Below the pieces are notes generated by a model. The model ran no database searches, was not told where the DNA came from, and saw only the letters and a list, made by a program, of their open reading frames with translations. A stretch of DNA of 64,000 bases from Pelosinus fermentans JBW45 (GTDB lineage: Bacteria; Bacillota; Negativicutes; DSM-13327): positions 2,016,501-2,080,500 of the forward strand of contig NZ_CP010978.1 in assembly GCF_000271665.2 (NCBI RefSeq), in the 5' to 3' direction. Below, in pieces: positions 1 to 64,000 of this stretch. The number at the start of each line of letters is the position of its first letter. The first letter of the stretch is position 1. The position numbers and the translations under genes are program-made.

Positions 1-702
1 CCTGATAATCCAAATCAACCTTATAACATGAAAGATATTATTTCTGCCATTGTTGATAATGGTGATTTCTATGAAGTACAGCCGTATTTTGCAAGAAATA
101 TTCTTACTTGCTTTGCTCGTTTCGATGGTCAAACAGTAGGCATTATTGCTAACCAGCCGTCAGTAATGGCAGGTTGCTTAGATGTGGATGCATCTGATAA
201 GTCTGCTCGCTTTATTCGTTTTTGTGACGCCTTTAATATTCCTTTGGTCAACTTAGTTGACGTTCCAGGATTCTTACCAGGTGTTAGTCAAGAATATGGT
301 GGAATTATTCGTCATGGTGCCAAAATGCTGTATGCTTATTCAGAAGCAACAGTGCCAAAAGTGACAGTAATTACTCGTAAAGCTTATGGTGGTTCTTACT
401 TAGCAATGTGTTCACAAGATTTGGGTGCGGATCAGGTCATGGCTTGGCCAACATCTGAGATTGCTGTTATGGGACCTGCCGGTGCAGCAAACATAATATT
501 CCGTGGCGATCCAGACGTTAAAGCCAAGACTGAACAATATATAGCAGAATTTGCCACTCCATATAAAGCGGCAGAACGTGGTTTCGTTGATCAGGTTATT
601 GAACCAAAAGAAACTAGGCCTCGTATCATCACTGCTTTAAGTATGCTGGCTAGCAAGCGCGAACAACGGCCACAAAAGAAACATGGCAACATTCCTCTAT
701 AA
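1..702 (+). CDS. mmdA: Methylmalonyl-CoA decarboxylase alpha subunit (carboxyltransferase), 3' part
   Basis: The reading frame is open from base 1 through an ATG at 28, so the gene begins before the window; about 233 C-terminal residues are visible. The family (acyl-CoA carboxyltransferase, crotonase fold) moves the carboxyl group of (S)-methylmalonyl-CoA to biotin in the cytoplasm. Visible family features are the VDVPGFLPG segment, [10 protein letters not shown], the GPAGAANI segment and the C-terminal KKHGNIPL typical of MmdA/PccB proteins. It is followed 18 bases later by a tiny subunit gene and then the biotin carrier, which favours the sodium-pumping decarboxylase over a propionyl-CoA carboxylase. 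The membrane beta subunit is not in the window, so the exact substrate (methylmalonyl-CoA or another acyl-CoA) is inferred. Confidence 0.88.
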
Positions 703-720
703 AGGAAGGTGTGGAATAGT

Positions 721-867
721 ATGAAGATAGATGCAAAAGGTGTTTCCCCAGAAGTAGTAGCAGTTATTACTGCGGCTATTTATGAAATGTTGGGCACAGG
801 TTTTCAGGCTGTAAAAATTATACGTAATAGCAATGAATGGTCTATTGCTGGTCGCAAAAACGCATAA
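721..867 (+). CDS. Small decarboxylase subunit, MmdE / OadG C-terminus-like (48 aa)
   Basis: A 48-residue ORF lies between the carboxyltransferase and biotin-carrier genes, with a good ribosome binding site (AAGGAAGGTG at 703-712) before its ATG. The protein has a helix-like VVAVITAAIYEML segment and ends in WSIAGRKNA, resembling the C-terminal segment of OadG/MmdD subunits and the separate MmdE peptide known from Veillonella. Those peptides help assemble and stabilise the membrane decarboxylase complex. There is no transmembrane segment, unlike the delta/gamma subunits, so this is the soluble part only. The function is inferred from position and short motifs; the ORF itself is well supported by spacing and RBS. 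Confidence 0.7.
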   Translation: MKIDAKGVSPEVVAVITAAIYEMLGTGFQAVKIIRNSNEWSIAGRKNA

Positions 868-902
868 AATAAGCATATTATAAATATTTGGAGGTTAGTA
901 AA

Positions 903-1292
903 ATGAAGAAATTTAATATTACTGTGAATGGTACTGCATATCAGGTTGAAGTAGAAGAAGTAAAAGAAGCAAAAGCAGTGGCTGCTCCTGCAGCAAAACC
1001 TGCTGCTGCTCCGGCTGCTCCTAAAGCAGCAGCTCCAGTTGCCGCTGCTGCACCTGCTGCTGCTGAAGTTGGCGCTGGTGAAACTGGTGTTCCTTCTCCA
1101 ATGCCTGGCAAAATTGTAAAAGTACTTGCTAAAGCAGGACAAGCAGTGAAAAAAGGCGATGTTTTGTTGATTCTTGAAGCAATGAAAATGCAAAATGAGA
1201 TTACTGCTCCTGTTGATGGCACTGTAAAATCCATTAATGTAGCAGCTGATCAAAGTGTAAAACCTAACGAAGTTTTGGCTGTTATTAAGTAA
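903..1292 (+). CDS. Biotin carboxyl carrier subunit of the decarboxylase
   Basis: The 129-residue protein has an N-terminal beta segment, an Ala/Pro-rich flexible linker (about residues 22-60) and a C-terminal biotinyl domain with the EAMKM motif whose lysine is biotinylated. It carries CO2 from the carboxyltransferase to the membrane beta subunit. The start was set at ATG 903 because GGAGG at 890-894 is correctly spaced; the TTG at 888 overlaps that site. An intrinsic terminator follows, so this is the last gene of the operon. In gene order it matches MmdC-type carriers, but a carrier for another biotin-dependent decarboxylase cannot be excluded. Confidence 0.9.
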   Translation: MKKFNITVNGTAYQVEVEEVKEAKAVAAPAAKPAAAPAAPKAAAPVAAAAPAAAEVGAGETGVPSPMPGKIVKVLAKAGQAVKKGDVLLILEAMKMQNEITAPVDGTVKSINVAADQSVKPNEVLAVIK

Positions 1293-1324
1293 ATAAAAAT
1301 TATTTAATATAAATTAATAATTTT

Positions 1325-1375
1325 AAGGGCTGTCTCAAGGGATTTTTATAATCCTTGAGCCAGCCCTTTATTTTC
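1325..1375 (+). terminator. Intrinsic terminator of the decarboxylase operon
   Basis: Arms AAGGGCTG.CTCAAGG and CCTTGAG.CAGCCCTT form a long stem with a single mismatch, followed by TTATTTTC. It lies 33 bases after the carrier gene. Confidence 0.85.
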
Positions 1376-1649
1376 AATATAAAACATAAAGTGATTTAGG
1401 TAGTTGATCTCATCAAAGATGTGTATTAGTTTATTGTACGAATTTACAAAATAAAACCAAATTATTAGAATTATCAAACAATAACTATAATATTAGAATA
1501 ACAAATAGCGGCAAATAACGTGAAAAAAGTAACTGCTGTAGGATATAGAATATTGTTTCTGAATGATTGACAGAGGCTAATTAATTGGTGTAGAGTAAAC
1601 TTATGTGATTTATATTCCAACAGGCAGAAATGTAGAAAGGAGCTCTTTT
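1376..1649. other. AT-rich intergenic stretch with a possible promoter
   Basis: There is no ORF with an RBS here. The only promoter-like signal is TTGACA at 1567-1572 followed after 18 bases by TAGAGT at 1591-1596, which could drive the RseC-like gene. The rest shows no structure I can support. Confidence 0.4.
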
Positions 1650-2075
1650 ATGGATAAGCAGCAAGAAGGAATTGTTCTTGAAGTGGTTGGCAATCATTTG
1701 GCAAAAGTAAAGACAAGTCGCCATAATGACTGTGAAAACTGTGGAGCTTGTCCCGGAAATTCGGCATTGGTACTTGAGGCGAGAAATGATATAGGAGCCA
1801 AGATTGGTCAGCGTGTAGCTATCGAAGTCAGAGAAGTGAATATGTTAAAAGCTGCTTTTATTGTGTATATTTTACCACTAATCTTAGTCTTTATTGGTGC
1901 GGTTATAGGTGGAATCTTTGCCGAGCATTTAAGCTATCGGCCATTATGGTTTCAGATTATTGGTGGTATGTTTGCTTTCATTTTATCAGTCGTGTATATT
2001 AAATTTTTCGATTCTGCTGCCAGATCCGATAGTAAGATGCAACCGATGATTGTACGAATTTTATCTAATGACTAA
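1650..2075 (+). CDS. RseC/SoxR-reducing-system family membrane protein
   Basis: This 141-residue protein has an N-terminal beta-rich domain with four cysteines (CENCGAC spacing plus flanks, about residues 28-36) and two predicted transmembrane helices (about residues 67-90 and 98-120). It fits the RseC/MucC family, which in proteobacteria belongs to the RsxABCDGE (Rnf) SoxR-reducing system and in Clostridia and Negativicutes often sits beside rnf. The start at 1650 is chosen for AAAGGAG at about 1634-1640; an upstream ATT/ATG extension would lack an RBS. It lies 153 bases upstream of rnfC on the same strand, suggesting a role linked to the Rnf complex or its Fe-S redox state. Confidence 0.8.
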   Translation: MDKQQEGIVLEVVGNHLAKVKTSRHNDCENCGACPGNSALVLEARNDIGAKIGQRVAIEVREVNMLKAAFIVYILPLILVFIGAVIGGIFAEHLSYRPLWFQIIGGMFAFILSVVYIKFFDSAARSDSKMQPMIVRILSND

Positions 2076-2132
2076 AGCTCTTAATGCCTCTATCTATTGT
2101 AGGTCAGAGCTAAGTTAAAGGATAAGAGGGAC

Positions 2133-2172
2133 AAGGTTTAATGAAGGAAAACCTTCATTTGAATTAAGCCTT
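2133..2172. other. Hairpin in the rnf leader
   Basis: AAGGTTTAAT pairs with AATTAAGCCTT, with an inner GAAGG/CCTTC stem and AAAA loop. It sits between the RseC-like gene and rnfC and is not followed by a T tract, so it is more likely a leader structure or processing site than a terminator. Confidence 0.4.
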
Positions 2173-2228
2173 TCTTTAGCAGGCTGAGGAAAATAAATGA
2201 CATTAGTTAGTTTAAGAGGGGTGAAATT

Positions 2229-3551
2229 ATGGCAAAAAGCTTTCGTGGGGGTGTACATCCCGACGACCGTAAAAGGTATACCGCAAGTAAACCGATTGAA
2301 ATTGCGCCTATACCTGAGAAAGTCATTATTCCTGTGAGACAACACATTGGTGCACCATGTTCACCAATAGTAAAAGTTGGGGATTTAATTAAAAAAGGGC
2401 AAGTGATAGCTGAAGCACAGGCTTTCGTTTCAAGCCCGATACATGCTTCTACTTCAGGTAAGGTAGTAGAGCTTGCTGAGTATCCTCATCCAGTATTTGG
2501 TGCCTGCATGTCCGTTGTTATTGAAAGTGATGGGCAAGATGAATGGGTAGAAGGTTTGCCTCTGCAACGTGACTGGAAAACCTTAGAGGCAGCAGAAATT
2601 AAGGAAATTATTCGTCAAACAGGTATGGTTGGCATGGGGGGAGCAACGTTTCCTACACATGTAAAAATGGCTCCACCTGCAGAAAAACCGATTCATACTT
2701 TTATATTAAATGCAGCAGAATGCGAACCATTTCTTACTGCAGATCATCGAGTGATGTTAGAACAGTCAGAAAGAATCGTGACTGGTATGCAAATTGCAAT
2801 GAAAGTATTGGGCGTAAGTAAAGGATATATAGGCATAGAAGAAAATAAGCCTGATGCAATTGCTGTAATGAATAAAGCCTGTACTGGAATTGCCGAAATC
2901 GAAGTAGTACCCCTTCAGACGAAATATCCCCAGGGGGCAGAAAAAACATTGATTGGCGTAATTTGCGGTACTGATGTACCTTCTGGTGGATTGCCAATGG
3001 ATGTTGGTGTAGTAGTTCAAAATGTTGGTACTGTGGTAGCCATTGCAGATGCTGTAGAAAAAGGAATCCCATTGATTGAACGGGTAACAACTGTTACTGG
3101 TGGTGCGATTGCGCAACCTAAAAACTTATTACTACGAATTGGTACTACATTTGCCCAAGCTGTAGCATTGTGTGGTGGATTTACCGAAGTACCAGTTAAA
3201 GTGATTATGGGTGGACCTATGATGGGAATGGCACAACGTACTCTTGATGTGCCCATTATAAAAGGGACATCAGGTATTCTGGCACTAAGTGAAGCTGATG
3301 TTAATATTGGTCCGGAGCGTCCCTGTATCCGTTGTGGGCGTTGTGTAGAGGCCTGTCCAATGGGATTGGTGCCTAGCATGCTGAGTATATTAGCTGAACG
3401 CAATGCATATTCAGTAGCTAAGGAAGAATATGATTTATTGGATTGTGTGGAGTGCGGCTCTTGTGTATATGTATGTCCTGCAAAACGTAACATCGTTCAT
3501 TATATTAAATTGTCCAAAGCGCAAAATGCAGCAATGGCGGCGAAGAAATAA
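2229..3551 (+). CDS. rnfC: Rnf electron transport complex subunit C
   Basis: The 440-residue RnfC subunit is the peripheral NADH/FMN- and Fe-S-containing part of the ion-pumping ferredoxin:NAD+ oxidoreductase. The N-terminus carries the RnfC barrel-sandwich (HxGAPCSPIVKVGD region), the middle a Complex I 51-kDa-like Rossmann part (GMVGMGGATFPTHVK, about residues 130-145), and the C-terminus two 4Fe-4S motifs, CIRCGRCVEACP (about 364) and CVECGSCVYVCP (about 406). Length is typical. It opens the rnfCDGEAB operon; rnfD starts 12 bases downstream after AAGGAGG. No promoter could be fixed with confidence, so co-transcription with the RseC-like gene is possible. Confidence 0.95.
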   Translation: MAKSFRGGVHPDDRKRYTASKPIEIAPIPEKVIIPVRQHIGAPCSPIVKVGDLIKKGQVIAEAQAFVSSPIHASTSGKVVELAEYPHPVFGACMSVVIESDGQDEWVEGLPLQRDWKTLEAAEIKEIIRQTGMVGMGGATFPTHVKMAPPAEKPIHTFILNAAECEPFLTADHRVMLEQSERIVTGMQIAMKVLGVSKGYIGIEENKPDAIAVMNKACTGIAEIEVVPLQTKYPQGAEKTLIGVICGTDVPSGGLPMDVGVVVQNVGTVVAIADAVEKGIPLIERVTTVTGGAIAQPKNLLLRIGTTFAQAVALCGGFTEVPVKVIMGGPMMGMAQRTLDVPIIKGTSGILALSEADVNIGPERPCIRCGRCVEACPMGLVPSMLSILAERNAYSVAKEEYDLLDCVECGSCVYVCPAKRNIVHYIKLSKAQNAAMAAKK

Positions 3552-3563
3552 GGAGGTGGCTGT

Positions 3564-4553
3564 ATGAGCATAGAAGCAAAAACAAAAATAGAAATAGATA
3601 ATTTAATGGTTTCGGCATCACCCCACATCCGGTGTGATGAATCAATTTCAAAGATTATGTGGAGCGTTAACGCAGCGCTAGCGCCTGCAGCACTTTTCTC
3701 AATCTTTAATTTCGGAATGCCTGCATTTGTTAATCTAGTTATTTGCATTGTTGCCGCAGTAGTAACCGAATACTTAATTTTAAAATGGCAGAATAAGCCT
3801 ATGGTTATAGGAGATGGCAGTGCCTTTTTAACAGGTTTGCTGCTTGCAATGAATATTCCTGCAACATTGCCGTGGTATATGCCGCTGACGGGGTCCATTT
3901 TTGCTATTGCTGTTGCAAAACACACTATGGGTGGTTTAGGATTTAACATTTTTAATCCTGCTCTTATTGGGCGTGCATTTATTCTTGCATCCTGGCCGAT
4001 TGCTATGACTACTTGGCCAATCTCACGAGATATGGTTGGTAAAGTGGATGGGCTAACATCAGCCACTCCCTTAGGGATTCTAAAACTGCAAGGGTACGAA
4101 AAACTTGTAGCGAGTTTCGGTGATCAAGCTACCATGTACAAGTCTTTGTTTTTAGGTGAGCGCGCTGGTAGTATGGGAGAAACTTCAGCAATTCTTCTCC
4201 TTTTAGGTGGAATTTATCTAATCTATAAAGGTTATATCAAATGGCAGGTTCCTATAGTTATGATTGGTACTGTAGGAGCTTTGACTGCTGCATTTGGTGG
4301 AGATCCACTTCTTCATATGATGTCTGGAGGTCTTATCTTGGGTGCTTTCTACATGGCGACAGACATGGTAACCATTCCAATTACTACTAAGGGTCAAATT
4401 ATTTTTGCTATAGGAGCCGGTGCTCTTACTGTCCTAATCCGTTTGCAGGGCGGTTATCCTGAAGGCGTATGTTATGCAATATTATTGATGAACTGCGTCA
4501 CGCCCCTGATTGACCGTTTAGTAAGACCTGTAAAATATGGTGCAAGGAGGTAA
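3564..4553 (+). CDS. rnfD: Rnf complex membrane subunit D
   Basis: A 329-residue integral membrane protein with about nine or ten hydrophobic helices, of the NqrB/RnfD family. The SATP segment in GLTSATPLG (about residues 162-170) is the known site where FMN is bound covalently to a threonine. It forms part of the ion-translocating path of the Rnf complex. Start ATG 3564 follows AAGGAGGTGG, and rnfG begins five bases after the stop, showing tight co-translation. Confidence 0.95.
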   Translation: MSIEAKTKIEIDNLMVSASPHIRCDESISKIMWSVNAALAPAALFSIFNFGMPAFVNLVICIVAAVVTEYLILKWQNKPMVIGDGSAFLTGLLLAMNIPATLPWYMPLTGSIFAIAVAKHTMGGLGFNIFNPALIGRAFILASWPIAMTTWPISRDMVGKVDGLTSATPLGILKLQGYEKLVASFGDQATMYKSLFLGERAGSMGETSAILLLLGGIYLIYKGYIKWQVPIVMIGTVGALTAAFGGDPLLHMMSGGLILGAFYMATDMVTIPITTKGQIIFAIGAGALTVLIRLQGGYPEGVCYAILLMNCVTPLIDRLVRPVKYGARR

Positions 4554-4558
4554 GGCAT

Positions 4559-5125
4559 ATGGCACATGATGCACATGAACAAAATGATAGCGTTTTTAAA
4601 GTAGGTATCAATCTTACACTTGCCTGTTTGCTTTCAAGCGCAGTAATTGCAGGCACTTATGCCGTAACGGCACCAATTGCTGCTAAGACAAGGATCCAGC
4701 TTGATAATCAGGCACGTAAGGCACTCGTTGCTGATGCCCAGGATTTTAAAGCCATTGAAGGTAAAACAGGCTGGTATGCAGCACTAAAAGATGGTAAAGT
4801 AATTGCATATGTTGTACCAGCTGAAAGTAAAGGTTATGCTGGCGCTATAAAAATGTTGGCTGCTGTATCTGTTGATGGCAAAATTATCGATTATGCGATT
4901 CTAAGTCATAAGGAAACCCCAGGTCTTGGGGATAAAGCTGAAAAGCCAGCCTTTCGTAAGCAATTTGCTGGCAAAGCAGCTGAAAATTTAGAAGTAGTAA
5001 AAGTTCCTAGTGATAAAAATATTCAGGCGTTAACTGGAGCAACGATTACTTCTCGTGCTGTGACCAAAGGAATTAAGGAAGCTGTGGAAGAAGTATCTGC
5101 TTTTACAGCCGACAAAAAGAAGTGA
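4559..5125 (+). CDS. rnfG: Rnf complex FMN-binding subunit G
   Basis: The 188-residue RnfG has one N-terminal transmembrane anchor (about residues 16-38) and an extracytoplasmic FMN-binding domain. The TGATITSRAV segment (about 158-167) contains the threonine that is covalently flavinylated in this family, normally by ApbE; no apbE gene is in the window. It lies between rnfD and rnfE with only a few bases of spacing, inside the operon. Confidence 0.94.
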   Translation: MAHDAHEQNDSVFKVGINLTLACLLSSAVIAGTYAVTAPIAAKTRIQLDNQARKALVADAQDFKAIEGKTGWYAALKDGKVIAYVVPAESKGYAGAIKMLAAVSVDGKIIDYAILSHKETPGLGDKAEKPAFRKQFAGKAAENLEVVKVPSDKNIQALTGATITSRAVTKGIKEAVEEVSAFTADKKK

Positions 5126-5135
5126 GGTGCTGAAT

Positions 5136-5765
5136 ATGAAGAATTTATGGGACATCTTTTATAAAGGGTTATTTGATCAGAACCCCATATTCCGCCTTGC
5201 CTTAAGTTTGTGTCCGGCATTGGCGGTTACTTCCAATGTCTATAACGCATTGGCCATGGGGTTGTCAGTTATGTTTGTTATCACTGCGAATAACGTAGTC
5301 GTATCCATTTTTCGTAAATGGGTTAATCCTAAAGTGCGGGTTCCTGTATACATTACGTCCATTGCCACGATTGTTACAGTGCTTATTTTAACATTACAAG
5401 CTTACCTTCCAGATATATATAAGGAACTCTATCTTTATTTAAATCTTATTGTTGTGTTTGCAATTATTTTAGCTAGGGCAGAAGTATTTGCAGCTAAGAA
5501 TCCTGTTTTTCTATCATTTTTGGATGGCTTGGGAATGGGTGCAGGTTTTGCTGGTGCCATGGTATTCATTGCCATCGTCCGTGAACTACTTGGTAATGGT
5601 ACACTAATGGGCATTCAAGTTTTCGGGGCGTCTTATGACCCCGCGCTCATTATGATTTTGCCACCAGGTGGATTTATTATCATAGGGCTCATGATTGCTA
5701 GCTTTAATTTGATTGGTCAACACCAAGATAAATTAAAGGCGGCTAAGCAAGGGAGTGATGCATAA
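5136..5765 (+). CDS. rnfE: Rnf complex membrane subunit E
   Basis: A 209-residue, six-helix protein of the NqrD/RnfE family (FYKGLFDQNPIFRLALSLCP at the N-terminus, FLDGLGMGAGF in the middle). RnfE and RnfA form an inverted membrane pair that holds an Fe-S centre in the ion-pumping core. Start set at ATG 5136 because GAGGTG at 5124-5129 is the RBS; a GTG at 5127 would lie inside it. The stop overlaps the rnfA start by one base. Confidence 0.94.
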   Translation: MKNLWDIFYKGLFDQNPIFRLALSLCPALAVTSNVYNALAMGLSVMFVITANNVVVSIFRKWVNPKVRVPVYITSIATIVTVLILTLQAYLPDIYKELYLYLNLIVVFAIILARAEVFAAKNPVFLSFLDGLGMGAGFAGAMVFIAIVRELLGNGTLMGIQVFGASYDPALIMILPPGGFIIIGLMIASFNLIGQHQDKLKAAKQGSDA

Positions 5766-6346
5766 TGGAGGAATATTTAAAATTATTTGTAGCTTCGGCA
5801 ATTACCAATAATATGGTGTTGACTCAGTTTTTAGGCTTATGTATCTTTTTCGGTGTATCGAAGAATCTCAACGCCTCAATTGGTATGGGGATGGCAGTTA
5901 CGTCAGTTATGACAATAAGTACTTTGCTTGCCTGGGCAGTATATAATTATGTTCTTCACCCCCTTGGGTTAGAAGTACTCATGTTAATAACATTTGTAGT
6001 ACTGATTGCCGGGCTTGTACAATTACTAGAAATGGTTATTAAAAAGCATGCCCCAGCTTTATATAATATGTGGGGAATCTATCTTGTGTTGATTGCGACT
6101 AACTGTGTTGTAATTGCCGTGCCGATTACTAATGCTGAGTCTCATAATGGTTTTATGACAAGTTTCGTACTTGCAATTGGCTCTGGAGTCGGATTTGCTT
6201 TGGCTCTAATCTTAATGGCTAGCCTGCGTGAAAAACTACAATATGCAGATGTACCAAAATCCTTGGAAGGACTGGGTATTTCTTTCATTTTGGCAGGAAT
6301 GTTGGCATTGTCATTCTTTGGTTTTTCGGGAATGATCACACTATAA
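5765..6346 (+). CDS. rnfA: Rnf complex membrane subunit A
   Basis: The 193-residue RnfA is homologous to NqrE and has six hydrophobic helices. The N-terminal ITNNMVLTQFLGLC segment and the later CVVIAV segment contain the conserved cysteines expected to ligate the intramembrane Fe-S cluster with RnfE. It begins in a TAATG overlap with rnfE, so the two are translationally coupled. Confidence 0.95.
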   Translation: MEEYLKLFVASAITNNMVLTQFLGLCIFFGVSKNLNASIGMGMAVTSVMTISTLLAWAVYNYVLHPLGLEVLMLITFVVLIAGLVQLLEMVIKKHAPALYNMWGIYLVLIATNCVVIAVPITNAESHNGFMTSFVLAIGSGVGFALALILMASLREKLQYADVPKSLEGLGISFILAGMLALSFFGFSGMITL

Positions 6347-6365
6347 TGATAGAAGGTGATGAAAA

Positions 6366-7238
6366 ATGAGTACACCAATATTGATATTGATCGTATTGAC
6401 ATCTCTGGGGGTATTTTTTGGTTTTCTATTGGCTTATTCAAACAAAAAGTTTTCCATCGAAGTTAATCCGCTCATCCATATCGTAGAGGATGTTTTGCCG
6501 AAAGGACAGTGTGGTGCCTGTGGTTATGCTGGTTGTATGGCTTATGCTGAGGCAGTTGTGCTCAATCCTGATGTAGCACCTAATTTGTGTTCACCAGGTA
6601 AAGACGCAGTGGCAAAACTTGTTGCTGAACTTACAGGTAAAGCAGCTGCCCCTATGGAACCGCAAATTGCCCAAGTGCAATGTGCAGGTACTCATGATAA
6701 GGCTAAAAGATCCTATGCATATACGGGTGTAGAAGATTGCGTTGCTGCCAACTTGCTTTTTGGCGGACCAAAATCTTGTAAATATGGCTGTTTAGGATTA
6801 GGCACCTGTGTTAAAAGTTGCCCTTTTGATGCCATGAGTATGAGTCCAGAAGGCTTACCTATTATTGACCCCGAGAAGTGCACTTCCTGTGGTAAATGCG
6901 TTAGCGTATGTCCTAAACAAGTTATTTCTCTTATGCCTGTTGGGGCAAGAGTTCGTGTAAATTGCAACTCAAAAGATAAAGGTGCTGTAGCAAAAAAAGC
7001 CTGTAGTGTTGCTTGTATTGGCTGTTCCCTTTGTATGCGTCAGTGTCCATATGAAGCGATAAAGATGGTGAATAATTTGGCTATTGTAGATGCTAAGATT
7101 TGCGAAGAAAAATGTTCAGATGCTGTATGCTTAAGTAAATGCCCGACAAAGGCGATTCGTCCTTTTGTAACAGGGATTGTGCCTGGTACAGAAAATGAAG
7201 CAAGTACGGCTCTTGCTTGTGCATCTTGCGCAAAATAG
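6366..7238 (+). CDS. rnfB: Rnf complex ferredoxin-like subunit B
   Basis: This 290-residue RnfB takes electrons from ferredoxin. It has one N-terminal membrane helix (about 4-24), the CGACGYAGC four-Cys Fe-S domain (about residues 48-56), and ferredoxin motifs CTSCGKCVSVCP (about 172) and CIGCSLCMRQCP (about 217), plus extra Cys pairs near the C-terminus (EEKCSDAVCLSKCP and CASC). The C-terminal extra cysteines are seen in several anaerobe RnfB proteins. It ends the operon and is followed by an intrinsic terminator. Confidence 0.95.
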   Translation: MSTPILILIVLTSLGVFFGFLLAYSNKKFSIEVNPLIHIVEDVLPKGQCGACGYAGCMAYAEAVVLNPDVAPNLCSPGKDAVAKLVAELTGKAAAPMEPQIAQVQCAGTHDKAKRSYAYTGVEDCVAANLLFGGPKSCKYGCLGLGTCVKSCPFDAMSMSPEGLPIIDPEKCTSCGKCVSVCPKQVISLMPVGARVRVNCNSKDKGAVAKKACSVACIGCSLCMRQCPYEAIKMVNNLAIVDAKICEEKCSDAVCLSKCPTKAIRPFVTGIVPGTENEASTALACASCAK

Positions 7239-7255
7239 AGAAAATTGCTAATTAA

Positions 7256-7287
7256 CCGCAGAAGAAAAAATCTTCTGCGGTTTTTTA
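7256..7287 (+). terminator. Intrinsic terminator of the rnf operon
   Basis: CCGCAGAAGA and TCTTCTGCGG form a perfect ten-base-pair stem followed by TTTTTTAT. Confidence 0.92.
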
Positions 7288-7380
7288 TATGTATCTCATT
7301 TGCATGTTAAGGGTTTTTGCGGTAAAATAATCTAGACTAACCGACAAGGCGGTAAAGTAGATAACAAAGGCTGATAAATT

Positions 7381-7902
7381 ATGAATCATACGAGACGCAT
7401 GGTGCTAATGGCTTTATTTGTGGCTATAGCCAGTGTGCTGCACATTGTAGAATCTTGGATTCCTTTGCCACTTCCCATACCTGGAATTAAATTAGGACTA
7501 GCAAATATTGTATCTCTAATTACGATTGCAACTTTTGGTTGGCGTGATGCCATATATGTGGTAGTTATACGAGTTTTTTTAGCATCGTTATTTGGAGGAA
7601 TTCTTATTGGCCCAGCTTTTGCGATGAGTATGAGTGGTGCTATTGCTAGTACGTTATTGATGGCCTATGCTTATACTGCTTGGCACTCGACTTTTTCTTT
7701 TATCGGAATTAGTATCATTGGTGCCGTTATACATGGTGTAGCACAAATTATAATGGCGGCTTTAGTGGTATCTAGCCTTACTTTATTATGGTATTTACCT
7801 TATTTAGTATTATTGGCAGTGCCAACAGGCTGGGCGACAGGGATGACTGTGGCTTACTTTTTGGCAAAGGTACCAAGATCTATGCCAAAACCATTACAAT
7901 AA
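7381..7902 (+). CDS. Gx transporter / heptaprenyl diphosphate synthase component I family membrane protein
   Basis: A 173-residue polytopic membrane protein (about five helices) with the N-terminal signature of the Hpre_diP_synt_I (Gx transporter) family: VLHIVESWIPLPLPIPGIKLGLAN is recognisable in pieces at residues 20-44. In many anaerobic Firmicutes this gene follows rnf. The old name came from a proposed role in heptaprenyl diphosphate synthesis, but the fold is that of an ECF-type S-component-like membrane protein and the substrate is unknown. Its start at 7381 has only a weak upstream RBS. Function is left open. Confidence 0.72.
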   Translation: MNHTRRMVLMALFVAIASVLHIVESWIPLPLPIPGIKLGLANIVSLITIATFGWRDAIYVVVIRVFLASLFGGILIGPAFAMSMSGAIASTLLMAYAYTAWHSTFSFIGISIIGAVIHGVAQIIMAALVVSSLTLLWYLPYLVLLAVPTGWATGMTVAYFLAKVPRSMPKPLQ

Positions 7903-7965
7903 GTAAATAACTACTATAGCATATGTATTTAGACTGTCTTATAATAGATGCAGGGGGGAATAATA

Positions 7966-8238
7966 TTGCGAGGCGCTAAAAGTAATGGATATGGTATGTT
8001 TGTACTATTTTTGCTTACGGGTGCAGTTTTTGGCGGTATTTTGGGAGAAGTTATTTCTCATTCTGATATAGCAGCTGGCTTTGCTCCCTATTTAGTAAAA
8101 ACATTTCTTGTCTTAGATGTGCCGCCTGTTACGATTAATTTGTATGTCATAAGATTTATGGCTGGCTTTGCTTTGCAGCCTAACTTAATTAGTATTTTAG
8201 GTATGGTAGTAGCTTTTTTGCTGTATCGTCGTCTTTGA
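7966..8238 (+). CDS. DUF4321 family small membrane protein
   Basis: A roughly 90-residue protein with two hydrophobic helices (the GMFVLFLLTGAVFGGILGE segment and the C-terminal ISILGMVVAFLLY segment). It resembles DUF4321 proteins that lie just upstream of maf-radC-mreB in Firmicutes. TTG 7966 is preferred as start because AGGGGGG at about 7951-7957 is a proper RBS for it; the ATG at 7948 overlaps that purine run. Role unknown; the location suggests a cell-envelope or shape function. Confidence 0.7.
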   Translation: MRGAKSNGYGMFVLFLLTGAVFGGILGEVISHSDIAAGFAPYLVKTFLVLDVPPVTINLYVIRFMAGFALQPNLISILGMVVAFLLYRRL

Positions 8239-8263
8239 TTTATATCTATGGGAGGTTTTGCTA

Positions 8264-8833
8264 ATGACGATTATTTTGGCATCAGCATCGCCCCGCCGTC
8301 GTGATCTGTTAACCCAGGTTGGTTGTGATTTTGTAGTAATGACTAGTGGGGTTGTCGAGGATAATGCGCAAGCTGTGCCCCCTCATGAGTTAGCGGTCTT
8401 ACAAGCGAAAGAGAAGGCTTTGGATGTATTTTCGAAAGTACAGGCTCATGATGTGGTGATTGGGGCTGATACCATCGTAGTACTGGATGGACAAGTCTAT
8501 GGTAAGCCTGTGGATAAAAATGATGCAAGACGTATGTTAACTTCCCTAACCGGTAAAGAGCATCAAGTAATTACAGGAATTGCTGTTGTAACGGCAAAGG
8601 AAATTTGGAATGATTTCGTTGTTACCAATGTGAAGATTGGGGATATTAAAGCTGAGGAAATTGAAGCATATCTCACAACAGGTGAGCCTATGGATAAAGC
8701 AGGTGCATACGCGATTCAAGGTAAGGGTGCGCTTTTTGTGGAGAGCATCAATGGATGTTATGCTAATGTTGTAGGTCTACCATTAAATAAATTATCTGAA
8801 TTACTTAAAAAGGCTGGTGTCAAGTTATTATGA
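8264..8833 (+). CDS. maf: Maf family nucleotide pyrophosphatase
   Basis: The 189-residue protein shows the Maf signature ILASASPRRRDLL at the N-terminus, GADTIVVLDG (about residue 68) and KAGAYAIQGKGALF (about 146). Maf proteins hydrolyse dTTP/UTP or modified nucleotides to monophosphates and can affect septum formation. ATG 8264 is used because GGGAGG at 8250-8255 is well placed. The stop overlaps the start of radC (ATGA), as in other Firmicutes where maf-radC-mreBCD-minCD is a conserved string. Confidence 0.92.
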   Translation: MTIILASASPRRRDLLTQVGCDFVVMTSGVVEDNAQAVPPHELAVLQAKEKALDVFSKVQAHDVVIGADTIVVLDGQVYGKPVDKNDARRMLTSLTGKEHQVITGIAVVTAKEIWNDFVVTNVKIGDIKAEEIEAYLTTGEPMDKAGAYAIQGKGALFVESINGCYANVVGLPLNKLSELLKKAGVKLL

Positions 8834-9531
8834 ATGACAATAAGCCGCTTATGATAAAAGAATTGCCTCAAGAGGAAAGACCAAGGGAGAAAATGCTGAA
8901 GAAAGGTGTTCAGGCTTTAAGCAATGCAGATTTGTTGGCTATACTGCTTAGGACTGGTACAAAAAATGATTCTGTTTTGCGCGTAGCGGAAAGGCTGTTA
9001 AAAAAGTATGAAGAGATAGGTATAACTGCTCTTTCTGGTCTTGGTCCTCAAGAAATAAGTAAAATCAAAGGGATTGGTCCAGTAAAAGCAGTGACACTTG
9101 TTGCTGCCATTGAGCTCGGCAAACGCTTAAATGGAGCGGCAGCAGAACTAAGAGCAATCATTCGTTCTCCTCAGGATGCTGTTGATTTATTGATGGCCAG
9201 ACTACGCTATGAAGCACGAGAGCATTTTATTGTAATTCTCTTGTCCACCAAAAATCATGTGATAGCGATTCCTACTATTTCCATTGGCAGTTTAAATGCA
9301 TCGATTGTGCATCCCCGTGAATTATTTCGCGAGGCTATTAATCATTCAGCGGCTTCTGTTATTTTGGCACATAATCATCCTAGTGGAGATCCTACTCCTA
9401 GCTCGGAAGATGTTAGCCTAACTCGAAAATTAGTTGATGCAGGGAAAATTTTAGAAATTCCTGTCCTTGATCATATAATTATAGGCGATAACAAGTATGT
9501 TAGTCTTAAAGAAAAGGGAATAATAGAATGA
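8830..9531 (+). CDS. radC: RadC family JAB-domain protein
   Basis: Full-length RadC (233 residues): N-terminal helix-hairpin-helix region (about 65-85, ISKIKGIGPVKAV) and C-terminal JAB/MPN domain with the metal motif HNHPSGDPTPSSED (about 178-191). Despite its name a role in DNA repair is not established; the metal site suggests a hydrolase acting on proteins or nucleic acid. Four-base overlap with maf and 55 bases to mreB place it in the shape operon. A second, shorter RadC-like gene lies at 55654-56091. Confidence 0.93.
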   Translation: MNDNKPLMIKELPQEERPREKMLKKGVQALSNADLLAILLRTGTKNDSVLRVAERLLKKYEEIGITALSGLGPQEISKIKGIGPVKAVTLVAAIELGKRLNGAAAELRAIIRSPQDAVDLLMARLRYEAREHFIVILLSTKNHVIAIPTISIGSLNASIVHPRELFREAINHSAASVILAHNHPSGDPTPSSEDVSLTRKLVDAGKILEIPVLDHIIIGDNKYVSLKEKGIIE

Positions 9532-9571
9532 ATTTGTTAAGTAGCAAGATCAATATGTACTTGCTTATTGA

Positions 9572-10621
<1,050 letters not shown>

Positions 10622-10645
10622 TGGGATAGAGAGGAGATTACACCA

Positions 10646-11560
10646 GTGCGCTTGTTTCACAGAAAAATGGCCATTTTATTAGTGGCTGTGTTACTCGTCC
10701 TTTGGCTGGCTAGCTCTCTCGCCCAGGGTAGATATAAGTTTGCCTTTATGGAGAAAACAATTACTGTTGTGTTGGCGCCTGTTCAATCTGTTGTTAGCAA
10801 TGTTGGATTTACCTTTCGTAATATTGGCTTATCCACCGGAGAATTGATGACGGCCTATCGTGATAACAAAGCGCTGCGGATAGAAAATGAAAATCTTCGT
10901 CAAAGTAATTTAAATGTGACTGAAATTATGGCAGAGAATGCACGCCTTCGAGGCATGTTAGAGTATAAAAAAGGGGCACCACAGTTTGATTTAGTGACAG
11001 CAGCAGTAGTGGGGCGTGATCCTGGAAGCTGGACAAGTACGATTATTATTAATCGTGGAACTGCTGATGGTATTGCTAAAGACATGCCTGTAGTTACCCC
11101 TCAGGGACTTGTCGGCAGCGTTGTGAGTGTATATGCGAATGTGGCTAAAGTGAATCTGATTCTTGACCCTCGAAGTGCAGTGGGGGCGTTGGTGCAACGT
11201 CCAGAGTCGAGAGTAGCAGCTATCGTAGAAGGACATAGCGCTACACCGTTAGCGCCAAGAATGGTAAATATTGCTCGGGATGCTGATGTGATAAAAGGAG
11301 ATAAGCTTATTACATCAGGATTTGGCGGTATTTATCCTAAAGGGATATTAATTGGTGAAGTAGTAGACTTGGTTAATGAAGAAGGTGGTTTGTTAAAATA
11401 TGCTGTCTTGAATCCTGCAGTAGATTTTGATAGACTAGAAGAAGTCTCTATTATTTTACGTTCACGTGAGCCGATTCCTACCTTGCCTCTGACAAATCCA
11501 ATTATATCTCCTGATGCTTCGGGAAAGACACCAGTGCCTGCTCAGGGAGTAAGACAATGA
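10646..11560 (+). CDS. mreC: Rod shape-determining protein MreC
   Basis: A 304-residue protein with an N-terminal membrane helix (about 9-28), a coiled-coil segment rich in E/L/N (about 70-105) and the MreC beta-barrel domain (VVGRDPGSWTSTIIINRG at about 120; GVYPKGILIGEV-like segment near 235). It links MreB to the extracytoplasmic wall machinery. It starts with GTG at 10646 after GAGGAG, and overlaps mreD by four bases. Confidence 0.94.
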   Translation: MRLFHRKMAILLVAVLLVLWLASSLAQGRYKFAFMEKTITVVLAPVQSVVSNVGFTFRNIGLSTGELMTAYRDNKALRIENENLRQSNLNVTEIMAENARLRGMLEYKKGAPQFDLVTAAVVGRDPGSWTSTIIINRGTADGIAKDMPVVTPQGLVGSVVSVYANVAKVNLILDPRSAVGALVQRPESRVAAIVEGHSATPLAPRMVNIARDADVIKGDKLITSGFGGIYPKGILIGEVVDLVNEEGGLLKYAVLNPAVDFDRLEEVSIILRSREPIPTLPLTNPIISPDASGKTPVPAQGVRQ

Positions 11561-12042
11561 ATGTATTAATATGGGGTAGCGTACTTCTAATAACGATTAT
11601 CATACAGTCTACGCTAATACCTCTTATTTCAATTCGAGGTATTTATCCTGATGTACTGCTGATAATTGTGGTATCCTATGCCCTGCTGTCTGGTAAAGAG
11701 AATGGAGTCGGTATGGGCTTTTTTGCAGGATTATTACAAGATTTAGCATCTGGTGGTATTTTTGGAATTGGTACTTTGTCAAAATTAACAACTGGCTATC
11801 TCTTTGGATTGGCAGAACGCAAAGTATTTAAGGAACATGTGCTGTTGCCAATATTAGCTACGATTGTTGCAACCATATTCAATGGTTTGGTTGGGATGCT
11901 GCTATTATTGATCTTTGGCTACAAGGTTGATCTGATTGCTGCACTAACGCAGAATATAATGCCTCTTATGGGCTATAATTTAATTGTGGCAGTTCCCATA
12001 CATCATGCTGTATATCGTTTGATTAAATTTACTGCAGAATAA
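11557..12042 (+). CDS. mreD: Rod shape-determining membrane protein MreD
   Basis: The 161-residue MreD has five or six hydrophobic helices, with the IYPDVLLIIVVSYALLSG segment and the FFAGLLQDLASGGIFGIGTLS segment (about 68-88) typical of the family. It acts with MreC in the elongasome. It is translationally coupled to mreC; a hairpin with a short T run follows the stop. Confidence 0.92.
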   Translation: MNVLIWGSVLLITIIIQSTLIPLISIRGIYPDVLLIIVVSYALLSGKENGVGMGFFAGLLQDLASGGIFGIGTLSKLTTGYLFGLAERKVFKEHVLLPILATIVATIFNGLVGMLLLLIFGYKVDLIAALTQNIMPLMGYNLIVAVPIHHAVYRLIKFTAE

Positions 12043-12082
12043 AGCAAAAAATATAAGGTCTATGGCTTTCGTCTGTATCTAA

Positions 12083-12112
12083 AGGACTTGGCACTAGCCA
12101 AGTCCTGTTTTA
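12083..12112 (+). terminator. Hairpin between mreD and mrdA
   Basis: AGGACTTGGC and GCCAAGTCCT form a perfect ten-base-pair stem with an ACTA loop, followed by GTTTTAAG. The T run is short, so partial read-through into mrdA is likely. Confidence 0.7.
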
Positions 12113-12149
12113 AGTTTAAAAAATTGGGGGGAGAAAGGAAGATGTCATC

Positions 12150-13988
12150 ATGTTGGTGAAACGATCAAATTACAGGCTGGATGTACTGGCAATTATTATT
12201 CTTTTAGTATTTGTAGCTTTGGTTAGTCGTTTAGGATATTTGCAAGTCGTCCAGGGAAAATATTATGGAGAAAAAGCAGATGGTAATCGCATCAGACTTG
12301 CTCCTATAATGGCTCCTCGCGGCATGTTTTATGATCGAAATGGCATTCCCCTTGTCTCGAATCGCCCTGGCTTTGCAGTATCATTACTGCCGATTTCCGG
12401 GCCCGTTCCTGATGATATTATTGTTAAAGTAGCCAGTATCTTAAATATAACTCCTGATGAAATCAAAAAGAAGTTGAGTCAACATAGTGGCAGATTTGAG
12501 CCGATTCGCATTAAATCAGATATTGGTCCAGATATTGTAACAAAGATTGAGGAACGTCGTGCAGAATTGCCAGGGGTAGTAATTGAAATTCAGCCGATTC
12601 GCAATTATATTAATAACGAGTTAGCTGCTCACTTATTTGGCTATGTCAGTGAAATTAATGATGTAGAATTGGAAAAGGCACAAGAAAAATCCAATGAGTA
12701 TAAGAGCGGCGATATTATTGGTAAATTTGGTTTAGAAAAAGTATACGATCGTGAATTGCGTGGAATAGATGGAGGGAATCAGGTTGAGGTGGATGTAACC
12801 GGCCGTCCTGTTAATGTATTAGGACGAAAGGAAACTGTGCCAGGGAAGAACCTAACATTAACCATTGATTATAAAATACAAAAAGCAGCTGAAGTAGCAA
12901 TTGACGAACAACTTACATATTTGCAGACAAAGAGTGAGTTTCGGAATGCAAAAGCAGCAGCGGCTATTGCGATGAATCCAAAAACAGGAGAAATTCTGGC
13001 GATGGTAAGTAGGCCCACTTTTAACCCTAATTTATTTTCAGGTGGGATTTCTAGCAAGGATTGGAAAGCGTTAAATGAAAATCCCAATAATCCGATGAAT
13101 AACAAAGCCATTTCAGGAGAATATCCACCCGGATCTACTTTTAAACTGGTTACAGGTGCCGCAGCCTTGGAACTTGGTAAGGTAACTCCTGAAGAAAAAA
13201 TCCTAGATACAGGGAAACACTGGATTATTGCCAAAGGAAATGCTGAAGGAGAAGCCTTAGGATGGATTAATTTTAAGGAAGCTCTGACTAAGTCTGATAA
13301 TGTTTATTTTTATGAAATGGGTAATCGCTTAGGAATTGATAATTTAGAAAAATATGCACGTATGTTTGGTTTAGGAGTCACAACAGGCATTAATTTGCAA
13401 GGGGAATCAGAAGGTCTGGTTGCAAATCAGCGTTATAAAGAGAAAGTATATGGTGAGGAATGGTATCTATCAGAAACCTTTGATGCGGCTATTGGTCAAG
13501 GTTTTCAACTAACAACTCCCTTGCAGGTTGCTGTCTTAATGAGTGAAATTGCTAATGGTGGTTATCGGTATCGTCCTTATTTAGTCAGTAAGATTAGTTC
13601 CAATAAGGGAGAGGTTATCAAGACCTTTGCTCCTGAGGAAGTGGGAAGAATACAATTATCGGATAGAACCCTCACCCTTATTCGAGAGTCACTTCGAGAT
13701 GTTGCACTTGAAGGCGGTACAGCTGCTCAAGCATTTCGTGATTTTCCCATAGCCATTGCTGGTAAAACGGGTACAGCAGAAAATTCTCATGGCAGTGATC
13801 ATGGCTGGTTTATCGCTTATGGCCCTTACGAGGATCCTCGAATCGTAGTTGTAGTGATTGTAGAACAGGGGGGATTTGGTGCAGGATCTGCTGCGCCAAT
13901 TGCCAGAAAGATTATGGAGGCTGCCTTTAATCTGAATCAAGATCCTGCAGCAGCACAGCAGACCCATAAACCTCAGACTGCACTATAA
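12150..13988 (+). CDS. mrdA: Penicillin-binding protein 2 (elongation transpeptidase)
   Basis: This 612-residue class B PBP has an N-terminal membrane helix (about 9-29), a dimerisation/linker domain and a C-terminal transpeptidase domain. The active-site motifs are STFK (Ser about 329), SDN (about 382) and KTG (about 540). It cross-links peptidoglycan during elongation together with RodA and MreBCD. The position directly after mreD and before minC matches the common Firmicute order. Start ATG 12150 lies some 11 bases after GAAAGGA, a slightly long spacing. Confidence 0.95.
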   Translation: MLVKRSNYRLDVLAIIILLVFVALVSRLGYLQVVQGKYYGEKADGNRIRLAPIMAPRGMFYDRNGIPLVSNRPGFAVSLLPISGPVPDDIIVKVASILNITPDEIKKKLSQHSGRFEPIRIKSDIGPDIVTKIEERRAELPGVVIEIQPIRNYINNELAAHLFGYVSEINDVELEKAQEKSNEYKSGDIIGKFGLEKVYDRELRGIDGGNQVEVDVTGRPVNVLGRKETVPGKNLTLTIDYKIQKAAEVAIDEQLTYLQTKSEFRNAKAAAAIAMNPKTGEILAMVSRPTFNPNLFSGGISSKDWKALNENPNNPMNNKAISGEYPPGSTFKLVTGAAALELGKVTPEEKILDTGKHWIIAKGNAEGEALGWINFKEALTKSDNVYFYEMGNRLGIDNLEKYARMFGLGVTTGINLQGESEGLVANQRYKEKVYGEEWYLSETFDAAIGQGFQLTTPLQVAVLMSEIANGGYRYRPYLVSKISSNKGEVIKTFAPEEVGRIQLSDRTLTLIRESLRDVALEGGTAAQAFRDFPIAIAGKTGTAENSHGSDHGWFIAYGPYEDPRIVVVVIVEQGGFGAGSAAPIARKIMEAAFNLNQDPAAAQQTHKPQTAL

Positions 13989-13996
13989 GAAAAGAA

Positions 13997-14037
13997 GGCT
14001 ATTTCGTTACCGTTTAAGAAATCGTAACGAAATAGCC
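13997..14037 (+). terminator. Strong hairpin after mrdA
   Basis: GGCTATTTCGTTAC and GTAACGAAATAGCC give a perfect 14-base-pair stem with a 13-base loop. The following CTCTGTTCTT is only moderately T-rich, so termination strength is uncertain. Confidence 0.7.
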
Positions 14038-14089
14038 CTCTGTTCTTAATAGCCTAGAAAGTATAAGTTTCTTTAAAAGAGAACTTTAA

Positions 14090-14192
14090 ACGCAGAGGAC
14101 ACAAAGATGTACAAAGGGCACACCAGACATGTTTATTCTACAACTTTGTGTTCTTTGTGTCCGCGTAAGCGGCTTTGTGTCTTTGTGTTTCG
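14090..14192. repeat. CACAAAG-type intergenic inverted repeat, copy 1
   Basis: The left part reads CGCAGAGGACACAAAG and the right part, on the other strand, CGCGGACACAAAGAACACAAAG, so the stretch is an imperfect inverted repeat built from CACAAAG units. Related motifs recur at 27043-27087 and 29620-29712. No ORF here is convincing. Together with the hairpin at 13997 it fills the 372-base gap before minC. Confidence 0.7.
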
Positions 14193-14360
14193 AAACGGCT
14201 ATGTATTAAAAGGACGCAAATTACTTTTCCTATGATAGTCGTTTGGTCCCGTATTTTGGATTTAAAAATTAACTTCTTAAATTTGGCAGGATTATTGACG
14301 AAAAGCGCGAATTCTAAGTGGCAGATATATGTAACCTGTAAGAAGACTTGGGAGATGGAC

Positions 14361-14999
14361 ATGCGAGAATATGTAATATTTAAGGGCAGCAGAAATGGCT
14401 TACAATTAGTACTTGATGCATCTGTAGAATTTGAAGTACTTTTAGAAAATTTAGCAGCTAAACTAGAATCGGCAGTTGATTTTTTCTCTCGAGGGACGAT
14501 GGTGGAAGTGCCAGCCAAGGTACGTAATCTTTCTTTTCAGGAGCAGGAAGAATTAAGTAAGCTGCTGGCTGGTTATGGATTGGTCTTTCGTGAAGTCAAT
14601 GACCAGTGTGCAGATGATATTGCGATGTTTGAGCCTAAAGAGATAGAACGGCTAGTTGTTGCAAAAACCATACGCAGCGGTCAAGAAATTATTCATCAGG
14701 GTGCCGTGGTTATTGATGGTGACGTGAATCCTGGTGCAGAGGTAATAGCCGGCGGAGATATTATTGTAAACGGGACATGTCGCGGTATGGTACATGCAGG
14801 GGCTTATGGAGATATAAGGGCTACTATTACAGCCCAGCGTTTATTAGCTTCGCAAATTAGAATTGCTGGACTAATTGCCAGAGCACCGGATCATTTAGAC
14901 CAGCCTGATCAAGCTGAGGTAGCACTTATCGAAGACGGGATTGTCATTATAAAAACAGTTAGTATGCAAGAAGATGAGATGCAAAAATTACAAGCATAA
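14361..14999 (+). CDS. minC: Septum site-determining protein MinC
   Basis: A 212-residue MinC: N-terminal FtsZ-inhibiting domain (MREYVIFKGSRNGLQLVLD start) and C-terminal right-handed beta-helix domain (GDVNPGAEVIAGGDIIVNG about residues 128-146, then GMVHAGAYGD). With MinD it blocks Z-ring assembly away from midcell. An open frame extends 62 codons upstream, but that part falls in the repeat and has no homology feature; ATG 14361 with GGGAG at 14350-14354 gives the normal family length. minD follows 50 bases downstream. Confidence 0.93.
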   Translation: MREYVIFKGSRNGLQLVLDASVEFEVLLENLAAKLESAVDFFSRGTMVEVPAKVRNLSFQEQEELSKLLAGYGLVFREVNDQCADDIAMFEPKEIERLVVAKTIRSGQEIIHQGAVVIDGDVNPGAEVIAGGDIIVNGTCRGMVHAGAYGDIRATITAQRLLASQIRIAGLIARAPDHLDQPDQAEVALIEDGIVIIKTVSMQEDEMQKLQA

Positions 15000-15049
15000 G
15001 TAAAGCAGACTAAAGTCTTTGGCATTGGTCTGTATATAGGAGGATCTAT

Positions 15050-15841
15050 ATGGGGGAAGTTATTGTAATAACATCGGGCAAAGGCGGCGTTGGAAAAACT
15101 ACCACTTCAGCCAATCTGGGGACTGGTTTTGCATTGCAGGGAAAGAAAGTAGTGTTAGTTGATGCAGATATTGGATTACGTAATTTAGATGTAGTGATGG
15201 GACTTGAAAATCGAATTGTATATGATTTAGTGGATGTTACAGACGGAAATTGTCGGCTAAAGCAAGCATTGATTCGGGATAAACGTTATGAATCCCTCTA
15301 TCTTTTACCTGCGGCTCAAACTCGTGATAAAAATGCAGTAACTCCAGAACAAATGAAACAACTATGTGATGAATTAAAACAAGATTTTGATTTTGTGATT
15401 ATTGACTGTCCTGCAGGTATTGAGCAGGGATTCAAGAACGCAATAGCTGGGGCTGATCGGGCAATTATTGTGACTACGCCTGAGGTATCAGCGGTGCGTG
15501 ATGCTGATCGTATCATTGGCTTATTAGAGTCAGAGGGGAAACATAACCCTAAACTGATTGTGAATCGTATTCGTCCTCACATGGTTAAAAAAGGTGATAT
15601 GATGAGTATCGATGATATTATTGAGATCTTAGCCATTGATTTATTAGGCATTATACCAGAGGATGATTATATTGTCGTTTCAACCAATCGAGGAGAGCCA
15701 GCAGTTGTCAATCCTATTTCCCAGGCAAGTACAGCGTATAAGAATATTGTTCGACGTTTAATGGGTGAAAATATACCATTAATGATTATTGAAGATAATA
15801 CTAGCTTTTTTAATAAATTAAAGAAAATATTCAATCTTTAA
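15050..15841 (+). CDS. minD: Septum site-determining ATPase MinD
   Basis: The 263-residue MinD carries the deviant Walker A motif GKGGVGKTT (about residues 10-18), the DADIGLRNLDVVMGLE segment and FVIIDCPAGIE Walker B region (about 115-125). The C-terminal helix (FNKLKKIFNL) is the amphipathic membrane-targeting sequence. It recruits MinC to the membrane and is released by MinE. Good RBS (AGGAGG) before ATG 15050; minE begins 13 bases after the stop. Confidence 0.96.
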   Translation: MGEVIVITSGKGGVGKTTTSANLGTGFALQGKKVVLVDADIGLRNLDVVMGLENRIVYDLVDVTDGNCRLKQALIRDKRYESLYLLPAAQTRDKNAVTPEQMKQLCDELKQDFDFVIIDCPAGIEQGFKNAIAGADRAIIVTTPEVSAVRDADRIIGLLESEGKHNPKLIVNRIRPHMVKKGDMMSIDDIIEILAIDLLGIIPEDDYIVVSTNRGEPAVVNPISQASTAYKNIVRRLMGENIPLMIIEDNTSFFNKLKKIFNL

Positions 15842-15854
15842 GGGAGGAATAAAA

Positions 15855-16133
15855 ATGCTTGAATTGATTCAAAAACTTTTTGGCAAAGATTCTAATTCTT
15901 CGAAAGATATTGCCAAAGAAAGACTACGATTGGTATTGGTTCATGATAGGGTTAATGTTTCTCCCCAATTGATGGAAACATTAAAAGATGATATGTTTAA
16001 AGCCATATCGAATTATATGGATATCAATGAAAAGTGCATGGAAGTGAATCTTACTCATACCGAATCATCCGTCACTCTTGTTGCTAATATTCCTGTGACC
16101 AGTATGAAAAGAGGCGCTATGTCAAAGCGATAA
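15855..16133 (+). CDS. minE: Cell division topological specificity factor MinE
   Basis: A 92-residue MinE: the N-terminal MLELIQKLFGK membrane-binding helix, the anti-MinCD segment ending in AKERLRLVLVHDR (about 20-33) and the C-terminal dimerisation domain. It stimulates MinD ATPase and produces pole-to-pole oscillation. Its presence distinguishes this organism from Bacillus, which uses DivIVA/MinJ instead. It ends the minCDE operon, followed by a terminator. Confidence 0.93.
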   Translation: MLELIQKLFGKDSNSSKDIAKERLRLVLVHDRVNVSPQLMETLKDDMFKAISNYMDINEKCMEVNLTHTESSVTLVANIPVTSMKRGAMSKR

Positions 16134-16198
16134 GCAGGTAGGGAGCAGCTTATACTTATGAATGAGAGCGGTTTCATCATCGTATAAAAATTACCATC

Positions 16199-16226
16199 AG
16201 GCGCAGTATACTATACTGCGCCTTTT
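16199..16226 (+). terminator. Intrinsic terminator of minCDE
   Basis: AGGCGCAGTATA and TATACTGCGCCT pair perfectly around one base or a short loop and are followed by TTTTAAG. Confidence 0.85.
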
Positions 16227-16294
16227 AAGTGGACGAAATTGGGAAATGATATTATAATAAAGAAATGACTTGATATGGAAGGTATGTGTAAGGT

Positions 16295-17401
16295 ATGTTA
16301 AATCGGCGTCTATTACGAAATTTAGATTTTGTTACAATTACCACAACGGTGATACTGATTTTGATAAGTTTAGTAATAATTGGCAGCGCTACTCATATCA
16401 ATACACCCGGTGAAGAACGATATTGGTATGTTGAGCGTCAGGGAACGTTTGCCTTGTTTAATGTGATTTTCATAATTATTCTATTGAATTTTGACTATAA
16501 AGTACTGGGTAAATTCGCCAATGGGTTGTATGGTATCAATTTAGTCATGTTATTGGCTGTTATGTTTATAGGTCAATCAGCTCTTGGCGCGCAGCGATGG
16601 ATACAAATAGGTCCTATTAGCTTGCAGCCTTCAGAGTTCTCCAAATTAATTATGATCATTGCATTAGCGGATATGCTGGACAAAAAAACAGGGAAACTCA
16701 ATTCATTTAAAGATCTGATACCCATTTTTTTATACGTGGGTGTACCTTTCTTGTTAATTTTAAAGCAGCCTGATCTTGGGACTTCTCTTGTGTTTTTAGC
16801 TATTTTATTTGGTATGCTCTTTATTGCAGGGATTAAAAGTAAACATTTGATGGTGATTTTTGGCGCTGGTGCTGCTTTCCTACCTATATTTTGGCATTTC
16901 TTAAAGGATTATCAAAAAATGCGATTGTCTGTATTTATGGATCCCAATGTTGATCCATTGGGATCTGGTTATCATATTATACAGTCTAAGATTGCCATTG
17001 GGTCAGGAATGCTATTTGGTAAGGGACTCTTTGGCGGCACCCAAAGCCAGTTGAACTTTTTACCAGAAAATCATACAGATTTTATTTTTGCTGTGATTGG
17101 TGAGGAACTTGGCTTTATTGGAGCGGTTTTGATTTTATTGCTGTATTTCATTCTTTTATATCGGGGTGTAAAAATTGCTGGTGAAGCAAAAGATAATTTT
17201 GGGACTTTACTAGCGACAGGCATTACCTCTATGTTGACTTTCCATGTATTAGTGAATGTAGGGATGACTGCTGGTATTATGCCAGTAACCGGTATCCCCT
17301 TGCCCTTAATGAGTTATGGCGTTAGTGCTCTTACTACGAATATGATTAGCATTGGTATATTACTAAATATCTATATGCGTAGACAAAAGATTATGTTTTA
17401 A
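16295..17401 (+). CDS. rodA: RodA-type SEDS peptidoglycan glycosyltransferase
   Basis: A 368-residue, ten-helix SEDS protein (RodA/FtsW/SpoVE). Visible conserved segments are GAQRWIQIGPISLQPSEFSK (about 95-114), KQPDLGTSL (about 160-168) and GIPLPLMSYGVSALTTNM near the C-terminus. Such proteins polymerise lipid II into glycan strands; its place beside mreBCD, mrdA and minCDE favours RodA over FtsW. Start ATG 16295 follows GGAAGG. Function is confident at family level; RodA rather than SpoVE is inferred from context. Confidence 0.92.
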   Translation: MLNRRLLRNLDFVTITTTVILILISLVIIGSATHINTPGEERYWYVERQGTFALFNVIFIIILLNFDYKVLGKFANGLYGINLVMLLAVMFIGQSALGAQRWIQIGPISLQPSEFSKLIMIIALADMLDKKTGKLNSFKDLIPIFLYVGVPFLLILKQPDLGTSLVFLAILFGMLFIAGIKSKHLMVIFGAGAAFLPIFWHFLKDYQKMRLSVFMDPNVDPLGSGYHIIQSKIAIGSGMLFGKGLFGGTQSQLNFLPENHTDFIFAVIGEELGFIGAVLILLLYFILLYRGVKIAGEAKDNFGTLLATGITSMLTFHVLVNVGMTAGIMPVTGIPLPLMSYGVSALTTNMISIGILLNIYMRRQKIMF

Positions 17402-17486
17402 AAATATGCAATGCTTTAAAAACGTAACCATAGATTGTTAGTCTGTCAAAGATTTATATTAAGTCTCAACATGCATAGAAGATGCA

Positions 17487-17515
17487 AGAGGATGCGCCGC
17501 TAGGTGTATCCTCTT
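17487..17515 (+). terminator. Intrinsic terminator after rodA
   Basis: AGAGGATGCGCC and GGTGTATCCTCT pair with a GCTA loop and two mismatch/wobble positions, followed by TTTGAAATT. The T run is short. Confidence 0.65.
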
Positions 17516-17591
17516 TGAAATTCTAAGCATATATTGCATTCCTTTTCTCATATATATTCTATAGTAATAGGTGCTGGTGTGGGGGTGCTAT

Positions 17592-18332
17592 ATGGCAAAG
17601 CTATGGAATAAGTTAAGAAAGAACCGCTGGGGCGAAACAAGGGAAACGGATTATTCCTGGCAGTATCCAGAGGAAGAGGTGAACTATGATTGGCTTAAAA
17701 AAACAATTATAGCAGGCATTTTATTTGCAATTGTATATTGTGCTCATATATCGGAAACGGCGATAGGGAGAATGATGGATGATGGGATTCGTTATACCTT
17801 GACGGCGCAAACAGATGTTAATTATGTAGTGGAAAAAATCATTAGTATGGCTCCGGAAAATTTAGATCTCTCAGTACTTAAAAGAGTTCAGACTACAATA
17901 TCCAAACCTGCAGATCCTTTATTGTATATGCATATGCCTGTTACAGGGAAAATTATAGTGCCATTTGGCTGGGGCATTCATCCTGTGTTAAAACAAGAAA
18001 GAATGCATGAAGGAATTGATATGGAAGCTGCTTTAGGAACGAGTGTGCAAGCAGCTGCTCCTGGTAAGGTAAAAATGATTACGGATAGTGCCCAGTTGGG
18101 AAAGGTAGTAATCATCGAACATAGTCAGGAGATAGAAACTTTATATGGTCACTTAGGAGAAGTTCTTGTACAGCAAGGGGATGCGATTAGCCAGGGACAG
18201 ATTATTGCTAAAGTAGGTAAAAGCGGCATGGCAACTGGACCTTTGCTTTATTTTGAGGTGCGGGAAAACGGTAAGGCCATTGATCCTACTACTCGGCTAA
18301 AGGGAGAGTTTCCTAAGGGAGAGGAGAAGTGA
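17592..18332 (+). CDS. SpoIVFA-like M23 (LytM) domain membrane protein, probably without peptidase activity
   Basis: The 246-residue protein has a cytoplasmic N-terminus, one membrane helix (about 38-56) and a C-terminal M23/LytM domain. The first metal motif is present (HEGID, about 143-147), as is GHL, but the normal HLHFEV segment reads GPLLYFEV, so both histidines of the HxH motif are absent. This matches SpoIVFA, which has a LytM fold without activity and regulates the SpoIVFB protease; the next gene, five bases away, encodes an M50 protease. The start at ATG 17592 is used because GGGGGTG just upstream is the likely RBS. Confidence 0.8.
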   Translation: MAKLWNKLRKNRWGETRETDYSWQYPEEEVNYDWLKKTIIAGILFAIVYCAHISETAIGRMMDDGIRYTLTAQTDVNYVVEKIISMAPENLDLSVLKRVQTTISKPADPLLYMHMPVTGKIIVPFGWGIHPVLKQERMHEGIDMEAALGTSVQAAAPGKVKMITDSAQLGKVVIIEHSQEIETLYGHLGEVLVQQGDAISQGQIIAKVGKSGMATGPLLYFEVRENGKAIDPTTRLKGEFPKGEEK

Positions 18333-18337
18333 GTTGA

Positions 18338-19216
18338 TTGCGGGTTGCTAATGTAGCAGGGATAGACTTGATCGTGAGTTATTGGTTTATCGCAATGATC
18401 TTATTCTTCTCTTTAGCTGGTATGATGGTGAAAGTACTTCTCGTGTTTAGTGCAGTGCTCTGGCATGAATTAGCTCACGCAGGGGCTGCCATAGCCTTAG
18501 GATTTTCAGTGCGTGAAGTTGAGTTGCTGCCCTTTGGTGGTGTGGCACGAATCGAAGGGTTGGGGGCCGCCAGTTCAAAAAGTGAGATGATAATAGCCGC
18601 CGCCGGACCAGCAGCAAGTGTGGTTTTGGCGGCTATTGTTTATAGTAGTATGTTTTATTTTAATTTGTGGACTGAAATATGGGATTTTTTTTACAAAGCG
18701 AATATCATGCTGGCAATCTTTAATATGATACCAGGTTTACCTCTTGATGGTGGGCGTATTTTTAGAGCATGGCTGGCTTTATATATAGATTATGGAAAGG
18801 CTACGGCTATTGCTGCTGGTATCAGTAAATGTGTAAGTATTTCGTTGGTATGTATTGTGATTTTTCAATATGTGCAAGGCAGCACAGTAAATATCTCTTT
18901 TTTAGTAGCAGCTATTTTTTTATACACAACCGCAAAGAGTGAATTAAAGGTGGCTGGATTTCGCACTTTGCGCATCATGGCTCAAAAGAAAACCTTACTG
19001 CGTTCAAGGGGAATGATGCCAACAACGCATCTTACCGTTATGGAAGGTGTATTGCTTAAGGATATTGTTCGTTTATTTCGTCCTGATCAGTATTATGTGA
19101 TGCTGGTGGTAAATGATGATTGCAGAGTCTGCGGCACCTTAACGGAGACCGAGGTATGGGAAGGGTTGCCAAAGAATGGTCTACATGCTAGTATTGGTGA
19201 GCTGATAGATTCATGA
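18338..19216 (+). CDS. SpoIVFB-like M50 intramembrane metalloprotease
   Basis: A 292-residue site-2 protease-type membrane protein with five or six helices. The zinc motif HELAH (His about 43) and the second motif LPLDGGRIFRAW (about 133-144) are intact. The C-terminal 80 residues resemble a CBS-like domain, as in SpoIVFB. SpoIVFB cleaves pro-sigma-K during sporulation; no sigK is in the window, so the substrate is inferred. It starts with TTG 18338, five bases after the stop of the SpoIVFA-like gene and behind GGAGAAG, giving a coupled pair. Confidence 0.85.
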   Translation: MRVANVAGIDLIVSYWFIAMILFFSLAGMMVKVLLVFSAVLWHELAHAGAAIALGFSVREVELLPFGGVARIEGLGAASSKSEMIIAAAGPAASVVLAAIVYSSMFYFNLWTEIWDFFYKANIMLAIFNMIPGLPLDGGRIFRAWLALYIDYGKATAIAAGISKCVSISLVCIVIFQYVQGSTVNISFLVAAIFLYTTAKSELKVAGFRTLRIMAQKKTLLRSRGMMPTTHLTVMEGVLLKDIVRLFRPDQYYVMLVVNDDCRVCGTLTETEVWEGLPKNGLHASIGELIDS

Positions 19217-19432
19217 AGCATCTGTAATGAATAAAGCCATCCATAAGATTATTCGTGAATATAGCATTTTTGGCAGGAATTTTTCTTATTATGTAGAACG
19301 TAAGGTAGGATATCTGACTAAACTTTGGATATTTTTGGGCAGTATATATATAATCGAGTAAAATAAACAATATACGTTACTCGATTTTTATACAATAATT
19401 TTTGAAGCAAAATTTGGAGGTTAGTATTACTT
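19217..19432. other. Intergenic stretch with a weak hairpin terminator
   Basis: AATCGAGTAA at 19352-19361 pairs with TTACTCGATT at about 19377-19386, followed by TTTATAC. The rest of the stretch shows no ORF with an RBS. Confidence 0.5.
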
Positions 19433-21286
19433 ATGATAACTTTAGATCCCGCCATGTTAAATCGGGTCATAAAACCTGCCCGATACACTGGAAATGAATG
19501 GAACAGTATAAAGAAAGACCATGATACAGTCTCTGTAACAGTGGCTTTATCCTTACCGGATGTATATGAAGTCGGCATGTCAAATTTGGGATTAAAAATT
19601 TTGTATCAAATACTAAATAACAGGGAGGATACTGCTGCAGAGCGGGTATATGCACCTTGGGTTGATATGGAAGCTGAGATGCGGGAGCGTAATATCCCTC
19701 TCTATACCTTAGAAAGTTTAAAACCAGTTAGGGAATTTGATATAGTTGGCTTTTCCCTGCAATATGAAATGAGTTATAGCAATGTACTAAATATGTTGGA
19801 TTTAGCAGGGATTCCTTTGTTTACAGCAGAGCGGGATGAACACATGCCGATTATTATTGGGGGCGGACCTTGTACATTTAATGCAGAACCTGTTGCTGAC
19901 TTCTTTGACTGTCTTGTTTTAGGAGAGGGCGAAGAAGTAATGGAAGACATTATTGCGGCAGTCTCATCCTGGAAAAAAGCAGGAAAAATAAATGGTAGAT
20001 CAGGAATTTTAAAAAGCCTAGCTCAGATTGGTGGAGTTTATGTACCTTCGCTTTATGATGTAACGTATCATGAAAATGGTATGGTAGCCGAAGTGCTGCC
20101 TAATTGTCTTGAGGCCCCTTTGATTGTGACCAAGCGTGTGGTAAAAGATCTAAATACGGTAGAATACGCTACAAGACCCATTGTGCCTTTTTTGGATATT
20201 GTCCATGATCGCATTATGCTGGAATTGTTTCGCGGCTGTACCAGAGGGTGCCGTTTTTGCCAAGCGGGAGTGCTGTATCGTCCAGTACGAGAACGTCGTC
20301 CAGAATTGCTCTTGAAAATGGCTAAAGAAATGGTAGAAAGCACAGGATATAATGAAATATCTCTCACTTCCCTCAGTTCAGCAGATTATTCTTGTTTGCC
20401 TGATCTTGTTGATTCTTTGATGGGAGAACTAAAAGAGCAGGGCGTGAGTGTGTCTTTGCCATCCCTTAGAATTGATAGTTTTTCCATCGATCTTGCACAA
20501 AAAGTGCAGCAGGTGCGAAAAAGTGGCCTGACATTTGCTCCCGAAGCAGGTTCTCAGCGTATGCGGGATGTGATTAATAAAGGGGTAACGCAAAAGAACC
20601 TAGAGGATGCTGTAAGTGCCGCTTTTCAGGCGGGATGGTCCACGGTAAAATTATATTTTATGATGGGATTACCGACGGAAACAGATGAGGATGTGCTGGG
20701 AATTGCAGATCTGGCTTACAAAGTACTTGATCTATATAAAGAAATAAAAGGACGCAGAGGAGCAAAAGTAACGGTTAGCGTGTCTTGTTTTGTTCCCAAA
20801 CCTCATACTCCTTTTCAATGGTTTGGTCAAGATCTTGCCAGTGAATTTGAACGCAAGCAGCAATTATTAAAAGCGCGCCTTCGGGATCGAAGTATTACCT
20901 TTAATTGGCACGATGCTCGTACCAGTTTCTTAGAAGGAGCCTTTGCCCGTGGGGATAGAAGACTAGGACAAGTATTGCTGAAAGCCTGGCAAAATGGTGC
21001 CAGGTTTGACGGATGGTCAGAGTACTTTAAATATGATGTATGGATGGATGCTTTTAAGACTTGTGAAATCGATCCCTATTTTTATGCAACCCGTCATCGG
21101 GATTTCGATGAAGTGATGCCATGGGATCATTTGTCTTCGGGAGCGTCAAAAGAATTTTTGCAGCGTGAATATGAGCAGGCTGTAACAGAAGAATTAACAG
21201 TTGATTGTAGAAGAGAACACTGTAGTGCTTGTGGTGTATGTCCAGGACTCGGTGTTGAGGTATTAGATTGGGGGAGTCGGGCATAA
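19433..21286 (+). CDS. B12-binding-type radical SAM protein (TIGR03960 family)
   Basis: A 617-residue protein with an N-terminal cobalamin-binding-like/DUF2344-associated region and a central radical SAM domain holding the cluster motif CTRGCRFC (about residues 269-276). A C-terminal Cys-rich tail (CRREHCSACGVCPG) ends it. The family always pairs with a small DUF2344 protein, here the next gene, and in this phylum lies upstream of rng-rplU. The reaction is unknown; a tRNA or rRNA modification is often suspected but not shown. RBS GGAGG precedes ATG 19433. Confidence 0.88.
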   Translation: MITLDPAMLNRVIKPARYTGNEWNSIKKDHDTVSVTVALSLPDVYEVGMSNLGLKILYQILNNREDTAAERVYAPWVDMEAEMRERNIPLYTLESLKPVREFDIVGFSLQYEMSYSNVLNMLDLAGIPLFTAERDEHMPIIIGGGPCTFNAEPVADFFDCLVLGEGEEVMEDIIAAVSSWKKAGKINGRSGILKSLAQIGGVYVPSLYDVTYHENGMVAEVLPNCLEAPLIVTKRVVKDLNTVEYATRPIVPFLDIVHDRIMLELFRGCTRGCRFCQAGVLYRPVRERRPELLLKMAKEMVESTGYNEISLTSLSSADYSCLPDLVDSLMGELKEQGVSVSLPSLRIDSFSIDLAQKVQQVRKSGLTFAPEAGSQRMRDVINKGVTQKNLEDAVSAAFQAGWSTVKLYFMMGLPTETDEDVLGIADLAYKVLDLYKEIKGRRGAKVTVSVSCFVPKPHTPFQWFGQDLASEFERKQQLLKARLRDRSITFNWHDARTSFLEGAFARGDRRLGQVLLKAWQNGARFDGWSEYFKYDVWMDAFKTCEIDPYFYATRHRDFDEVMPWDHLSSGASKEFLQREYEQAVTEELTVDCRREHCSACGVCPGLGVEVLDWGSRA

Positions 21287-21981
21287 TGGCAAAACTACGT
21301 TTAGAGATTACAAAAGGGGAAGAAATACGCTATATTTCTCATCTGGATTATGCCAGTGCTATGGAAAGAGCGATTATACGAGCCAAATTACCCGTAGCCT
21401 ATTCGGAAGGGTTTAACCCTCATATGAAAATATCCTTTGCTTCTGCTTTAGCTGTAGGGGTAACAAGTCAAGCTGAATATATTGATATTGAATGCAAGGC
21501 AGAGATTGATGTAAATCAGGCAGTAGAGCATCTCAAAGCTACATTACCTATGGGAATTCGCATAAAAGGTGCTGCCTACATGCAAGGAAATGTTCCTGCA
21601 TTAATGGCCATTGTCAACCTAGCTACTTATGAAATAACAGTACCGTTGTTAGCAGAAGATATTGGGATTATCGAGGATAGTATCCGATGGTTCAATGAAG
21701 CTGAAGCTGTTTTATATATGAGAGAATCTCCTAAAGGGAAAAAAGAAATAGAAATAAAGCAATATATGGCGAAACCCATTACCCTAACAGCCTTGGAAAA
21801 GGCCGTACGTCTTATATTGGAGATCCGAATTACCCCGACGGGCAGCATTAAGCCAGGAGAAGTCTTAGGAGCCTTGGTGGCTATGTTTGATTTACCTGTG
21901 GACATTGATAATCTATTGATTCACCGTACTGGACTTTATATTAGTAATGTAAATCGGCAGGTGTCACCTGTAGAGCTGTAA
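21286..21981 (+). CDS. DUF2344 (TIGR03936) protein, partner of the radical SAM enzyme
   Basis: A 231-residue protein with the family signature IRYISHLD at the N-terminus and LPVAYSEGFNPHMKISFA at about residues 39-56. It is the usual neighbour, or fused C-terminal domain, of TIGR03960 radical SAM enzymes. ATG 21286 overlaps the upstream stop by one base and has GGGGGAG as RBS; a TTG 18 bases earlier would extend it without support. Function unknown. Confidence 0.88.
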   Translation: MAKLRLEITKGEEIRYISHLDYASAMERAIIRAKLPVAYSEGFNPHMKISFASALAVGVTSQAEYIDIECKAEIDVNQAVEHLKATLPMGIRIKGAAYMQGNVPALMAIVNLATYEITVPLLAEDIGIIEDSIRWFNEAEAVLYMRESPKGKKEIEIKQYMAKPITLTALEKAVRLILEIRITPTGSIKPGEVLGALVAMFDLPVDIDNLLIHRTGLYISNVNRQVSPVEL

Positions 21982-22069
21982 GAAAGAAGAATCAGTAATC
22001 TCACAAATTCTTCAAGAGCAGTTGTAAAATGATAAAATAATGTAAAAAATTAAGAAAGGAGGGAATGGG

Positions 22070-23524
22070 ATGGGAAAAATAATTGTGGTGAATATGACAC
22101 CAGAAGAAACAAGAATGGCAATTCTGGAAGATAAAGAATTGATTGAAGTATCCATAGAACGAACTAAAAGTGGTCACAGTGTTGGCAATATATATAAAGG
22201 GAAAACAAAGAATGTACTTCCTGGTATGCAAGCGGCATTTATTGATATTGGGAGAGAAAAAAATGCTTTTTTATATATTGGCGATGCATTGCCTCAGGGG
22301 GCTGCTCAGGCGCTTGCTGATACTGCCTTAACTGTGGGCAAAGACGTTATGGTTCAAATTGTAAAGGATGCAATTGGCACTAAAGGACCTCGGGCGACTA
22401 CACACTTAACCTTGCCAGGACGATATGTCGTATTAATGCCTACCGTCGATTATATTGCGACTTCAAGACGTATAGGGAATGAAGAAGAACGGATACGGCT
22501 AAAAAAAATTATTGAGAAAGTGCGGCCGGAAGGTATGGGGGTCATTGTTCGTACCATGTCTGAAGGTAAAAGTGAAGAGGATCTACAAAAAGATATAGAG
22601 TATCTTTACAACCTATGGAAGGCACTCGTCGCTAGAAGTAAAAGAGCAGCTGCGCCAATCTTGCTGTATCGTGATGTGGATTTGGTAATTCGTATCGTAC
22701 GTGATTACTTAGCAGATGATGTAGAAACATTTATTTTGGATAACCAAGATGCCTATGGGCGAGTTTGTGACTTGCTTAACTATATGTCTCCAGAGCTGGT
22801 GAGCAGAGTTACCCTCTATCAAGGGAAAGAAGATATTTTTACTCATTTTGGGATTGATGAAGAATTAAAGAAAATTGGCCAGCGTTCTATTTGGCTTGCA
22901 TGCGGTGGATATATTGTAATTGATAAAACAGAAGCGCTAACGGTTATTGACGTGAATACAGGAAAGTTTGTCGGGTCTACTAATTTATCAGATACCGTTT
23001 TTCGAACCAATTTAGAAGCAGCAAGCGAAATTGTTAGACAAATACGTTTGCGAGATATTGGCGGCATTATCATTATTGATTTTATCGATATGGATAAAGA
23101 AGAACAGAAACAGGCAGTATTAGCCGCACTAGCAGAAGAATTTAAACGTGATCGTACAAAAACCAATATACTTGGTTTTACTGTCTTGGGCTTAGTACAG
23201 ATTACACGAAAAAAAGTTCGGCAAAATGTAGAAGGGATGCTTTATAATGAATGTCCATGCTGCGAAGGACGTGGCAGGGTACAGTCCCCTGAAACAGTAA
23301 TGATTAACATCTGGCGCAAGATGCGCTATATCATGAGTCAACCCAGGCGGCAGGGACGTCTTGTCATTCAAGTGCATCCTCTTGTTGCGGAAATGATTAA
23401 AAGTCAAGGCGAGTTAACCCGTATGGAACACGAACTGGCTTGTTCATTACGTATAGAAGCGTTGGCTGAAATGAATCCTGAAATGTTTTCCATCTTGCAT
23501 GAAAGTGATCCTTTAGGAAAATAA
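22070..23524 (+). CDS. rng: Ribonuclease E/G family endoribonuclease
   Basis: A 484-residue RNase G-type protein: N-terminal S1 RNA-binding domain (GNIYKGKTKNVLPGMQAAFIDIG, in parts, about 40-62), the catalytic aspartates in VIDVNTGKFVGS (about 288) and IIIDFIDM (about 331), and the zinc-link CPCCEGRGRVQS (about 405). It lacks the long scaffold tail of RNase E. It processes rRNA and decays mRNA in the cytoplasm. RBS AAAGGAGGG precedes ATG 22070. Directly downstream is the rplU promoter. Confidence 0.93.
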   Translation: MGKIIVVNMTPEETRMAILEDKELIEVSIERTKSGHSVGNIYKGKTKNVLPGMQAAFIDIGREKNAFLYIGDALPQGAAQALADTALTVGKDVMVQIVKDAIGTKGPRATTHLTLPGRYVVLMPTVDYIATSRRIGNEEERIRLKKIIEKVRPEGMGVIVRTMSEGKSEEDLQKDIEYLYNLWKALVARSKRAAAPILLYRDVDLVIRIVRDYLADDVETFILDNQDAYGRVCDLLNYMSPELVSRVTLYQGKEDIFTHFGIDEELKKIGQRSIWLACGGYIVIDKTEALTVIDVNTGKFVGSTNLSDTVFRTNLEAASEIVRQIRLRDIGGIIIIDFIDMDKEEQKQAVLAALAEEFKRDRTKTNILGFTVLGLVQITRKKVRQNVEGMLYNECPCCEGRGRVQSPETVMINIWRKMRYIMSQPRRQGRLVIQVHPLVAEMIKSQGELTRMEHELACSLRIEALAEMNPEMFSILHESDPLGK

Positions 23525-23553
23525 TTGACAAAGCCCATTGCATATGCTATTAT
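23525..23553 (+). promoter_or_regulatory. Promoter of the rplU-prp-rpmA operon
   Basis: TTGACA at 23525-23530, a 17-base spacer and TATTAT at 23548-23553 form a near-consensus sigma-A promoter starting right after the rng stop codon. Confidence 0.8.
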
Positions 23554-23559
23554 CATTCA

Positions 23560-23620
23560 ATGTAGGCGATTATGCTTATGTGTGTCCCAAACCGCACGGA
23601 GAGGTTCCATAAACTTACTT
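23560..23620 (+). ncRNA. Possible L21 leader (autoregulatory 5' UTR)
   Basis: The transcript from the promoter would have a leader of over 200 bases. Its first part contains CCGCACGGAGAGGTTCC, which resembles the L21-leader RNA found before rplU in Firmicutes, where L21 is thought to repress its own operon. The assignment rests on position and partial motif likeness only; the repeat at 23621-23745 interrupts the distance to the start codon. Confidence 0.45.
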
Positions 23621-23745
23621 TGAGATTGCTCAAAAAGCGTCAGGTGCTAGGCGCGACGAGAGGCTGAGTGAAGGCGTACATATTGTACGTTGAACGAAGG
23701 TTCGCAGGAAGCAACGACGCAGATGATGCTTTTTCAGCAATCTCA
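23621..23745. repeat. 125-bp inverted-repeat element in the rplU leader
   Basis: The element begins TGAGATTGCT and ends AGCAATCTCA; the outer arms (TGAGATTGCTCAAAAAGCGT and its partner ending TGCTTTTTCAGCAATCTCA) pair with few mismatches, while the middle contains GTACATATTGTAC as a second small palindrome. It has no ORF. The compact form with terminal inverted repeats suits a miniature mobile or REP-like element, and the element as a whole lies within the transcribed leader of a ribosomal protein operon. Confidence 0.75.
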
Positions 23746-23794
23746 GGTGATACCGTATTCGGCGAGTACTAGAACGAGGGAGGTGTAATAAATA

Positions 23795-24106
23795 ATGTAC
23801 GCAATTATTCAAACTGGTGGTAAACAATATCGCGTTTCTGAGGGTGAGGTTGTTTTCATTGAGAAAGTTGAAGCTGCAGAAGGCGAAGCAGTAGAATTCG
23901 ATCGTGTACTTACTGTCGTAACAGAAGGTAATGTAGTGATTGGTCAACCTCTAGTAGCTGGCGCTAAAGTAACTGGTAAAGTTCTTTCTCAAGGTAAAGA
24001 AAAGAAGATTTTTGTTTTCAAATATAAAGCAAAATCGAATTACCGTAGACGTCAAGGTCATCGTCAACCGTTCACTAAGGTTGTGATCGAGAAGATTGAA
24101 GCATAA
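23795..24106 (+). CDS. rplU: 50S ribosomal protein L21
   Basis: The 103-residue L21 starts [14 protein letters not shown] and contains the family C-terminal signature [15 protein letters not shown]. It binds 23S rRNA in the large subunit. RBS GGGAGGTG precedes ATG 23795. prp follows two bases after the stop. Confidence 0.97.
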
Positions 24107-24108
24107 GA

Positions 24109-24429
24109 ATGATCAAGATAAAGATTATTCGAAACCCAGAACAAGGTATCGTTGAGTTTCGTGTTACTGGACATGCAAATCAAGGTCCTCATGGGCAGGA
24201 TATTGTATGTGCTGGTGTATCAGCCTTAACGCAGACTGCTGTGCTGGGATTGGATCGTCACTTAAGAGCCAGAATACATCTGGATATTGCCAGTGGCAAT
24301 TTAAAGATGTGTTTATTAGATAATCCGGATCGATTAACGAATGCTGTGTTGGAAACGATGCTAATTGGTTTAACCGAGATTGCAAAGGCAAATCCGCAAA
24401 GTGTCCGTATCTCTGAACACAGGAGGTGA
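24109..24429 (+). CDS. prp: Ribosomal-processing cysteine protease Prp
   Basis: A 106-residue YsxB/Prp protein between rplU and rpmA. The catalytic pair is visible: His in VTGHAN (about residue 22) and Cys in IVCAGVSAL (about 34). Prp removes the N-terminal extension of ribosomal protein L27 in Firmicutes. The substrate gene is next, and its product carries the expected [10 protein letters not shown] junction. The start has little RBS and likely depends on coupling to rplU. Confidence 0.93.
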
Positions 24430-24436
24430 AGTACAG

Positions 24437-24727
24437 ATGTTTAATTTTAATTTACAGCTATTTGCTCATAAAAAAGGTGTAGGTAGTACTCGTAACGGTC
24501 GTGACAGTGAATCCAAGCGTCTTGGCGTTAAACGTCACGCAGGCGAAGTCGTGACTGCTGGCAGCATTTTAGTTCGCCAGAGAGGTACTCATTTCCATAC
24601 TGGTCAAAATGTTGGCATTGGTAAAGATGATACCTTATATGCAAAAATTGCTGGGCGTGTGGCTTTTGAACGTAAAGGCCGTAACGACCGTCAAGTAAGC
24701 GTATATCCTACAGAAGAAGCTATCTAA
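24437..24727 (+). CDS. rpmA: 50S ribosomal protein L27 with Prp-cleavable extension
   Basis: The 96-residue L27 has a nine-residue leader, MFNFNLQLF, before the mature AHKKGVGST start. This is the motif cut by Prp between F and A. Mature L27 reaches the peptidyl transferase centre. ATG 24437 is chosen because AGGAGGTGA at 24421-24429 is an ideal RBS; a longer open frame upstream overlaps prp. It ends the operon at a strong terminator. Confidence 0.96.
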
Positions 24728-24734
24728 TCATTAC

Positions 24735-24772
24735 ACCTGCGGCTATCTTAAAGCCGCAGGTATTATTTTTTT
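24735..24772 (+). terminator. Intrinsic terminator of rplU-prp-rpmA
   Basis: ACCTGCGGCT and AGCCGCAGGT form a ten-base-pair stem with a short loop, followed by ATTATTTTTTTTG. Confidence 0.92.
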
Positions 24773-24902
24773 TGAAGTTGTCTTCTTCAAAGTAGTTGCC
24801 TTACACACAGCAGACAAAAATATCTATAAAACCACACTGGATTGTTGTATAATAGTATAAAATAGTTTAAGATGGGGCTTACAATAGAAGGGATGATTGA
24901 AA

Positions 24903-25118
24903 ATGGAAAATCATGAAGTGTGTGAAGAAATTGTTACTTTATTGAGAAAGCAACGGCATGATTTTGTAAACCATTTGCAAGTTATTCATGCCATGCTGCA
25001 GATGGACCGTAGAGAAAAAGCTCTTTTATACATCGAAGAGTGAGCGAAAGATCCTGCCTTAGTATCTGATGCTGTAAAAGCTTATGAAGAACGCTGTGCT
25101 TACCTACATAAAACCTGA
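24903..25118 (+). pseudogene. spo0B: Remnant of spo0B (sporulation phosphotransferase), truncated by a stop codon
   Basis: An ATG at 24903 with an upstream GAAGGGATG region opens a frame of 46 codons reading RHDFVNHLQVIHAMLQ (His at residue 19) and ending IEE at a TGA (25041-25043). The same frame continues after the TGA with AKDPALVSDAVKAYEERCAYLHKT to a second stop at 25116-25118. The RHDxxNxLQ block is the phosphorylated histidine region of Spo0B-type helical hairpins, and spo0B lies between rpmA and obgE in Bacillus. The normal C-terminal half is missing, so the gene looks broken; a short helical protein of 46 residues cannot be excluded. Confidence 0.65.
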
Positions 25119-25428
25119 TTTTTCGTGATGGTTACAGCAACTTTTTTGAAGTGGACAAGTTCTACCAAAGTGCTAACACTCTATCTTTGATTCGGTAAAG
25201 GTTTTTAATAAGGTTGTTCTCCTTATTAATGCTTCTAAATCTTTGCTTTAAAAGAATAGAGTTGGCGTGTAATTTATTGCATATTGACATATATTACTGA
25301 TAATAGAGCATGTTGCAAAATATACAGTCTTATGAAAGAGTCTATTTCATAATCTGTAATTTTTGATTTTGTAATTGACTTTGATGATGAATACATAGAT
25401 AGGTTGATACCTAAAGGGGTTTTAAAAA
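25119..25428. other. Non-coding stretch between the spo0B remnant and obgE
   Basis: About 310 AT-rich bases without an ORF bearing an RBS. It probably contains eroded remains of the spo0B 3' half, but I cannot recognise any residue pattern, and no convincing promoter stands out. Confidence 0.4.
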
Positions 25429-26700
25429 ATGTTTATTGATAGAGCAAGAATTCATGTAGTATCTGGTAATGGCGGTAATGGTATGTCTAGCTGGCGCCGG
25501 GAGAAGTTTGTTCCAAAAGGCGGTCCAAGTGGTGGGGATGGTGGTCGAGGGGGAGACGTTATATTAATCGTTGATGCCAATACCAACACCTTGATTGATT
25601 TTCGTTATAAACGTAAATTTGTTGCCAATAATGGTGTCAACGGTCAAACGAAAAATATGCATGGTCAGCATGCAGAGCATACCTATATTAAAGTACCACC
25701 TGGTACATTGGTAAAAGATGCTGATACAGGAGAAGTAGTAGCTGACTTGACGAAAGTAGGTCAGCAGGCTGTTATAGTAAAAGGCGGTCGTGGTGGTCGA
25801 GGTAATGCCAGATTTGTTAATAGTGTTAATAGAGCGCCTACCTTTTCAGAAAATGGTGCACCTGGCGCGGAACGTTTCTTACAGCTAGAACTCAAATTAT
25901 TAGCAGATGTTGGATTAGTCGGATATCCTAGCGTAGGAAAATCCAGCATTATATCTGTTGTATCTGCCGCTAAGCCTGAGGTAGCAGCATATCATTTCAC
26001 TACCTTGACGCCGGTACTTGGTGTGGTAAGTCTCGATGAAGGACATAGCTTTGTGCTGGCTGACATCCCAGGTTTGATTGAGGGAGCCAATGAAGGTATT
26101 GGTCTTGGACATGATTTTCTTCGTCACATTGAGCGTACCAAGGTTATACTTCATGTTCTGGACGTATCTGGTTTGGAAGGGCGCGATCCCATAGAGGATT
26201 ACAATAAAATCAATAATGAACTGAAACTATATAATGAGAAATTAGCGACTCGTCCGCAGCTGATTGTTGCTAATAAAATGGATCTGGCGGAAGCCCAAGA
26301 GAACTATCCAAGAGTGGCTGAGCATATGAAAAAACTAGGATATGAACTGTATCCTGTTTCAGCAGCCACAGGAGAAGGATTGCCAGAACTTATGCAGCAG
26401 ACTGCCAAATTATTATTAGAACATGTAGAGGTGCCAGAAGAAGCAGAAGGTACCATTGTATATGAAGCAAAACAAGAAGAAGACTTTACCATCGGCCGTG
26501 ACACAGATGGTGCGTTCCTAATTCGTGGCAGGGGAATCGAAAGATTAGTTGCGATGACTAATTTTGATAATGATGAAGGTGTACGACGCTTTCAGCAGCT
26601 CTTTAAACGTATTGGTATTGAAAGTGCCCTTAAAGAAAAAGGGGTTCAGGAAGGCAATACGGTACGGATTGGCGAAATGGAATTTGAATTTAGAACATAA
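25429..26700 (+). CDS. obgE: GTPase Obg
   Basis: A 423-residue Obg GTPase: glycine-rich Obg domain (RREKFVPKGGPSGGDGGRGG, about residues 21-40), G domain with GYPSVGKSS (about 165-173), DIPGLIEGA (G3) and NKMD (G4, about 283), and a C-terminal OCT domain. It acts in 50S ribosome maturation and stress control and, in Bacillus, is required to start sporulation. RBS is weak (AAAGGGG). yhbY follows 13 bases downstream. Confidence 0.96.
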   Translation: MFIDRARIHVVSGNGGNGMSSWRREKFVPKGGPSGGDGGRGGDVILIVDANTNTLIDFRYKRKFVANNGVNGQTKNMHGQHAEHTYIKVPPGTLVKDADTGEVVADLTKVGQQAVIVKGGRGGRGNARFVNSVNRAPTFSENGAPGAERFLQLELKLLADVGLVGYPSVGKSSIISVVSAAKPEVAAYHFTTLTPVLGVVSLDEGHSFVLADIPGLIEGANEGIGLGHDFLRHIERTKVILHVLDVSGLEGRDPIEDYNKINNELKLYNEKLATRPQLIVANKMDLAEAQENYPRVAEHMKKLGYELYPVSAATGEGLPELMQQTAKLLLEHVEVPEEAEGTIVYEAKQEEDFTIGRDTDGAFLIRGRGIERLVAMTNFDNDEGVRRFQQLFKRIGIESALKEKGVQEGNTVRIGEMEFEFRT

Positions 26701-26713
26701 AGGGGAACAATAA

Positions 26714-27031
26714 GTGGAAGAAATTACAACATTAACAGGTAAGCAGAAACGATATTTACGATCCTTGGGAAGCACTATGGACCCTGTAGTGCAGATTGGT
26801 AAAACAGGAATGTCAGCTAGTTTGCTGGATAGTACGAAAGATGCATTAATCGCGCGTGAATTAATTAAAGTACGTGTGCTCCAAAATTGCAGTGAGGCAC
26901 CGAAAGAAATAATTGCACAATTGGCAGAAGCAGCAGGGGCTGAATTAGTCCAGATTATTGGGCGCAATGGCCTTTTATATAAACGAAACCGCAATCCAGA
27001 AAAAAATCATAAAATAGAATTACCTAGTTAA
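26714..27031 (+). CDS. yhbY: YhbY/CRM-domain RNA-binding protein
   Basis: The 105-residue protein is a single CRM domain with LTGKQKRYLRSLGSTMDPVVQIGKTG in pieces at the N-terminus and the conserved GGAE/LVQIIGRNGLLYKR type C-terminus. CRM proteins bind pre-ribosomal RNA. It starts with GTG 26714 after AAAGGGGA and sits in the obg-yhbY-proB-proA string. Confidence 0.9.
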   Translation: MEEITTLTGKQKRYLRSLGSTMDPVVQIGKTGMSASLLDSTKDALIARELIKVRVLQNCSEAPKEIIAQLAEAAGAELVQIIGRNGLLYKRNRNPEKNHKIELPS

Positions 27032-27042
27032 CAACAAAACGT

Positions 27043-27093
27043 AACCACAAAGGCACAAAAGAACATTCTTTTATGCCTTGGTGGTTCAAATTT
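27043..27093. repeat. CACAAAG-type palindromic repeat, copy 2, possible terminator
   Basis: AACCACAAAGGCACAAAAGAA pairs with TTCTTTTATGCCTTGGTGGTT, making a near-perfect palindrome of about 45 bases, followed by CAAATTTTT. It belongs to the same family as 14090-14192 and 29620-29712 and may act as the terminator of obgE-yhbY. Confidence 0.75.
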
Positions 27094-27114
27094 TTACATA
27101 CGGGTGGGAGTGAC

Positions 27115-28242
27115 ATGTTTACCAGAGAAAATTTGAAAAGAGCCAAGCGAGTAGTGGTTAAAGTAGGAACCAGTACATTAACACACAGTACTGGTAAATT
27201 GAACTTGTGGCGAATTGAAAAATTAGTGAGAGAGTTAGCAGATCTCGCTAATCAAGGAAAAGAAATTATTCTGGTTTCTTCAGGAGCGGTTGGTGCTGGT
27301 ATGGACGTTTTAAGTCTCAAAGAACGGCCGAAAACGATTCCTGAAAAACAGGCTGCCGCGGCCGTTGGTCAAGGCAGGCTAATGCATACCTATGATAAAT
27401 TATTTGGTGAGTATGGGCAGGTAGTAGCCCAAGTACTTCTAACTCGTGAAGATTCAGTAAAGCGGACTCGGTATACTAATTCGCGCAATACCTTATTAAC
27501 ACTTTTAAAAATGGGCGTTATTCCAGTTATTAATGAAAATGATGTTGTAGCCATTGATGAATTAAAGATCGGCGACAATGATACATTGTCAGCCATGGTA
27601 GCCAGTATTGTGGATGCCGATGTATTAATTATTTTATCGGATATTGAAGGCGTATATACAGATAATCCCCAGACGAACCCAGATGCACAGCTTATTAGTG
27701 AAATTGCAGATATTACTCCAGAGATTGAAGCCTTAGCCGGTGGTGCAGGTACGCAGCGAGGAACTGGTGGTATGCATACGAAAATCCAAGCCGGAAAAAT
27801 TGCTGTTAACTCCGGGGTTACGATGATTATTGCATCAGGATTGCAAGAGGGAATTCTGCGCCAGGTACTAGCAGGGGAAAATGTGGGAACTCTCTTTCTC
27901 TCAAAAGAAAATCGTTTGCATGTACGAAAAAAATGGTTAGCCTTTGGTGCACGTATTCAAGGAGTGCTTACTGTGGATAAAGGCTGTGAGCAGGCTCTGT
28001 TGTCCGGAGGTTCCAGCCTGCTGGCAGCAGGTATTACTGCAGTCACAGGAGAATTTGAACATGGTAATACAATTAGTGTTGTTGCCTCCGAAGGCAGAGA
28101 AATTGCCCGAGGAATAGCCAATTACAGCGGTACAGAAACCAGAAAGATTATGGGACTTCATACCAATGAAATCAATGCTATATTAGGTGCAAAACCCTAC
28201 GATGAAATTATTCATCGGGATAATATGGTATTATTAATGTAA
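27115..28242 (+). CDS. proB: Glutamate 5-kinase
   Basis: The 375-residue enzyme phosphorylates glutamate in the first step of proline synthesis. It has the amino-acid kinase domain (VVVKVGTSTLT at the N-terminus, SSGAVGAGM, IPVINENDVVA, GGMHTKIQAGKIA) and a C-terminal PUA domain (about 275-365). ATG 27115 follows GGGTGGGAG; a longer frame upstream would start inside the palindromic repeat. proA follows 14 bases downstream. Confidence 0.96.
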   Translation: MFTRENLKRAKRVVVKVGTSTLTHSTGKLNLWRIEKLVRELADLANQGKEIILVSSGAVGAGMDVLSLKERPKTIPEKQAAAAVGQGRLMHTYDKLFGEYGQVVAQVLLTREDSVKRTRYTNSRNTLLTLLKMGVIPVINENDVVAIDELKIGDNDTLSAMVASIVDADVLIILSDIEGVYTDNPQTNPDAQLISEIADITPEIEALAGGAGTQRGTGGMHTKIQAGKIAVNSGVTMIIASGLQEGILRQVLAGENVGTLFLSKENRLHVRKKWLAFGARIQGVLTVDKGCEQALLSGGSSLLAAGITAVTGEFEHGNTISVVASEGREIARGIANYSGTETRKIMGLHTNEINAILGAKPYDEIIHRDNMVLLM

Positions 28243-28256
28243 AGGAGAGAGGTTAT

Positions 28257-29513
28257 ATGGATCATCTTACAGAACTGCAAATAAAAGGAAAGAGTGGGAA
28301 GCAAGCAGCAAGAAAGCTTGCAACACTATCCACTCTTACCAAAAATCAAGCACTTGAAAAGATGGCAGAGGCCTTAGAAAAAGATTATGCCATTATTTTA
28401 ACCGCCAATGCTGTAGATATAGAAAATGGCAAAGCGAAAGGCTTATCTCAGGCCTTACTTGACCGTTTACTTTTAACCCAAAGTAGAATTGAATCCATGG
28501 CTGATGGCTTGCGACAGGTTACAACGTTACCCGATCCGATTGGTGAATTATTAAGTAGAGACAAACGCCCCAATGGTCTAGAAATCAGCAAAGTGCGAGT
28601 ACCATTAGGCGTAATTGGAATTATCTATGAAGCTCGTCCTAATGTTACTGTGGATGCAGCAGGGCTTTGTCTAAAAACAGGAAATGCTGTGATTTTGCGC
28701 GGGGGATCGGAAGCGATTCATTCTAATAAGGCAATTATTCAAATCATTGCTCAAGCTGCTTATGAGGCAGGAATACCAACAGGGTCCCTTCAATTAGTTG
28801 AAACTACGGATCGACAGGCTGTAAATGAGATGTTGAAACTCAATGAGTACCTAGATGTAATTATTCCTCGTGGTGGTGCTGGGCTCATTAAAACTGTAGT
28901 AGAAAATAGCATAGTGCCTGTCATTGAAACGGGTACTGGCATCTGCCATACTTTTGTTGATGAATCTGCAGATCTGAAGATGGCAGAGGCCATTGCATTT
29001 AATGCTAAGGTTTCTCGCCCAGGTGTATGCAATTCCATGGAAACACTATTGGTACATGAGAAAATAGCAAAGCAGTTTTTGCCAGATATGCTTGATAAAT
29101 ATCAGCAAGCTGGTGTAGAGCTAAGAGGATGTCCCATAACAATTCAGTTTCATCAAGAGGTAAAGCCAGCTACTGATGAGGATTGGGCTACTGAATACTC
29201 TGATTTCATCTTATCCATAAAGATAGTAAAAAATCTGGATGAAGCGATAGAACATATTGACAAATACAGTACTCGCCATTCGGAAGCCATTGTTACAAAG
29301 ACCCCTGAAAATGCCAAGCGCTTTCAGCATGAAGTAGATGCAGCAGCTGTATATGTAAATGCTTCAACTCGTTTCACGGATGGATTTGAATTTGGCTTTG
29401 GTGCTGAAATTGGTATTAGCACACAGAAATTGCATGCCCGCGGACCTATGGGCTTACCAGAACTCACTAGCAGCAAATATATTATTTCTGGTAATGGACA
29501 AATAAGAGAATAA
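28257..29513 (+). CDS. proA: Glutamate-5-semialdehyde dehydrogenase (gamma-glutamyl phosphate reductase)
   Basis: The 418-residue ProA reduces gamma-glutamyl phosphate with NADPH. Conserved segments include VPLGVIGIIYEARPNVT (about 117-133), LRGGSEAIHSN and the catalytic Cys in SRPGVCNSMETLL (about 255-267), and the C-terminal FGFGAEIGISTQKLHARGPMG region. It forms the proline operon with proB and ends at a strong terminator, after which the accessory block starts. Confidence 0.96.
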   Translation: MDHLTELQIKGKSGKQAARKLATLSTLTKNQALEKMAEALEKDYAIILTANAVDIENGKAKGLSQALLDRLLLTQSRIESMADGLRQVTTLPDPIGELLSRDKRPNGLEISKVRVPLGVIGIIYEARPNVTVDAAGLCLKTGNAVILRGGSEAIHSNKAIIQIIAQAAYEAGIPTGSLQLVETTDRQAVNEMLKLNEYLDVIIPRGGAGLIKTVVENSIVPVIETGTGICHTFVDESADLKMAEAIAFNAKVSRPGVCNSMETLLVHEKIAKQFLPDMLDKYQQAGVELRGCPITIQFHQEVKPATDEDWATEYSDFILSIKIVKNLDEAIEHIDKYSTRHSEAIVTKTPENAKRFQHEVDAAAVYVNASTRFTDGFEFGFGAEIGISTQKLHARGPMGLPELTSSKYIISGNGQIRE

Positions 29514-29537
29514 CAAATACGCTAAATGAAAAGAAGT

Positions 29538-29582
29538 AGAGCCTAAAGATCAGTTACGGACTGATTTTTAGGCTCTTTCTTT
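29538..29582 (+). terminator. Intrinsic terminator of proBA
   Basis: AGAGCCTAAAGATCAGT pairs with ACTGATTTTTAGGCTCT (one mismatch), followed by TTCTTTATAA. Confidence 0.88.
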
Positions 29583-29619
29583 ATAACAGCAGAAATTATA
29601 AATCTTGTAGGGAAATATA

Positions 29620-29712
29620 TGAAGCACAAAGGTCATGAAGATGCACGAAGAACACAGAGGTTTTTAACCCCCTAATTATCTTTTCTCAGCGTTCTCTGTG
29701 CCTCTGTGGTTC
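29620..29712. repeat. CACAGAG-type intergenic inverted repeat, copy 3
   Basis: The left part reads GAAGCACAAAGGTCATGAAG and contains AACACAGAGG; the right part on the opposite strand reads ACCACAGAGGCACAGAGAAC. It is related to copies at 14090 and 27043. It lies at the proximal edge of the accessory block. The remainder of the gap up to 29871 shows no further gene; a TATAAT at about 29791 lacks a clear -35 partner. Confidence 0.7.
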
Positions 29713-29871
29713 GGTTCACTTTATATGTTTTAAGAACGGCAGCGTTTTTCTTATATGGACTCTCACCAAAGTTATGATGATGACATATATTATAATACAT
29801 ATTTGGCAAAGCCTTATTGCTAGGTGCGGAGTTATGGGGATCATCAAATAAGTACAAAGGAGTTGATATTT

Positions 29872-30729
29872 ATGATTATGAATGGTGAGCCTATGCACTC
29901 ATTCGATATACAGCAGCTTAAATGGGCTCTACGCAGAGGAAAAATGGATGTATGGGAAAATGAAACTACTCCCGTTGAGAGCCAGCCTACTCCTGTTGCC
30001 GAAACTGTTAACGGTACTGGGGAAAATCCTCCTGTATGTACAACGGTTTTAGATCAGATTACTACTATGGAGAAAATGATGAATCAGCAGATCGCATTAT
30101 TTAGAAATGAATTTGCCGTTTTTATTCAAGCACAAGTGAATCAAGAAAAAGCGTTACGTCTTTCAGAAACAGAATGGCAAAAAAGACTTGTAGAACATGA
30201 AAGTAAAATGCTAGCTGAAATGTGGGAGATGAGGCAGAGTATTATTGGAGAATTTACAACCTATTTTCAACTAATAGCAGAACAATTACAGACTAGGGAT
30301 CATTTAATACATAAGGAAATATCTTTGCTTAAAGAACAGTTGATTGAGATGCATCAATACCAAGAATACCACAAAGAAGAAGATCTAGCATTGGCAAAGG
30401 AGTGGAATCAAAAGATTGAAGCATGCCAAATACAGTTAATTGATTGTATGCAGCATATACAAAGAGTATTAGAAGAAATAAATGTTGGTAGCATTGAAAA
30501 GCTGAAGCAAGAAGATTTTTTCCTTAATGAAATTGCACTTGTAAAAAGTGAATTAGCAACTTTACAGCAAGCTTATCAAGGTAAGGATGATAGGTCGATA
30601 ATTGTAGATATTGAAACTTGCAATCCTGTAACAGAGGAAACGGAGCAAATCAAGGCAGATGCTCAGCAAGAGCTCAAAAGGCAAGAAGATATGATTATAA
30701 AGAAAAAAAGAAGGCATCGGAGAGGATAA
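29872..30729 (+). CDS. Coiled-coil protein of unknown function
   Basis: I do not recognise this 285-residue protein. It has a short N-terminal segment ([18 protein letters not shown], residues 11-28), a Pro/Thr/Glu-rich linker (about 30-60), and then a long helical, Glu/Gln/Leu-rich region (about 65-265) likely to form coiled coils, ending in the basic tail KKKRRHRRG. There is no signal peptide or membrane helix. Start ATG 29872 is behind AAAGGAG. Six bases separate its stop from gmd, so it is the first gene of the glycan operon and may organise or anchor the glycosylation machinery; that role is inference. Confidence 0.6.
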
Positions 30730-30734
30730 AATTT

Positions 30735-31832
30735 ATGGGAAAAGTGGCATTGATTACAGGCATAACAGGCCAAGATGGTGGCTATCTGGCTGAGTTCCTA
30801 CTAGAGAAAGGCTATATTGTTCATGGTATAAAACGGCGTAGCTCGTTATTGAATACGGCTCGCATTAATCATTTATACCAGGATTCTCATGAGAAACATG
30901 TAAAGTTTTTTTTGCATTATGGTGATATGACAGATGCGACAAATTTGATTCGTATTATTCAGGAAGTACAGCCTGATGAGATCTATAATCTAGCCGCACA
31001 AAGTCATGTGCAGGTTTCTTTTGACACTCCAGAATATACTGCTAATGCAGATGCGTTAGGTACACTAAGGTTATTAGAAGCCTTACGTATATTGAATATG
31101 GTAGGTCGAGTTAAGCTTTATCAAGCTGCGACCAGTGAGCTATTTGGGAAAGTACAGGAAACACCTCAGAAAGAGACGACTCCCTTTTATCCTCGGAGCC
31201 CCTATGCTGTTGCCAAATTATACGCCTATTGGATTGTTGTAAATTATCGGGAAGCTTATAATATGTTTGCTTGCAATGGGATTCTGTTTAATCATGAATC
31301 ACCAATGCGCGGTGAAACTTTCGTCACTCGTAAAATCACGAGAGCCGTAGCTCAGCATAAGTTAGAAGTAGGCAATATATTATATTTAGGAAACTTGGAT
31401 GCAAAAAGGGATTGGGGTTTCGCTGGTGATTATGTAAAAGCGATGTGGCTTATGCTGCAGCAAGAAAAGGCAGAAGATTACATCATTGCGACGGGAGAGA
31501 CGCATTCGGTACGTGAATTTGTGGAACTAGCCTTTCGTGCTATTGGAGTGAATATTGAATGGCAAGGAGCAGGTATAGAAGAAAAAGGCATAGATGCAGC
31601 GAATGGAAAGACTTTGATTGAGGTAGATGCTCGTTACTTTCGTCCAACAGAAGTCGATTTGTTATTAGGTGATGCCACGAAAGCCAAAGAAAAATTAAGA
31701 TGGACTCCAGAAGTTAGTTTGATTGAAATGGTAGATATGATGGTAACGCAAGATATCAAATGGATGGAACGTGAATTATTATGCCAAAAATATGGCTTTA
31801 GCACTGAAAGTATACGGAAAGCAAAAGAATAA
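30735..31832 (+). CDS. gmd: GDP-mannose 4,6-dehydratase
   Basis: A 365-residue extended short-chain dehydrogenase converting GDP-D-mannose to GDP-4-keto-6-deoxymannose. Visible are the NAD(P) motif [14 protein letters not shown] (about 10-23), KRRSS specificity segment, AATSELFGK (catalytic Thr/Glu region, about 130) and [12 protein letters not shown] with the catalytic Tyr/Lys pair. The nucleotide-sugar region [19 protein letters not shown] (about 186-204) is typical of GMD. ATG 30735 with GGAGAGG is used; a frame extending back into the previous gene is a shadow. The fcl-like gene follows. Confidence 0.92.
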
Positions 31833-31902
31833 AAATAAAGCTCTTTTACTAGAAAATCTCTAAAGAAAATTTTCCCCATATAATTACATGTGGAGGCAGA
31901 CT

Positions 31903-32835
31903 ATGGATAAACATGCCAAAATCTATATTGCCGGCCATGGAGGTTTAGTCGGATCAGCAATTCTAGGCAAATTAAAGAAGCATTTCTATAAGAATATTAT
32001 ATTTCGTACTAGCAAGGAGCTAGACTTGCGCAATCAAGAAGCTGTGGCTACTTTTTTTGCCATTGAGCAGCCAGAGTATGTATTTATGGCTGCTGCAAAA
32101 GTAGGAGGGATATTGGCGAATGACACTTATCCAGCTACTTTTATCTACGATAATGTAATGATGCAAGCCAATATTATTAATGCTGCTTATCAAAATAAGG
32201 TCAAAAAGTTATTATTTCTGGGAAGCTCTTGTATTTATCCCAAATTAGCTCCTCAACCGATAAAAGAAGAATATTTGCTAACGGGTGAGTTAGAAGCTAC
32301 CAATGCACCTTACGCAATTGCTAAAATTGCAGGAATAACAATGTGCCAAGCGTATAATGAGCAATATGGAACAACTTTTATTTCTGTTATGCCGACGAAT
32401 CTATACGGACCTAATGATAATTTTGATTTAACATCATCTCATGTACTACCAGCGCTTATTAGAAAGTTTCATGAAGCAAAAATGAATCATCTATCCAATG
32501 TCGAAATCTGGGGTACAGGCAAGCCACGGCGGGAATTTTTGCATGTAGATGATTTAGCTGATGCATGTCTGTTTTTAATGAATCAATATCAAGATAACCA
32601 GCCGCTAAATATCGGAGTAGGTAAAGATATTTCTATTGCTGAATTGGCAACCCTAATTGCTGCAGTTGTGGGGTATTCAGGTAACATTATGTATAACACC
32701 GCGATGCCTGACGGAACTCCTCGTAAGTTATTGGACGTATCAAAATTAGCAGATCTTGGTTGGCGTCCATCAATAGAATTAGAGGATGGTATACGCCGCA
32801 CATATCAATGGTATTTAAAGAACTTAGTAATTTGA
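31903..32835 (+). CDS. fcl: GDP-L-fucose synthase-type epimerase/reductase
   Basis: A 310-residue extended SDR that normally epimerises and reduces GDP-4-keto-6-deoxymannose to GDP-L-fucose. It shows [12 protein letters not shown] (nucleotide motif), GSSCIYPK (catalytic Ser/Cys region, about 107-114), and PYAIAKIAG with the YxxxK pair (about 137). The [12 protein letters not shown] segment is also family-typical. ATG 31903 with TGGAGG is the start. With gmd it forms a two-step path to a GDP-6-deoxyhexose, most likely GDP-L-fucose. Confidence 0.9.
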
Positions 32836-32922
32836 TGATAGCAAGTTTACAGATAGTGCCGCATTAACAGAGTTTGTGTGACAATAAGCAAGATATATTC
32901 GGATAATATTAGGGGGAACTAC

Positions 32923-33789
32923 ATGTCTATTCCAATTGTTTTTATGCATTATGGCGATAGTGAATATCTGCAGTATAGTTTACTACAAGCAAAAAAATCG
33001 AATAAAGATAGCGATATTATATTAATTGGTGATGACAGCAATAACAAATATCCTTTTGTTAAACACGCTAATATAAATGATAGTCAATCTGGACAAGATT
33101 TTGCGAAAATTTATCAGCATATGAGCTTTAATTACTACGCATATGAACTATTTTGCATTCAGAGATGGTTTATGTTAAGAGATTTTATGGCTAAGCATCA
33201 GATATCCCGGTGTTATCATCAAGACTCTGATGTAATGCTGTATGAGGATATTTCAACGGAAAATGTCGCAAATTACGATTTTGCTTTCTGTGGCGGGATT
33301 TCAGGTGGGATTGCCTTTATCAACAATTTCGAAGCGTTAGATGGTTTTTGTAAATTCATTACTGCATTTTACACGGAGGAACCTCTTATGGAGGAACTAA
33401 AAAAAATATATCAAATGGTTATAAAACAAGTACCAAATGCTGGTATTTCTGACATGATATTTATTAACCTATATTGTAATACGAGACAGCATCCAGAAAA
33501 AATTTTTGATTTGTCAATTATTGAAAACAATGCTGTGTTTGATTTGAATGTAAATTTAACAAATGAATATGAACAATGGCAAGGCCGAAAAAAGATATAT
33601 TTTACGACAAAGGGAGTATTATGCAAAAATTTAGTATTAAATACGTTTATCAAATTTAAAGCGCTTCATTTTCAGGGAGAGGCAAAAATGTTTATGAAAT
33701 ACTTTGTGCAAAAAACACCTGAGGAGTGTATTATACCCGTAACTTTTGATTATTCGTCCTGCCAATGGCAGGAGGTTCATAATTTATAA
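32923..33789 (+). CDS. Putative GT-A type glycosyltransferase
   Basis: A 288-residue cytoplasmic protein. The N-terminal IPIVFMHYGDSEYLQYSL segment resembles the start of nucleotide-sugar transferases, and QDSDVMLYED (about residues 99-108) is a DxD-like metal/nucleotide-sugar motif. CGGISGGIAFIN follows, as in acceptor-side loops of GT-A enzymes. No closer family is recognised. ATG 32923 is preferred for AGGGGG. It lies between fcl and the large adenylation protein and has lower G+C than the upstream housekeeping genes. Confidence 0.65.
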   Translation: MSIPIVFMHYGDSEYLQYSLLQAKKSNKDSDIILIGDDSNNKYPFVKHANINDSQSGQDFAKIYQHMSFNYYAYELFCIQRWFMLRDFMAKHQISRCYHQDSDVMLYEDISTENVANYDFAFCGGISGGIAFINNFEALDGFCKFITAFYTEEPLMEELKKIYQMVIKQVPNAGISDMIFINLYCNTRQHPEKIFDLSIIENNAVFDLNVNLTNEYEQWQGRKKIYFTTKGVLCKNLVLNTFIKFKALHFQGEAKMFMKYFVQKTPEECIIPVTFDYSSCQWQEVHNL

Positions 33790-33824
33790 TTCAATTAATT
33801 TTAGAAAAGAGAGGTGTTTTTTTG

Positions 33825-36650
33825 ATGAAATCAGCAGTTGCTATTCAGTATGATGATGAGGAGCTAACTGGAAATATAAAAATAGTTTTAAAAAATATTC
33901 CCGAAATAACCATTGTTGATAACAGTAATTGTGAAAAAATTGCTCTGGGGGAATGTGGTAAGAAGATAAGATGGTTAAGTAATAAAATAATACGGGATTT
34001 TCCTGAGGAAAAGCATATTGGATTGATTTTTAAAACTTCCGAGGAATTAATATTACATTGGTTTGCGGTTTTGGACGCGGGGAAAGAGCCACTTATCATG
34101 CAATATCCAACTAAAAAGCAAAGTATGATTTATTGGCATAACTCCGTTAGTCACACCATTTCTTCTAGTAATATTCAGGGCGTAATATGCGAAGCAGGTA
34201 TTAAATCATTGGGTATTGAAAAATTAGTAAGAACTATTTTCTTTGAAGAAGAAATTCTCGAGGCAGATACCAGCTGTGATGAAATTATTAATGGTACGTT
34301 TATTCAGTTATCATCAGGTACTACTGGTTTTCGCAAGGGTATGAAATTTACTTTCAAAGAATTATATAGTTATATACAAAATTATAATGAAGTAATGGAT
34401 ATGAAGGAAACGGATTGCATCGTATCTTGGTTACCTTTGTATCATGATATGGGATTTATTGCTTGCTTTACGATGCCGATTTTTTTAGGTATAAAACTAG
34501 TTTTAATTGATCCGATTGTTTGGGTTACTAATCGCTCTATATTATTTAAAACAATCGCTGATTATAAAGGTACACTTTGTTTTATGCCTAACTTTGGCTT
34601 TGAAGTTATGAGTAAGGAAAACTTAGATGTTCCAATTACCACAATGAGAAAATGGGTTTCTGGTGGAGAGCCTGTTAAAAAAGATACGATGGTACGCTTT
34701 TGTGAGCATTTAGGTACTAACTTGCAATCGATATCCGTAGTTTATGGATTCGCTGAAACGATTATGGCGATATCCCAAAGCAATGGTATAAAAAGCCATG
34801 AAAAAGATGGTAGAGACGTTGTAAGTTGTGGGACGATTATTCCAGGTACTTTTATCAAAATAATTGATAATCAGATATTCGCCAAAAGTGGCTATTCTAT
34901 ACAGTGCTATCTAGATCAAATTAGTATAGTAGATGAGGACGGGTATATTGCTACTGGGGATATTGGATTTATGGAGAACGGAGAACTATATGTGGAAGGG
35001 CGCAAACATGATATTATGATTCAGGCAGGACAAAAGTTTATGCTCAATGAAATGGATACGATTCTCGCCCAAGTTGCTCCAGAGTGGGCAGGCCGAGGTG
35101 TATGTTTAGCCAAAGATGATGAAGGAACTGGAACCCAGACACTTCTAATTCTTTTAGAAAGAGCAGATATCATTGATAGCGAGCAGTATAGGGAATTGGC
35201 AAGTCGTTTAAGTCAATCATTGCCAGTGGAACATTTTGAATTATATTTTGTTCCTGACCAATTTTTAACGAAAACTTCATCAGGTAAAATTAATCGCAAA
35301 AAAACATATGAGGATTATCAGAAATTTAAAAATTGGGAGAATCTTAATAAAAGTATTGACGTGCATATGCACGATGAAATCAAGCGACATTTTCAAGGAA
35401 TACCTTTTGATTTACCAATAGCAGAGGCTTTAGATTCATTAGGTCTTATCATTTTAGACAGTATCGTGAAAAAAGGCAATATTAAGATCAATAAGTCTAT
35501 GACATTAAATGAGGTTATTGAAATGTGTATGCAAAAAAACAGGAATAAGGTTCTTTTACGTTCAGACGCAAGTAAGGTGATATCCCTTGTCTCGATGATG
35601 GATTATTCTATTATTCCTCGCTTGACTGAAGAAGATATGAGATTTATTTCAAACGCAGTGGGTATGCAGGTAGAATTTGAGCATGTTTGCATGCCGCCGG
35701 CGCCTATTGTTGCACAGGATTTAATATTTTGCGATTTTTTCCTCTGTCGTAATTATGATGAACGATATTCTTATTATTATGAGTGTGTACAAAAAATTAA
35801 GGGAGCTAGCTTGCTTCTTATGGATGATCATGCAGAATTTGCTGTAGGAGGTGCAAGCGCATTTCCTATTATGGATACAAAGTTTAAGAGAAGTGCTGTC
35901 AGTGATTATGTAGTATATCGATGGCAAAAATATGCAAAAAATCATCATTTACTACCTGTGGGGGATGTTATTCATGGTTCGTCTCTTTCACCTGCAATGC
36001 ATTTGGATGCAATAAAGAAAATCTCGGATTATTTAAATGTACCCATTTTTAAAGTAGCGGTATGTGAAAAATACAATCAGCATACTGCTGACTGGGAATA
36101 TAAGGGCTATAAATATAATTTTAATATTATATTTGAGGGTAAACCAGACTATAGTAATCATGATGATATAGTTGCTGCTTTGTGTAATTTTATAAATCAA
36201 AACAAACACAGGATAAAAACTAAGGATGTTGTTAGCGTAAATAACAGCCCTGATTATAACGATTTGTGGCATTTTTGCTCTTATGCTGTCAATCCGCTAT
36301 TTCTTGATCAAGTTATAAATCGCTTTAATAGCTTCATTATTCACGGATTTCCTTGCAGTTTGCAGTATTTACAAAGGAAATTAGAAGAACAAGGCAAGAA
36401 ATTCTGTTTTGTTCCTGCTTTAAATGCTAGTGGTGGTTTTGATCCTGCATTAGAAGAAAATTATGAGTGTATATTGCAAACAGGAAGTTGGGGAACACCT
36501 AAGACATCGTTACCTGTATTGTCACTTATGGCAGCTGGTGGACCATTGTTCGCTAATTTACCTCCTGATTTTAAGATAGACCAAAAGATACTAGATTTTT
36601 CATTTATTTCTCTTCCTGAGGATATTAAGAACTATTTAAAAAATAAGTAA
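33825..36650 (+). CDS. AMP-forming adenylation / acyl-carrier / unknown-domain fusion protein
   Basis: The 941-residue protein has three parts. Residues about 1-500 are an ANL adenylating domain: SSGTTGFRKG (P-loop, about 162-171), YGFAETIMA, ATGDIGFMENGELYVEGRKHD in pieces, and KTSSGKINR with the catalytic Lys (about 487). Residues about 505-575 look like a small carrier domain with LDSLGL (Ser about 538), the usual phosphopantetheine site. The last 360 residues (about 580-941), with GDVIHGSSLSPAMH and QTGSWGTPKTSLP, match nothing I know. It would activate an acyl or amino acid, load it on its own carrier and pass it on, plausibly to a sugar. AT-rich; start ATG 33825 with GAGAGGTG. Confidence 0.72.
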   Translation: MKSAVAIQYDDEELTGNIKIVLKNIPEITIVDNSNCEKIALGECGKKIRWLSNKIIRDFPEEKHIGLIFKTSEELILHWFAVLDAGKEPLIMQYPTKKQSMIYWHNSVSHTISSSNIQGVICEAGIKSLGIEKLVRTIFFEEEILEADTSCDEIINGTFIQLSSGTTGFRKGMKFTFKELYSYIQNYNEVMDMKETDCIVSWLPLYHDMGFIACFTMPIFLGIKLVLIDPIVWVTNRSILFKTIADYKGTLCFMPNFGFEVMSKENLDVPITTMRKWVSGGEPVKKDTMVRFCEHLGTNLQSISVVYGFAETIMAISQSNGIKSHEKDGRDVVSCGTIIPGTFIKIIDNQIFAKSGYSIQCYLDQISIVDEDGYIATGDIGFMENGELYVEGRKHDIMIQAGQKFMLNEMDTILAQVAPEWAGRGVCLAKDDEGTGTQTLLILLERADIIDSEQYRELASRLSQSLPVEHFELYFVPDQFLTKTSSGKINRKKTYEDYQKFKNWENLNKSIDVHMHDEIKRHFQGIPFDLPIAEALDSLGLIILDSIVKKGNIKINKSMTLNEVIEMCMQKNRNKVLLRSDASKVISLVSMMDYSIIPRLTEEDMRFISNAVGMQVEFEHVCMPPAPIVAQDLIFCDFFLCRNYDERYSYYYECVQKIKGASLLLMDDHAEFAVGGASAFPIMDTKFKRSAVSDYVVYRWQKYAKNHHLLPVGDVIHGSSLSPAMHLDAIKKISDYLNVPIFKVAVCEKYNQHTADWEYKGYKYNFNIIFEGKPDYSNHDDIVAALCNFINQNKHRIKTKDVVSVNNSPDYNDLWHFCSYAVNPLFLDQVINRFNSFIIHGFPCSLQYLQRKLEEQGKKFCFVPALNASGGFDPALEENYECILQTGSWGTPKTSLPVLSLMAAGGPLFANLPPDFKIDQKILDFSFISLPEDIKNYLKNK

Positions 36651-36687
36651 AGTAAAACCCCGCTGAAGCGGGGTTTTACTTTACTTA
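36644..36687. terminator. Bidirectional terminator containing both convergent stop codons
   Basis: A perfect 20-base-pair stem (left arm 36644-36663, right arm 36668-36687) with loop TGAA. The core is AAAACCCCGC/GCGGGGTTTT. The stop codon of the plus-strand gene (36648-36650) and that of the minus-strand gene (36685-36687) both lie in the arms. Confidence 0.95.
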
Positions 36688-37653
36688 TTTTAATAGGTTT
36701 ATATCATTTAGTAACATTTCTTCGATAATTGTTGAAAATTTCGTTTTAGGCTGCCAGCCTAAATCGTTATAAATATTGGAGGCGTCACCTAAAAGAGGAA
36801 TTTGTTCTCCAGGTCTGAAAAAGTTGCTGTCGATTTCTATATATTTTGTATAGTCAAGATCTACCAATGAAAATGCAAGATCCAATAAATCACGAACTGT
36901 ATGAGGAATACCAGTGGCAATTATATAATCTCTAGGCCCATAGGGGTTATTTAGCATCAGCCACATGGCTTCCACGTATTCAGGGGCGTATCCCCAATCT
37001 CTGATGGCATCAATATTGCCCATTTGAATTCTGTCTTCACGGTTCAAGTAGATCTTAGCAGCTCCTGACGTAATTTTTCGTGAGACAAAGGCATGATTGC
37101 GGCGGGGTGATTCATGGTTATAGCAAAATCCAGTACAGGCATATAAGCCATGATGTTCACGATAGTTCTTTACCACATAATGACTGGCTAACTTTGAAAT
37201 TCCATATATGGAGCGAGGATTAAATCTTGTTGTTTCCTGTTGTGGTACAACATCAGTGTTACCAAATATTTCACTTGAACCTGCAAAATAAAATTTACAC
37301 TGTGGTACCAATTCTTTGATACTAGAAAGAAAAAAATGTGTTGGATTTAAATTGGTTTCAAGAATAGAAGCTTCATCTTCAAAAGAATAGCTAACAAAGC
37401 TGGCTGCGGCTAAATGATAACATTCATCGGGCTTTATGGCATCAATAAGTTTGTAAATTGATAAATGATTATTTAAAGAACATACATGCAGCTTTAATTG
37501 GTTAAAATCATTTTTTAAGAAGGAGAGCTTTTGCTGGTTTTGAATACTTGAAGGTCTAATTACTCCATGAACTTCATATCCTTTTTTGAGTAATAGTTCA
37601 GCTAAATAGGAACCATCTTGCCCATTAATCCCAGTAACAAGAGCTTTTCTCAT
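36685..37653 (-). CDS. Second GDP-mannose 4,6-dehydratase-like enzyme
   Basis: A 322-residue extended SDR with the GMD-type nucleotide motif TGINGQDGSYLAELL, AGSSEIFGN (about 122-130), the catalytic pair in SIYGISKLASHY and the region NHESPRRNHAFVSRKIT. It is shorter than the gmd product at 30735-31832 by some 40 residues and clearly a distant paralog rather than a recent copy. It may make the same GDP-4-keto-6-deoxymannose or act on another NDP-sugar. ATG at 37653 with GGTGGGA upstream; a longer frame reaches into the upstream glycosyltransferase gene and is not used. It shares an operon with that gene (16 bases apart). Confidence 0.82.
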   Translation of the reverse strand: MRKALVTGINGQDGSYLAELLLKKGYEVHGVIRPSSIQNQQKLSFLKNDFNQLKLHVCSLNNHLSIYKLIDAIKPDECYHLAAASFVSYSFEDEASILETNLNPTHFFLSSIKELVPQCKFYFAGSSEIFGNTDVVPQQETTRFNPRSIYGISKLASHYVVKNYREHHGLYACTGFCYNHESPRRNHAFVSRKITSGAAKIYLNREDRIQMGNIDAIRDWGYAPEYVEAMWLMLNNPYGPRDYIIATGIPHTVRDLLDLAFSLVDLDYTKYIEIDSNFFRPGEQIPLLGDASNIYNDLGWQPKTKFSTIIEEMLLNDINLLK

Positions 37654-37669
37654 TATTATCCCACCAGTT

Positions 37670-39607
37670 TTAAATAAAATTAATTTTTGCAGATGAATTT
37701 TCAATGAAATTAAGAACAGTTTGTTGCAAGTTCCCAATATGAATATCGCTTGGTAGCGGACCAAGAGATAAGTGTGTTGCTATTTGCATAGCAAGGTTCT
37801 TATAGATAGCCATTGAGTAGTTAGTAGGGTGCAATATATGATAACAGATTGGAGTTACTACTTTTTTGACAGGTACTTTGGATAAGATTGGTACTAGTGG
37901 TACCCAATAGTCCCACCACGGTAAACCGATGCATAAATTTGTAGGTGGATACATCTTAATAAGATCCCTGTCGAAAAAGAAGTAGTCGAATCCATTGTAG
38001 AAATTTCCATTCAGGTTATCTAGAGACGTAACATCTACTCTAGAACCAAAAACCATTGAGTTCATTGCTTGCGTATACATGAATAGCGGAAGATTCGCTT
38101 TTCCGAAATAAATGTCTGAATTGACAATACCGCAAATTTTACAATCTTGGGCAGTAAAATAAGAGAGAATATTATCAACATAGATATAAGGTTTTCCATA
38201 TTGTGCTCTGGCATCTCTATTTGCTGGCACAAATTCAATATAAGGAAAATGATGTTTTACCAAATTCATTTCATCTAGAGTATTAATTGAGACTACTTTA
38301 AAACCACAATGAAGCCAGCTTTCAATGCATCTCTTTTGTGTTCCAATATCCTTCGTTGCCGCTATGGAGGTAGCAATGGTTATTTGTGTAGTTGATCTAT
38401 GATGAAAATTTGGGGCTCGACTAGGTGAATTGAAGATGTGTTGAGCATCTTCTACAAGTTCAGATAACTGGTAATTAAAATTCTCTATTTTCTCCTTGTA
38501 GAACATCTGGGCTTTTATTTCCTCTGAGCTGCTGGGACCAGGAGTGGATACTGGCAGTAAATCGGAGATTTTTCTGGCTAAATCAATTGCATCAGCGCGC
38601 GCAAAATAGATTCCAAAGTTTTGCTCCTGATGTATGGCTAGGTCTGAGAGGATAATCTTTTTGCCTAATAGCTGACATTCTTGTGCAGTTAGGTTTAAAC
38701 CTTCAAATAGGGATGGATGAACGACAAAGAGGCTGCGACGCATTAGCTGTATTTGATCCTGACGTGGTATCAATCCAAGAATATGAATAAGGTCAGCTAT
38801 ATTTAGATCACTAATGTATTTTTGTAGTCCAATAAAATAATCAGGGTTACGATAATCAAATGTTGAACCAGTACATACAAGATGTACATCTTGGCCTGAT
38901 TGACGCAAAATAGCTATGGCTTTAAATAGCGTTGCATGATTTTTATGAATCCAAAACTGATTTGAACATAAGATAAATTTATCAGGCAGATTATATTTAA
39001 ATTGAGTTTGATAGGCATCCCCGGTGAACCATTCTTGTTTGGGGTGTACGGGAATGGGTAATACTTTCGCTTTAGCAGTAGAAGAAGGATAAAACTGTAA
39101 AAAATCTTTTTTTACATCGTTGCTGGTGAAAATGACCAGAGGTGTATTATCAGCAATTTTTTTAAATTTAGCGTTGCGGTTTTGAATATCCGCAGGTGTA
39201 AAAAGCTGGGGAAGATAATGGTGCTGAAAATCAGGTATCCATGGAATGCCGGGTTTGCCGAGATATAGATCTGAATTGATTGGCAACAGTATATCTATAT
39301 TTTGGAATAAGTCATTAATGGAAGCATAATGGGCAAATGGATATTGAATCAACATTTGTGCAGTGGTTAAGTTCTCGCCCACAAAGATTAGACCGTCGGT
39401 TAGCGGGATAAGGTGTTCATGTAAAGGCAGAAGGTCATAAGAAGCCAAGTACGGCAAATTCTCATCTGTAATAACTAGGAATAGTTTGGGACGCTCTTCT
39501 TTGGGGATTTGTATGACAGAATGGATAATGGAATCTACTATTGTAACACCTGCATACCAGTATTTACTTCCGATAAGAGGTAGTCCTATACGTGTATTTT
39601 TAAGCAT
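37670..39607 (-). CDS. GT4-type glycosyltransferase fused to a C-terminal unknown domain
   Basis: A 645-residue protein. Residues about 1-380 are a GT-B glycosyltransferase: SNQFWIHKNHATLFKAI (about 217-233), VCTGS and the donor-binding HPSLFEGLNLTAQE (about 297-310). From about residue 405 a second domain begins with ITIATSIAATKDI and contains DARAQYGKPYIYVDN, CGIVNSDI, FDYFFFD and GLPWWDYW; it is clearly homologous to the whole product of the divergent gene 39773-40606. The donor and acceptor are unknown. It starts at 39607 after GAGGAG and is the first gene of a two-gene minus-strand operon. Confidence 0.8.
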   Translation of the reverse strand: MLKNTRIGLPLIGSKYWYAGVTIVDSIIHSVIQIPKEERPKLFLVITDENLPYLASYDLLPLHEHLIPLTDGLIFVGENLTTAQMLIQYPFAHYASINDLFQNIDILLPINSDLYLGKPGIPWIPDFQHHYLPQLFTPADIQNRNAKFKKIADNTPLVIFTSNDVKKDFLQFYPSSTAKAKVLPIPVHPKQEWFTGDAYQTQFKYNLPDKFILCSNQFWIHKNHATLFKAIAILRQSGQDVHLVCTGSTFDYRNPDYFIGLQKYISDLNIADLIHILGLIPRQDQIQLMRRSLFVVHPSLFEGLNLTAQECQLLGKKIILSDLAIHQEQNFGIYFARADAIDLARKISDLLPVSTPGPSSSEEIKAQMFYKEKIENFNYQLSELVEDAQHIFNSPSRAPNFHHRSTTQITIATSIAATKDIGTQKRCIESWLHCGFKVVSINTLDEMNLVKHHFPYIEFVPANRDARAQYGKPYIYVDNILSYFTAQDCKICGIVNSDIYFGKANLPLFMYTQAMNSMVFGSRVDVTSLDNLNGNFYNGFDYFFFDRDLIKMYPPTNLCIGLPWWDYWVPLVPILSKVPVKKVVTPICYHILHPTNYSMAIYKNLAMQIATHLSLGPLPSDIHIGNLQQTVLNFIENSSAKINFI

Positions 39608-39772
39608 ATAATCTCCTCTTTATAAATAAATTTGTATAACTTTATTTTAGTATATTAATAATCTTGCATTTTGGTGCTTATATGTAACATGTATATGTAT
39701 ATGAATTATGGAAGATAAATTGTTACCTTAGATTGTATAGATGGTATAAATTGTTGAAGTAGGAGGGAAGTC
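39608..39772. promoter_or_regulatory. Divergent intergenic region of the glycan locus
   Basis: AT-rich spacer between two divergent genes. For the plus strand a TTACCT (39723-39728) and TATAAA (39745-39750) 16 bases apart are a possible promoter before the AGGAGGG RBS of the gene at 39773. No minus-strand pair is convincing. Confidence 0.4.
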
Positions 39773-40606
39773 ATGATTCAGAAGATAACGATTGCTACGT
39801 CATTAGCACCAGGTAAAGAGATTGATATCCAAAGAGAAGCTGTTTGTAGTTGGCAAAAAATTGGATTCACAGTGATATCAGTGAATTGCGAAGAGGAAAT
39901 CACCATATTAAAACCTCAATTTCCTACAATTGAATTTGTTCGAGTTTTAAAAGATGCCAGAAAACAATATGGTAAGCCTTATGTTTATTTTGATGACATA
40001 ATGACCGTTTTATTGAAACAGGACTGTAAGGTTTGTGGAATTGTCAATTCAGATATTCAATTAGTGAAAGCAGAGTTATATTCTTTACTTTTAAAAGAGG
40101 CTGTAGGTTCTTTGATTTATGGGTCTCGTACGGATGTGGAAAACCTTACGTGTACAGGAGGTGAAGTAGTGGAAGAAGGGTTTGATTATTTTTTCTTTGA
40201 TAAGTCGGTTATTGCAACTTACCCCCCATCTGCATTTTGTCTTGGTCTGCCATGTTGGGATTATTGGGCAATACTGGCGCCTTTATTTTCAGGTATACCT
40301 GTAAATAAAGTTATGACACCTCATGCTTACCACATAAAGCATAAGGTTAATTGGAATAATGAAATCTCTAATCAATTATTCCATTATTTATTATTGCGAC
40401 ATATTAGGCCACTTTCTATTGAGGCTGCTTCACCTTACTATATACTGGAATTTATCGAACGATACTCGAGGAAATTAACATTATATGATGAGAATTATGA
40501 TAAAGAAACAAGACAAAAATTGGTATCCCAGATTAAAGACGTAATCATCAAAGGTGAGATACAAGGAAGAATTATTGATAAATTACTGTTTTTCAAGATG
40601 ATGTAG
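39773..40606 (+). CDS. Free-standing copy of the glycosyltransferase-associated domain
   Basis: A 277-residue protein whose residues 1-220 align by eye with the C-terminal domain of the divergent 645-residue glycosyltransferase: ITIATS, DARKQYGKPYVYFDD, QDCKVCGIVNSDIQ, EGFDYFFFD, CLGLPCWDYW. The NSDI motif could act like a DxD in a GT-A fold, so this may itself be a glycosyltransferase domain; that is inference. No membrane helix. RBS AGGAGGG precedes ATG 39773. Its last 60 residues are helical and lack a counterpart in the fused version. Confidence 0.65.
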   Translation: MIQKITIATSLAPGKEIDIQREAVCSWQKIGFTVISVNCEEEITILKPQFPTIEFVRVLKDARKQYGKPYVYFDDIMTVLLKQDCKVCGIVNSDIQLVKAELYSLLLKEAVGSLIYGSRTDVENLTCTGGEVVEEGFDYFFFDKSVIATYPPSAFCLGLPCWDYWAILAPLFSGIPVNKVMTPHAYHIKHKVNWNNEISNQLFHYLLLRHIRPLSIEAASPYYILEFIERYSRKLTLYDENYDKETRQKLVSQIKDVIIKGEIQGRIIDKLLFFKMM

Positions 40607-40669
40607 TATCATTTTTTAGAATTGATAGGAATAAGTTAGATTAATGGAATAAGACAATGAGGTGGTTGT

Positions 40670-41593
40670 ATGAAGGATTTTGTGTGTACTACCCCCATAG
40701 CGTTGATTATATTTAATCGTCCTGACCTTACACAGCGAGTTTTTGCAGAAATTCGTAAAGTGAGACCCGAAAAATTATTAGTAATTGCCGATGCCCCTAG
40801 GCCAAATAGAGAGGATGACATAGAAAATTGTGCTTTAGTCCGTAATGTGATTGAGACCATTGATTGGGATTGTGAAGTTATAAAAAACTACTCTCCCATA
40901 CATTTAGGCTGTGGGAGACGTCCAGCTACTGGAATTGATTGGATTTTCAGCTTAGTAGAAGAAGCAATTATATTAGAAGATGATTGTTTGCCTCATCTAA
41001 CATTTTTTCCATATTGTCAGGAACTCTTGAAAAAATATTCTGATGATAGACGTATTATGAGCATTTCAGGGAATAACTTTCAGTATGGTAGACGACGAAC
41101 AGCAGATAGCTATTATTTTTCTCGCTATACACAGACATGTGGTTGGGCAACATGGAAAAGAGCCTGGCAGTATTATGACTTTGATATGAAAATTTGGCCG
41201 GAAGTTCGCAATGGACAATGGTTATTTGATATTTTTGGTAGTATGCAGGTGGTTGCCCATAATCATCAGCCTCAATTTGAAGTGATTGGCGGAGTGAAGA
41301 TTGCCCAGTATTGGCACCGTATGTTTGAGGCTGCTTATCAAAAAAAAATAGATGCTTGGGATTTTCAATTTGCCTTTGCTTCTTTTTTGCAAAGTGGTTT
41401 GCATATCTTACCTAATCAGAATTTGATATCCAATATAGGCTATGGTCCAGAAGGGACCCATACTAAAAACATGGAAAGTCCTCTTGCTAATATTCCTGTA
41501 GAAGCCATGGGCTTTCCTTTAAGGCATCCTCCATTTATCATTCGTGATGCTTGGGCCGATGCTTTTTTACAGGCCCATAACTTTTCCTACTGA
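40670..41593 (+). CDS. GT2-like glycosyltransferase (HlpA-like)
   Basis: A 307-residue protein. The N-terminus TPIALIIFNRPDLTQRVFAEI and VIADAPRPN are typical of GT-A enzymes of the type often annotated as hemolysin HlpA or sugar transferases. EEAIILEDDCLPHLTFFPYC (about 97-116) holds the DxD-like EDD. QTCGWATWKRAW (about 155-166) is the family acceptor segment. The donor is unknown. RBS GAGGTGG precedes ATG 40670. It sits between two other transferase genes on the plus strand. Confidence 0.8.
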   Translation: MKDFVCTTPIALIIFNRPDLTQRVFAEIRKVRPEKLLVIADAPRPNREDDIENCALVRNVIETIDWDCEVIKNYSPIHLGCGRRPATGIDWIFSLVEEAIILEDDCLPHLTFFPYCQELLKKYSDDRRIMSISGNNFQYGRRRTADSYYFSRYTQTCGWATWKRAWQYYDFDMKIWPEVRNGQWLFDIFGSMQVVAHNHQPQFEVIGGVKIAQYWHRMFEAAYQKKIDAWDFQFAFASFLQSGLHILPNQNLISNIGYGPEGTHTKNMESPLANIPVEAMGFPLRHPPFIIRDAWADAFLQAHNFSY

Positions 41594-41619
41594 TGTTTTG
41601 AATAGGGAGATGAGAAGTA

Positions 41620-44600
41620 GTGCGTGTAGTACATATCAATCTTTTTGATAAACATGGAGGAGCAGCAAGGATTTCCTGGACTCTTATGAACTATCTGACA
41701 GAAATGGGGCATGAGGCTACTACTTTTGCTCACCACACAGTGTCCCAGGATGATCGAGTGATTCAAATACCCTTTTTACAGACTGCATGGCAAAAGAAAC
41801 TGCTAGATCAGCAAGGTCAAGAGGGCTTGTTTGATCTATATTCTGCAGCATTGTTAAGAGTATTAAATCATCCTTTGTTTGAGCAGGCTGACTTGGTTCA
41901 TTTACATTGTATTAATGGAAATTATTTTTCTTTTTTGCTGCTGCCCTTTTTGGCCTCTAAGCCCTTAATCTGGACGTTGCATGATCCTCTAGCCTTTACA
42001 GCAAATTGTTTATCTACCGATGTTTGTAATGGCTGGAAAAACGATTGGTGTGCAGCATGTCCTCAAGATGCAGAAAATAAGAGCGGATTGCAGCGTGAAG
42101 TGGTACAGCTTATTAAAAGTTTAATGTATAAAGTTACTAATTTTACAGCTGTATGTCCTTCTGCATGGTTAGCCCGGCAGGCGAAAGAAAGCATCCTGCA
42201 AGAGAAAGATATTCGGCTGATTTATAATGGCGTTGACATAGATACTTTTCATCCTGGCAATAAGGAAGAGCTGCGCTTAAAATTAGGGTTGCCTATCAAT
42301 AAAAAAATTATCTTATTTGCCGCTCATGGTGGTTTGAATCACTCCTATAAGGGAGGAAATTATTTATGTGAAGCTTTATTAGAACTACATAAGCAGTATC
42401 CAGATATTATCTTACTTACTATAGGATCATACAGTGTATCTGTTTTAGATGACTTTCCTATCCTTCATATTGACATCCCTTTTATTGATAATCAACAGCA
42501 TTTGGCGGAATACTATGCTGCCGTTGACCTCTATGTTTCTCCCACACTATCGGAAGTGTTTGGTCTTACTATTTGTGAAGCTATGGCATCCGGCACGCCA
42601 GTTGTTGCTTTTGCTGTAGGAGGAATTCCTGAACTGGTAGTTCATAAAGAAAATGGTTATCTGGTGGAGCGGGGAAATATAGGAGAGCTTATTCATGGCA
42701 TGTCTTATTTCTTGGGAGATGAGGAAATTAGACAACGAGCTGGTAAAGCTGCACGCCTGCGAGTGGAAGAAAAATTTAGTGATAAACGTATGGTAGAGGA
42801 GTATATAAGCTTATATGAAGAAATATTGAAAAAAAGTGAGCCCATTACAGGTGACAATAAAGATTGGAATCCTTATAATGAGGAGATTGTTCAACTAATA
42901 GAGTGTTGTAAAATTAAAGGTTGGAGTTTTGTTTGGAAAGCGTTTCATCATAAGTATTCTAATTTTAAGGTGGAACAGAGTAGAGAAAAACTGCAATTTG
43001 TGGATCAGTTTTGTAATCATTGTCTTAAAAGAATCAATCCTATTTCAGAAAGCCATGTTTTATGGGACGTGATTGCCCAGTGGCAGAGTTACCGTCCAAT
43101 ACCAGAAAATGGCAATGATTTACGACCAAAAGAAATGGAAGCTCTTTATGACTTTATTAAGACGCTGCGTGAATGTCTAACTGCGTACTTTAGTAAAGTA
43201 CCCGAAGGTACGTCCATTCAGCTCAAGGAGGATCAGCAGCAACGACTTTATATGCTTTGGCAGCAGGTATTTTTAAATGACTTTTTATCTTTGCCTGTGC
43301 AAGAAAAAAATAGTCTTACACTCATGGATTCTGCTGGTTTTAAAGAATTTCTCTTAGTCAGTATGTATCGACCAATGGATGCAGAGCAATTTAATATCGA
43401 TATTGTTCAATTGTGGCAGGAAGAGGCGATTCCTGAGTATTATAAGGTACTTATCACGTTTTGGCTGCTGCATGTTCCTTATTACAATCTTGAGGGAAGG
43501 CATCGAGATAAAATTCTAAAATATGCTTCTGATTTATTTTCCATGCATATTCCAACAAGTACATTTATTCCTTTGGTAAATGAATGTACCAAAGTTCTTT
43601 GGCGTATTTCTTATATTGGTGGTAATAATCTACCCGCGTTAGCTGGATTTGGCGATTTTATTGCTGCTCACATGGAGCAGTATGTTTCACGAAATAAAAA
43701 AGTGAATGCTGGTTTTAAGAAAACCAGCAAAAAGAAAAAATTACGCATCGGTTATATTTCACGATTATTTTACGAGCAGGCTGTTAGTTACTATATGGTA
43801 AATCGAGTGATCCATCATAATAAGGATAACTTTGAAGTATACACCTTTGCTTTAGGCAAAGCTTATGATGAAATGACCAGTATTTTTGAGAAGCATAGTA
43901 GCCGTTTTAAACATTTTAAAGATATTGATGCGATTGAAGATGTTTATCGTGTTATACAAAATATTATTGATAGTAAGCTTGATCTATTAATCTATACGGA
44001 TATTGGCATGGACCCTTTGACTTATATGCTGGCGGGACTTCGCTTAGTGCCAATTCAATGTGTATTAGTAGGTCATGGCACAACCACTGGATTGCCGACT
44101 ATTGATTATTATATTAGCGGTGATTTTGAGCCGCCTGATGCCAGCTCTCATTATCGAGAAAAATTAATAAGACTGCCTAACCTGGGAGCAGCTCAGTTTC
44201 CGCCACCTTTTGCAGATTCTATTCCCGTCACCCGTAAAGATTGGAAAATACCTGAGGAGGCTGTGGTTTTTGTCTCTTGTGCAAATGGTATCAAGCATGG
44301 TCCAGCGCGCGACACTTTGTTGGTGGAAATTCTAAAGCGTATTCCTAATGCCTGTATATTGCTTAAGCCATGCCATTCAACTAATCTTGATAATCAGTTG
44401 GGAGAACGAATCAGGCAGGCTGCAAAAAATGCTGGGGTTGAAAATAGATTGTTTATTGTACCTCCTTTAGGCAGGATTGATGCTCTATTGGCAATTGCTG
44501 ATATTCAATTAGATACATATCCTTACGGAGGCTGGACGACGTCCCTGGAAGCACTGTATATGGGATTGCCTATGGTAACGCAGGAGGGAGATATGGCCCG

Positions 44601-44826
44601 AAGCAGGTGGGGATCTCATATGCTTCGGGCGCTTGGAATACAGGAAGGCATTGCGACGAATGAAGAGGAATACGTTGAATGGGCCGTGAGATTAGCTTTT
44701 AATAAGGAACTTAGGGAACAGATAAAGAAGAAAATAACTGGGCAAGTAAGAGAGGTTTTATTTAATGGTTCAGCAGCACAACCACATTATGAAAGTGCCT
44801 TACTAAAAATTTTTGAGGAAAGATAA
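41620..44826 (+). CDS. Two-domain glycosyltransferase: GT4 fused to GT41 (OGT/SPINDLY-like)
   Basis: A 1068-residue protein. Residues 1-410 are a GT4 glycosyltransferase (FDKHGGAARISWTLM start; YVSPTLSEVFGLTICEAMASGTP in pieces at about 305-330 holds the donor E-x7-E motif). About 410-700 is a helical linker. From about 704 (KKLRIGYISRLF) to the end is a GT41-type catalytic domain: CVLVGHGTTTGLPTIDYYISG, ANGIKHGP, and LDTYPYGGWTTSLEALYMGLPMVT in pieces, matching the OGT donor site. GT41 enzymes glycosylate Ser/Thr or Asn of proteins, so protein glycosylation is likely; flagellin or S-layer as substrate is inference. GTG start at 41620 after GGGAGATGAG. Confidence 0.8.
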   Translation: MRVVHINLFDKHGGAARISWTLMNYLTEMGHEATTFAHHTVSQDDRVIQIPFLQTAWQKKLLDQQGQEGLFDLYSAALLRVLNHPLFEQADLVHLHCINGNYFSFLLLPFLASKPLIWTLHDPLAFTANCLSTDVCNGWKNDWCAACPQDAENKSGLQREVVQLIKSLMYKVTNFTAVCPSAWLARQAKESILQEKDIRLIYNGVDIDTFHPGNKEELRLKLGLPINKKIILFAAHGGLNHSYKGGNYLCEALLELHKQYPDIILLTIGSYSVSVLDDFPILHIDIPFIDNQQHLAEYYAAVDLYVSPTLSEVFGLTICEAMASGTPVVAFAVGGIPELVVHKENGYLVERGNIGELIHGMSYFLGDEEIRQRAGKAARLRVEEKFSDKRMVEEYISLYEEILKKSEPITGDNKDWNPYNEEIVQLIECCKIKGWSFVWKAFHHKYSNFKVEQSREKLQFVDQFCNHCLKRINPISESHVLWDVIAQWQSYRPIPENGNDLRPKEMEALYDFIKTLRECLTAYFSKVPEGTSIQLKEDQQQRLYMLWQQVFLNDFLSLPVQEKNSLTLMDSAGFKEFLLVSMYRPMDAEQFNIDIVQLWQEEAIPEYYKVLITFWLLHVPYYNLEGRHRDKILKYASDLFSMHIPTSTFIPLVNECTKVLWRISYIGGNNLPALAGFGDFIAAHMEQYVSRNKKVNAGFKKTSKKKKLRIGYISRLFYEQAVSYYMVNRVIHHNKDNFEVYTFALGKAYDEMTSIFEKHSSRFKHFKDIDAIEDVYRVIQNIIDSKLDLLIYTDIGMDPLTYMLAGLRLVPIQCVLVGHGTTTGLPTIDYYISGDFEPPDASSHYREKLIRLPNLGAAQFPPPFADSIPVTRKDWKIPEEAVVFVSCANGIKHGPARDTLLVEILKRIPNACILLKPCHSTNLDNQLGERIRQAAKNAGVENRLFIVPPLGRIDALLAIADIQLDTYPYGGWTTSLEALYMGLPMVTQEGDMARSRWGSHMLRALGIQEGIATNEEEYVEWAVRLAFNKELREQIKKKITGQVREVLFNGSAAQPHYESALLKIFEER

Positions 44827-44927
44827 TAGATTTAAGTACCTTTCTAAGATCGGTGCATATACTACAGTACAAATAATGGTAAAGTAGATCCTTAAAAGGT
44901 TATCAGAGAGAGGGGAGGAGAACTATA

Positions 44928-45356
44928 ATGGGAAAGCCTCAGAGGGGGGACGATGAAAATTCGGAACCTTTGGTACAGGAAAGTCAATTTTGGCAGCCGC
45001 CTATTCCTCCATTGGAAAAAATAACAAATCGCATCAAAAATATGCAGCCAGATAGTACCTTTTTTCCGACCATTTCAGAAGAAACATTAGAGCAGCTATT
45101 AGGTGATGAAAATCTTGTTGCTCAAGATGGCGAGCAAAAATATTATATCTTGCCTGATCAGAGCGCATTACAAAAACTGATGGATACGATGCCAGTAGTT
45201 GCATCCGGTGAAATTAGCCAAAATCGACGCTGGCATAAAACTAATGTGGATGTAAGTGACGAGGAGAGTCAGTCATGGGTTAAAGTAATGGAGATTCTTC
45301 AAGATATGGATAAAAGGTTAGAGAAAATTGAAAAGTTATTACATAAAAATGAATAA
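44928..45356 (+). CDS. Small acidic protein of unknown function
   Basis: I do not recognise this 142-residue protein. It is acidic, with a Pro-rich start (PLVQESQFWQPPIPPLEK), a middle part (PTISEETLEQLLGDENLV) and a C-terminal amphipathic helix (SWVKVMEILQDMDKRLEKIEKLL) likely to form a coiled coil. No membrane helix or cysteine. RBS GAGGGGAGGAG precedes ATG 44928. It ends the plus-strand glycan operon just before a bidirectional terminator. Together with the coiled-coil protein at 29872 it brackets the locus. Confidence 0.55.
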   Translation: MGKPQRGDDENSEPLVQESQFWQPPIPPLEKITNRIKNMQPDSTFFPTISEETLEQLLGDENLVAQDGEQKYYILPDQSALQKLMDTMPVVASGEISQNRRWHKTNVDVSDEESQSWVKVMEILQDMDKRLEKIEKLLHKNE

Positions 45357-45385
45357 AAAAGCAGACCAGTTTGGTCTGCTTTTTT
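45355..45385. terminator. Bidirectional terminator between convergent genes
   Basis: AAAAAAGCAGACCA and TGGTCTGCTTTTTT pair perfectly around GTT. It serves the plus-strand gene ending at 45356 and the minus-strand gene ending at 45387. Confidence 0.93.
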
Positions 45386-45386
45386 A

Positions 45387-46145
45387 TTAGCCTTGAGGAC
45401 AAATATCAGTACAAGGACCAATTTGATGGCTGCTGTCAAAAGAACCTTTTACTGTAAAGGAAGAGAATCCATTAGCGATTGCTTGGTCAGATAATTCAAA
45501 CGGCCTGATCCCTTCTATCCACAAGTTTTCGCTTCTCCACAACTTATCAATAATTTTTCCTGAAATAGTAATTTGTTGAGGAGTCGTTACAACAGCGTTA
45601 AATTGGGCTACAAGGCAGGAACCATCAATTCTTGTTAATTCATTCTTTAATTGCTGCCCAGTTACTGGTATGCAATCTGGGAATCCATAGAAAGTAGTAA
45701 AGGTTTTAGTAAAGGTTGGGAGTGGAAGAATGATTGGGTTTGTGGTGCAATTGCCGCAGATGAGTACCAATCCAATTCTGACTGTTATACTCTGGCAGCC
45801 TTCATCAATTTGTTCATCAGCGCACCATAGAATAACCTGGCAAGTTTCACCTACTGTAAGTGTTGGGAAATTGAAGGTTCCATTGCATTTTACACGGCAT
45901 GGTCCTACTGGAGGGTAGGCTATGCATTTCGTAAATTCACCAGAATTGCCAATAAGTACGACTTCCTCAACACAAATATCATGGCATTCACATGTTGGTA
46001 TCCTGCTTACTGGGGTAGTTGTAGTACCAAAAACGGGTCCGCAGTTGTTAAAGATACTAAGACAGCTATTGCAGGGGCAGTTTGGCTCACATTGACGGGT
46101 CAATTCACAAAAATCAGGAATCTCAAAATACTTGCTGTCTATCAT
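45387..46145 (-). CDS. Cysteine-rich protein, possibly a spore-surface protein
   Basis: A 252-residue protein with 21 cysteines. The N-terminal 60 residues hold clusters (CEPNCPCNSC, CECHDIC); later Cys are spaced across beta-rich segments with many Thr/Ile/Pro. There is no signal peptide or membrane helix, so it is not a simple secreted protein. High Cys content without export signal is typical of spore coat or exosporium proteins made in the mother cell, and the organism carries sporulation genes, but I cannot name a family. AAAGGAGG precedes ATG 46145. No clear sigma-E/K promoter was found upstream. Confidence 0.6.
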   Translation of the reverse strand: MIDSKYFEIPDFCELTRQCEPNCPCNSCLSIFNNCGPVFGTTTTPVSRIPTCECHDICVEEVVLIGNSGEFTKCIAYPPVGPCRVKCNGTFNFPTLTVGETCQVILWCADEQIDEGCQSITVRIGLVLICGNCTTNPIILPLPTFTKTFTTFYGFPDCIPVTGQQLKNELTRIDGSCLVAQFNAVVTTPQQITISGKIIDKLWRSENLWIEGIRPFELSDQAIANGFSSFTVKGSFDSSHQIGPCTDICPQG

Positions 46146-46589
46146 AGCAAAAGCCTCCTTTAAAATGTTGGATTTTAGATAAATGTTTAGTATCTAAAGT
46201 AATAGGCATCCCTCCTGAAAAAATAAAGAATACTTATATACTCTTAATACATAAGACTTTTATATTCTTAATTCATAATATGTTTTTTCTTCTGAAAGGT
46301 GCCATCAACAAGAAAAAATGTAATATTTTCGAGTGTAGTTGACGTCTTAATTATTTCTAGGGGATTACTGCGTTTTACCCCATGTTATGCATCTTGAACT
46401 GCTTTGGGAACTCGCACCGAGTATAGATCTAAAAGGTTTCGTCAAATGTAAAAAGCAATAAAACAGCACAAAAATGCTGTTTTATTGCTTTTTATAAAAA
46501 AACTTAATTGACCATATAGCTGAAAGACCATACAATAGGATTGAAGAAAACAGAATTCTAATGGATTCAAATTTTGGGAGGGAGACCTT
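46146..46589. other. Intergenic region of 444 bases with a lone strong hairpin
   Basis: This stretch carries the upstream region of the minus-strand Cys-rich gene and of the macA-like gene. The only marked structure is the palindrome at 46450-46493. There is no ORF with an adequate RBS. A short transcript ending at the hairpin is possible but unsupported. Confidence 0.45.
46450..46493. terminator. Perfect 19-bp palindromic terminator-like hairpin
   Basis: AAAAAGCAATAAAACAGCA and TGCTGTTTTATTGCTTTTT pair perfectly with the loop CAAAAA; T-rich on both sides. It does not follow any annotated gene closely on either strand. Confidence 0.8.
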
Positions 46590-47672
46590 ATGCAAGTTCA
46601 AACTTTATGGCAAAAAGGGTACCAGTATAAAAAAATCATACTATTATTAATCATTGTGGGTGTGGCAGCTACATATGGAATCAGGATGTATTTAGATAAA
46701 AGTAAGCCCGTAGTTACAACGCAGTTAGTATCAGTAGAGCGAGGCGACATCGTGTCATTGGTATCAGCTACTGGTACGATCAAGCCTGTAAATATGGTTG
46801 ATATTAGTTCAAAGATAACTGGTTTAATAAAGGAAGTCAGAGTGCTTGAAAATGAGCAGGTAAAAGCAGGGCAAATATTGATCTTATTGGATGATAAACG
46901 GCTCATGGCACAAGTATCTCAGTCACGAGCCAAGTTAGAAAACACATCGGCAAATTATCAGCGGAATTTACAATTAAATCGTATCGGAGCTATCTCCAAT
47001 CAACAGTTGGATGCTTCAATTATGGATTATAGTGTGGCTCAGGCAACCTATGATGATGCTGTATCCCAATTAGATGATACTGTCATTAAAGCACCGATTG
47101 ATGGTGTTATTATTGGTAAGCCGATTCCTGCTGGGCAGACAGTGGCTCCGGGGATTTCCACTCCTATGGTTCTCATGAGCGTGGCCGACTTGTCAAAAAT
47201 GCAGATTGAGGCCCAGGTCGACGAATCTGATATTGGAAAAATTGCATTAGGGCAAAGGGTGACGTTTACCGTAGATGCCTACATTGATAAAGTGTTTTCA
47301 GGAACGGTATCGAATATATCCCAGAAGGCGAATATAACACAAAATGTAGTCTATTATGTAGTAACCATTGATGTTGAAGGGCCCGGAACAATGCTCAAAC
47401 CTACTATGACGGCCAGAGTATCGATACAAAGCGGGGAAAGTAAAAATACAATACTTGTACCCTTGTCTGCTATTAAGGAAAATAAAGGCCAGCCATATGT
47501 TCAGACAATGGTCAATGGCAAGGTTGAAAATATCAATGTTACGACTGGATTGTCTGGCGAAGATAAAGTTGAAATTATTAGTGGTCTTGCGGATGGTGAT
47601 CAAATAGTACTGCCGCAGGCAAAAGCACCATCTCAGGTTTCGGGAAATATGCGCGGTTCACTTGGTCGCTAA
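46590..47672 (+). CDS. HlyD/MacA-type periplasmic adaptor subunit
   Basis: A 360-residue membrane fusion protein with an N-terminal membrane anchor (about 12-30), a lipoyl/barrel-sandwich region ([20 protein letters not shown]-like segment at about 75-95), a helical hairpin and beta-barrel ([20 protein letters not shown] in pieces). It links the MacB-type transporter to outer-membrane export, consistent with a diderm cell. RBS GGGAGGGAG precedes ATG 46590. The ATPase gene starts 13 bases after the stop. Confidence 0.88.
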
Positions 47673-47685
47673 GGAGGGATCGGCA

Positions 47686-48372
47686 ATGAGTATTGTACTT
47701 TCCAACATAAAAAAAATATACCAGATGGGCGGTACCCCTGTTGCTGCTTTGGCAGGAATCACATTGGGGATTGTTGGTGGAGAATTTACTGCAATTATGG
47801 GGCCGTCAGGGTCGGGTAAGTCGACTTTGATGAATATATTAGGCTGCCTTGACAGGCCTACCAGCGGATCTTACATGCTAGATGGAGAAGAGGTAGCTAC
47901 GTTAAAAGATGATGAATTGGCAGTCACCAGAAATAAGAAAATCGGGTTTGTATTTCAGAACTTTAATTTGCTGCCTCGTATGTCAGCTCAACAAAATGTA
48001 GCTCTGCCTCTTGTATATGCAGGAGTAATGAAACAGGAACGAGATTCCATGGCTGCTGCTGCTCTATCTATGGTGGGTTTAGCCGATCGGATGCATCATC
48101 GTCCTAATGAGTTGTCTGGCGGTCAGCGCCAGCGTGTGGCGATTGCGCGGGCCTTAGTGAATAACCCTAGTATTATTATGGCAGATGAGCCTACCGGCAA
48201 TCTTGACAGTAAATCCGGCAATGAGATCATGGAGATTTTTACGAATCTTAACAACGAAGGGCGAACCATCGTTTTGGTTACACATGAAATAGAGATTGCT
48301 CAATTTACAAGGCGTATTATCTCTTTTCGTGATGGCCTGATTGTCAGTGATGAGGCGTTGCTCAAAGTCTAG
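47686..48372 (+). CDS. MacB-type ABC transporter ATP-binding protein
   Basis: A 228-residue ABC ATPase of the LolD/MacB class. Walker [10 protein letters not shown] (about 42-50), Q-loop [12 protein letters not shown], signature [15 protein letters not shown] (about 143-157) and Walker [14 protein letters not shown] are intact. It drives the permease encoded next. ATG 47686 with AAGGAGGG is the start. Confidence 0.93.
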
Positions 48373-48384
48373 GAGGTGATTTTT

Positions 48385-49599
48385 TTGCTGTGGGAAAGCA
48401 TTATTATAGCATTAGAAGGATTAAAGGCGAATAAACTGCGTTCTATATTGACGATGCTGGGAATTATTATTGGTGTAGGTGCCGTCATTGCAATGGTGTC
48501 GATTGGTATGGGTGTGCAAAATAAAATACAAGATTCAATTGCTGGCTTAGGGAGTAACCTTCTGATTATTACCCCTGGTGCCACATCACCTTCTGGTGTG
48601 AGGCTGGCTGCTGGTTCCAACACCACTCTGACCAATAAAGATGCCCAGGCAATAGGGCGTCAAATCGAAGGTGTCAGTGCCGTTGCGCCTAGCGTTAGTA
48701 AGCAATACCAACTGGTGTATGGGAATAAAAATTGGATGACAACGGTCCAAGGGACTACACCTGAATTTGTGAGTGTCCGGAACTTTAATGTGGAGTTGGG
48801 ACGATTTTTCTCGAATCAAGAGGTAGACACACGAATGAGAGTTGCAGTTCTGGGGAAAACCACTGCTGATAATTTATTCGGTACCATCTATCCTGTGGGA
48901 CAGACGGTACGTATTAATTCAGCTCCCTTTGTCGTAGTTGGTGTATTTGAGGGAAAAGGGCAGTCAGCAGGTGGTATGGACCAAGATGATGTTGTAGTGA
49001 TTCCCTTAACGACAGCTCAAGAACGTATGATGGGGATTAGTTATATACAAACCATTAGCGTACAGGCGGCTAGTCCGGATAGCATTAATCAGGCACAAGA
49101 GGACATTACCTCTCTTTTACGTTCGCGCCATAAGTTAACAAAAGATATGCCAGATGATTTTACGGTTCGTAACTTAGCTGCAGTTATGGCTACAGCAGAG
49201 GAAACGACAAAAACCATTACATTGCTTCTAGGGAACATTGCAGCAATCTCTTTATTAGTTGGTGGTATTGGTATTATGAATATTATGCTGGTATCTGTGA
49301 CAGAGCGTACAAGAGAAATCGGTATTCGAAAAGCCCTAGGTGCTACCTATCGCAATATTTTACTGCAGTTTCTTATTGAAGCCATTGTTATTGGTGTAAC
49401 AGGTGGTTTGATTGGTATTGGATTAGGTATTGGCACAGCATATGCCATTTCAGCAATTGCTGGCTGGAACACTGCTATTTCTTCAGGTTCTATTTTTATG
49501 GCCTTTGGATTTTCCGTAGCGATTGGATTATTTTTTGGTATCTATCCTGCCAGAAAAGCAGCATTATTAGATCCGATTGACGCATTGCGCTATGAATAA
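48385..49599 (+). CDS. MacB/FtsX-type ABC transporter permease
   Basis: A 404-residue permease: N-terminal helix after a conserved ALEGLKANKLRSILTMLGIIIGV start in pieces, a large MacB_PCD periplasmic domain (about 45-240), and three C-terminal helices with the FtsX signature (GIGIMNIMLVSVTERTREIGIRKALGA in pieces, about 295-320). It exports peptides, lipoproteins or drugs across the envelope with its neighbours. TTG 48385 is the start because AGGAGGTGA lies just before it. No TolC-like gene is near. Confidence 0.9.
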   Translation: MLWESIIIALEGLKANKLRSILTMLGIIIGVGAVIAMVSIGMGVQNKIQDSIAGLGSNLLIITPGATSPSGVRLAAGSNTTLTNKDAQAIGRQIEGVSAVAPSVSKQYQLVYGNKNWMTTVQGTTPEFVSVRNFNVELGRFFSNQEVDTRMRVAVLGKTTADNLFGTIYPVGQTVRINSAPFVVVGVFEGKGQSAGGMDQDDVVVIPLTTAQERMMGISYIQTISVQAASPDSINQAQEDITSLLRSRHKLTKDMPDDFTVRNLAAVMATAEETTKTITLLLGNIAAISLLVGGIGIMNIMLVSVTERTREIGIRKALGATYRNILLQFLIEAIVIGVTGGLIGIGLGIGTAYAISAIAGWNTAISSGSIFMAFGFSVAIGLFFGIYPARKAALLDPIDALRYE

Positions 49600-49651
49600 A
49601 AAGTAAGTATTTTGTGATAAAATAAGGTGAAAGGATATGATAAGGAGATAG

Positions 49652-49795
49652 ATGATGGGATACTTTTATTCATTAATGAATTACTTGAAAACGGACAAAG
49701 GAAAACATGATTGCTTAGACTATATTCGGGCCATTGTGATAATGGCGTCGGTCATGGCGGGCATTCGAATATTACTTTATGCTTTATTGCAATAG
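49652..49795 (+). CDS. Small membrane protein (47 aa)
   Basis: A short ORF beginning ATGATG after AAGGAG, encoding a 47-residue protein with a soluble Lys/Asp-containing first half and a C-terminal hydrophobic helix (AIVIMASVMAGIRILLYALL). It lies 52 bases after the transporter permease. No family recognised; the RBS and hydrophobic helix favour a real gene. Confidence 0.5.
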   Translation: MMGYFYSLMNYLKTDKGKHDCLDYIRAIVIMASVMAGIRILLYALLQ

Positions 49796-49818
49796 AAGTT
49801 GTAGTTTTATATAGGAAA

Positions 49819-49866
49819 AAATAGTCTTGTCTTTTTGAGGTGTGATATAATAAGACCAGACTATTT
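49819..49866. promoter_or_regulatory. Extended -10 promoter inside an inverted repeat, upstream of nadD
   Basis: TGATATAAT (49843-49851) is an extended -10 element; the -35-like TTGTCT (49827) is only 13 bases away. It sits inside an imperfect palindrome: AAATAGTC-TT-GTCTT before it and AAGAC-CA-GACTATTT after it. Confidence 0.5.
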
Positions 49867-49885
49867 GTATCGTAGGAGAACCTTT

Positions 49886-50503
49886 ATGTCAGATAAAAAA
49901 CGTAAGATTGGTATTATGGGTGGTACCTTTGATCCTATACATACTGGTCATTTGGCAACGGCTGAAGCAGTCCGTGTGGAATATGACCTTGAAAGAGTAT
50001 TATTTATTCCAGCAGCAAATCCACCGCATAAACAGCATTTTCGGGTAACGAAACCACTACATAGGTACATTATGACCGTAATGGCTACCTATTCCAATCC
50101 TCATTTTCATGTATCGCCCATCGAAATAGAACGGCCAGGGCTGTCCTATGCGATTGATACGGTATTAGAACTAATTAAACAATATGGGGATAATACAGAG
50201 TTTTATTTTATTGTTGGTTCCGATACCGTACAAGAATTAGCATCATGGAAAGACATTGATCGCCTTTTAGAGATCTGTCATTTTATTGCTGCCAATCGAC
50301 CAGGCAGTGCTTATACACTAGAGGATATAATAAAACCTTTTGGTGAGAAAGGTTTTAAACGTATCCACTCTTTACCTACCCCTGAACTAGAGATATCCTC
50401 TACAGATGTACGAGAGAAAGTACGGCAGGGAAGATCAATTAAATATTTTGTTCCTGAAAGTGTTGAGATTTATATATGCAAAGAAAATTTGTATAAAGAA
50501 TAG
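49886..50503 (+). CDS. nadD: Nicotinate-nucleotide adenylyltransferase
   Basis: The 205-residue NadD shows GIMGGTFDPIHTGHL (nucleotidyltransferase HIGH-like motif GHL, about residues 10-24), the FIPAANPPHK segment and the C-terminal ISSTDVREKVRQGRSIKYFVP in pieces. It makes NaAD from nicotinate mononucleotide and ATP. ATG 49886 behind TAGGAG gives normal family length. In related genomes nadD follows proA directly; here 20 kb intervene. Confidence 0.94.
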   Translation: MSDKKRKIGIMGGTFDPIHTGHLATAEAVRVEYDLERVLFIPAANPPHKQHFRVTKPLHRYIMTVMATYSNPHFHVSPIEIERPGLSYAIDTVLELIKQYGDNTEFYFIVGSDTVQELASWKDIDRLLEICHFIAANRPGSAYTLEDIIKPFGEKGFKRIHSLPTPELEISSTDVREKVRQGRSIKYFVPESVEIYICKENLYKE

Positions 50504-50629
50504 TAGTAAAAAGAGTTTAAACATACCATGTTTGCCTTTTGGCAAATAAAGTTAGGCATAAATACTTTAGTTTCGTAGATAATGTTAGTACAATCGTTTT
50601 TAGAATTTAACAAAGAAAGGTGATTCCAA

Positions 50630-50881
50630 ATGTCAAAAACACTTTATGTGGGTAATTTGCCTTGGTCAACGAGTGATAGTGATTTAGCTGATGTGTTCAA
50701 GGAGCATGGCAATGTAATTTCAAGTCGTATTATCACGGATAAGGAAACAGGTCGTTCTAGAGGCTTTGGCTTTGTAGAAGTGGATGATGATGATGCTGAT
50801 AAGATGGTTAGTATGATGAATGGCAGTGATTTCGGTGGGCGGCAGATTGTTGTAAATGAAGCTAGACCAAGAGAACAATAA
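50630..50881 (+). CDS. RRM-domain RNA-binding protein
   Basis: An 83-residue single RNA-recognition-motif protein with RNP2 LYVGNLPW (residues 4-11) and RNP1 RGFGFVEV (about 44-51). Such small RRM proteins occur in cyanobacteria and many anaerobes, often linked to cold response or RNA handling. RBS AAAGGTG precedes ATG 50630. It has its own terminator, so it is monocistronic. Confidence 0.9.
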   Translation: MSKTLYVGNLPWSTSDSDLADVFKEHGNVISSRIITDKETGRSRGFGFVEVDDDDADKMVSMMNGSDFGGRQIVVNEARPREQ

Positions 50882-50890
50882 TTAAAATGT

Positions 50891-50920
50891 AAGCCTTCTT
50901 TATAGGAGGCTTTTATTTTT
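50891..50920 (+). terminator. Intrinsic terminator of the RRM gene
   Basis: AAGCCTTC and GAGGCTT pair around TTTATAG, followed by TTATTTTTTAG. Confidence 0.8.
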
Positions 50921-51017
50921 TAGCAGGGAATTCAACTATTTTGGCGAAATGTGTACTATTACAGACATAGTTATTTGTGGATTCAATGGTTCAATTTTAA
51001 AATATTGCGGTGAGAAA

Positions 51018-51605
51018 ATGGATTATGAATATATTCTAATTCGATTATCAAAAATGTTATCGCCCAAAAGACTGCAGCATTCGATTGGTGTTAGCAAGAC
51101 AGCAGAGGAAATGGCTGAACGCTTTGGGGGGGACAAGGTTAAAGCTGGCTTAGCAGGCCTTTTGCATGATGCAGCTCGTGAGGTACCTGTATCGGATCTC
51201 TTGCCAATAGCACAAGCCTTTGGTATAGTGGTGAGTGATATAGAAAAAGCAGAACCTATATTGCTGCATGCTCCCATTTCAGCTAAGTTAGCTGAGAGTA
51301 AGTTTAACATCCATGATGCAGAAATTTTACAAGCAATTTTTCTGCATACAACAGGGGGAGCTCACATGTCGTTATTAGATAAAATTATTTATTTAGCAGA
51401 TGTGATTGAACCTGGTCGTAATTTTGGAGGCTTAGAAGAAATTAGGGCAATGGCTCATAGTGATTTGGATAAGGCACTGCTGTTGGCATTGAATCAAAGC
51501 ATAGCTTATATTTTGGAAGAAGGCGGCTTAATTCATCCGGCTACCATTGAAGCTCGAAATGATCTTTTAATCAAGCAGCGTACACCGATATTGCATACTA
51601 CATAG
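51018..51605 (+). CDS. yqeK: YqeK family HD-domain hydrolase (Ap4A hydrolase type)
   Basis: A 195-residue HD protein. The metal residues are visible: H in RLQHSIGV (about 20), HD in GLLHDAAR (about 49-50), and LHAPISAKLA plus the DKIIYLADVIEPGR segment (about 120-134). YqeK enzymes cleave diadenosine tetraphosphate symmetrically. Located between nadD and rsfS as in Bacillus. ATG 51018 with GGTGAG is preferred over an upstream frame without RBS. Confidence 0.9.
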   Translation: MDYEYILIRLSKMLSPKRLQHSIGVSKTAEEMAERFGGDKVKAGLAGLLHDAAREVPVSDLLPIAQAFGIVVSDIEKAEPILLHAPISAKLAESKFNIHDAEILQAIFLHTTGGAHMSLLDKIIYLADVIEPGRNFGGLEEIRAMAHSDLDKALLLALNQSIAYILEEGGLIHPATIEARNDLLIKQRTPILHTT

Positions 51606-51643
51606 AAAAATCTTTAGGTTATGTCTAGAGAGGAGGAAAACGC

Positions 51644-52624
51644 ATGTCACGCCTGCGTCCTCAGCGTCGTAAAATACGTTGGAAGCGATTGTTTTTGCTA
51701 TTATTTATTTTGTTTACATTTATAACCTCTTTAACCTGGGCAGCAGTACATACCTATCAAAAATTTTCTGCAGCACCTGTCCTAAGTACAAAAGTGGAAA
51801 CCAGCACAGTCGTCGAAGAAACAGGTCCATATATGAATATACTAGTGATGGGCGTAGACGACGGTGATAATGAATATCCTAATGCACCTAGACGGTCGGA
51901 CACGATGATTGTTGTCAATATCAATAAAGAAAACGGTGCGCTGCATTTATTATCCATTCCACGGGATACTCGAGTTGCCATTCAGGGACATAAGGGTGCC
52001 GAAAAAATTACCCATGCCTTTTTTTATGGAGGATCTTCTTTAGCCGTAAAGACTGTTGAGCAGTTATTACAAATTCCCATTCACCAATATATTGTTATTG
52101 ATTGGCAGGCATTTATTGAGGTTGTAGAGATATTGGGCGGAGTTGATTTATATGTAGAAAATGATATGGATTATGAAGATCCTTACGCTGATTTAGCAAT
52201 TCATCTGAATAAAGGCTACCAGCATTTAGATGGTAATAAGGCGGGGCAATATGTCCGATTTCGTAGTGATGAGCTGGGTGATATTGGTCGTGTACAGCGG
52301 CAGCAGCGTTTTTTAAAAGCCATGGTGGAAAAGACAATGAATGTAAGTACTCTTTTAAAAGTACCAGCCCTGCTGCATACTATGAGTCAATATATAGCAA
52401 CGGATATAACGACATTTAAGATGTTAAAGGTGGCTAATTCTTTAAAATCCTTTAAGGCAAGTGAGTTACATGTGGACATGCTGCCAGGAAAATTTGCTAC
52501 CATTGACGGTATTAGTTTCTGGAGTCACGATCAGCAGCAGACCCAGCAAATCGTGGATCGTATGCTAACTAGTGAAAATGCTAAGATGAGTGGTATATTT
52601 ACTGACCCAAAAAGCAACAATTAA
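51644..52624 (+). CDS. LytR-CpsA-Psr (LCP) family protein
   Basis: A 326-residue membrane protein with a basic N-terminus, one membrane helix (about 14-35) and an LCP domain: MNILVMGVDDGD, RRSDTMIVVNI, LLSIPRDTRV (phosphate-lipid binding Arg/Asp set, about 105-114), GGVDLYVENDMDYED, and QYVRFRSDELGDIGRVQRQQ in pieces. LCP enzymes attach glycopolymers to peptidoglycan or other acceptors. In Negativicutes without teichoic acids the polymer is uncertain; it could serve the nearby glycan locus. RBS GAGAGGAGG precedes ATG 51644. Confidence 0.9.
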   Translation: MSRLRPQRRKIRWKRLFLLLFILFTFITSLTWAAVHTYQKFSAAPVLSTKVETSTVVEETGPYMNILVMGVDDGDNEYPNAPRRSDTMIVVNINKENGALHLLSIPRDTRVAIQGHKGAEKITHAFFYGGSSLAVKTVEQLLQIPIHQYIVIDWQAFIEVVEILGGVDLYVENDMDYEDPYADLAIHLNKGYQHLDGNKAGQYVRFRSDELGDIGRVQRQQRFLKAMVEKTMNVSTLLKVPALLHTMSQYIATDITTFKMLKVANSLKSFKASELHVDMLPGKFATIDGISFWSHDQQQTQQIVDRMLTSENAKMSGIFTDPKSNN

Positions 52625-52709
52625 AAGATAAGAACGACACAACAATGTACTATGAAGTTAATAGTCAAATAAAAATAAGATGAATATTTAAATTTTAGGA
52701 GGATTTTTG

Positions 52710-53078
52710 ATGAGTGATACAACTAAAACCTTAGAAGAAATGATTGTGGCGGCGGCTGAAGATAAAAAAGCGACGGATGTTGTGGTTCTTAATGTAGATG
52801 GTGTTTCTTCTGTTGCCGATTTTTATGTGGTATGCAGTGCGAAGTCTACCATACAAGTACAAGCGATTGCTGATAATATTGAAGATGAACTAAAAAAACA
52901 GGGAATTGATCTATTGCACAAAGAAGGACATCGTCAAGGACGCTGGATCTTACTGGATTTTGGTTCTGGCATTGCACATATTTTTGTAGAAGAAGAAAGA
53001 GAGTACTATAACTTAGAACGCCTTTGGGGTAAAGCTCGGGCAATGGATAGTGAAGAACAGTTGAGTGAAAATAAATAA
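52710..53078 (+). CDS. rsfS: Ribosome silencing factor RsfS
   Basis: A 122-residue RsfS/Iojap protein: VADFYVVCSAKSTIQVQAIADNI in pieces (about 34-56), HKEGHRQGRWILLDFG and VEEEREYYNLERLW. It binds L14 and blocks subunit joining in starvation. AGGAGG precedes ATG 52710; a TTG three bases earlier is also possible. It belongs to the nadD-yqeK-LCP-rsfS string. Confidence 0.94.
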   Translation: MSDTTKTLEEMIVAAAEDKKATDVVVLNVDGVSSVADFYVVCSAKSTIQVQAIADNIEDELKKQGIDLLHKEGHRQGRWILLDFGSGIAHIFVEEEREYYNLERLWGKARAMDSEEQLSENK

Positions 53079-53134
53079 TTTGCCAATGCCTTGGATCGTA
53101 AGTCTAAGTCTTGGTGGCACAGGTGGTGGTTATA

Positions 53135-54013
53135 ATGGAAACAACAAACAAGCTGACTCCAGGTAGTGTAGTGACGCTAAAAGCAGTTAGATCTAGTGAA
53201 TTTGGTATTTTTTTAGATGCTGGCACTGGCAATACGAATGATGATATTTTATTGCATAAACAGCAGCAAACTACAGATACGATAACAATTGGGGATGAAA
53301 TTCCTGTGTATTTGTATCAGGATCCTAAAGGTCGCCTTACAGCAAGTATGCGTTTGCCTAAAATGCAGGTAGGACAGGTGGCTAGAGTTACTGTGATCAA
53401 TACTACCCGTGATGGAGCCTTTGTTGATATTGGTGCTGAGCGTGGTGTATTTATGCCATTTGCTGGTATGCGCGGTAATTTAAAACGCGGTGATAAGGTC
53501 TGGGTGAAGCTCTATATCGATAAATCAGGACGACCGGCAGTAAGCATGGAAGTAGAAGATGAGTTGAGAAGGGCCTCTGTTCCGGCAACGGATGCTAAAA
53601 TTGGTGATATGATTACTGGTTCCCTTTACAACTATAATGAAGAAGGGGCTTTTATTTTTACGAAAGAGCGTTATATTGCGTTTATGCATACGAGTGAAAT
53701 TACTACAAGACCCAATGTAGGAGATGAGATTACAGCGCGTATTACTCATATTCGCGAAGATGGGCGTATTAATGTTTCTATGCGTCCTCTAAAGCAGGAA
53801 GCAATTGATACGGATGGGGATGCCATACTCTCTCTGCTGCATTCTCGTAATGGTAAAATGCCTTATAGTGATGATACTTCACCTGAAATCATTAAGGAAA
53901 AATTTCATATTAGTAAGTCTGCTTTTAAAAGAGCCCTAGGAAGGCTAATCAAAACAGGATATGTAGAGCAACGTGATGGTTGGACCTATCTTTTGGAAAA
54001 AGAGAAAATATAA
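53135..54013 (+). CDS. CvfB-like S1 RNA-binding protein
   Basis: A 292-residue protein with three S1-like domains (about 10-70, 73-130 with ARVTVINTTRDGAFVDIGAERGVFMP in pieces, and 150-215) and a C-terminal winged-helix part (KEKFHISKSAFKRALGRLIKTGYVEQ in pieces, about 247-272). This is the CvfB/YitL layout; CvfB binds RNA and affects virulence factor mRNA stability in Staphylococcus. ATG 53135 with AGGTGGTGG is preferred to a GTG eight codons upstream. Confidence 0.88.
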   Translation: METTNKLTPGSVVTLKAVRSSEFGIFLDAGTGNTNDDILLHKQQQTTDTITIGDEIPVYLYQDPKGRLTASMRLPKMQVGQVARVTVINTTRDGAFVDIGAERGVFMPFAGMRGNLKRGDKVWVKLYIDKSGRPAVSMEVEDELRRASVPATDAKIGDMITGSLYNYNEEGAFIFTKERYIAFMHTSEITTRPNVGDEITARITHIREDGRINVSMRPLKQEAIDTDGDAILSLLHSRNGKMPYSDDTSPEIIKEKFHISKSAFKRALGRLIKTGYVEQRDGWTYLLEKEKI

Positions 54014-54097
54014 AGAATGCTTTAAAAAACTTGTAGATCAAGTGATTGTTTGCCAGGGCTGGAATGTTGATATTAGGATATGGATGCCTTACTTTAT

Positions 54098-54135
54098 AAA
54101 AGATTATTGTCGCTAAAACGACAATAATCTTTTAT
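54098..54135 (+). terminator. Intrinsic terminator after the S1 protein gene
   Basis: AAAAGATTATTGTCG and CGACAATAATCTTTT form a perfect 15-base-pair stem with loop CTAAAA, followed by ATATTTG. Confidence 0.88.
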
Positions 54136-54277
54136 ATTTGAGGAATTTTACCAGAAAATTAGTTTAAAAAGAAGGAATTATTGGTTTTTCCGAGAAATGT
54201 TAGAAAAGTAAGTGGTAAATGAAATAGATAGGCAATCGCAAATTGCGATAAGCAATATAAAAACTGGAGGCGTTTCT

Positions 54278-55195
54278 ATGGGTGAGGCTGCTAACGCTAA
54301 AAAAGGAATATTATTAGAAACGGGTACAAACGAATTTGAAATTGTAGAATTTACGGTTGGTAAAGTCAATTATGGAATCAATGTTGCTAAGGTTCGAGAA
54401 GTAATTAATCTGGTTCCCATTACTCAAATGCCAAATTCCCATCCTTACGTTGATGGTATTTTTACGTTACGTGGAAGGGTAATGCCATTGGTCAATTTAC
54501 CTCGTTGTTTAGGGACAGAAGATTTAGAATCCAGTACTAAAAATATTATTGTAAGTGAGTTAAATAATTATTTTATTGGTTTCTTAGTAAATGAAGTTTC
54601 TCGCATCCATAGAGTATCTTGGTCTGTTATGGAGCCACCTCCTAATGTTACTAACTCAGATATGGTTGTTGGCATCATAAAAATGGGCGAAAAAATGGTT
54701 ATTTTGCTAGATTTCGAAAAGATCGTCGCGGACATTAATCCTCAAATTAATATTAAACTGACAACAGTTCCTAAGAGTACTGATGAACTGAAAGAGCAGC
54801 GAAAAACGAAGAACATAATTGTAGCAGAAGATTCTAAGATGCTCAGGGACTTATTGGTTGAAACACTTCATGAATCTGGTTATATTAATATTACTGCCTA
54901 TAATAATGGAAAAGACGCGTGGGATGCATTAGCTGTGTTGGCAGAATCTGAGGCACCGATTGAAGAGAGCGTTAATTTATTAATTACGGATATTGAAATG
55001 CCCCAGATGGATGGTCATCATTTGTTAAAACGCGTTAGGGAGGATAGAGCTTTAGCAAAATTGCCAGTTATTATCTTTTCATCTTTGATTAATGAAGAAA
55101 TGCGTCGCAAAGGTGAAGCGATTGGTGCTGATGGGCAAGTTTCTAAGCCTGAAATTGCACAATTGATTGGTTTGTTAGATGAAAAATGTTTTTAA
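54278..55195 (+). CDS. cheV: Chemotaxis coupling protein CheV (CheW-REC fusion)
   Basis: A 305-residue protein: N-terminal CheW domain (EIVEFTVGKVNYGINVAKVREVI in pieces, about 22-45; GIFTLRGRVMPLVNLP about 63-78) and C-terminal receiver domain with acidic pocket near KNIIVAEDS, the phosphoacceptor Asp in LLITDIEMPQMDG (about 238) and the Lys in GQVSKPE. CheV couples receptors to CheA and aids adaptation, so the cell is motile. The product starts at ATG 54278 behind TGGAGGCG. No other che genes are nearby. Confidence 0.93.
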   Translation: MGEAANAKKGILLETGTNEFEIVEFTVGKVNYGINVAKVREVINLVPITQMPNSHPYVDGIFTLRGRVMPLVNLPRCLGTEDLESSTKNIIVSELNNYFIGFLVNEVSRIHRVSWSVMEPPPNVTNSDMVVGIIKMGEKMVILLDFEKIVADINPQINIKLTTVPKSTDELKEQRKTKNIIVAEDSKMLRDLLVETLHESGYINITAYNNGKDAWDALAVLAESEAPIEESVNLLITDIEMPQMDGHHLLKRVREDRALAKLPVIIFSSLINEEMRRKGEAIGADGQVSKPEIAQLIGLLDEKCF

Positions 55196-55204
55196 GCATT
55201 TTTA

Positions 55205-55232
55205 TTGACATTATGTAACTAACTATGATAAT
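55205..55232 (+). promoter_or_regulatory. Probable promoter of tRNA-Ala
   Basis: TTGACA at 55205-55210 and GATAAT at 55227-55232, 16 bases apart, lie about 57 bases before the tRNA. Confidence 0.6.
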
Positions 55233-55289
55233 ATAATTCATGTCGGCAAGAAATTGCTAAAAGTATTGCTGATGTAACAACTAGATTGT

Positions 55290-55365
<76 letters not shown>

Positions 55366-55653
55366 GTAAATGATAGGCTTCGCGGAATTTTTTCTGTCGG
55401 AGTCTTTTTTTATTTTATTTATTGTGGGATTTGAGGCATATATTGATCAATGTGGAAAATACAAAGAGAGCCTTCAGCATATGCGGCAAACCGTAGCGTT
55501 GTCACGACAAATAAGGTAGTCTGCTCCATTTCATGCAATGAAGGATTTAGTGTAGGATTGTCGAATAAACTATTGTTTTCAATAATTACTAATCCATGCC
55601 ATAATGAAAAATATAGGTAATGTATTATTGCTGTAGGCAAAAGAGGTGTGTAG

Positions 55654-56091
55654 ATGTATAGAATACCGCGATATAGTATAACGCTAACAAAAGATGGTTC
55701 TTTTAAAAGTGAAATTAAGAAAATTACTAAAGCAGAAGATGCGTACGAAATCATGAAACCGATGATGGAAAATTTACCAGTTGAACATTTTCAAATCATA
55801 ATGCTTGATGCCAAATGTCAAGTAATTGGGACAAGTTTAGTAACCATAGGAACAATCAGTGAAAATATTGTTACGCCGATAGAAATATTTCAAAGGGCCA
55901 TATTAGCAAATTCTAAAGCTATCATTTTGGTTCATAATCATCCGTCAGGGGATCCGAAACCTAGTCGTGAAGATATAGCATTAACAAAACAAATAGTTGA
56001 GGGTGGAAAAATACTACAGATAGCAGTTCTTGATCATATTATTATTGGTGATGACAAATTCATTAGCCTTAAAGTGGATGGGTACATATAA
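55654..56091 (+). CDS. Short RadC-like JAB-domain protein
   Basis: A 145-residue protein equal to the C-terminal JAB domain of RadC only. The metal motif HNHPSGDPKPSRED (about 93-106) is intact and the following region (LDHIIIGDDKFISLK) closely follows the full-length RadC at 8830-9531. The N-terminal helix-hairpin-helix part is missing. Such short forms are common in mobile elements, sometimes beside tRNA genes, but no integrase is seen here. RBS GAGGTG precedes ATG 55654. Confidence 0.85.
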   Translation: MYRIPRYSITLTKDGSFKSEIKKITKAEDAYEIMKPMMENLPVEHFQIIMLDAKCQVIGTSLVTIGTISENIVTPIEIFQRAILANSKAIILVHNHPSGDPKPSREDIALTKQIVEGGKILQIAVLDHIIIGDDKFISLKVDGYI

Positions 56092-56434
56092 TTTTCACAG
56101 AAAGGTCTATTGACAGTAAACTTTAAATAGCAAAGCCTTAGTTTCATCGTTCGAAAGAGACGGGGGCTCTATTTTTGCTTTGTGCAATTCCACGAAAACA
56201 AAAAACATCTTAAAACGTTTAAGTGGGAAGAAAAGAAAGTAAATTTAAGAGTTTGCAAAATGCAAACTCTTTTCATCTTATTTCAGTTTAGTATAACGTC
56301 GTTGAAGTTAGACTCAATACTTACTTTTTAAATTATTTTTACACTCTCCGGAAATTAGTTCTGTACATGCTCTAGGTTGCATAAATTAATATATAAAAGA
56401 GCATTAGGAAAAATATCGAATGGGAGTGTTTCTC
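56092..56434. other. Intergenic region with two RNA-like structures
   Basis: The stretch holds a structured segment at 56125-56174 (AAATAG/CTATTT and AGCC/GGCT stems enclosing GTTTC/GAGAC, with an alternative CAAAGC/GCTTTG pairing) and a terminator at 56247-56273. No ORF with an RBS. Confidence 0.45.
56247..56275 (+). terminator. Intrinsic terminator
   Basis: AAGAGTTTGCA and TGCAAACTCTT pair perfectly around AAA, followed by TTCATCTT. Confidence 0.8.
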
Positions 56435-56764
56435 ATGTTTGAGCAGAAATATGCTACTAGTTTAGTGGCGTCATCAGTAGGCATAGATATACAGATTATA
56501 CTTTGGGAATTAATTGCTCAATGGGAGAAGGATGATTTCCAAGTCGATGCCCGTCAGATTTTTGAATTATCCATTGAATATGCAGGTGGTGAGGTATTTC
56601 AGAAGATAGTGCATAGACAGGAATCGCCCCAGCGGGTAGAAACATTTTATTATAAGACGATCAGATACCCTATTGATGCTATAATATGGGTTGTAGGCAG
56701 CGAAGAGGGTGGAGAAATGATGCTACCCAATGAAGTGAAAGAATCAGATGCAAGTACCTCATAA
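56435..56764 (+). CDS. DUF960-like protein
   Basis: A 109-residue protein resembling DUF960: an IILWELIAQWEK segment near the N-terminus, QIFELSIEYAGGEVFQKIVHRQESP and a C-terminal IWVVGSEEGGEMMLPNE segment. The family has no known function. ATG 56435 is preferred because GGGAG at about 56421-56425 is its RBS; the ATG 15 bases upstream overlaps it. Confidence 0.65.
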   Translation: MFEQKYATSLVASSVGIDIQIILWELIAQWEKDDFQVDARQIFELSIEYAGGEVFQKIVHRQESPQRVETFYYKTIRYPIDAIIWVVGSEEGGEMMLPNEVKESDASTS

Positions 56765-56884
56765 AATAATGGATTTTTGCATATAAATATAAGAGGAAGA
56801 TTCTCCTTATTGGATGGGCGAACCGCTTATGAATTCCAATTTTTATTAGTGAGGGTTCAAAGTGGTTAAGCTCTCGATAAATGA

Positions 56885-56928
56885 GACTTAGATTCAGATG
56901 GTAAACTAAGGTTATTTATCTGAGTCAA
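56885..56928 (+). terminator. Imperfect hairpin before the 55-aa gene
   Basis: GACTTAGAT pairs with ATCTGAGTC (one wobble), followed by AAATCTTCTTTATTTTTTG. It may end the DUF960 transcript. Confidence 0.5.
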
Positions 56929-56970
56929 ATCTTCTTTATTTTTTGCACATTATTGAGGAAGGAGAATGAC

Positions 56971-57138
56971 ATGAGCAAAGACATTATTTCTTATACTTTA
57001 ACTCATGATGAATTAGAAACGATGCTGTCATCTGAGTACGGTACAAAGGTTGAGCCAGTGGATTTAAAGCAGCTTAACAAACAAAAAATGAATCAGCAAA
57101 GAGCGAGAATGATGGAAAAAAATGGGTATAAGAGGTAA
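56971..57138 (+). CDS. Small basic protein (55 aa), unknown
   Basis: A short protein with an acidic first half (YTLTHDELETMLSSEYG) and a basic, Gln/Arg/Met-rich second half. RBS AGGAAGGAG precedes ATG 56971 and a strong terminator follows directly, so a real single-gene unit is likely. No family recognised. Confidence 0.6.
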   Translation: MSKDIISYTLTHDELETMLSSEYGTKVEPVDLKQLNKQKMNQQRARMMEKNGYKR

Positions 57139-57142
57139 TAAT

Positions 57143-57178
57143 AAAAAACCACTTTTTTAAAGAGTGGTTTTTTTATTT
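57143..57178 (+). terminator. Intrinsic terminator of the 55-aa gene
   Basis: AAAAAACCACT and AGTGGTTTTTT pair across a T/A-rich loop, followed by TATTTT. Confidence 0.88.
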
Positions 57179-57240
57179 TATCATTCTATTATGATATACT
57201 GTATCATGAATAGGATAACTAAAATAAGAGAGGTAAATGA

Positions 57241-57573
57241 ATGTCAACTTCAAAAGAATCATCAAAGGGAAAATATCTGCAAATCATAAAACTGGGAAAG
57301 TTGTATTTATATTTATTGATTTTAGGGCGGCTTGTTTATTTAATACAACGGGTATCACTTCCTACAGATATACCTATGGACAGTCCAATTATAGATGTTG
57401 GAAAGTTTATGCTCCAATCGGTTATTGGGAACGAAGTTGTAAAAAGTGTATGTATCTTGGTTTTGCTCCTTTATACCATGTTTGTGGCAATTGAGAGCTT
57501 CGTGGTATTACGTCAGTGGTTCGTATCATATTATACCAAATATAAAAAGAAGAACATGCTAGAAAAAGAGTAA
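57241..57573 (+). CDS. Small two-helix membrane protein, unknown
   Basis: A 110-residue protein with a basic N-terminus, a hydrophobic helix at about 20-37 and another at about 67-92 (VKSVCILVLLLYTMFVAIES), ending in a Lys-rich tail. RBS AGAGAGG precedes ATG 57241. No family recognised. Confidence 0.6.
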   Translation: MSTSKESSKGKYLQIIKLGKLYLYLLILGRLVYLIQRVSLPTDIPMDSPIIDVGKFMLQSVIGNEVVKSVCILVLLLYTMFVAIESFVVLRQWFVSYYTKYKKKNMLEKE

Positions 57574-57602
57574 TACAATATAATCTCAATCATAGATATT
57601 TT

Positions 57603-57821
57603 TTAATCCTTTTCGATAAAGCGAATATGCCAAAGGGATTCGTTTGTTGAGTTCTCTGCATCTAAAGAAAAGCTTCTGCATACATGTTGCAGTGAATTGA
57701 TTAGGTCAATTGGAACTGGTTTTCCGCAACAAATGCAAGACAGGTAATCTGTTTTGAATAAATCGGAAATTGGGATCGCAAAGGTTCGAGTACAGGACAA
57801 GCAGGTAAATTCAATTGTCAT
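57603..57821 (-). CDS. Small zinc-ribbon protein
   Basis: A 72-residue protein with two Cys pairs, CLSC (about 7-10) and CICC (about 29-32), spaced as a zinc ribbon. The remaining part is helical without known motifs. On the minus strand AAGGAGGTG lies five bases before ATG at 57821, an excellent RBS, which supports it as a real gene despite its size. Confidence 0.7.
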   Translation of the reverse strand: MTIEFTCLSCTRTFAIPISDLFKTDYLSCICCGKPVPIDLINSLQHVCRSFSLDAENSTNESLWHIRFIEKD

Positions 57822-57962
57822 GACACACCTCCTTAGTATCGCATAGTTGCTATCTTCGATTGATTACCTTAATTTCCTGCTTAGTTATAAAAAAATCCAT
57901 TATTTATTTGTGATCTTTCATTAAATTAGTAAGCTAAATCGATATAGTTTTGGAGGCAACAG

Positions 57963-58730
57963 ATGTATTACGAAGAAATAAAGAAAGTTTCAAGTGCAGC
58001 CCAGGCAAAAGGAGCGCTATTAAAGGGAAGTCCTATCAAATACTTATTGTCATCTGTTCTAGCAGGAATGTATGTCGGTCTTGGTATATTACTTATTTTT
58101 ACCATTGGCGGACTTTTGTCTCAAGCTGATTCTCCAGCGGTGAAAATTATTATGGGAACCTCTTTTGGTATTGCCTTGAGTCTGGTTATTATGGCAGGGT
58201 CGGAGCTTTTTACAGGCAATAATATAATTATGACAATTGGCAGGATGGAAAAGAAAGTAACGATTAGTGAAGTATTTACTATACATATTCTTAGTTTTAT
58301 TGGGAATTTACTAGGCTCTTTTTTATTAGCATCTTTATTTATTTTATCAGGGCTTGGACAAGGAAGTACGGCGATGTTGATGGTTAAAATTGCACATAGC
58401 AAAGTATCTTTGCCATGGATGGAGCTTCTGGCGAGGGGAATATTGTGTAATATATTAGTTTGCCTTGCGATTTGGTGCTCTTTTAAAATGAAAGAAGAAG
58501 CTGGAAAGCTCATCATGATTTTTTGGTGCCTTTTTGCCTTTATTACAACGGGCTTTGAGCACAGTGTTGCAAATATGACCTTACTGTCGGCAGTTTTGAT
58601 CATGCCTGGAGCAGATGCTGTTTCTCTTTTGGATTTTATCTATAATATCAGTTGGGTTACTTTAGGCAATATGATTGGCGGTATCTTTTTTGTAGCCTTG
58701 CCTTATTGGTATATATCTAAACAAAGTTAA
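57963..58730 (+). CDS. Formate/nitrite transporter (FNT) family channel
   Basis: A 255-residue protein with six membrane helices of the FocA/NirC family: GMYVGLGILLIF (about 36-47), GSELFTGNNIIMTIGRM (about 79-95) and NILVCLAIWCSF (about 163-174) correspond to the conserved loops of the pentameric channel. Substrate (formate, nitrite, hydrosulfide or another small anion) cannot be told. RBS TGGAGG precedes ATG 57963. Confidence 0.88.
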   Translation: MYYEEIKKVSSAAQAKGALLKGSPIKYLLSSVLAGMYVGLGILLIFTIGGLLSQADSPAVKIIMGTSFGIALSLVIMAGSELFTGNNIIMTIGRMEKKVTISEVFTIHILSFIGNLLGSFLLASLFILSGLGQGSTAMLMVKIAHSKVSLPWMELLARGILCNILVCLAIWCSFKMKEEAGKLIMIFWCLFAFITTGFEHSVANMTLLSAVLIMPGADAVSLLDFIYNISWVTLGNMIGGIFFVALPYWYISKQS

Positions 58731-58850
58731 CGGTAAGCTAAATAATGAAAATTGTATGAATAATTTGTTTTTTTATGCCGAAAATGGTGTTATGTTGACA
58801 TACATATAGTAATGGATTAAGATAAATATATGATTTAAGAAATTGGCAAT

Positions 58851-58890
58851 GGCGCCTAGGTTGTATAGACAGCCTAGGTGTCTCTTTTTT
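58851..58890 (+). terminator. Intrinsic terminator after the FNT gene
   Basis: GGCGCCTAGGTT and AGCCTAGGTGTC pair with one mismatch across TGTATAGAC-type loop, followed by TCTTTTTTC. Confidence 0.75.
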
Positions 58891-58920
58891 CTTGAAAATT
58901 TGTAAAAGTGAGATGGTTAT

Positions 58921-60180
58921 ATGGTTTGTTACAAGCGACTGGAAGAAAATTTTCAAAGATTATCGACAATTGGAAGGCAAGATGGGGGCGGAATTACACG
59001 TCTTGCCTTTGGTGATGCTGATTGGGAAGCGCGGAACGTTATAATAGAACTTATGAAGAATGCAGGGCTAAAGATTCGCGTTGATGCTTTTGGCAACGTC
59101 ATTGGACGTCGGGAGGGCTTATGTTCCGAGAAGCCCGTGGTAATGCTTGGATCTCATATTGATAGTGTCCCAAATGGAGGGAATTTTGATGGGGTTGTTG
59201 GTGTTTTAGGGGCGATAGAAGCATTGCAATGTCTAGAGGAGCAGCAAGAGCAAAATGATCATCCTATTGAAGTTGTGGTGTTTATGGCTGAGGAATCTAG
59301 TCGGTTTGGCGTTGCTACATTGGGGAGCAAGGCATTTTGTGGAAAACTTTCTCCTCAGAATTTAGTTCAGTATAAGGATAAGGATGGTATCACCTTAGGT
59401 GAAGCGATGCAGCAAAGAGAACTTGCACCAGAGAACATCCGGCAAGCCCAATATGAAGGAGATATTAAAGCGTTTTTAGAGCTACATATTGAACAGGGGA
59501 AGGTTTTAGAGACAACAAATCATCAAATTGGAATCGTAACCGGCATTGCAGCGCCTACTCGTTTCAAGGCAATAGCAACAGGTCAGGCGGATCATTCAGG
59601 AGCTACTCCAATGAACATGCGTCAAGATGCCTTAACAGCTGCAGCAGAAGTGATTTTATTGGTAGAACAATTGTCAAGAAAGGTTGCCCATCTGGGAGTC
59701 GTAGGAACAACAGGAGTAATTAAAGCGGATCCAGGTGCCATTAATGTAATCCCAGGACGTGTGGAACTTGGAATTGATATTCGTGCAATTCAATTAGCAA
59801 GTAAGCAGTGGGTCGTTGATGAACTAATTGCAGGAATTGATAAAATTAAGACGCAACGAAGTGTAAAGATTGAGATGATTACACTTACAGATGAGACTCC
59901 CGTTGAGCTTTTAGCAGAAATGGTTGAAGAGTTACAAGATGTGTGCAAGCAGCATCCTTATCCGAATATGTTGATGCCTAGTGGCGCAGGACATGATGCA
60001 ATGCATTTAGCTTCCTTGGCTCCTACTGGTATTGTATTTATTCCCTGCCAGGGAGGAGTTAGCCATAATCCAGCAGAGTGGGCAAGTATGGATGATATCG
60101 TAGCGGGGACTGAGATCCTCTTGACGGCAATTCGTAAGATTGCTAAGTTGGAGTTTACCTGGAAGAAAGCAAAGCTATAA
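58921..60180 (+). CDS. M20-family N-carbamoylase / allantoate amidohydrolase-type hydrolase
   Basis: A 419-residue zinc amidase of the hydantoinase/carbamoylase group. Visible metal-site segments are LGSHIDSVPNGGNFDG (about 78-93), AEESSRFGVATLGSKAF (about 117-133), LELHIEQGKVLE (about 186-197) and the C-terminal SGAGHDAMHLA (about 356-366). These enzymes hydrolyse N-carbamoyl amino acids, allantoate or ureidoglycine. No purine or hydantoin genes are adjacent in the window, so the substrate is open. The RBS is weak (GTGAGATGG). Confidence 0.88.
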   Translation: MVCYKRLEENFQRLSTIGRQDGGGITRLAFGDADWEARNVIIELMKNAGLKIRVDAFGNVIGRREGLCSEKPVVMLGSHIDSVPNGGNFDGVVGVLGAIEALQCLEEQQEQNDHPIEVVVFMAEESSRFGVATLGSKAFCGKLSPQNLVQYKDKDGITLGEAMQQRELAPENIRQAQYEGDIKAFLELHIEQGKVLETTNHQIGIVTGIAAPTRFKAIATGQADHSGATPMNMRQDALTAAAEVILLVEQLSRKVAHLGVVGTTGVIKADPGAINVIPGRVELGIDIRAIQLASKQWVVDELIAGIDKIKTQRSVKIEMITLTDETPVELLAEMVEELQDVCKQHPYPNMLMPSGAGHDAMHLASLAPTGIVFIPCQGGVSHNPAEWASMDDIVAGTEILLTAIRKIAKLEFTWKKAKL

Positions 60181-60183
60181 TTT

Positions 60184-60339
60184 ATAAGTTTTGATGCAAT
60201 TACAGTCATTACATCTGTCTACGTCAATTTAGCTACAAAAGTATTATGAGCAAGAATACCTGATCCAATAGAAGTTGCTTAGTGTAATACGCCAGGTATG
60301 ATTCTTGCGATGATTATAGCTATGTTTATTCTATTGTAA
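60184..60339 (+). pseudogene. Possible decayed membrane-protein gene end
   Basis: A single frame reads AITVITSVYVNLATKVL, stop, ARIPDPIEVA, stop, CNTPGMILAMIIAMFILL, stop. The hydrophobic, orderly residue pattern across two in-frame stops suggests the C-terminal end of an eroded permease-type gene. No family can be named and chance cannot be excluded. Confidence 0.3.
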
Positions 60340-60784
60340 TAACGTAATACCAGCAGGCAGACCATTACAAATGTTCTGGACTTGCTTATTATTTGAGAAT
60401 TTGTGAGTGTATTTTGAAAAAAGATAGTTAATTGATGTAAATCGAATTCTTAGGTGTTCGTTGATTAATGTTTTTGCAAGGATTAGGCTATTGGCAGCAT
60501 GCCAGTAGCTTTTTCTGTGTCACAAGATCAACCCTTTTTGTAATAATTTATTTATAATTATTACGTATTAATTGCATCGTATTTATCGATTGAAAAGATG
60601 ATAGAATTGATGTAAAATTTAGATAATATAAAATTAACTAAGACAAAAATTCGACGAAATATAGCAAATAGAAGAAAAATACAACTTCAAGGAAGAGATA
60701 CATCTTATGTTATCAGTTATAGAGGTGGTTTAGAAAGGGAGAAGATGCAGTAGAAGGTCCATTAATTAGATCGATCTAGAAAGA
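60340..60784. other. Non-coding AT-rich stretch in the decayed region
   Basis: There is no ORF with an RBS. A perfect nine-base inverted repeat, GTAATAATT and AATTATTAC with a seven-base spacer (60540-60564), could be an operator-like site or simply AT-rich chance. Confidence 0.35.
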
Positions 60785-60952
60785 TAAAGTAAAATTACAG
60801 CAGCCGATGAATTCAAACCAGCTCTCAAACGAGCCATTGAATTAAACAAACCTGTTGTAATTGACGCAGCGATGATCAATAATCCGGTTCCAACTGCTGG
60901 ACATTGGAACATCATGGATATCTATTCCCCAGGTAAAAAGTACATCATGTAA
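60785..60952 (+). pseudogene. C-terminal remnant of a thiamine-diphosphate-dependent enzyme
   Basis: A frame without its own start reads ITAADEFKPALKRAIELNKP followed by VVIDAAMINNPVPTAGHWNI and ends YSPGKKYIM at the stop 60950-60952. The pattern (xEFKPALKRA-, then PVVIDA, then a Pro-rich end) is that of the C-terminal end of acetolactate-synthase-like TPP enzymes. The remaining roughly 500 residues are missing. It lies upstream of the aldehyde dehydrogenase gene, so a TPP enzyme may once have been part of that pathway. Confidence 0.6.
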
Positions 60953-60980
60953 GTACGAATTAAACGCCAGAATATGGATC

Positions 60981-61118
60981 ATGAATCGAATGCCCGAGGT
61001 TCCATGTTCGATTGAATTGCCACATGTTGCACGAGTGAAGGAAATTGGTTATATGGAACATGCATACCGCTGCTTAGAACATGCAAAAACATATTTTGCA
61101 ACTCATGGGCGGGAATAG
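60981..61118 (+). pseudogene. Short ORF or gene remnant before the aldehyde dehydrogenase
   Basis: Frame of 45 codons starting MNRMPEVPCSIELPHVARVK and ending KTYFATHGRE. Its residue composition looks protein-like, and the open frame extends slightly upstream of the ATG, but there is no RBS and I cannot name a family. It is most likely the end of another eroded gene. Confidence 0.35.
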
Positions 61119-61170
61119 AGCGTAAAGAAATGAATTAAAAATATGGATAAATCTAAGGAGAATCATCATT

Positions 61171-62589
61171 ATGGGAAAAGAAAAAGAAATCACAACGGAA
61201 CAACAAGAAGAATTAGACGCAGCCTTTGAGAGAGCGCAGAAAGCGCTTGCCATCATAGCAACCTATGACCAGGCTAAGGTAGATCGTCTTTGTCAGGCAG
61301 TAGCTTGGTCAGTAGCCAACAAGAAAACATTCCTTGAATTAGTAGACATGGGCATTAAAGAAAGCGGTCTTGGTGATTATGTGAGCCGTCAGAATAAACG
61401 CTTTAAAATCCGAGGAGTTTTACGAGACGCTCTTCGTCAAAAAAGTATTGGAATTATCGAAGAAATTCCTGAAAAGGGAATCGTAAAATATGCAAAGCCT
61501 GTTGGTGTTATCGCATCCATTGTGCCGACCACCAATCCCGATCTTACCCCTGCAGGAACAGCGATTTACGCGATTAAGGCCCGGGATGTAGTCATTTTCT
61601 CCTCCCATCCTCGTTCGAAGAAGACGACAAATGAGACCATACGACTGATGCGGGAAGCTTTAGAGCGGGAAGGTGCACCGGCAGATATCCTGCAATGTCT
61701 AACGACTGCTAGTATTCCTATGGCGAAAGCCCTGATGGCGAAAGCCGATCTGGTTCTTGCCACTGGAGGGCAGCCCATGGTTCGGGCGGCTTACAGTTCA
61801 GGAACACCGGCTTATGGCGTTGGTGCCGGTAATGCAACTATGGTGATTGATGAGACGGCCGATCTTGCAGAAGCGGCTCATAATACAATGCTCAGCAAGA
61901 CATCCGACTTTGGATCAGGATGCTCTGCCGATGGTAATCTGATCGTTGAAGAAGGGATTTTCGACAAGTTCTTGGATCGGCTTGTCATGGAAGGCGGGTA
62001 TCTTGCGAATGAGGAACAAAAGAATAAACTTTGTAAGGTTATGTGGGATGAAGAAGGGCATCGATTAGCCAGTACAGTAGCCATCGCTCCTCAGCAATTA
62101 ACTGAAATTGCCGGGTTTAGTATTCCAGCCGATCGGAAATTCATTATCATTATAGGTGATGGTATCGGCAAGGAATATCCGTTCTCTGGTGAAAAACTGA
62201 CAACACTGCTTACGATTCATAAATACAAAACTGGTTTTGAGAATGCAATCCATATGATGCATGCCATTTATGCAGTAGGAGGCAAGGGACATTCGGTTGG
62301 AATTTATTCCTTCAATGATGACCATATTCACCGTCTTGCATTAGAGGCCCCTGTAAGTCGGATTATGGTTCGCCAGCCTCAGTCGAAGGCCAATGCCGGA
62401 GCATTTAATAATGGTATGCCGATGACGTCGAGTATGGGCTGCGGAACTTGGGGAGGCAATATTGTTTCTGAGAATGTTTGTCTCAAGCACTATATGAATA
62501 CAACGTGGGTATCAAGGCCAATTCCAGAGGATCGACCTTCTGACCAAGAGCTGTTCGGAAAATTTTATGACCCAGAGATGGAAATTTAA
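61171..62589 (+). CDS. Acylating aldehyde dehydrogenase (sulfoacetaldehyde dehydrogenase-like)
   Basis: A 472-residue ALDH-superfamily enzyme of the CoA-acylating branch: PVGVIASIVPTTNPDLTPAG in pieces (about 111-130), ATGGQPMVRAAYSSGTPAYGVGAGN (about 197-221) and the catalytic Cys in GSGCSADGN (about 251). That Cys context and overall layout recall SauS-type sulfoacetaldehyde or other short aldehyde dehydrogenases that form acyl-CoA; the exact aldehyde is not determinable. No alcohol dehydrogenase domain follows, so it is not AdhE. Start ATG 61171 with AAGGAG. Confidence 0.85.
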   Translation: MGKEKEITTEQQEELDAAFERAQKALAIIATYDQAKVDRLCQAVAWSVANKKTFLELVDMGIKESGLGDYVSRQNKRFKIRGVLRDALRQKSIGIIEEIPEKGIVKYAKPVGVIASIVPTTNPDLTPAGTAIYAIKARDVVIFSSHPRSKKTTNETIRLMREALEREGAPADILQCLTTASIPMAKALMAKADLVLATGGQPMVRAAYSSGTPAYGVGAGNATMVIDETADLAEAAHNTMLSKTSDFGSGCSADGNLIVEEGIFDKFLDRLVMEGGYLANEEQKNKLCKVMWDEEGHRLASTVAIAPQQLTEIAGFSIPADRKFIIIIGDGIGKEYPFSGEKLTTLLTIHKYKTGFENAIHMMHAIYAVGGKGHSVGIYSFNDDHIHRLALEAPVSRIMVRQPQSKANAGAFNNGMPMTSSMGCGTWGGNIVSENVCLKHYMNTTWVSRPIPEDRPSDQELFGKFYDPEMEI

Positions 62590-62694
62590 GTTTACATGTA
62601 GTGATATAACAAGAATTATAAAAACATCTTCATTATTATGTAGGTGCTTATGTACTTATACATAAATAGCTAAACAGAAAGAAGGAGGATTTAT

Positions 62695-64000
62695 ATGATT
62701 GAGTTATTGGATAAAGGGGTTTATCTTTTACAAGGGCAGGTTATTTTGGAAGATGCCGATAAGCTGAGTTTAGAAGAGGTTAATAATCGTTTAAAGCATG
62801 AGGGACTAGGGCCGCTGCCAGCAGGTCGTATTGAAAGGGAACAGGCTCGTGCTGGTACCATCGCCTATACAATTCTTACGGATCATAATACAATAAATGA
62901 CAAACAAAATCTGAAAATCAAATTTGATGCCATGGCTTCCCATGATATCACCTATGTGGGTATTACCCAGACAGCTTCTGCGAGTGGTATGAAAGAATTC
63001 CCTGTGCCTTATATTCTGACCAATTGCCACAATAGTCTATGTGCTGTTGGTGGAACAATCAATGAAGATGATCACGTTTTTGGTTTGTCAGCGGCTAGAA
63101 AATACGGGGGAATTTTTGTTCCTGCCCATCAAGCGGTAATTCATCAATATGTGAGAGAAATGATGGCCGGCTGCGGTAAAATGATCCTCGGCTCTGACAG
63201 TCACACCCGCTATGGTGCATTAGGAACAATAGCAATTGGTGAAGGTGGTGGAGAGCTTGCCAAGCAATTGGTGAAGCGCACTTATGATATTGCCTATCCT
63301 GATGTAGTGGCGGTATATCTTGAAGGTTCTCCAGTGCCAGGCGTGGGACCACAAGATGTTGCCATTGCGATTATTAAGGCTGTCTTTAAAAATGGTTTTG
63401 TAAAAAATAAAGTCATGGAATTTGTAGGACCTGGTGTTAGCAATCTTACAGTAGATTATCGTAATGGAATTGATGTTATGACCACTGAAACGACCTGTTT
63501 AACATCAATTTGGCGCACAGATGAACAGGTGGAAGAATATTTTAAAATTCATGGTCGGTCTGAAGCATATCGCAGATTAGATCCTAAAGCAGTGACTTAC
63601 TACGATGGCTTGATTAAGTTAGATCTAAGTCGTATTCTGCCGATGATTGCACTGCCTTTCCATCCGAGCAACGCATGGACAATAGCTGAATTTAATGAAA
63701 ATTCTCTTGCGATTTTACAACAAGTAGAAGAAGAAGGTCGCAAGCAAATTAGTAACCCGAATCTTAAATTCAAATTGACAGATAAGTTAGTGAATGGTCG
63801 ACTTAAAGTAGATCAAGCTGTAGTTGCTGGTTGTGCTGGCGGAACCTATGAAAATATTGTGGCTGTAGCTCAAATTCTTGGAGAAAAAGCCCTTGGAGAT
63901 TTCTCTTTGAGTGTGTATCCATCGAGCCAACCTGTATTCTTTGAACTCATGAATAATCGTTCTATTGAAAAATTAACAATTGCAGGGGCTAGCATTCGAT
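62695..64000 (+). CDS. Aconitase-superfamily hydratase (YbhJ-like), 5' part
   Basis: An open frame from ATG 62695 (RBS AAGGAGG) runs to the end of the window, 435 codons, without a stop. Aconitase-type segments are present: [27 protein letters not shown] (about 164-177) and [13 protein letters not shown] (about 379-391), which supply Fe-S ligand cysteines and substrate residues. It resembles the YbhJ-type hydratase family (about 750 residues), whose substrate is unknown, more than AcnA/AcnB. It lies downstream of the acylating aldehyde dehydrogenase and may share its pathway. Confidence 0.82.

Follow-up and report, generated by a model that had tools for sequence, protein, structure and literature searches.

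Gene content and organization of the locus

The stretch of Pelosinus fermentans JBW45 DNA analysed here, 64,000 nucleotides long and referred to below as the window, belongs to a genome of 5.38 Mb. Among its genes for sugar-nucleotide synthesis and glycosyl transfer lies one gene whose product joins an adenylation domain of the ANL superfamily, a carrier-like domain and a C-terminal domain that matches no family (Table 1). The mechanical ORF call starts at a TTG (33822), and the ATG at 33825 gives a protein of 941 aa. We found seven orthologous ORFs of 920–1244 aa, and the order of the three parts is the same in all eight sequences. This bears out the architecture put forward in a preliminary description of the locus, which had also placed a phosphopantetheine serine at about residue 538; LDSLGL begins at residue 536, making the serine Ser538. 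The gene is under purifying selection: two comparisons gave dN/dS values of 0.09–0.41 across the three parts, and dS was saturated (1.1–2.3) in the second.

The same description took the AT-richness of the gene as a hint of transfer. Its GC content is indeed low (34.3%; the 43 mechanical ORFs of at least 200 aa in the window average 39.8%, SD 3.0), but four nearby genes are similarly low (GT303 31.7%, p277 33.9%, gmd2 34.9%, GT645 36.7%), unlike gmd (39.8%), fcl (37.8%) and p307 (38.6%). Six genomes, including that of the window, share the arrangement proA–p301–gmd–fcl–GT303–[ligase gene]–gmd2(reverse)–GT645(reverse), with proA and GT645 cut off by a contig end in one of them. Since six genomes keep this slot, the AT content gives no sign of recent transfer of the ligase gene.

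Table 1 Features of the ligase locus, in window coordinates
Feature	Position	Strand	Evidence
p301, no family assigned; relative (47%) also in the slot of the ligase-less genome G005	29824..30726	+	family and locus comparison
gmd, GDP-mannose 4,6-dehydratase	30735..31829	+	PF16363, E 9.5e-154
fcl, probable GDP-L-fucose synthase; NAD-dependent epimerase/dehydratase family, exact name inferred	31888..32832	+	PF01370, E 5.7e-66
Putative glycosyltransferase (GT303) directly upstream of the ligase gene; GT-A-like by eye, no Pfam match	32878..33786	+	
Probable ribosome-binding site AGAGGTG, 8 nt 5' of the ATG	33810..33816	+	read directly from the sequence
Ligase gene (941 aa): ANL ligase of FAAL-like type, carrier-like domain, C-terminal domain without a family	33825..36650	+	ORF and orthologues
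Adenylation (ANL) domain, residues 1–505, FAAL-like, compact	33825..35339	+	profiles, PDB chains, motifs
SSGTTG, presumed ANL phosphate loop, residues 163–168	34311..34328	+	motif search
KTSSGK motif, residues 483–488	35271..35288	+	motif search
Carrier-like domain, residues 508–582	35346..35570	+	motif and context; no PF00550 match
Ser538 codon, predicted phosphopantetheine site (LDSLG)	35436..35438	+	motif; predicted helix start
Orphan C-terminal domain, residues 585–941, 357 residues	35577..36647	+	no family; orthologues; low-confidence models
gmd2, second gmd-like epimerase/dehydratase	36688..37764	-	PF16363, E 4.5e-103
GT4-type glycosyltransferase with additional C-terminal domain (GT645)	37673..39607	-	PF00534
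GT4 and GT41 (O-GlcNAc-transferase-like) fusion	41620..44823	+	PF00534, PF13844

Distribution of the gene

The C-terminal domain was detected in eight of 60 genomes of relatives and in eight of 300 genomes of the class, and these are the same eight genomes: seven of the eight of the genus, and one (G020) from another family of the same class. Sampling of genomes was confined to the phylum. Among 398 phylum genomes the sole match was the genome of the window itself, and a further class of the phylum gave 0 of 82, an empty answer that shows nothing. A contig scan with two patterns, which may leave out records near the window and misses relatives without the patterns, returned 97 matching stretches, four of them confirmed and all of these Pelosinus. 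Viral contigs, plasmids and phages yielded no relative of the C-terminal domain. A profile of the C-terminal half matched 15 of 250 class genomes at E 0.05, including seven further genomes at E 0.0008–0.046. We regard those seven as chance matches: four resemble, by eye, a FIST/GGDEF protein, two CoaX-type kinases and an ABC binding protein, and the other three are frames of 28–54 residues. No paper on the 941-aa protein was found in the open-access literature, judged by titles and abstract starts.

The adenylation domain resembles fatty acyl ligases

The first part of the protein matches PF00501 (E 1.4e-27; 96.9 bits against a cut-off of 29.9) and carries five ANL core motifs, SSGTTG from residue 163, YGFAE from 307, TGDIGF from 377, GRKHD from 392 and KTSSGK from 483, all of which are present in 8/8 orthologues. 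We take SSGTTG to be the phosphate loop, and KTSSGK presumably supplies the C-subdomain with its expected catalytic lysine. In NCBIfam, fatty acyl ligase models take the first four ranks and the NRPS/PKS model PRK05691 the fifth; among the matches listed (25 of 80), none passes its own cut-off. The five best PDB chains comprise three ‘polyketide synthase’ entries, one saframycin-synthetase entry and one fatty acyl-adenylate ligase, and we assume that the polyketide synthase and saframycin-synthetase entries are domains of the fatty acyl-adenylate ligase (FAAL) type. Judged by sequence, fatty acyl ligases thus appear to be the closest family and structure matches. The domain shares with FAALs (PDB 7r7g, 3kxw and 3pbk; NCBIfam PRK09192) the core motifs and the SWLPxYHDMG and PNF regions, and a FAAL is expected to feed a carrier, as the ligase would here. 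A FAAL-carrier protein encoded elsewhere in the same genome is 26% identical over residues 42–318.

One feature departs from this family. The stretch from YGFAE to TGD (A5–A7) is 70 residues long in all eight orthologues, as against 124 in the FAAL-carrier protein of the same genome and 104, 105 and 106 in three further ANL relatives, which makes it 34–54 residues shorter; a fifth relative (L089) gave no TGD match. An insertion motif of FAALs has been described for FadD32, between the N-terminal subdomains B and C (PMC4667280). Because the A5–A7 stretch, where the insertion should lie, is short, the insertion is probably reduced or absent in the 941-aa protein, and this shortening weakens the fatty-acyl reading.

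The shortened region favours an alternative in which the acid loaded by the ANL domain is an amino or hydroxy acid and a sugar or polymer is aminoacylated, much as by DltA or an NRPS module. The fifth rank of PRK05691 and the presence of amino-acid adenylation and D-alanine ligase chains lower in the PDB ranking point in the same direction. However, the four leading NCBIfam models and the five leading PDB chains, whose FAAL character we in part presume, favour fatty acyl ligases, and the amino-acid adenylation model TIGR01733 scores only 55.2 bits, far under its cut-off of 317.4. With fatty acyl ligases as the closest relatives of the domain, acylation is more likely than aminoacylation, which we consider decidedly unlikely. 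An acyl group is the likelier substrate among the classes considered.

A divergent carrier-like domain

We interpret residues 508–582 with fair confidence as a divergent carrier. LDS[LM]G is kept in 8/8 orthologues, its D, S and G invariant, within a stretch that shows just 29–38% identity to the window copy in six of seven comparisons. The second of two AlphaFold models places helices at 515–522, 532–535, 538–550 and 561–574, with pLDDT of 62–75 in ten-residue blocks over this part. One helix begins exactly at Ser538, so that the DS[LM] serine, invariant in 8/8, stands at the start of a predicted helix.

PF00550 (PP-binding) matched none of the eight members at E up to 10, a range in which HMMER filters drop most matches above about 0.1, and the term carrier is therefore a call from motif and context. 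The top match of this part in a PDB profile search was an acyl carrier protein at a non-significant E of 0.47. Its alignment by hhalign with five carriers from the same genome reached 0.8%, both profiles being shallow, and no carrier protein stood among the fold-search matches listed (Foldseek and VIA, the latter producing lists that can fill with one domain) for the model that includes the stretch. These results are those expected if the LDSLG stretch were not a working carrier and the ANL domain handed its product straight to the C-terminal domain. The invariance of the motif in an otherwise fast-changing stretch and the helix starting at Ser538 argue against this, and we give the idea little credence.

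The C-terminal domain belongs to no recognized family

Searches of Pfam, NCBIfam and PDB sequences, single and profile, returned just chance-level matches for residues 585–941. The domain had earlier been left unplaced, and the profile searches agree, with neither a family nor a known polyketide or peptide synthetase domain among their results. Condensation, thioesterase and reductase matches were absent from Pfam and NCBIfam, so that by these profiles the protein does not look like an NRPS module. Nor was there a profile match to PlsC-type acyltransferases (PF01553). HX4D, the motif expected of that family, does not occur in the C-terminal 370 residues of the window protein, and the orthologues have no HX4D common to all. 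Two other candidate identities were rejected. LuxE acyl-protein synthetase (PF04443) had no Pfam match in this domain or the rest of the protein, and none in the genome at E 0.001. A remnant of a second ANL domain, or a copy of a neighbour, was discounted because hhalign of the domain with the ANL part, with the carrier part and with the families of eleven neighbouring genes gave probabilities of at most 1.4%.

Two AlphaFold runs that included the domain gave mean pLDDT of 41.1 and 42.7, from shallow alignments of the window sequence with four close ones (65–68% identical over the domain). Foldseek found no PDB match at E 0.001 for either model. With VIA, one low-confidence model placed a Dph2 chain first (Z 9.1, rmsd 2.9, 90 aligned, residues 819–910 only), and the other, likewise of low confidence, matched parts of helicases and remodellers at Z 6.4 and below. 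Both models have the order helix-strand-helix-strand-helix-strand at residues 824–886, predicted to form a generic alpha/beta (Rossmann-like) unit. Because the VIA lists disagree and the models are poor, we draw nothing beyond this unit from them, neither for nor against an SGNH, thioesterase or other acyl-transfer fold.

The ligase gene lies in glycan loci

Glycan genes surround the ligase gene in 8/8 loci found. Outside the six genomes with the shared slot, the gene of one genome (G006) lies at a distance of about 3–5 kb from gmd and fcl, flanked on each side by a PF13524 glycosyltransferase. In G020 a WbqC gene directly precedes it and a PIG-L gene comes next, and NeuB and a DegT aminotransferase lie no more than about 3 kb away; the orthologue there has an extra, weakly TPR-like tail. 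Of 14 window genes compared, the ligase gene and gmd are the only two present in all eight loci. An alternative is that the gene is a member of a lipid or secondary-metabolite pathway and sits in a glycan locus by chance. Many NRPS/PKS-type carriers are encoded in the genome (66 PP-binding matches), as is a FAAL-carrier protein at another site, both of which would suit such an origin. Yet six genomes hold the gene in one slot, from the fcl–glycosyltransferase pair to gmd2, and the two divergent copies also lie in glycan loci, which leaves a chance location very unlikely.

The genus genome without the ligase (G005) keeps proA, a p301 relative and HlyD (81%), with ABC genes after HlyD by eye; between the p301 relative and HlyD it carries five collagen-like ORFs (52–164 GXX repeats) together with an ORF resembling a glycosyltransferase. 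Runs of eight or more GXX are absent from all ORFs of the window and of the seven other loci. The position seems to be a variable slot that houses genes for surface glycoproteins and glycans. The Pfam scan of eleven window neighbours annotated no aminotransferase and no other gene for amino sugars, and for this reason an N-acyl acceptor is not evident. The neighbours scanned also included no acyltransferase.

Proposed role in sugar acylation

The preliminary description regarded acylation or aminoacylation of a sugar or polymer by a single polypeptide as a chemistry unusual for such loci, a view that does not hold. Flagellin glycosylation islands of Aeromonas and Enterobacteriaceae are reported to contain ACP, an AMP-dependent synthetase or CoA ligase, LuxE and LuxC (PMC7874193, PMC4875605). 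Acyl activation and carriers thus occur inside sugar-nucleotide and glycosyltransferase clusters, as separate genes in those islands. In another genome of the genus (G007), a LuxE gene has LuxC-like and ANL-like neighbours, the latter two recognized by eye. Single chains of three such parts and similar length exist as well: carrier–FAAL–PlsC fusions of Cupriavidus (939 aa) and Paraburkholderia (947 aa) differ in that the carrier is N-terminal and the third domain is a PlsC-type acyltransferase (PF01553). A more distant ANL protein (G015 L087; 31% identical over residues 116–494, 26% over 491 columns) adjoins an MBOAT-like gene, a separate membrane transferase by eye, and has neither a fused carrier match nor the C-terminal domain. 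What is uncommon in the 941-aa protein is the orphan third domain and the compact ANL domain, and as far as these searches show, the joining of an ANL domain and a carrier to this third domain is new.

We infer the type of substrate (acyl, not aminoacyl), the pantetheinylation, the transfer step of the C-terminal domain and the acceptor as follows. The ANL domain would convert a carboxylic acid, an acyl by its kinship with FAALs, to the acyl-AMP and would then load the acyl onto the phosphopantetheine arm that Ser538 bears in the carrier domain of the same chain. From there the C-terminal domain would hand it to a nucleotide sugar, or to a growing and probably fucose-containing glycan, supplied by the genes nearby, with a hydroxyl or amino group as the acceptor site. 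This would yield a surface glycoconjugate with an acyl-decorated sugar, possibly of the spore surface or an appendage; Pelosinus is a spore former.

That one polypeptide activates the acid, loads it in cis and transfers the acyl to a surface sugar is the reading we favour, at somewhat under an even chance. It is consistent with the fixed domain order, with Ser538 and the ANL motifs in 8/8 orthologues and with glycan genes in 8/8 loci. The carrier–FAAL–PlsC fusions offer a precedent for the design, and the glycosylation islands and the LuxE locus of G007 one for the setting; the distant ANL beside the MBOAT-like gene is a further one. Against it, the C-terminal domain shows no acyltransferase family, motif or fold in Pfam, NCBIfam, PDB sequence and HX4D searches. 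The carrier searches without a significant match and the absence of an annotated amino-sugar gene among the scanned neighbours also count against it, and so does the short A5–A7 stretch. The observations of the preliminary description are confirmed and its interpretation partly supported: acylation of a sugar or polymer by a single polypeptide stands as the most economical reading, aminoacylation is the less likely form, and the transfer itself would be a predicted step.

The lack of an acyltransferase signature in the C-terminal domain is compatible with another course of events, in which the C-terminal domain alters the carrier-bound acyl (by reduction, dehydration, hydroxylation or similar), or serves only for docking of a partner, and a separate transferase finishes the reaction. 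In the glycosylation islands, ANL and ACP genes are reported to occur together with LuxE and with the reductase LuxC, and the Rossmann-like unit is predicted in both low-confidence models. However, Pfam and NCBIfam matched no nucleotide-cofactor family to the domain, and a separate transferase finds no counterpart in an acyltransferase among the scanned neighbours or in a gene, other than gmd, that recurs with the ligase in all eight loci among the 14 window genes compared. We consider this course unlikely, though it deserves some weight.

For acyl transfer to a spore-surface sugar, the anthrose operon of Bacillus anthracis offers a partial parallel, although it is not known to include an ANL-carrier fusion. 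Anthrose on the collagen-like spore protein BclA is reported to bear an acylamido group (PMC6222408, PMC10050317). The likeness lies in an acylamido deoxysugar on a spore-surface glycan and, here, collagen-like ORFs in the same slot of G005.

More tentatively, the C-terminal domain may be the founder of a new family that transfers acyl groups in cis from carrier to nucleotide sugar or glycan, and the whole protein a single-chain sugar acylase that varies the spore- or cell-surface glycan in Pelosinus and one relative, which we regard as possible. If the domain does transfer the acyl group, the protein would be a self-contained tool for sugar acylation, a first function would be assigned to a 357-residue domain without a family, and there would be a genetic handle on surface-glycan variation in Negativicutes. 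Invariant in the eight-sequence alignment of the domain are, among others and in domain numbering, H36, C38, D48, D53, C57, R58, D84, E87, H123, H232, C234, H256 and C298, which are candidates for mutagenesis.

Gene content of the ligase slot and related loci

Six Pelosinus genomes carry the ligase island at one chromosomal slot; in G005, a genome of this genus without the FAAL-like ligase, that slot is occupied by five collagen-like ORFs with 52–164 GXX repeats and, beyond these, a glycosyltransferase-like ORF. The protein encoded upstream of the GDP-mannose 4,6-dehydratase gene (p301) is kept in six genomes and has no family in Pfam or NCBIfam; a relative with 47% identity adjoins the collagen-like ORFs in G005. 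The ligase orthologue in G020, a genome from another family, is longer at its C-terminal end by about 300 residues, which resemble TPR repeats weakly (E 0.0043, a match that does not reach the family cut-off).

On contig C11 of G007 (locus L039), a LuxE gene lies next to genes judged by eye to be LuxC-like and ANL-like, a set similar to the acyl genes known from flagellin glycosylation islands. In G015, a related ANL is followed by one gene that looks MBOAT-like and one that looks DltD/AlgX-like by eye; this may be a further locus for the acylation of a surface polymer.

Within the window, the GT4–GT41 fusion suggests protein O-glycosylation. The 277-aa protein, for which Pfam gave no family match, shares homology with a portion of the 645-aa GT4 protein (about 42–52% across the comparisons made). 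The cysteine-rich protein, also lacking a Pfam match, has an 89% identical counterpart in G004 and is possibly a structural protein of the spore or surface.

Coordinates of the features described, with two carrier-FAAL-PlsC fusions
Feature	Location	Length (aa)	Remark
p301	window 29824-30726		
GT4 protein	window 37673-39607	645	
277-aa protein	window 39773-40603	277	
GT4 glycosyltransferase-GT41 (O-GlcNAc-transferase-like) domain fusion	window 41620-44823	1068	
Cysteine-rich protein	window 45387-46145	252	minus strand
Collagen-like ORFs	L086:2514-12578		G005
Orthologue C-terminal extension	L015:11043-11963		G020
ANL, MBOAT-like, DltD/AlgX-like genes	L087:5161-9763		G015
Carrier-FAAL-PlsC fusion	L088:5479-8295	939	Burkholderiales plasmid
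Carrier-FAAL-PlsC fusion	L090:5278-8118	947	Burkholderiales plasmid
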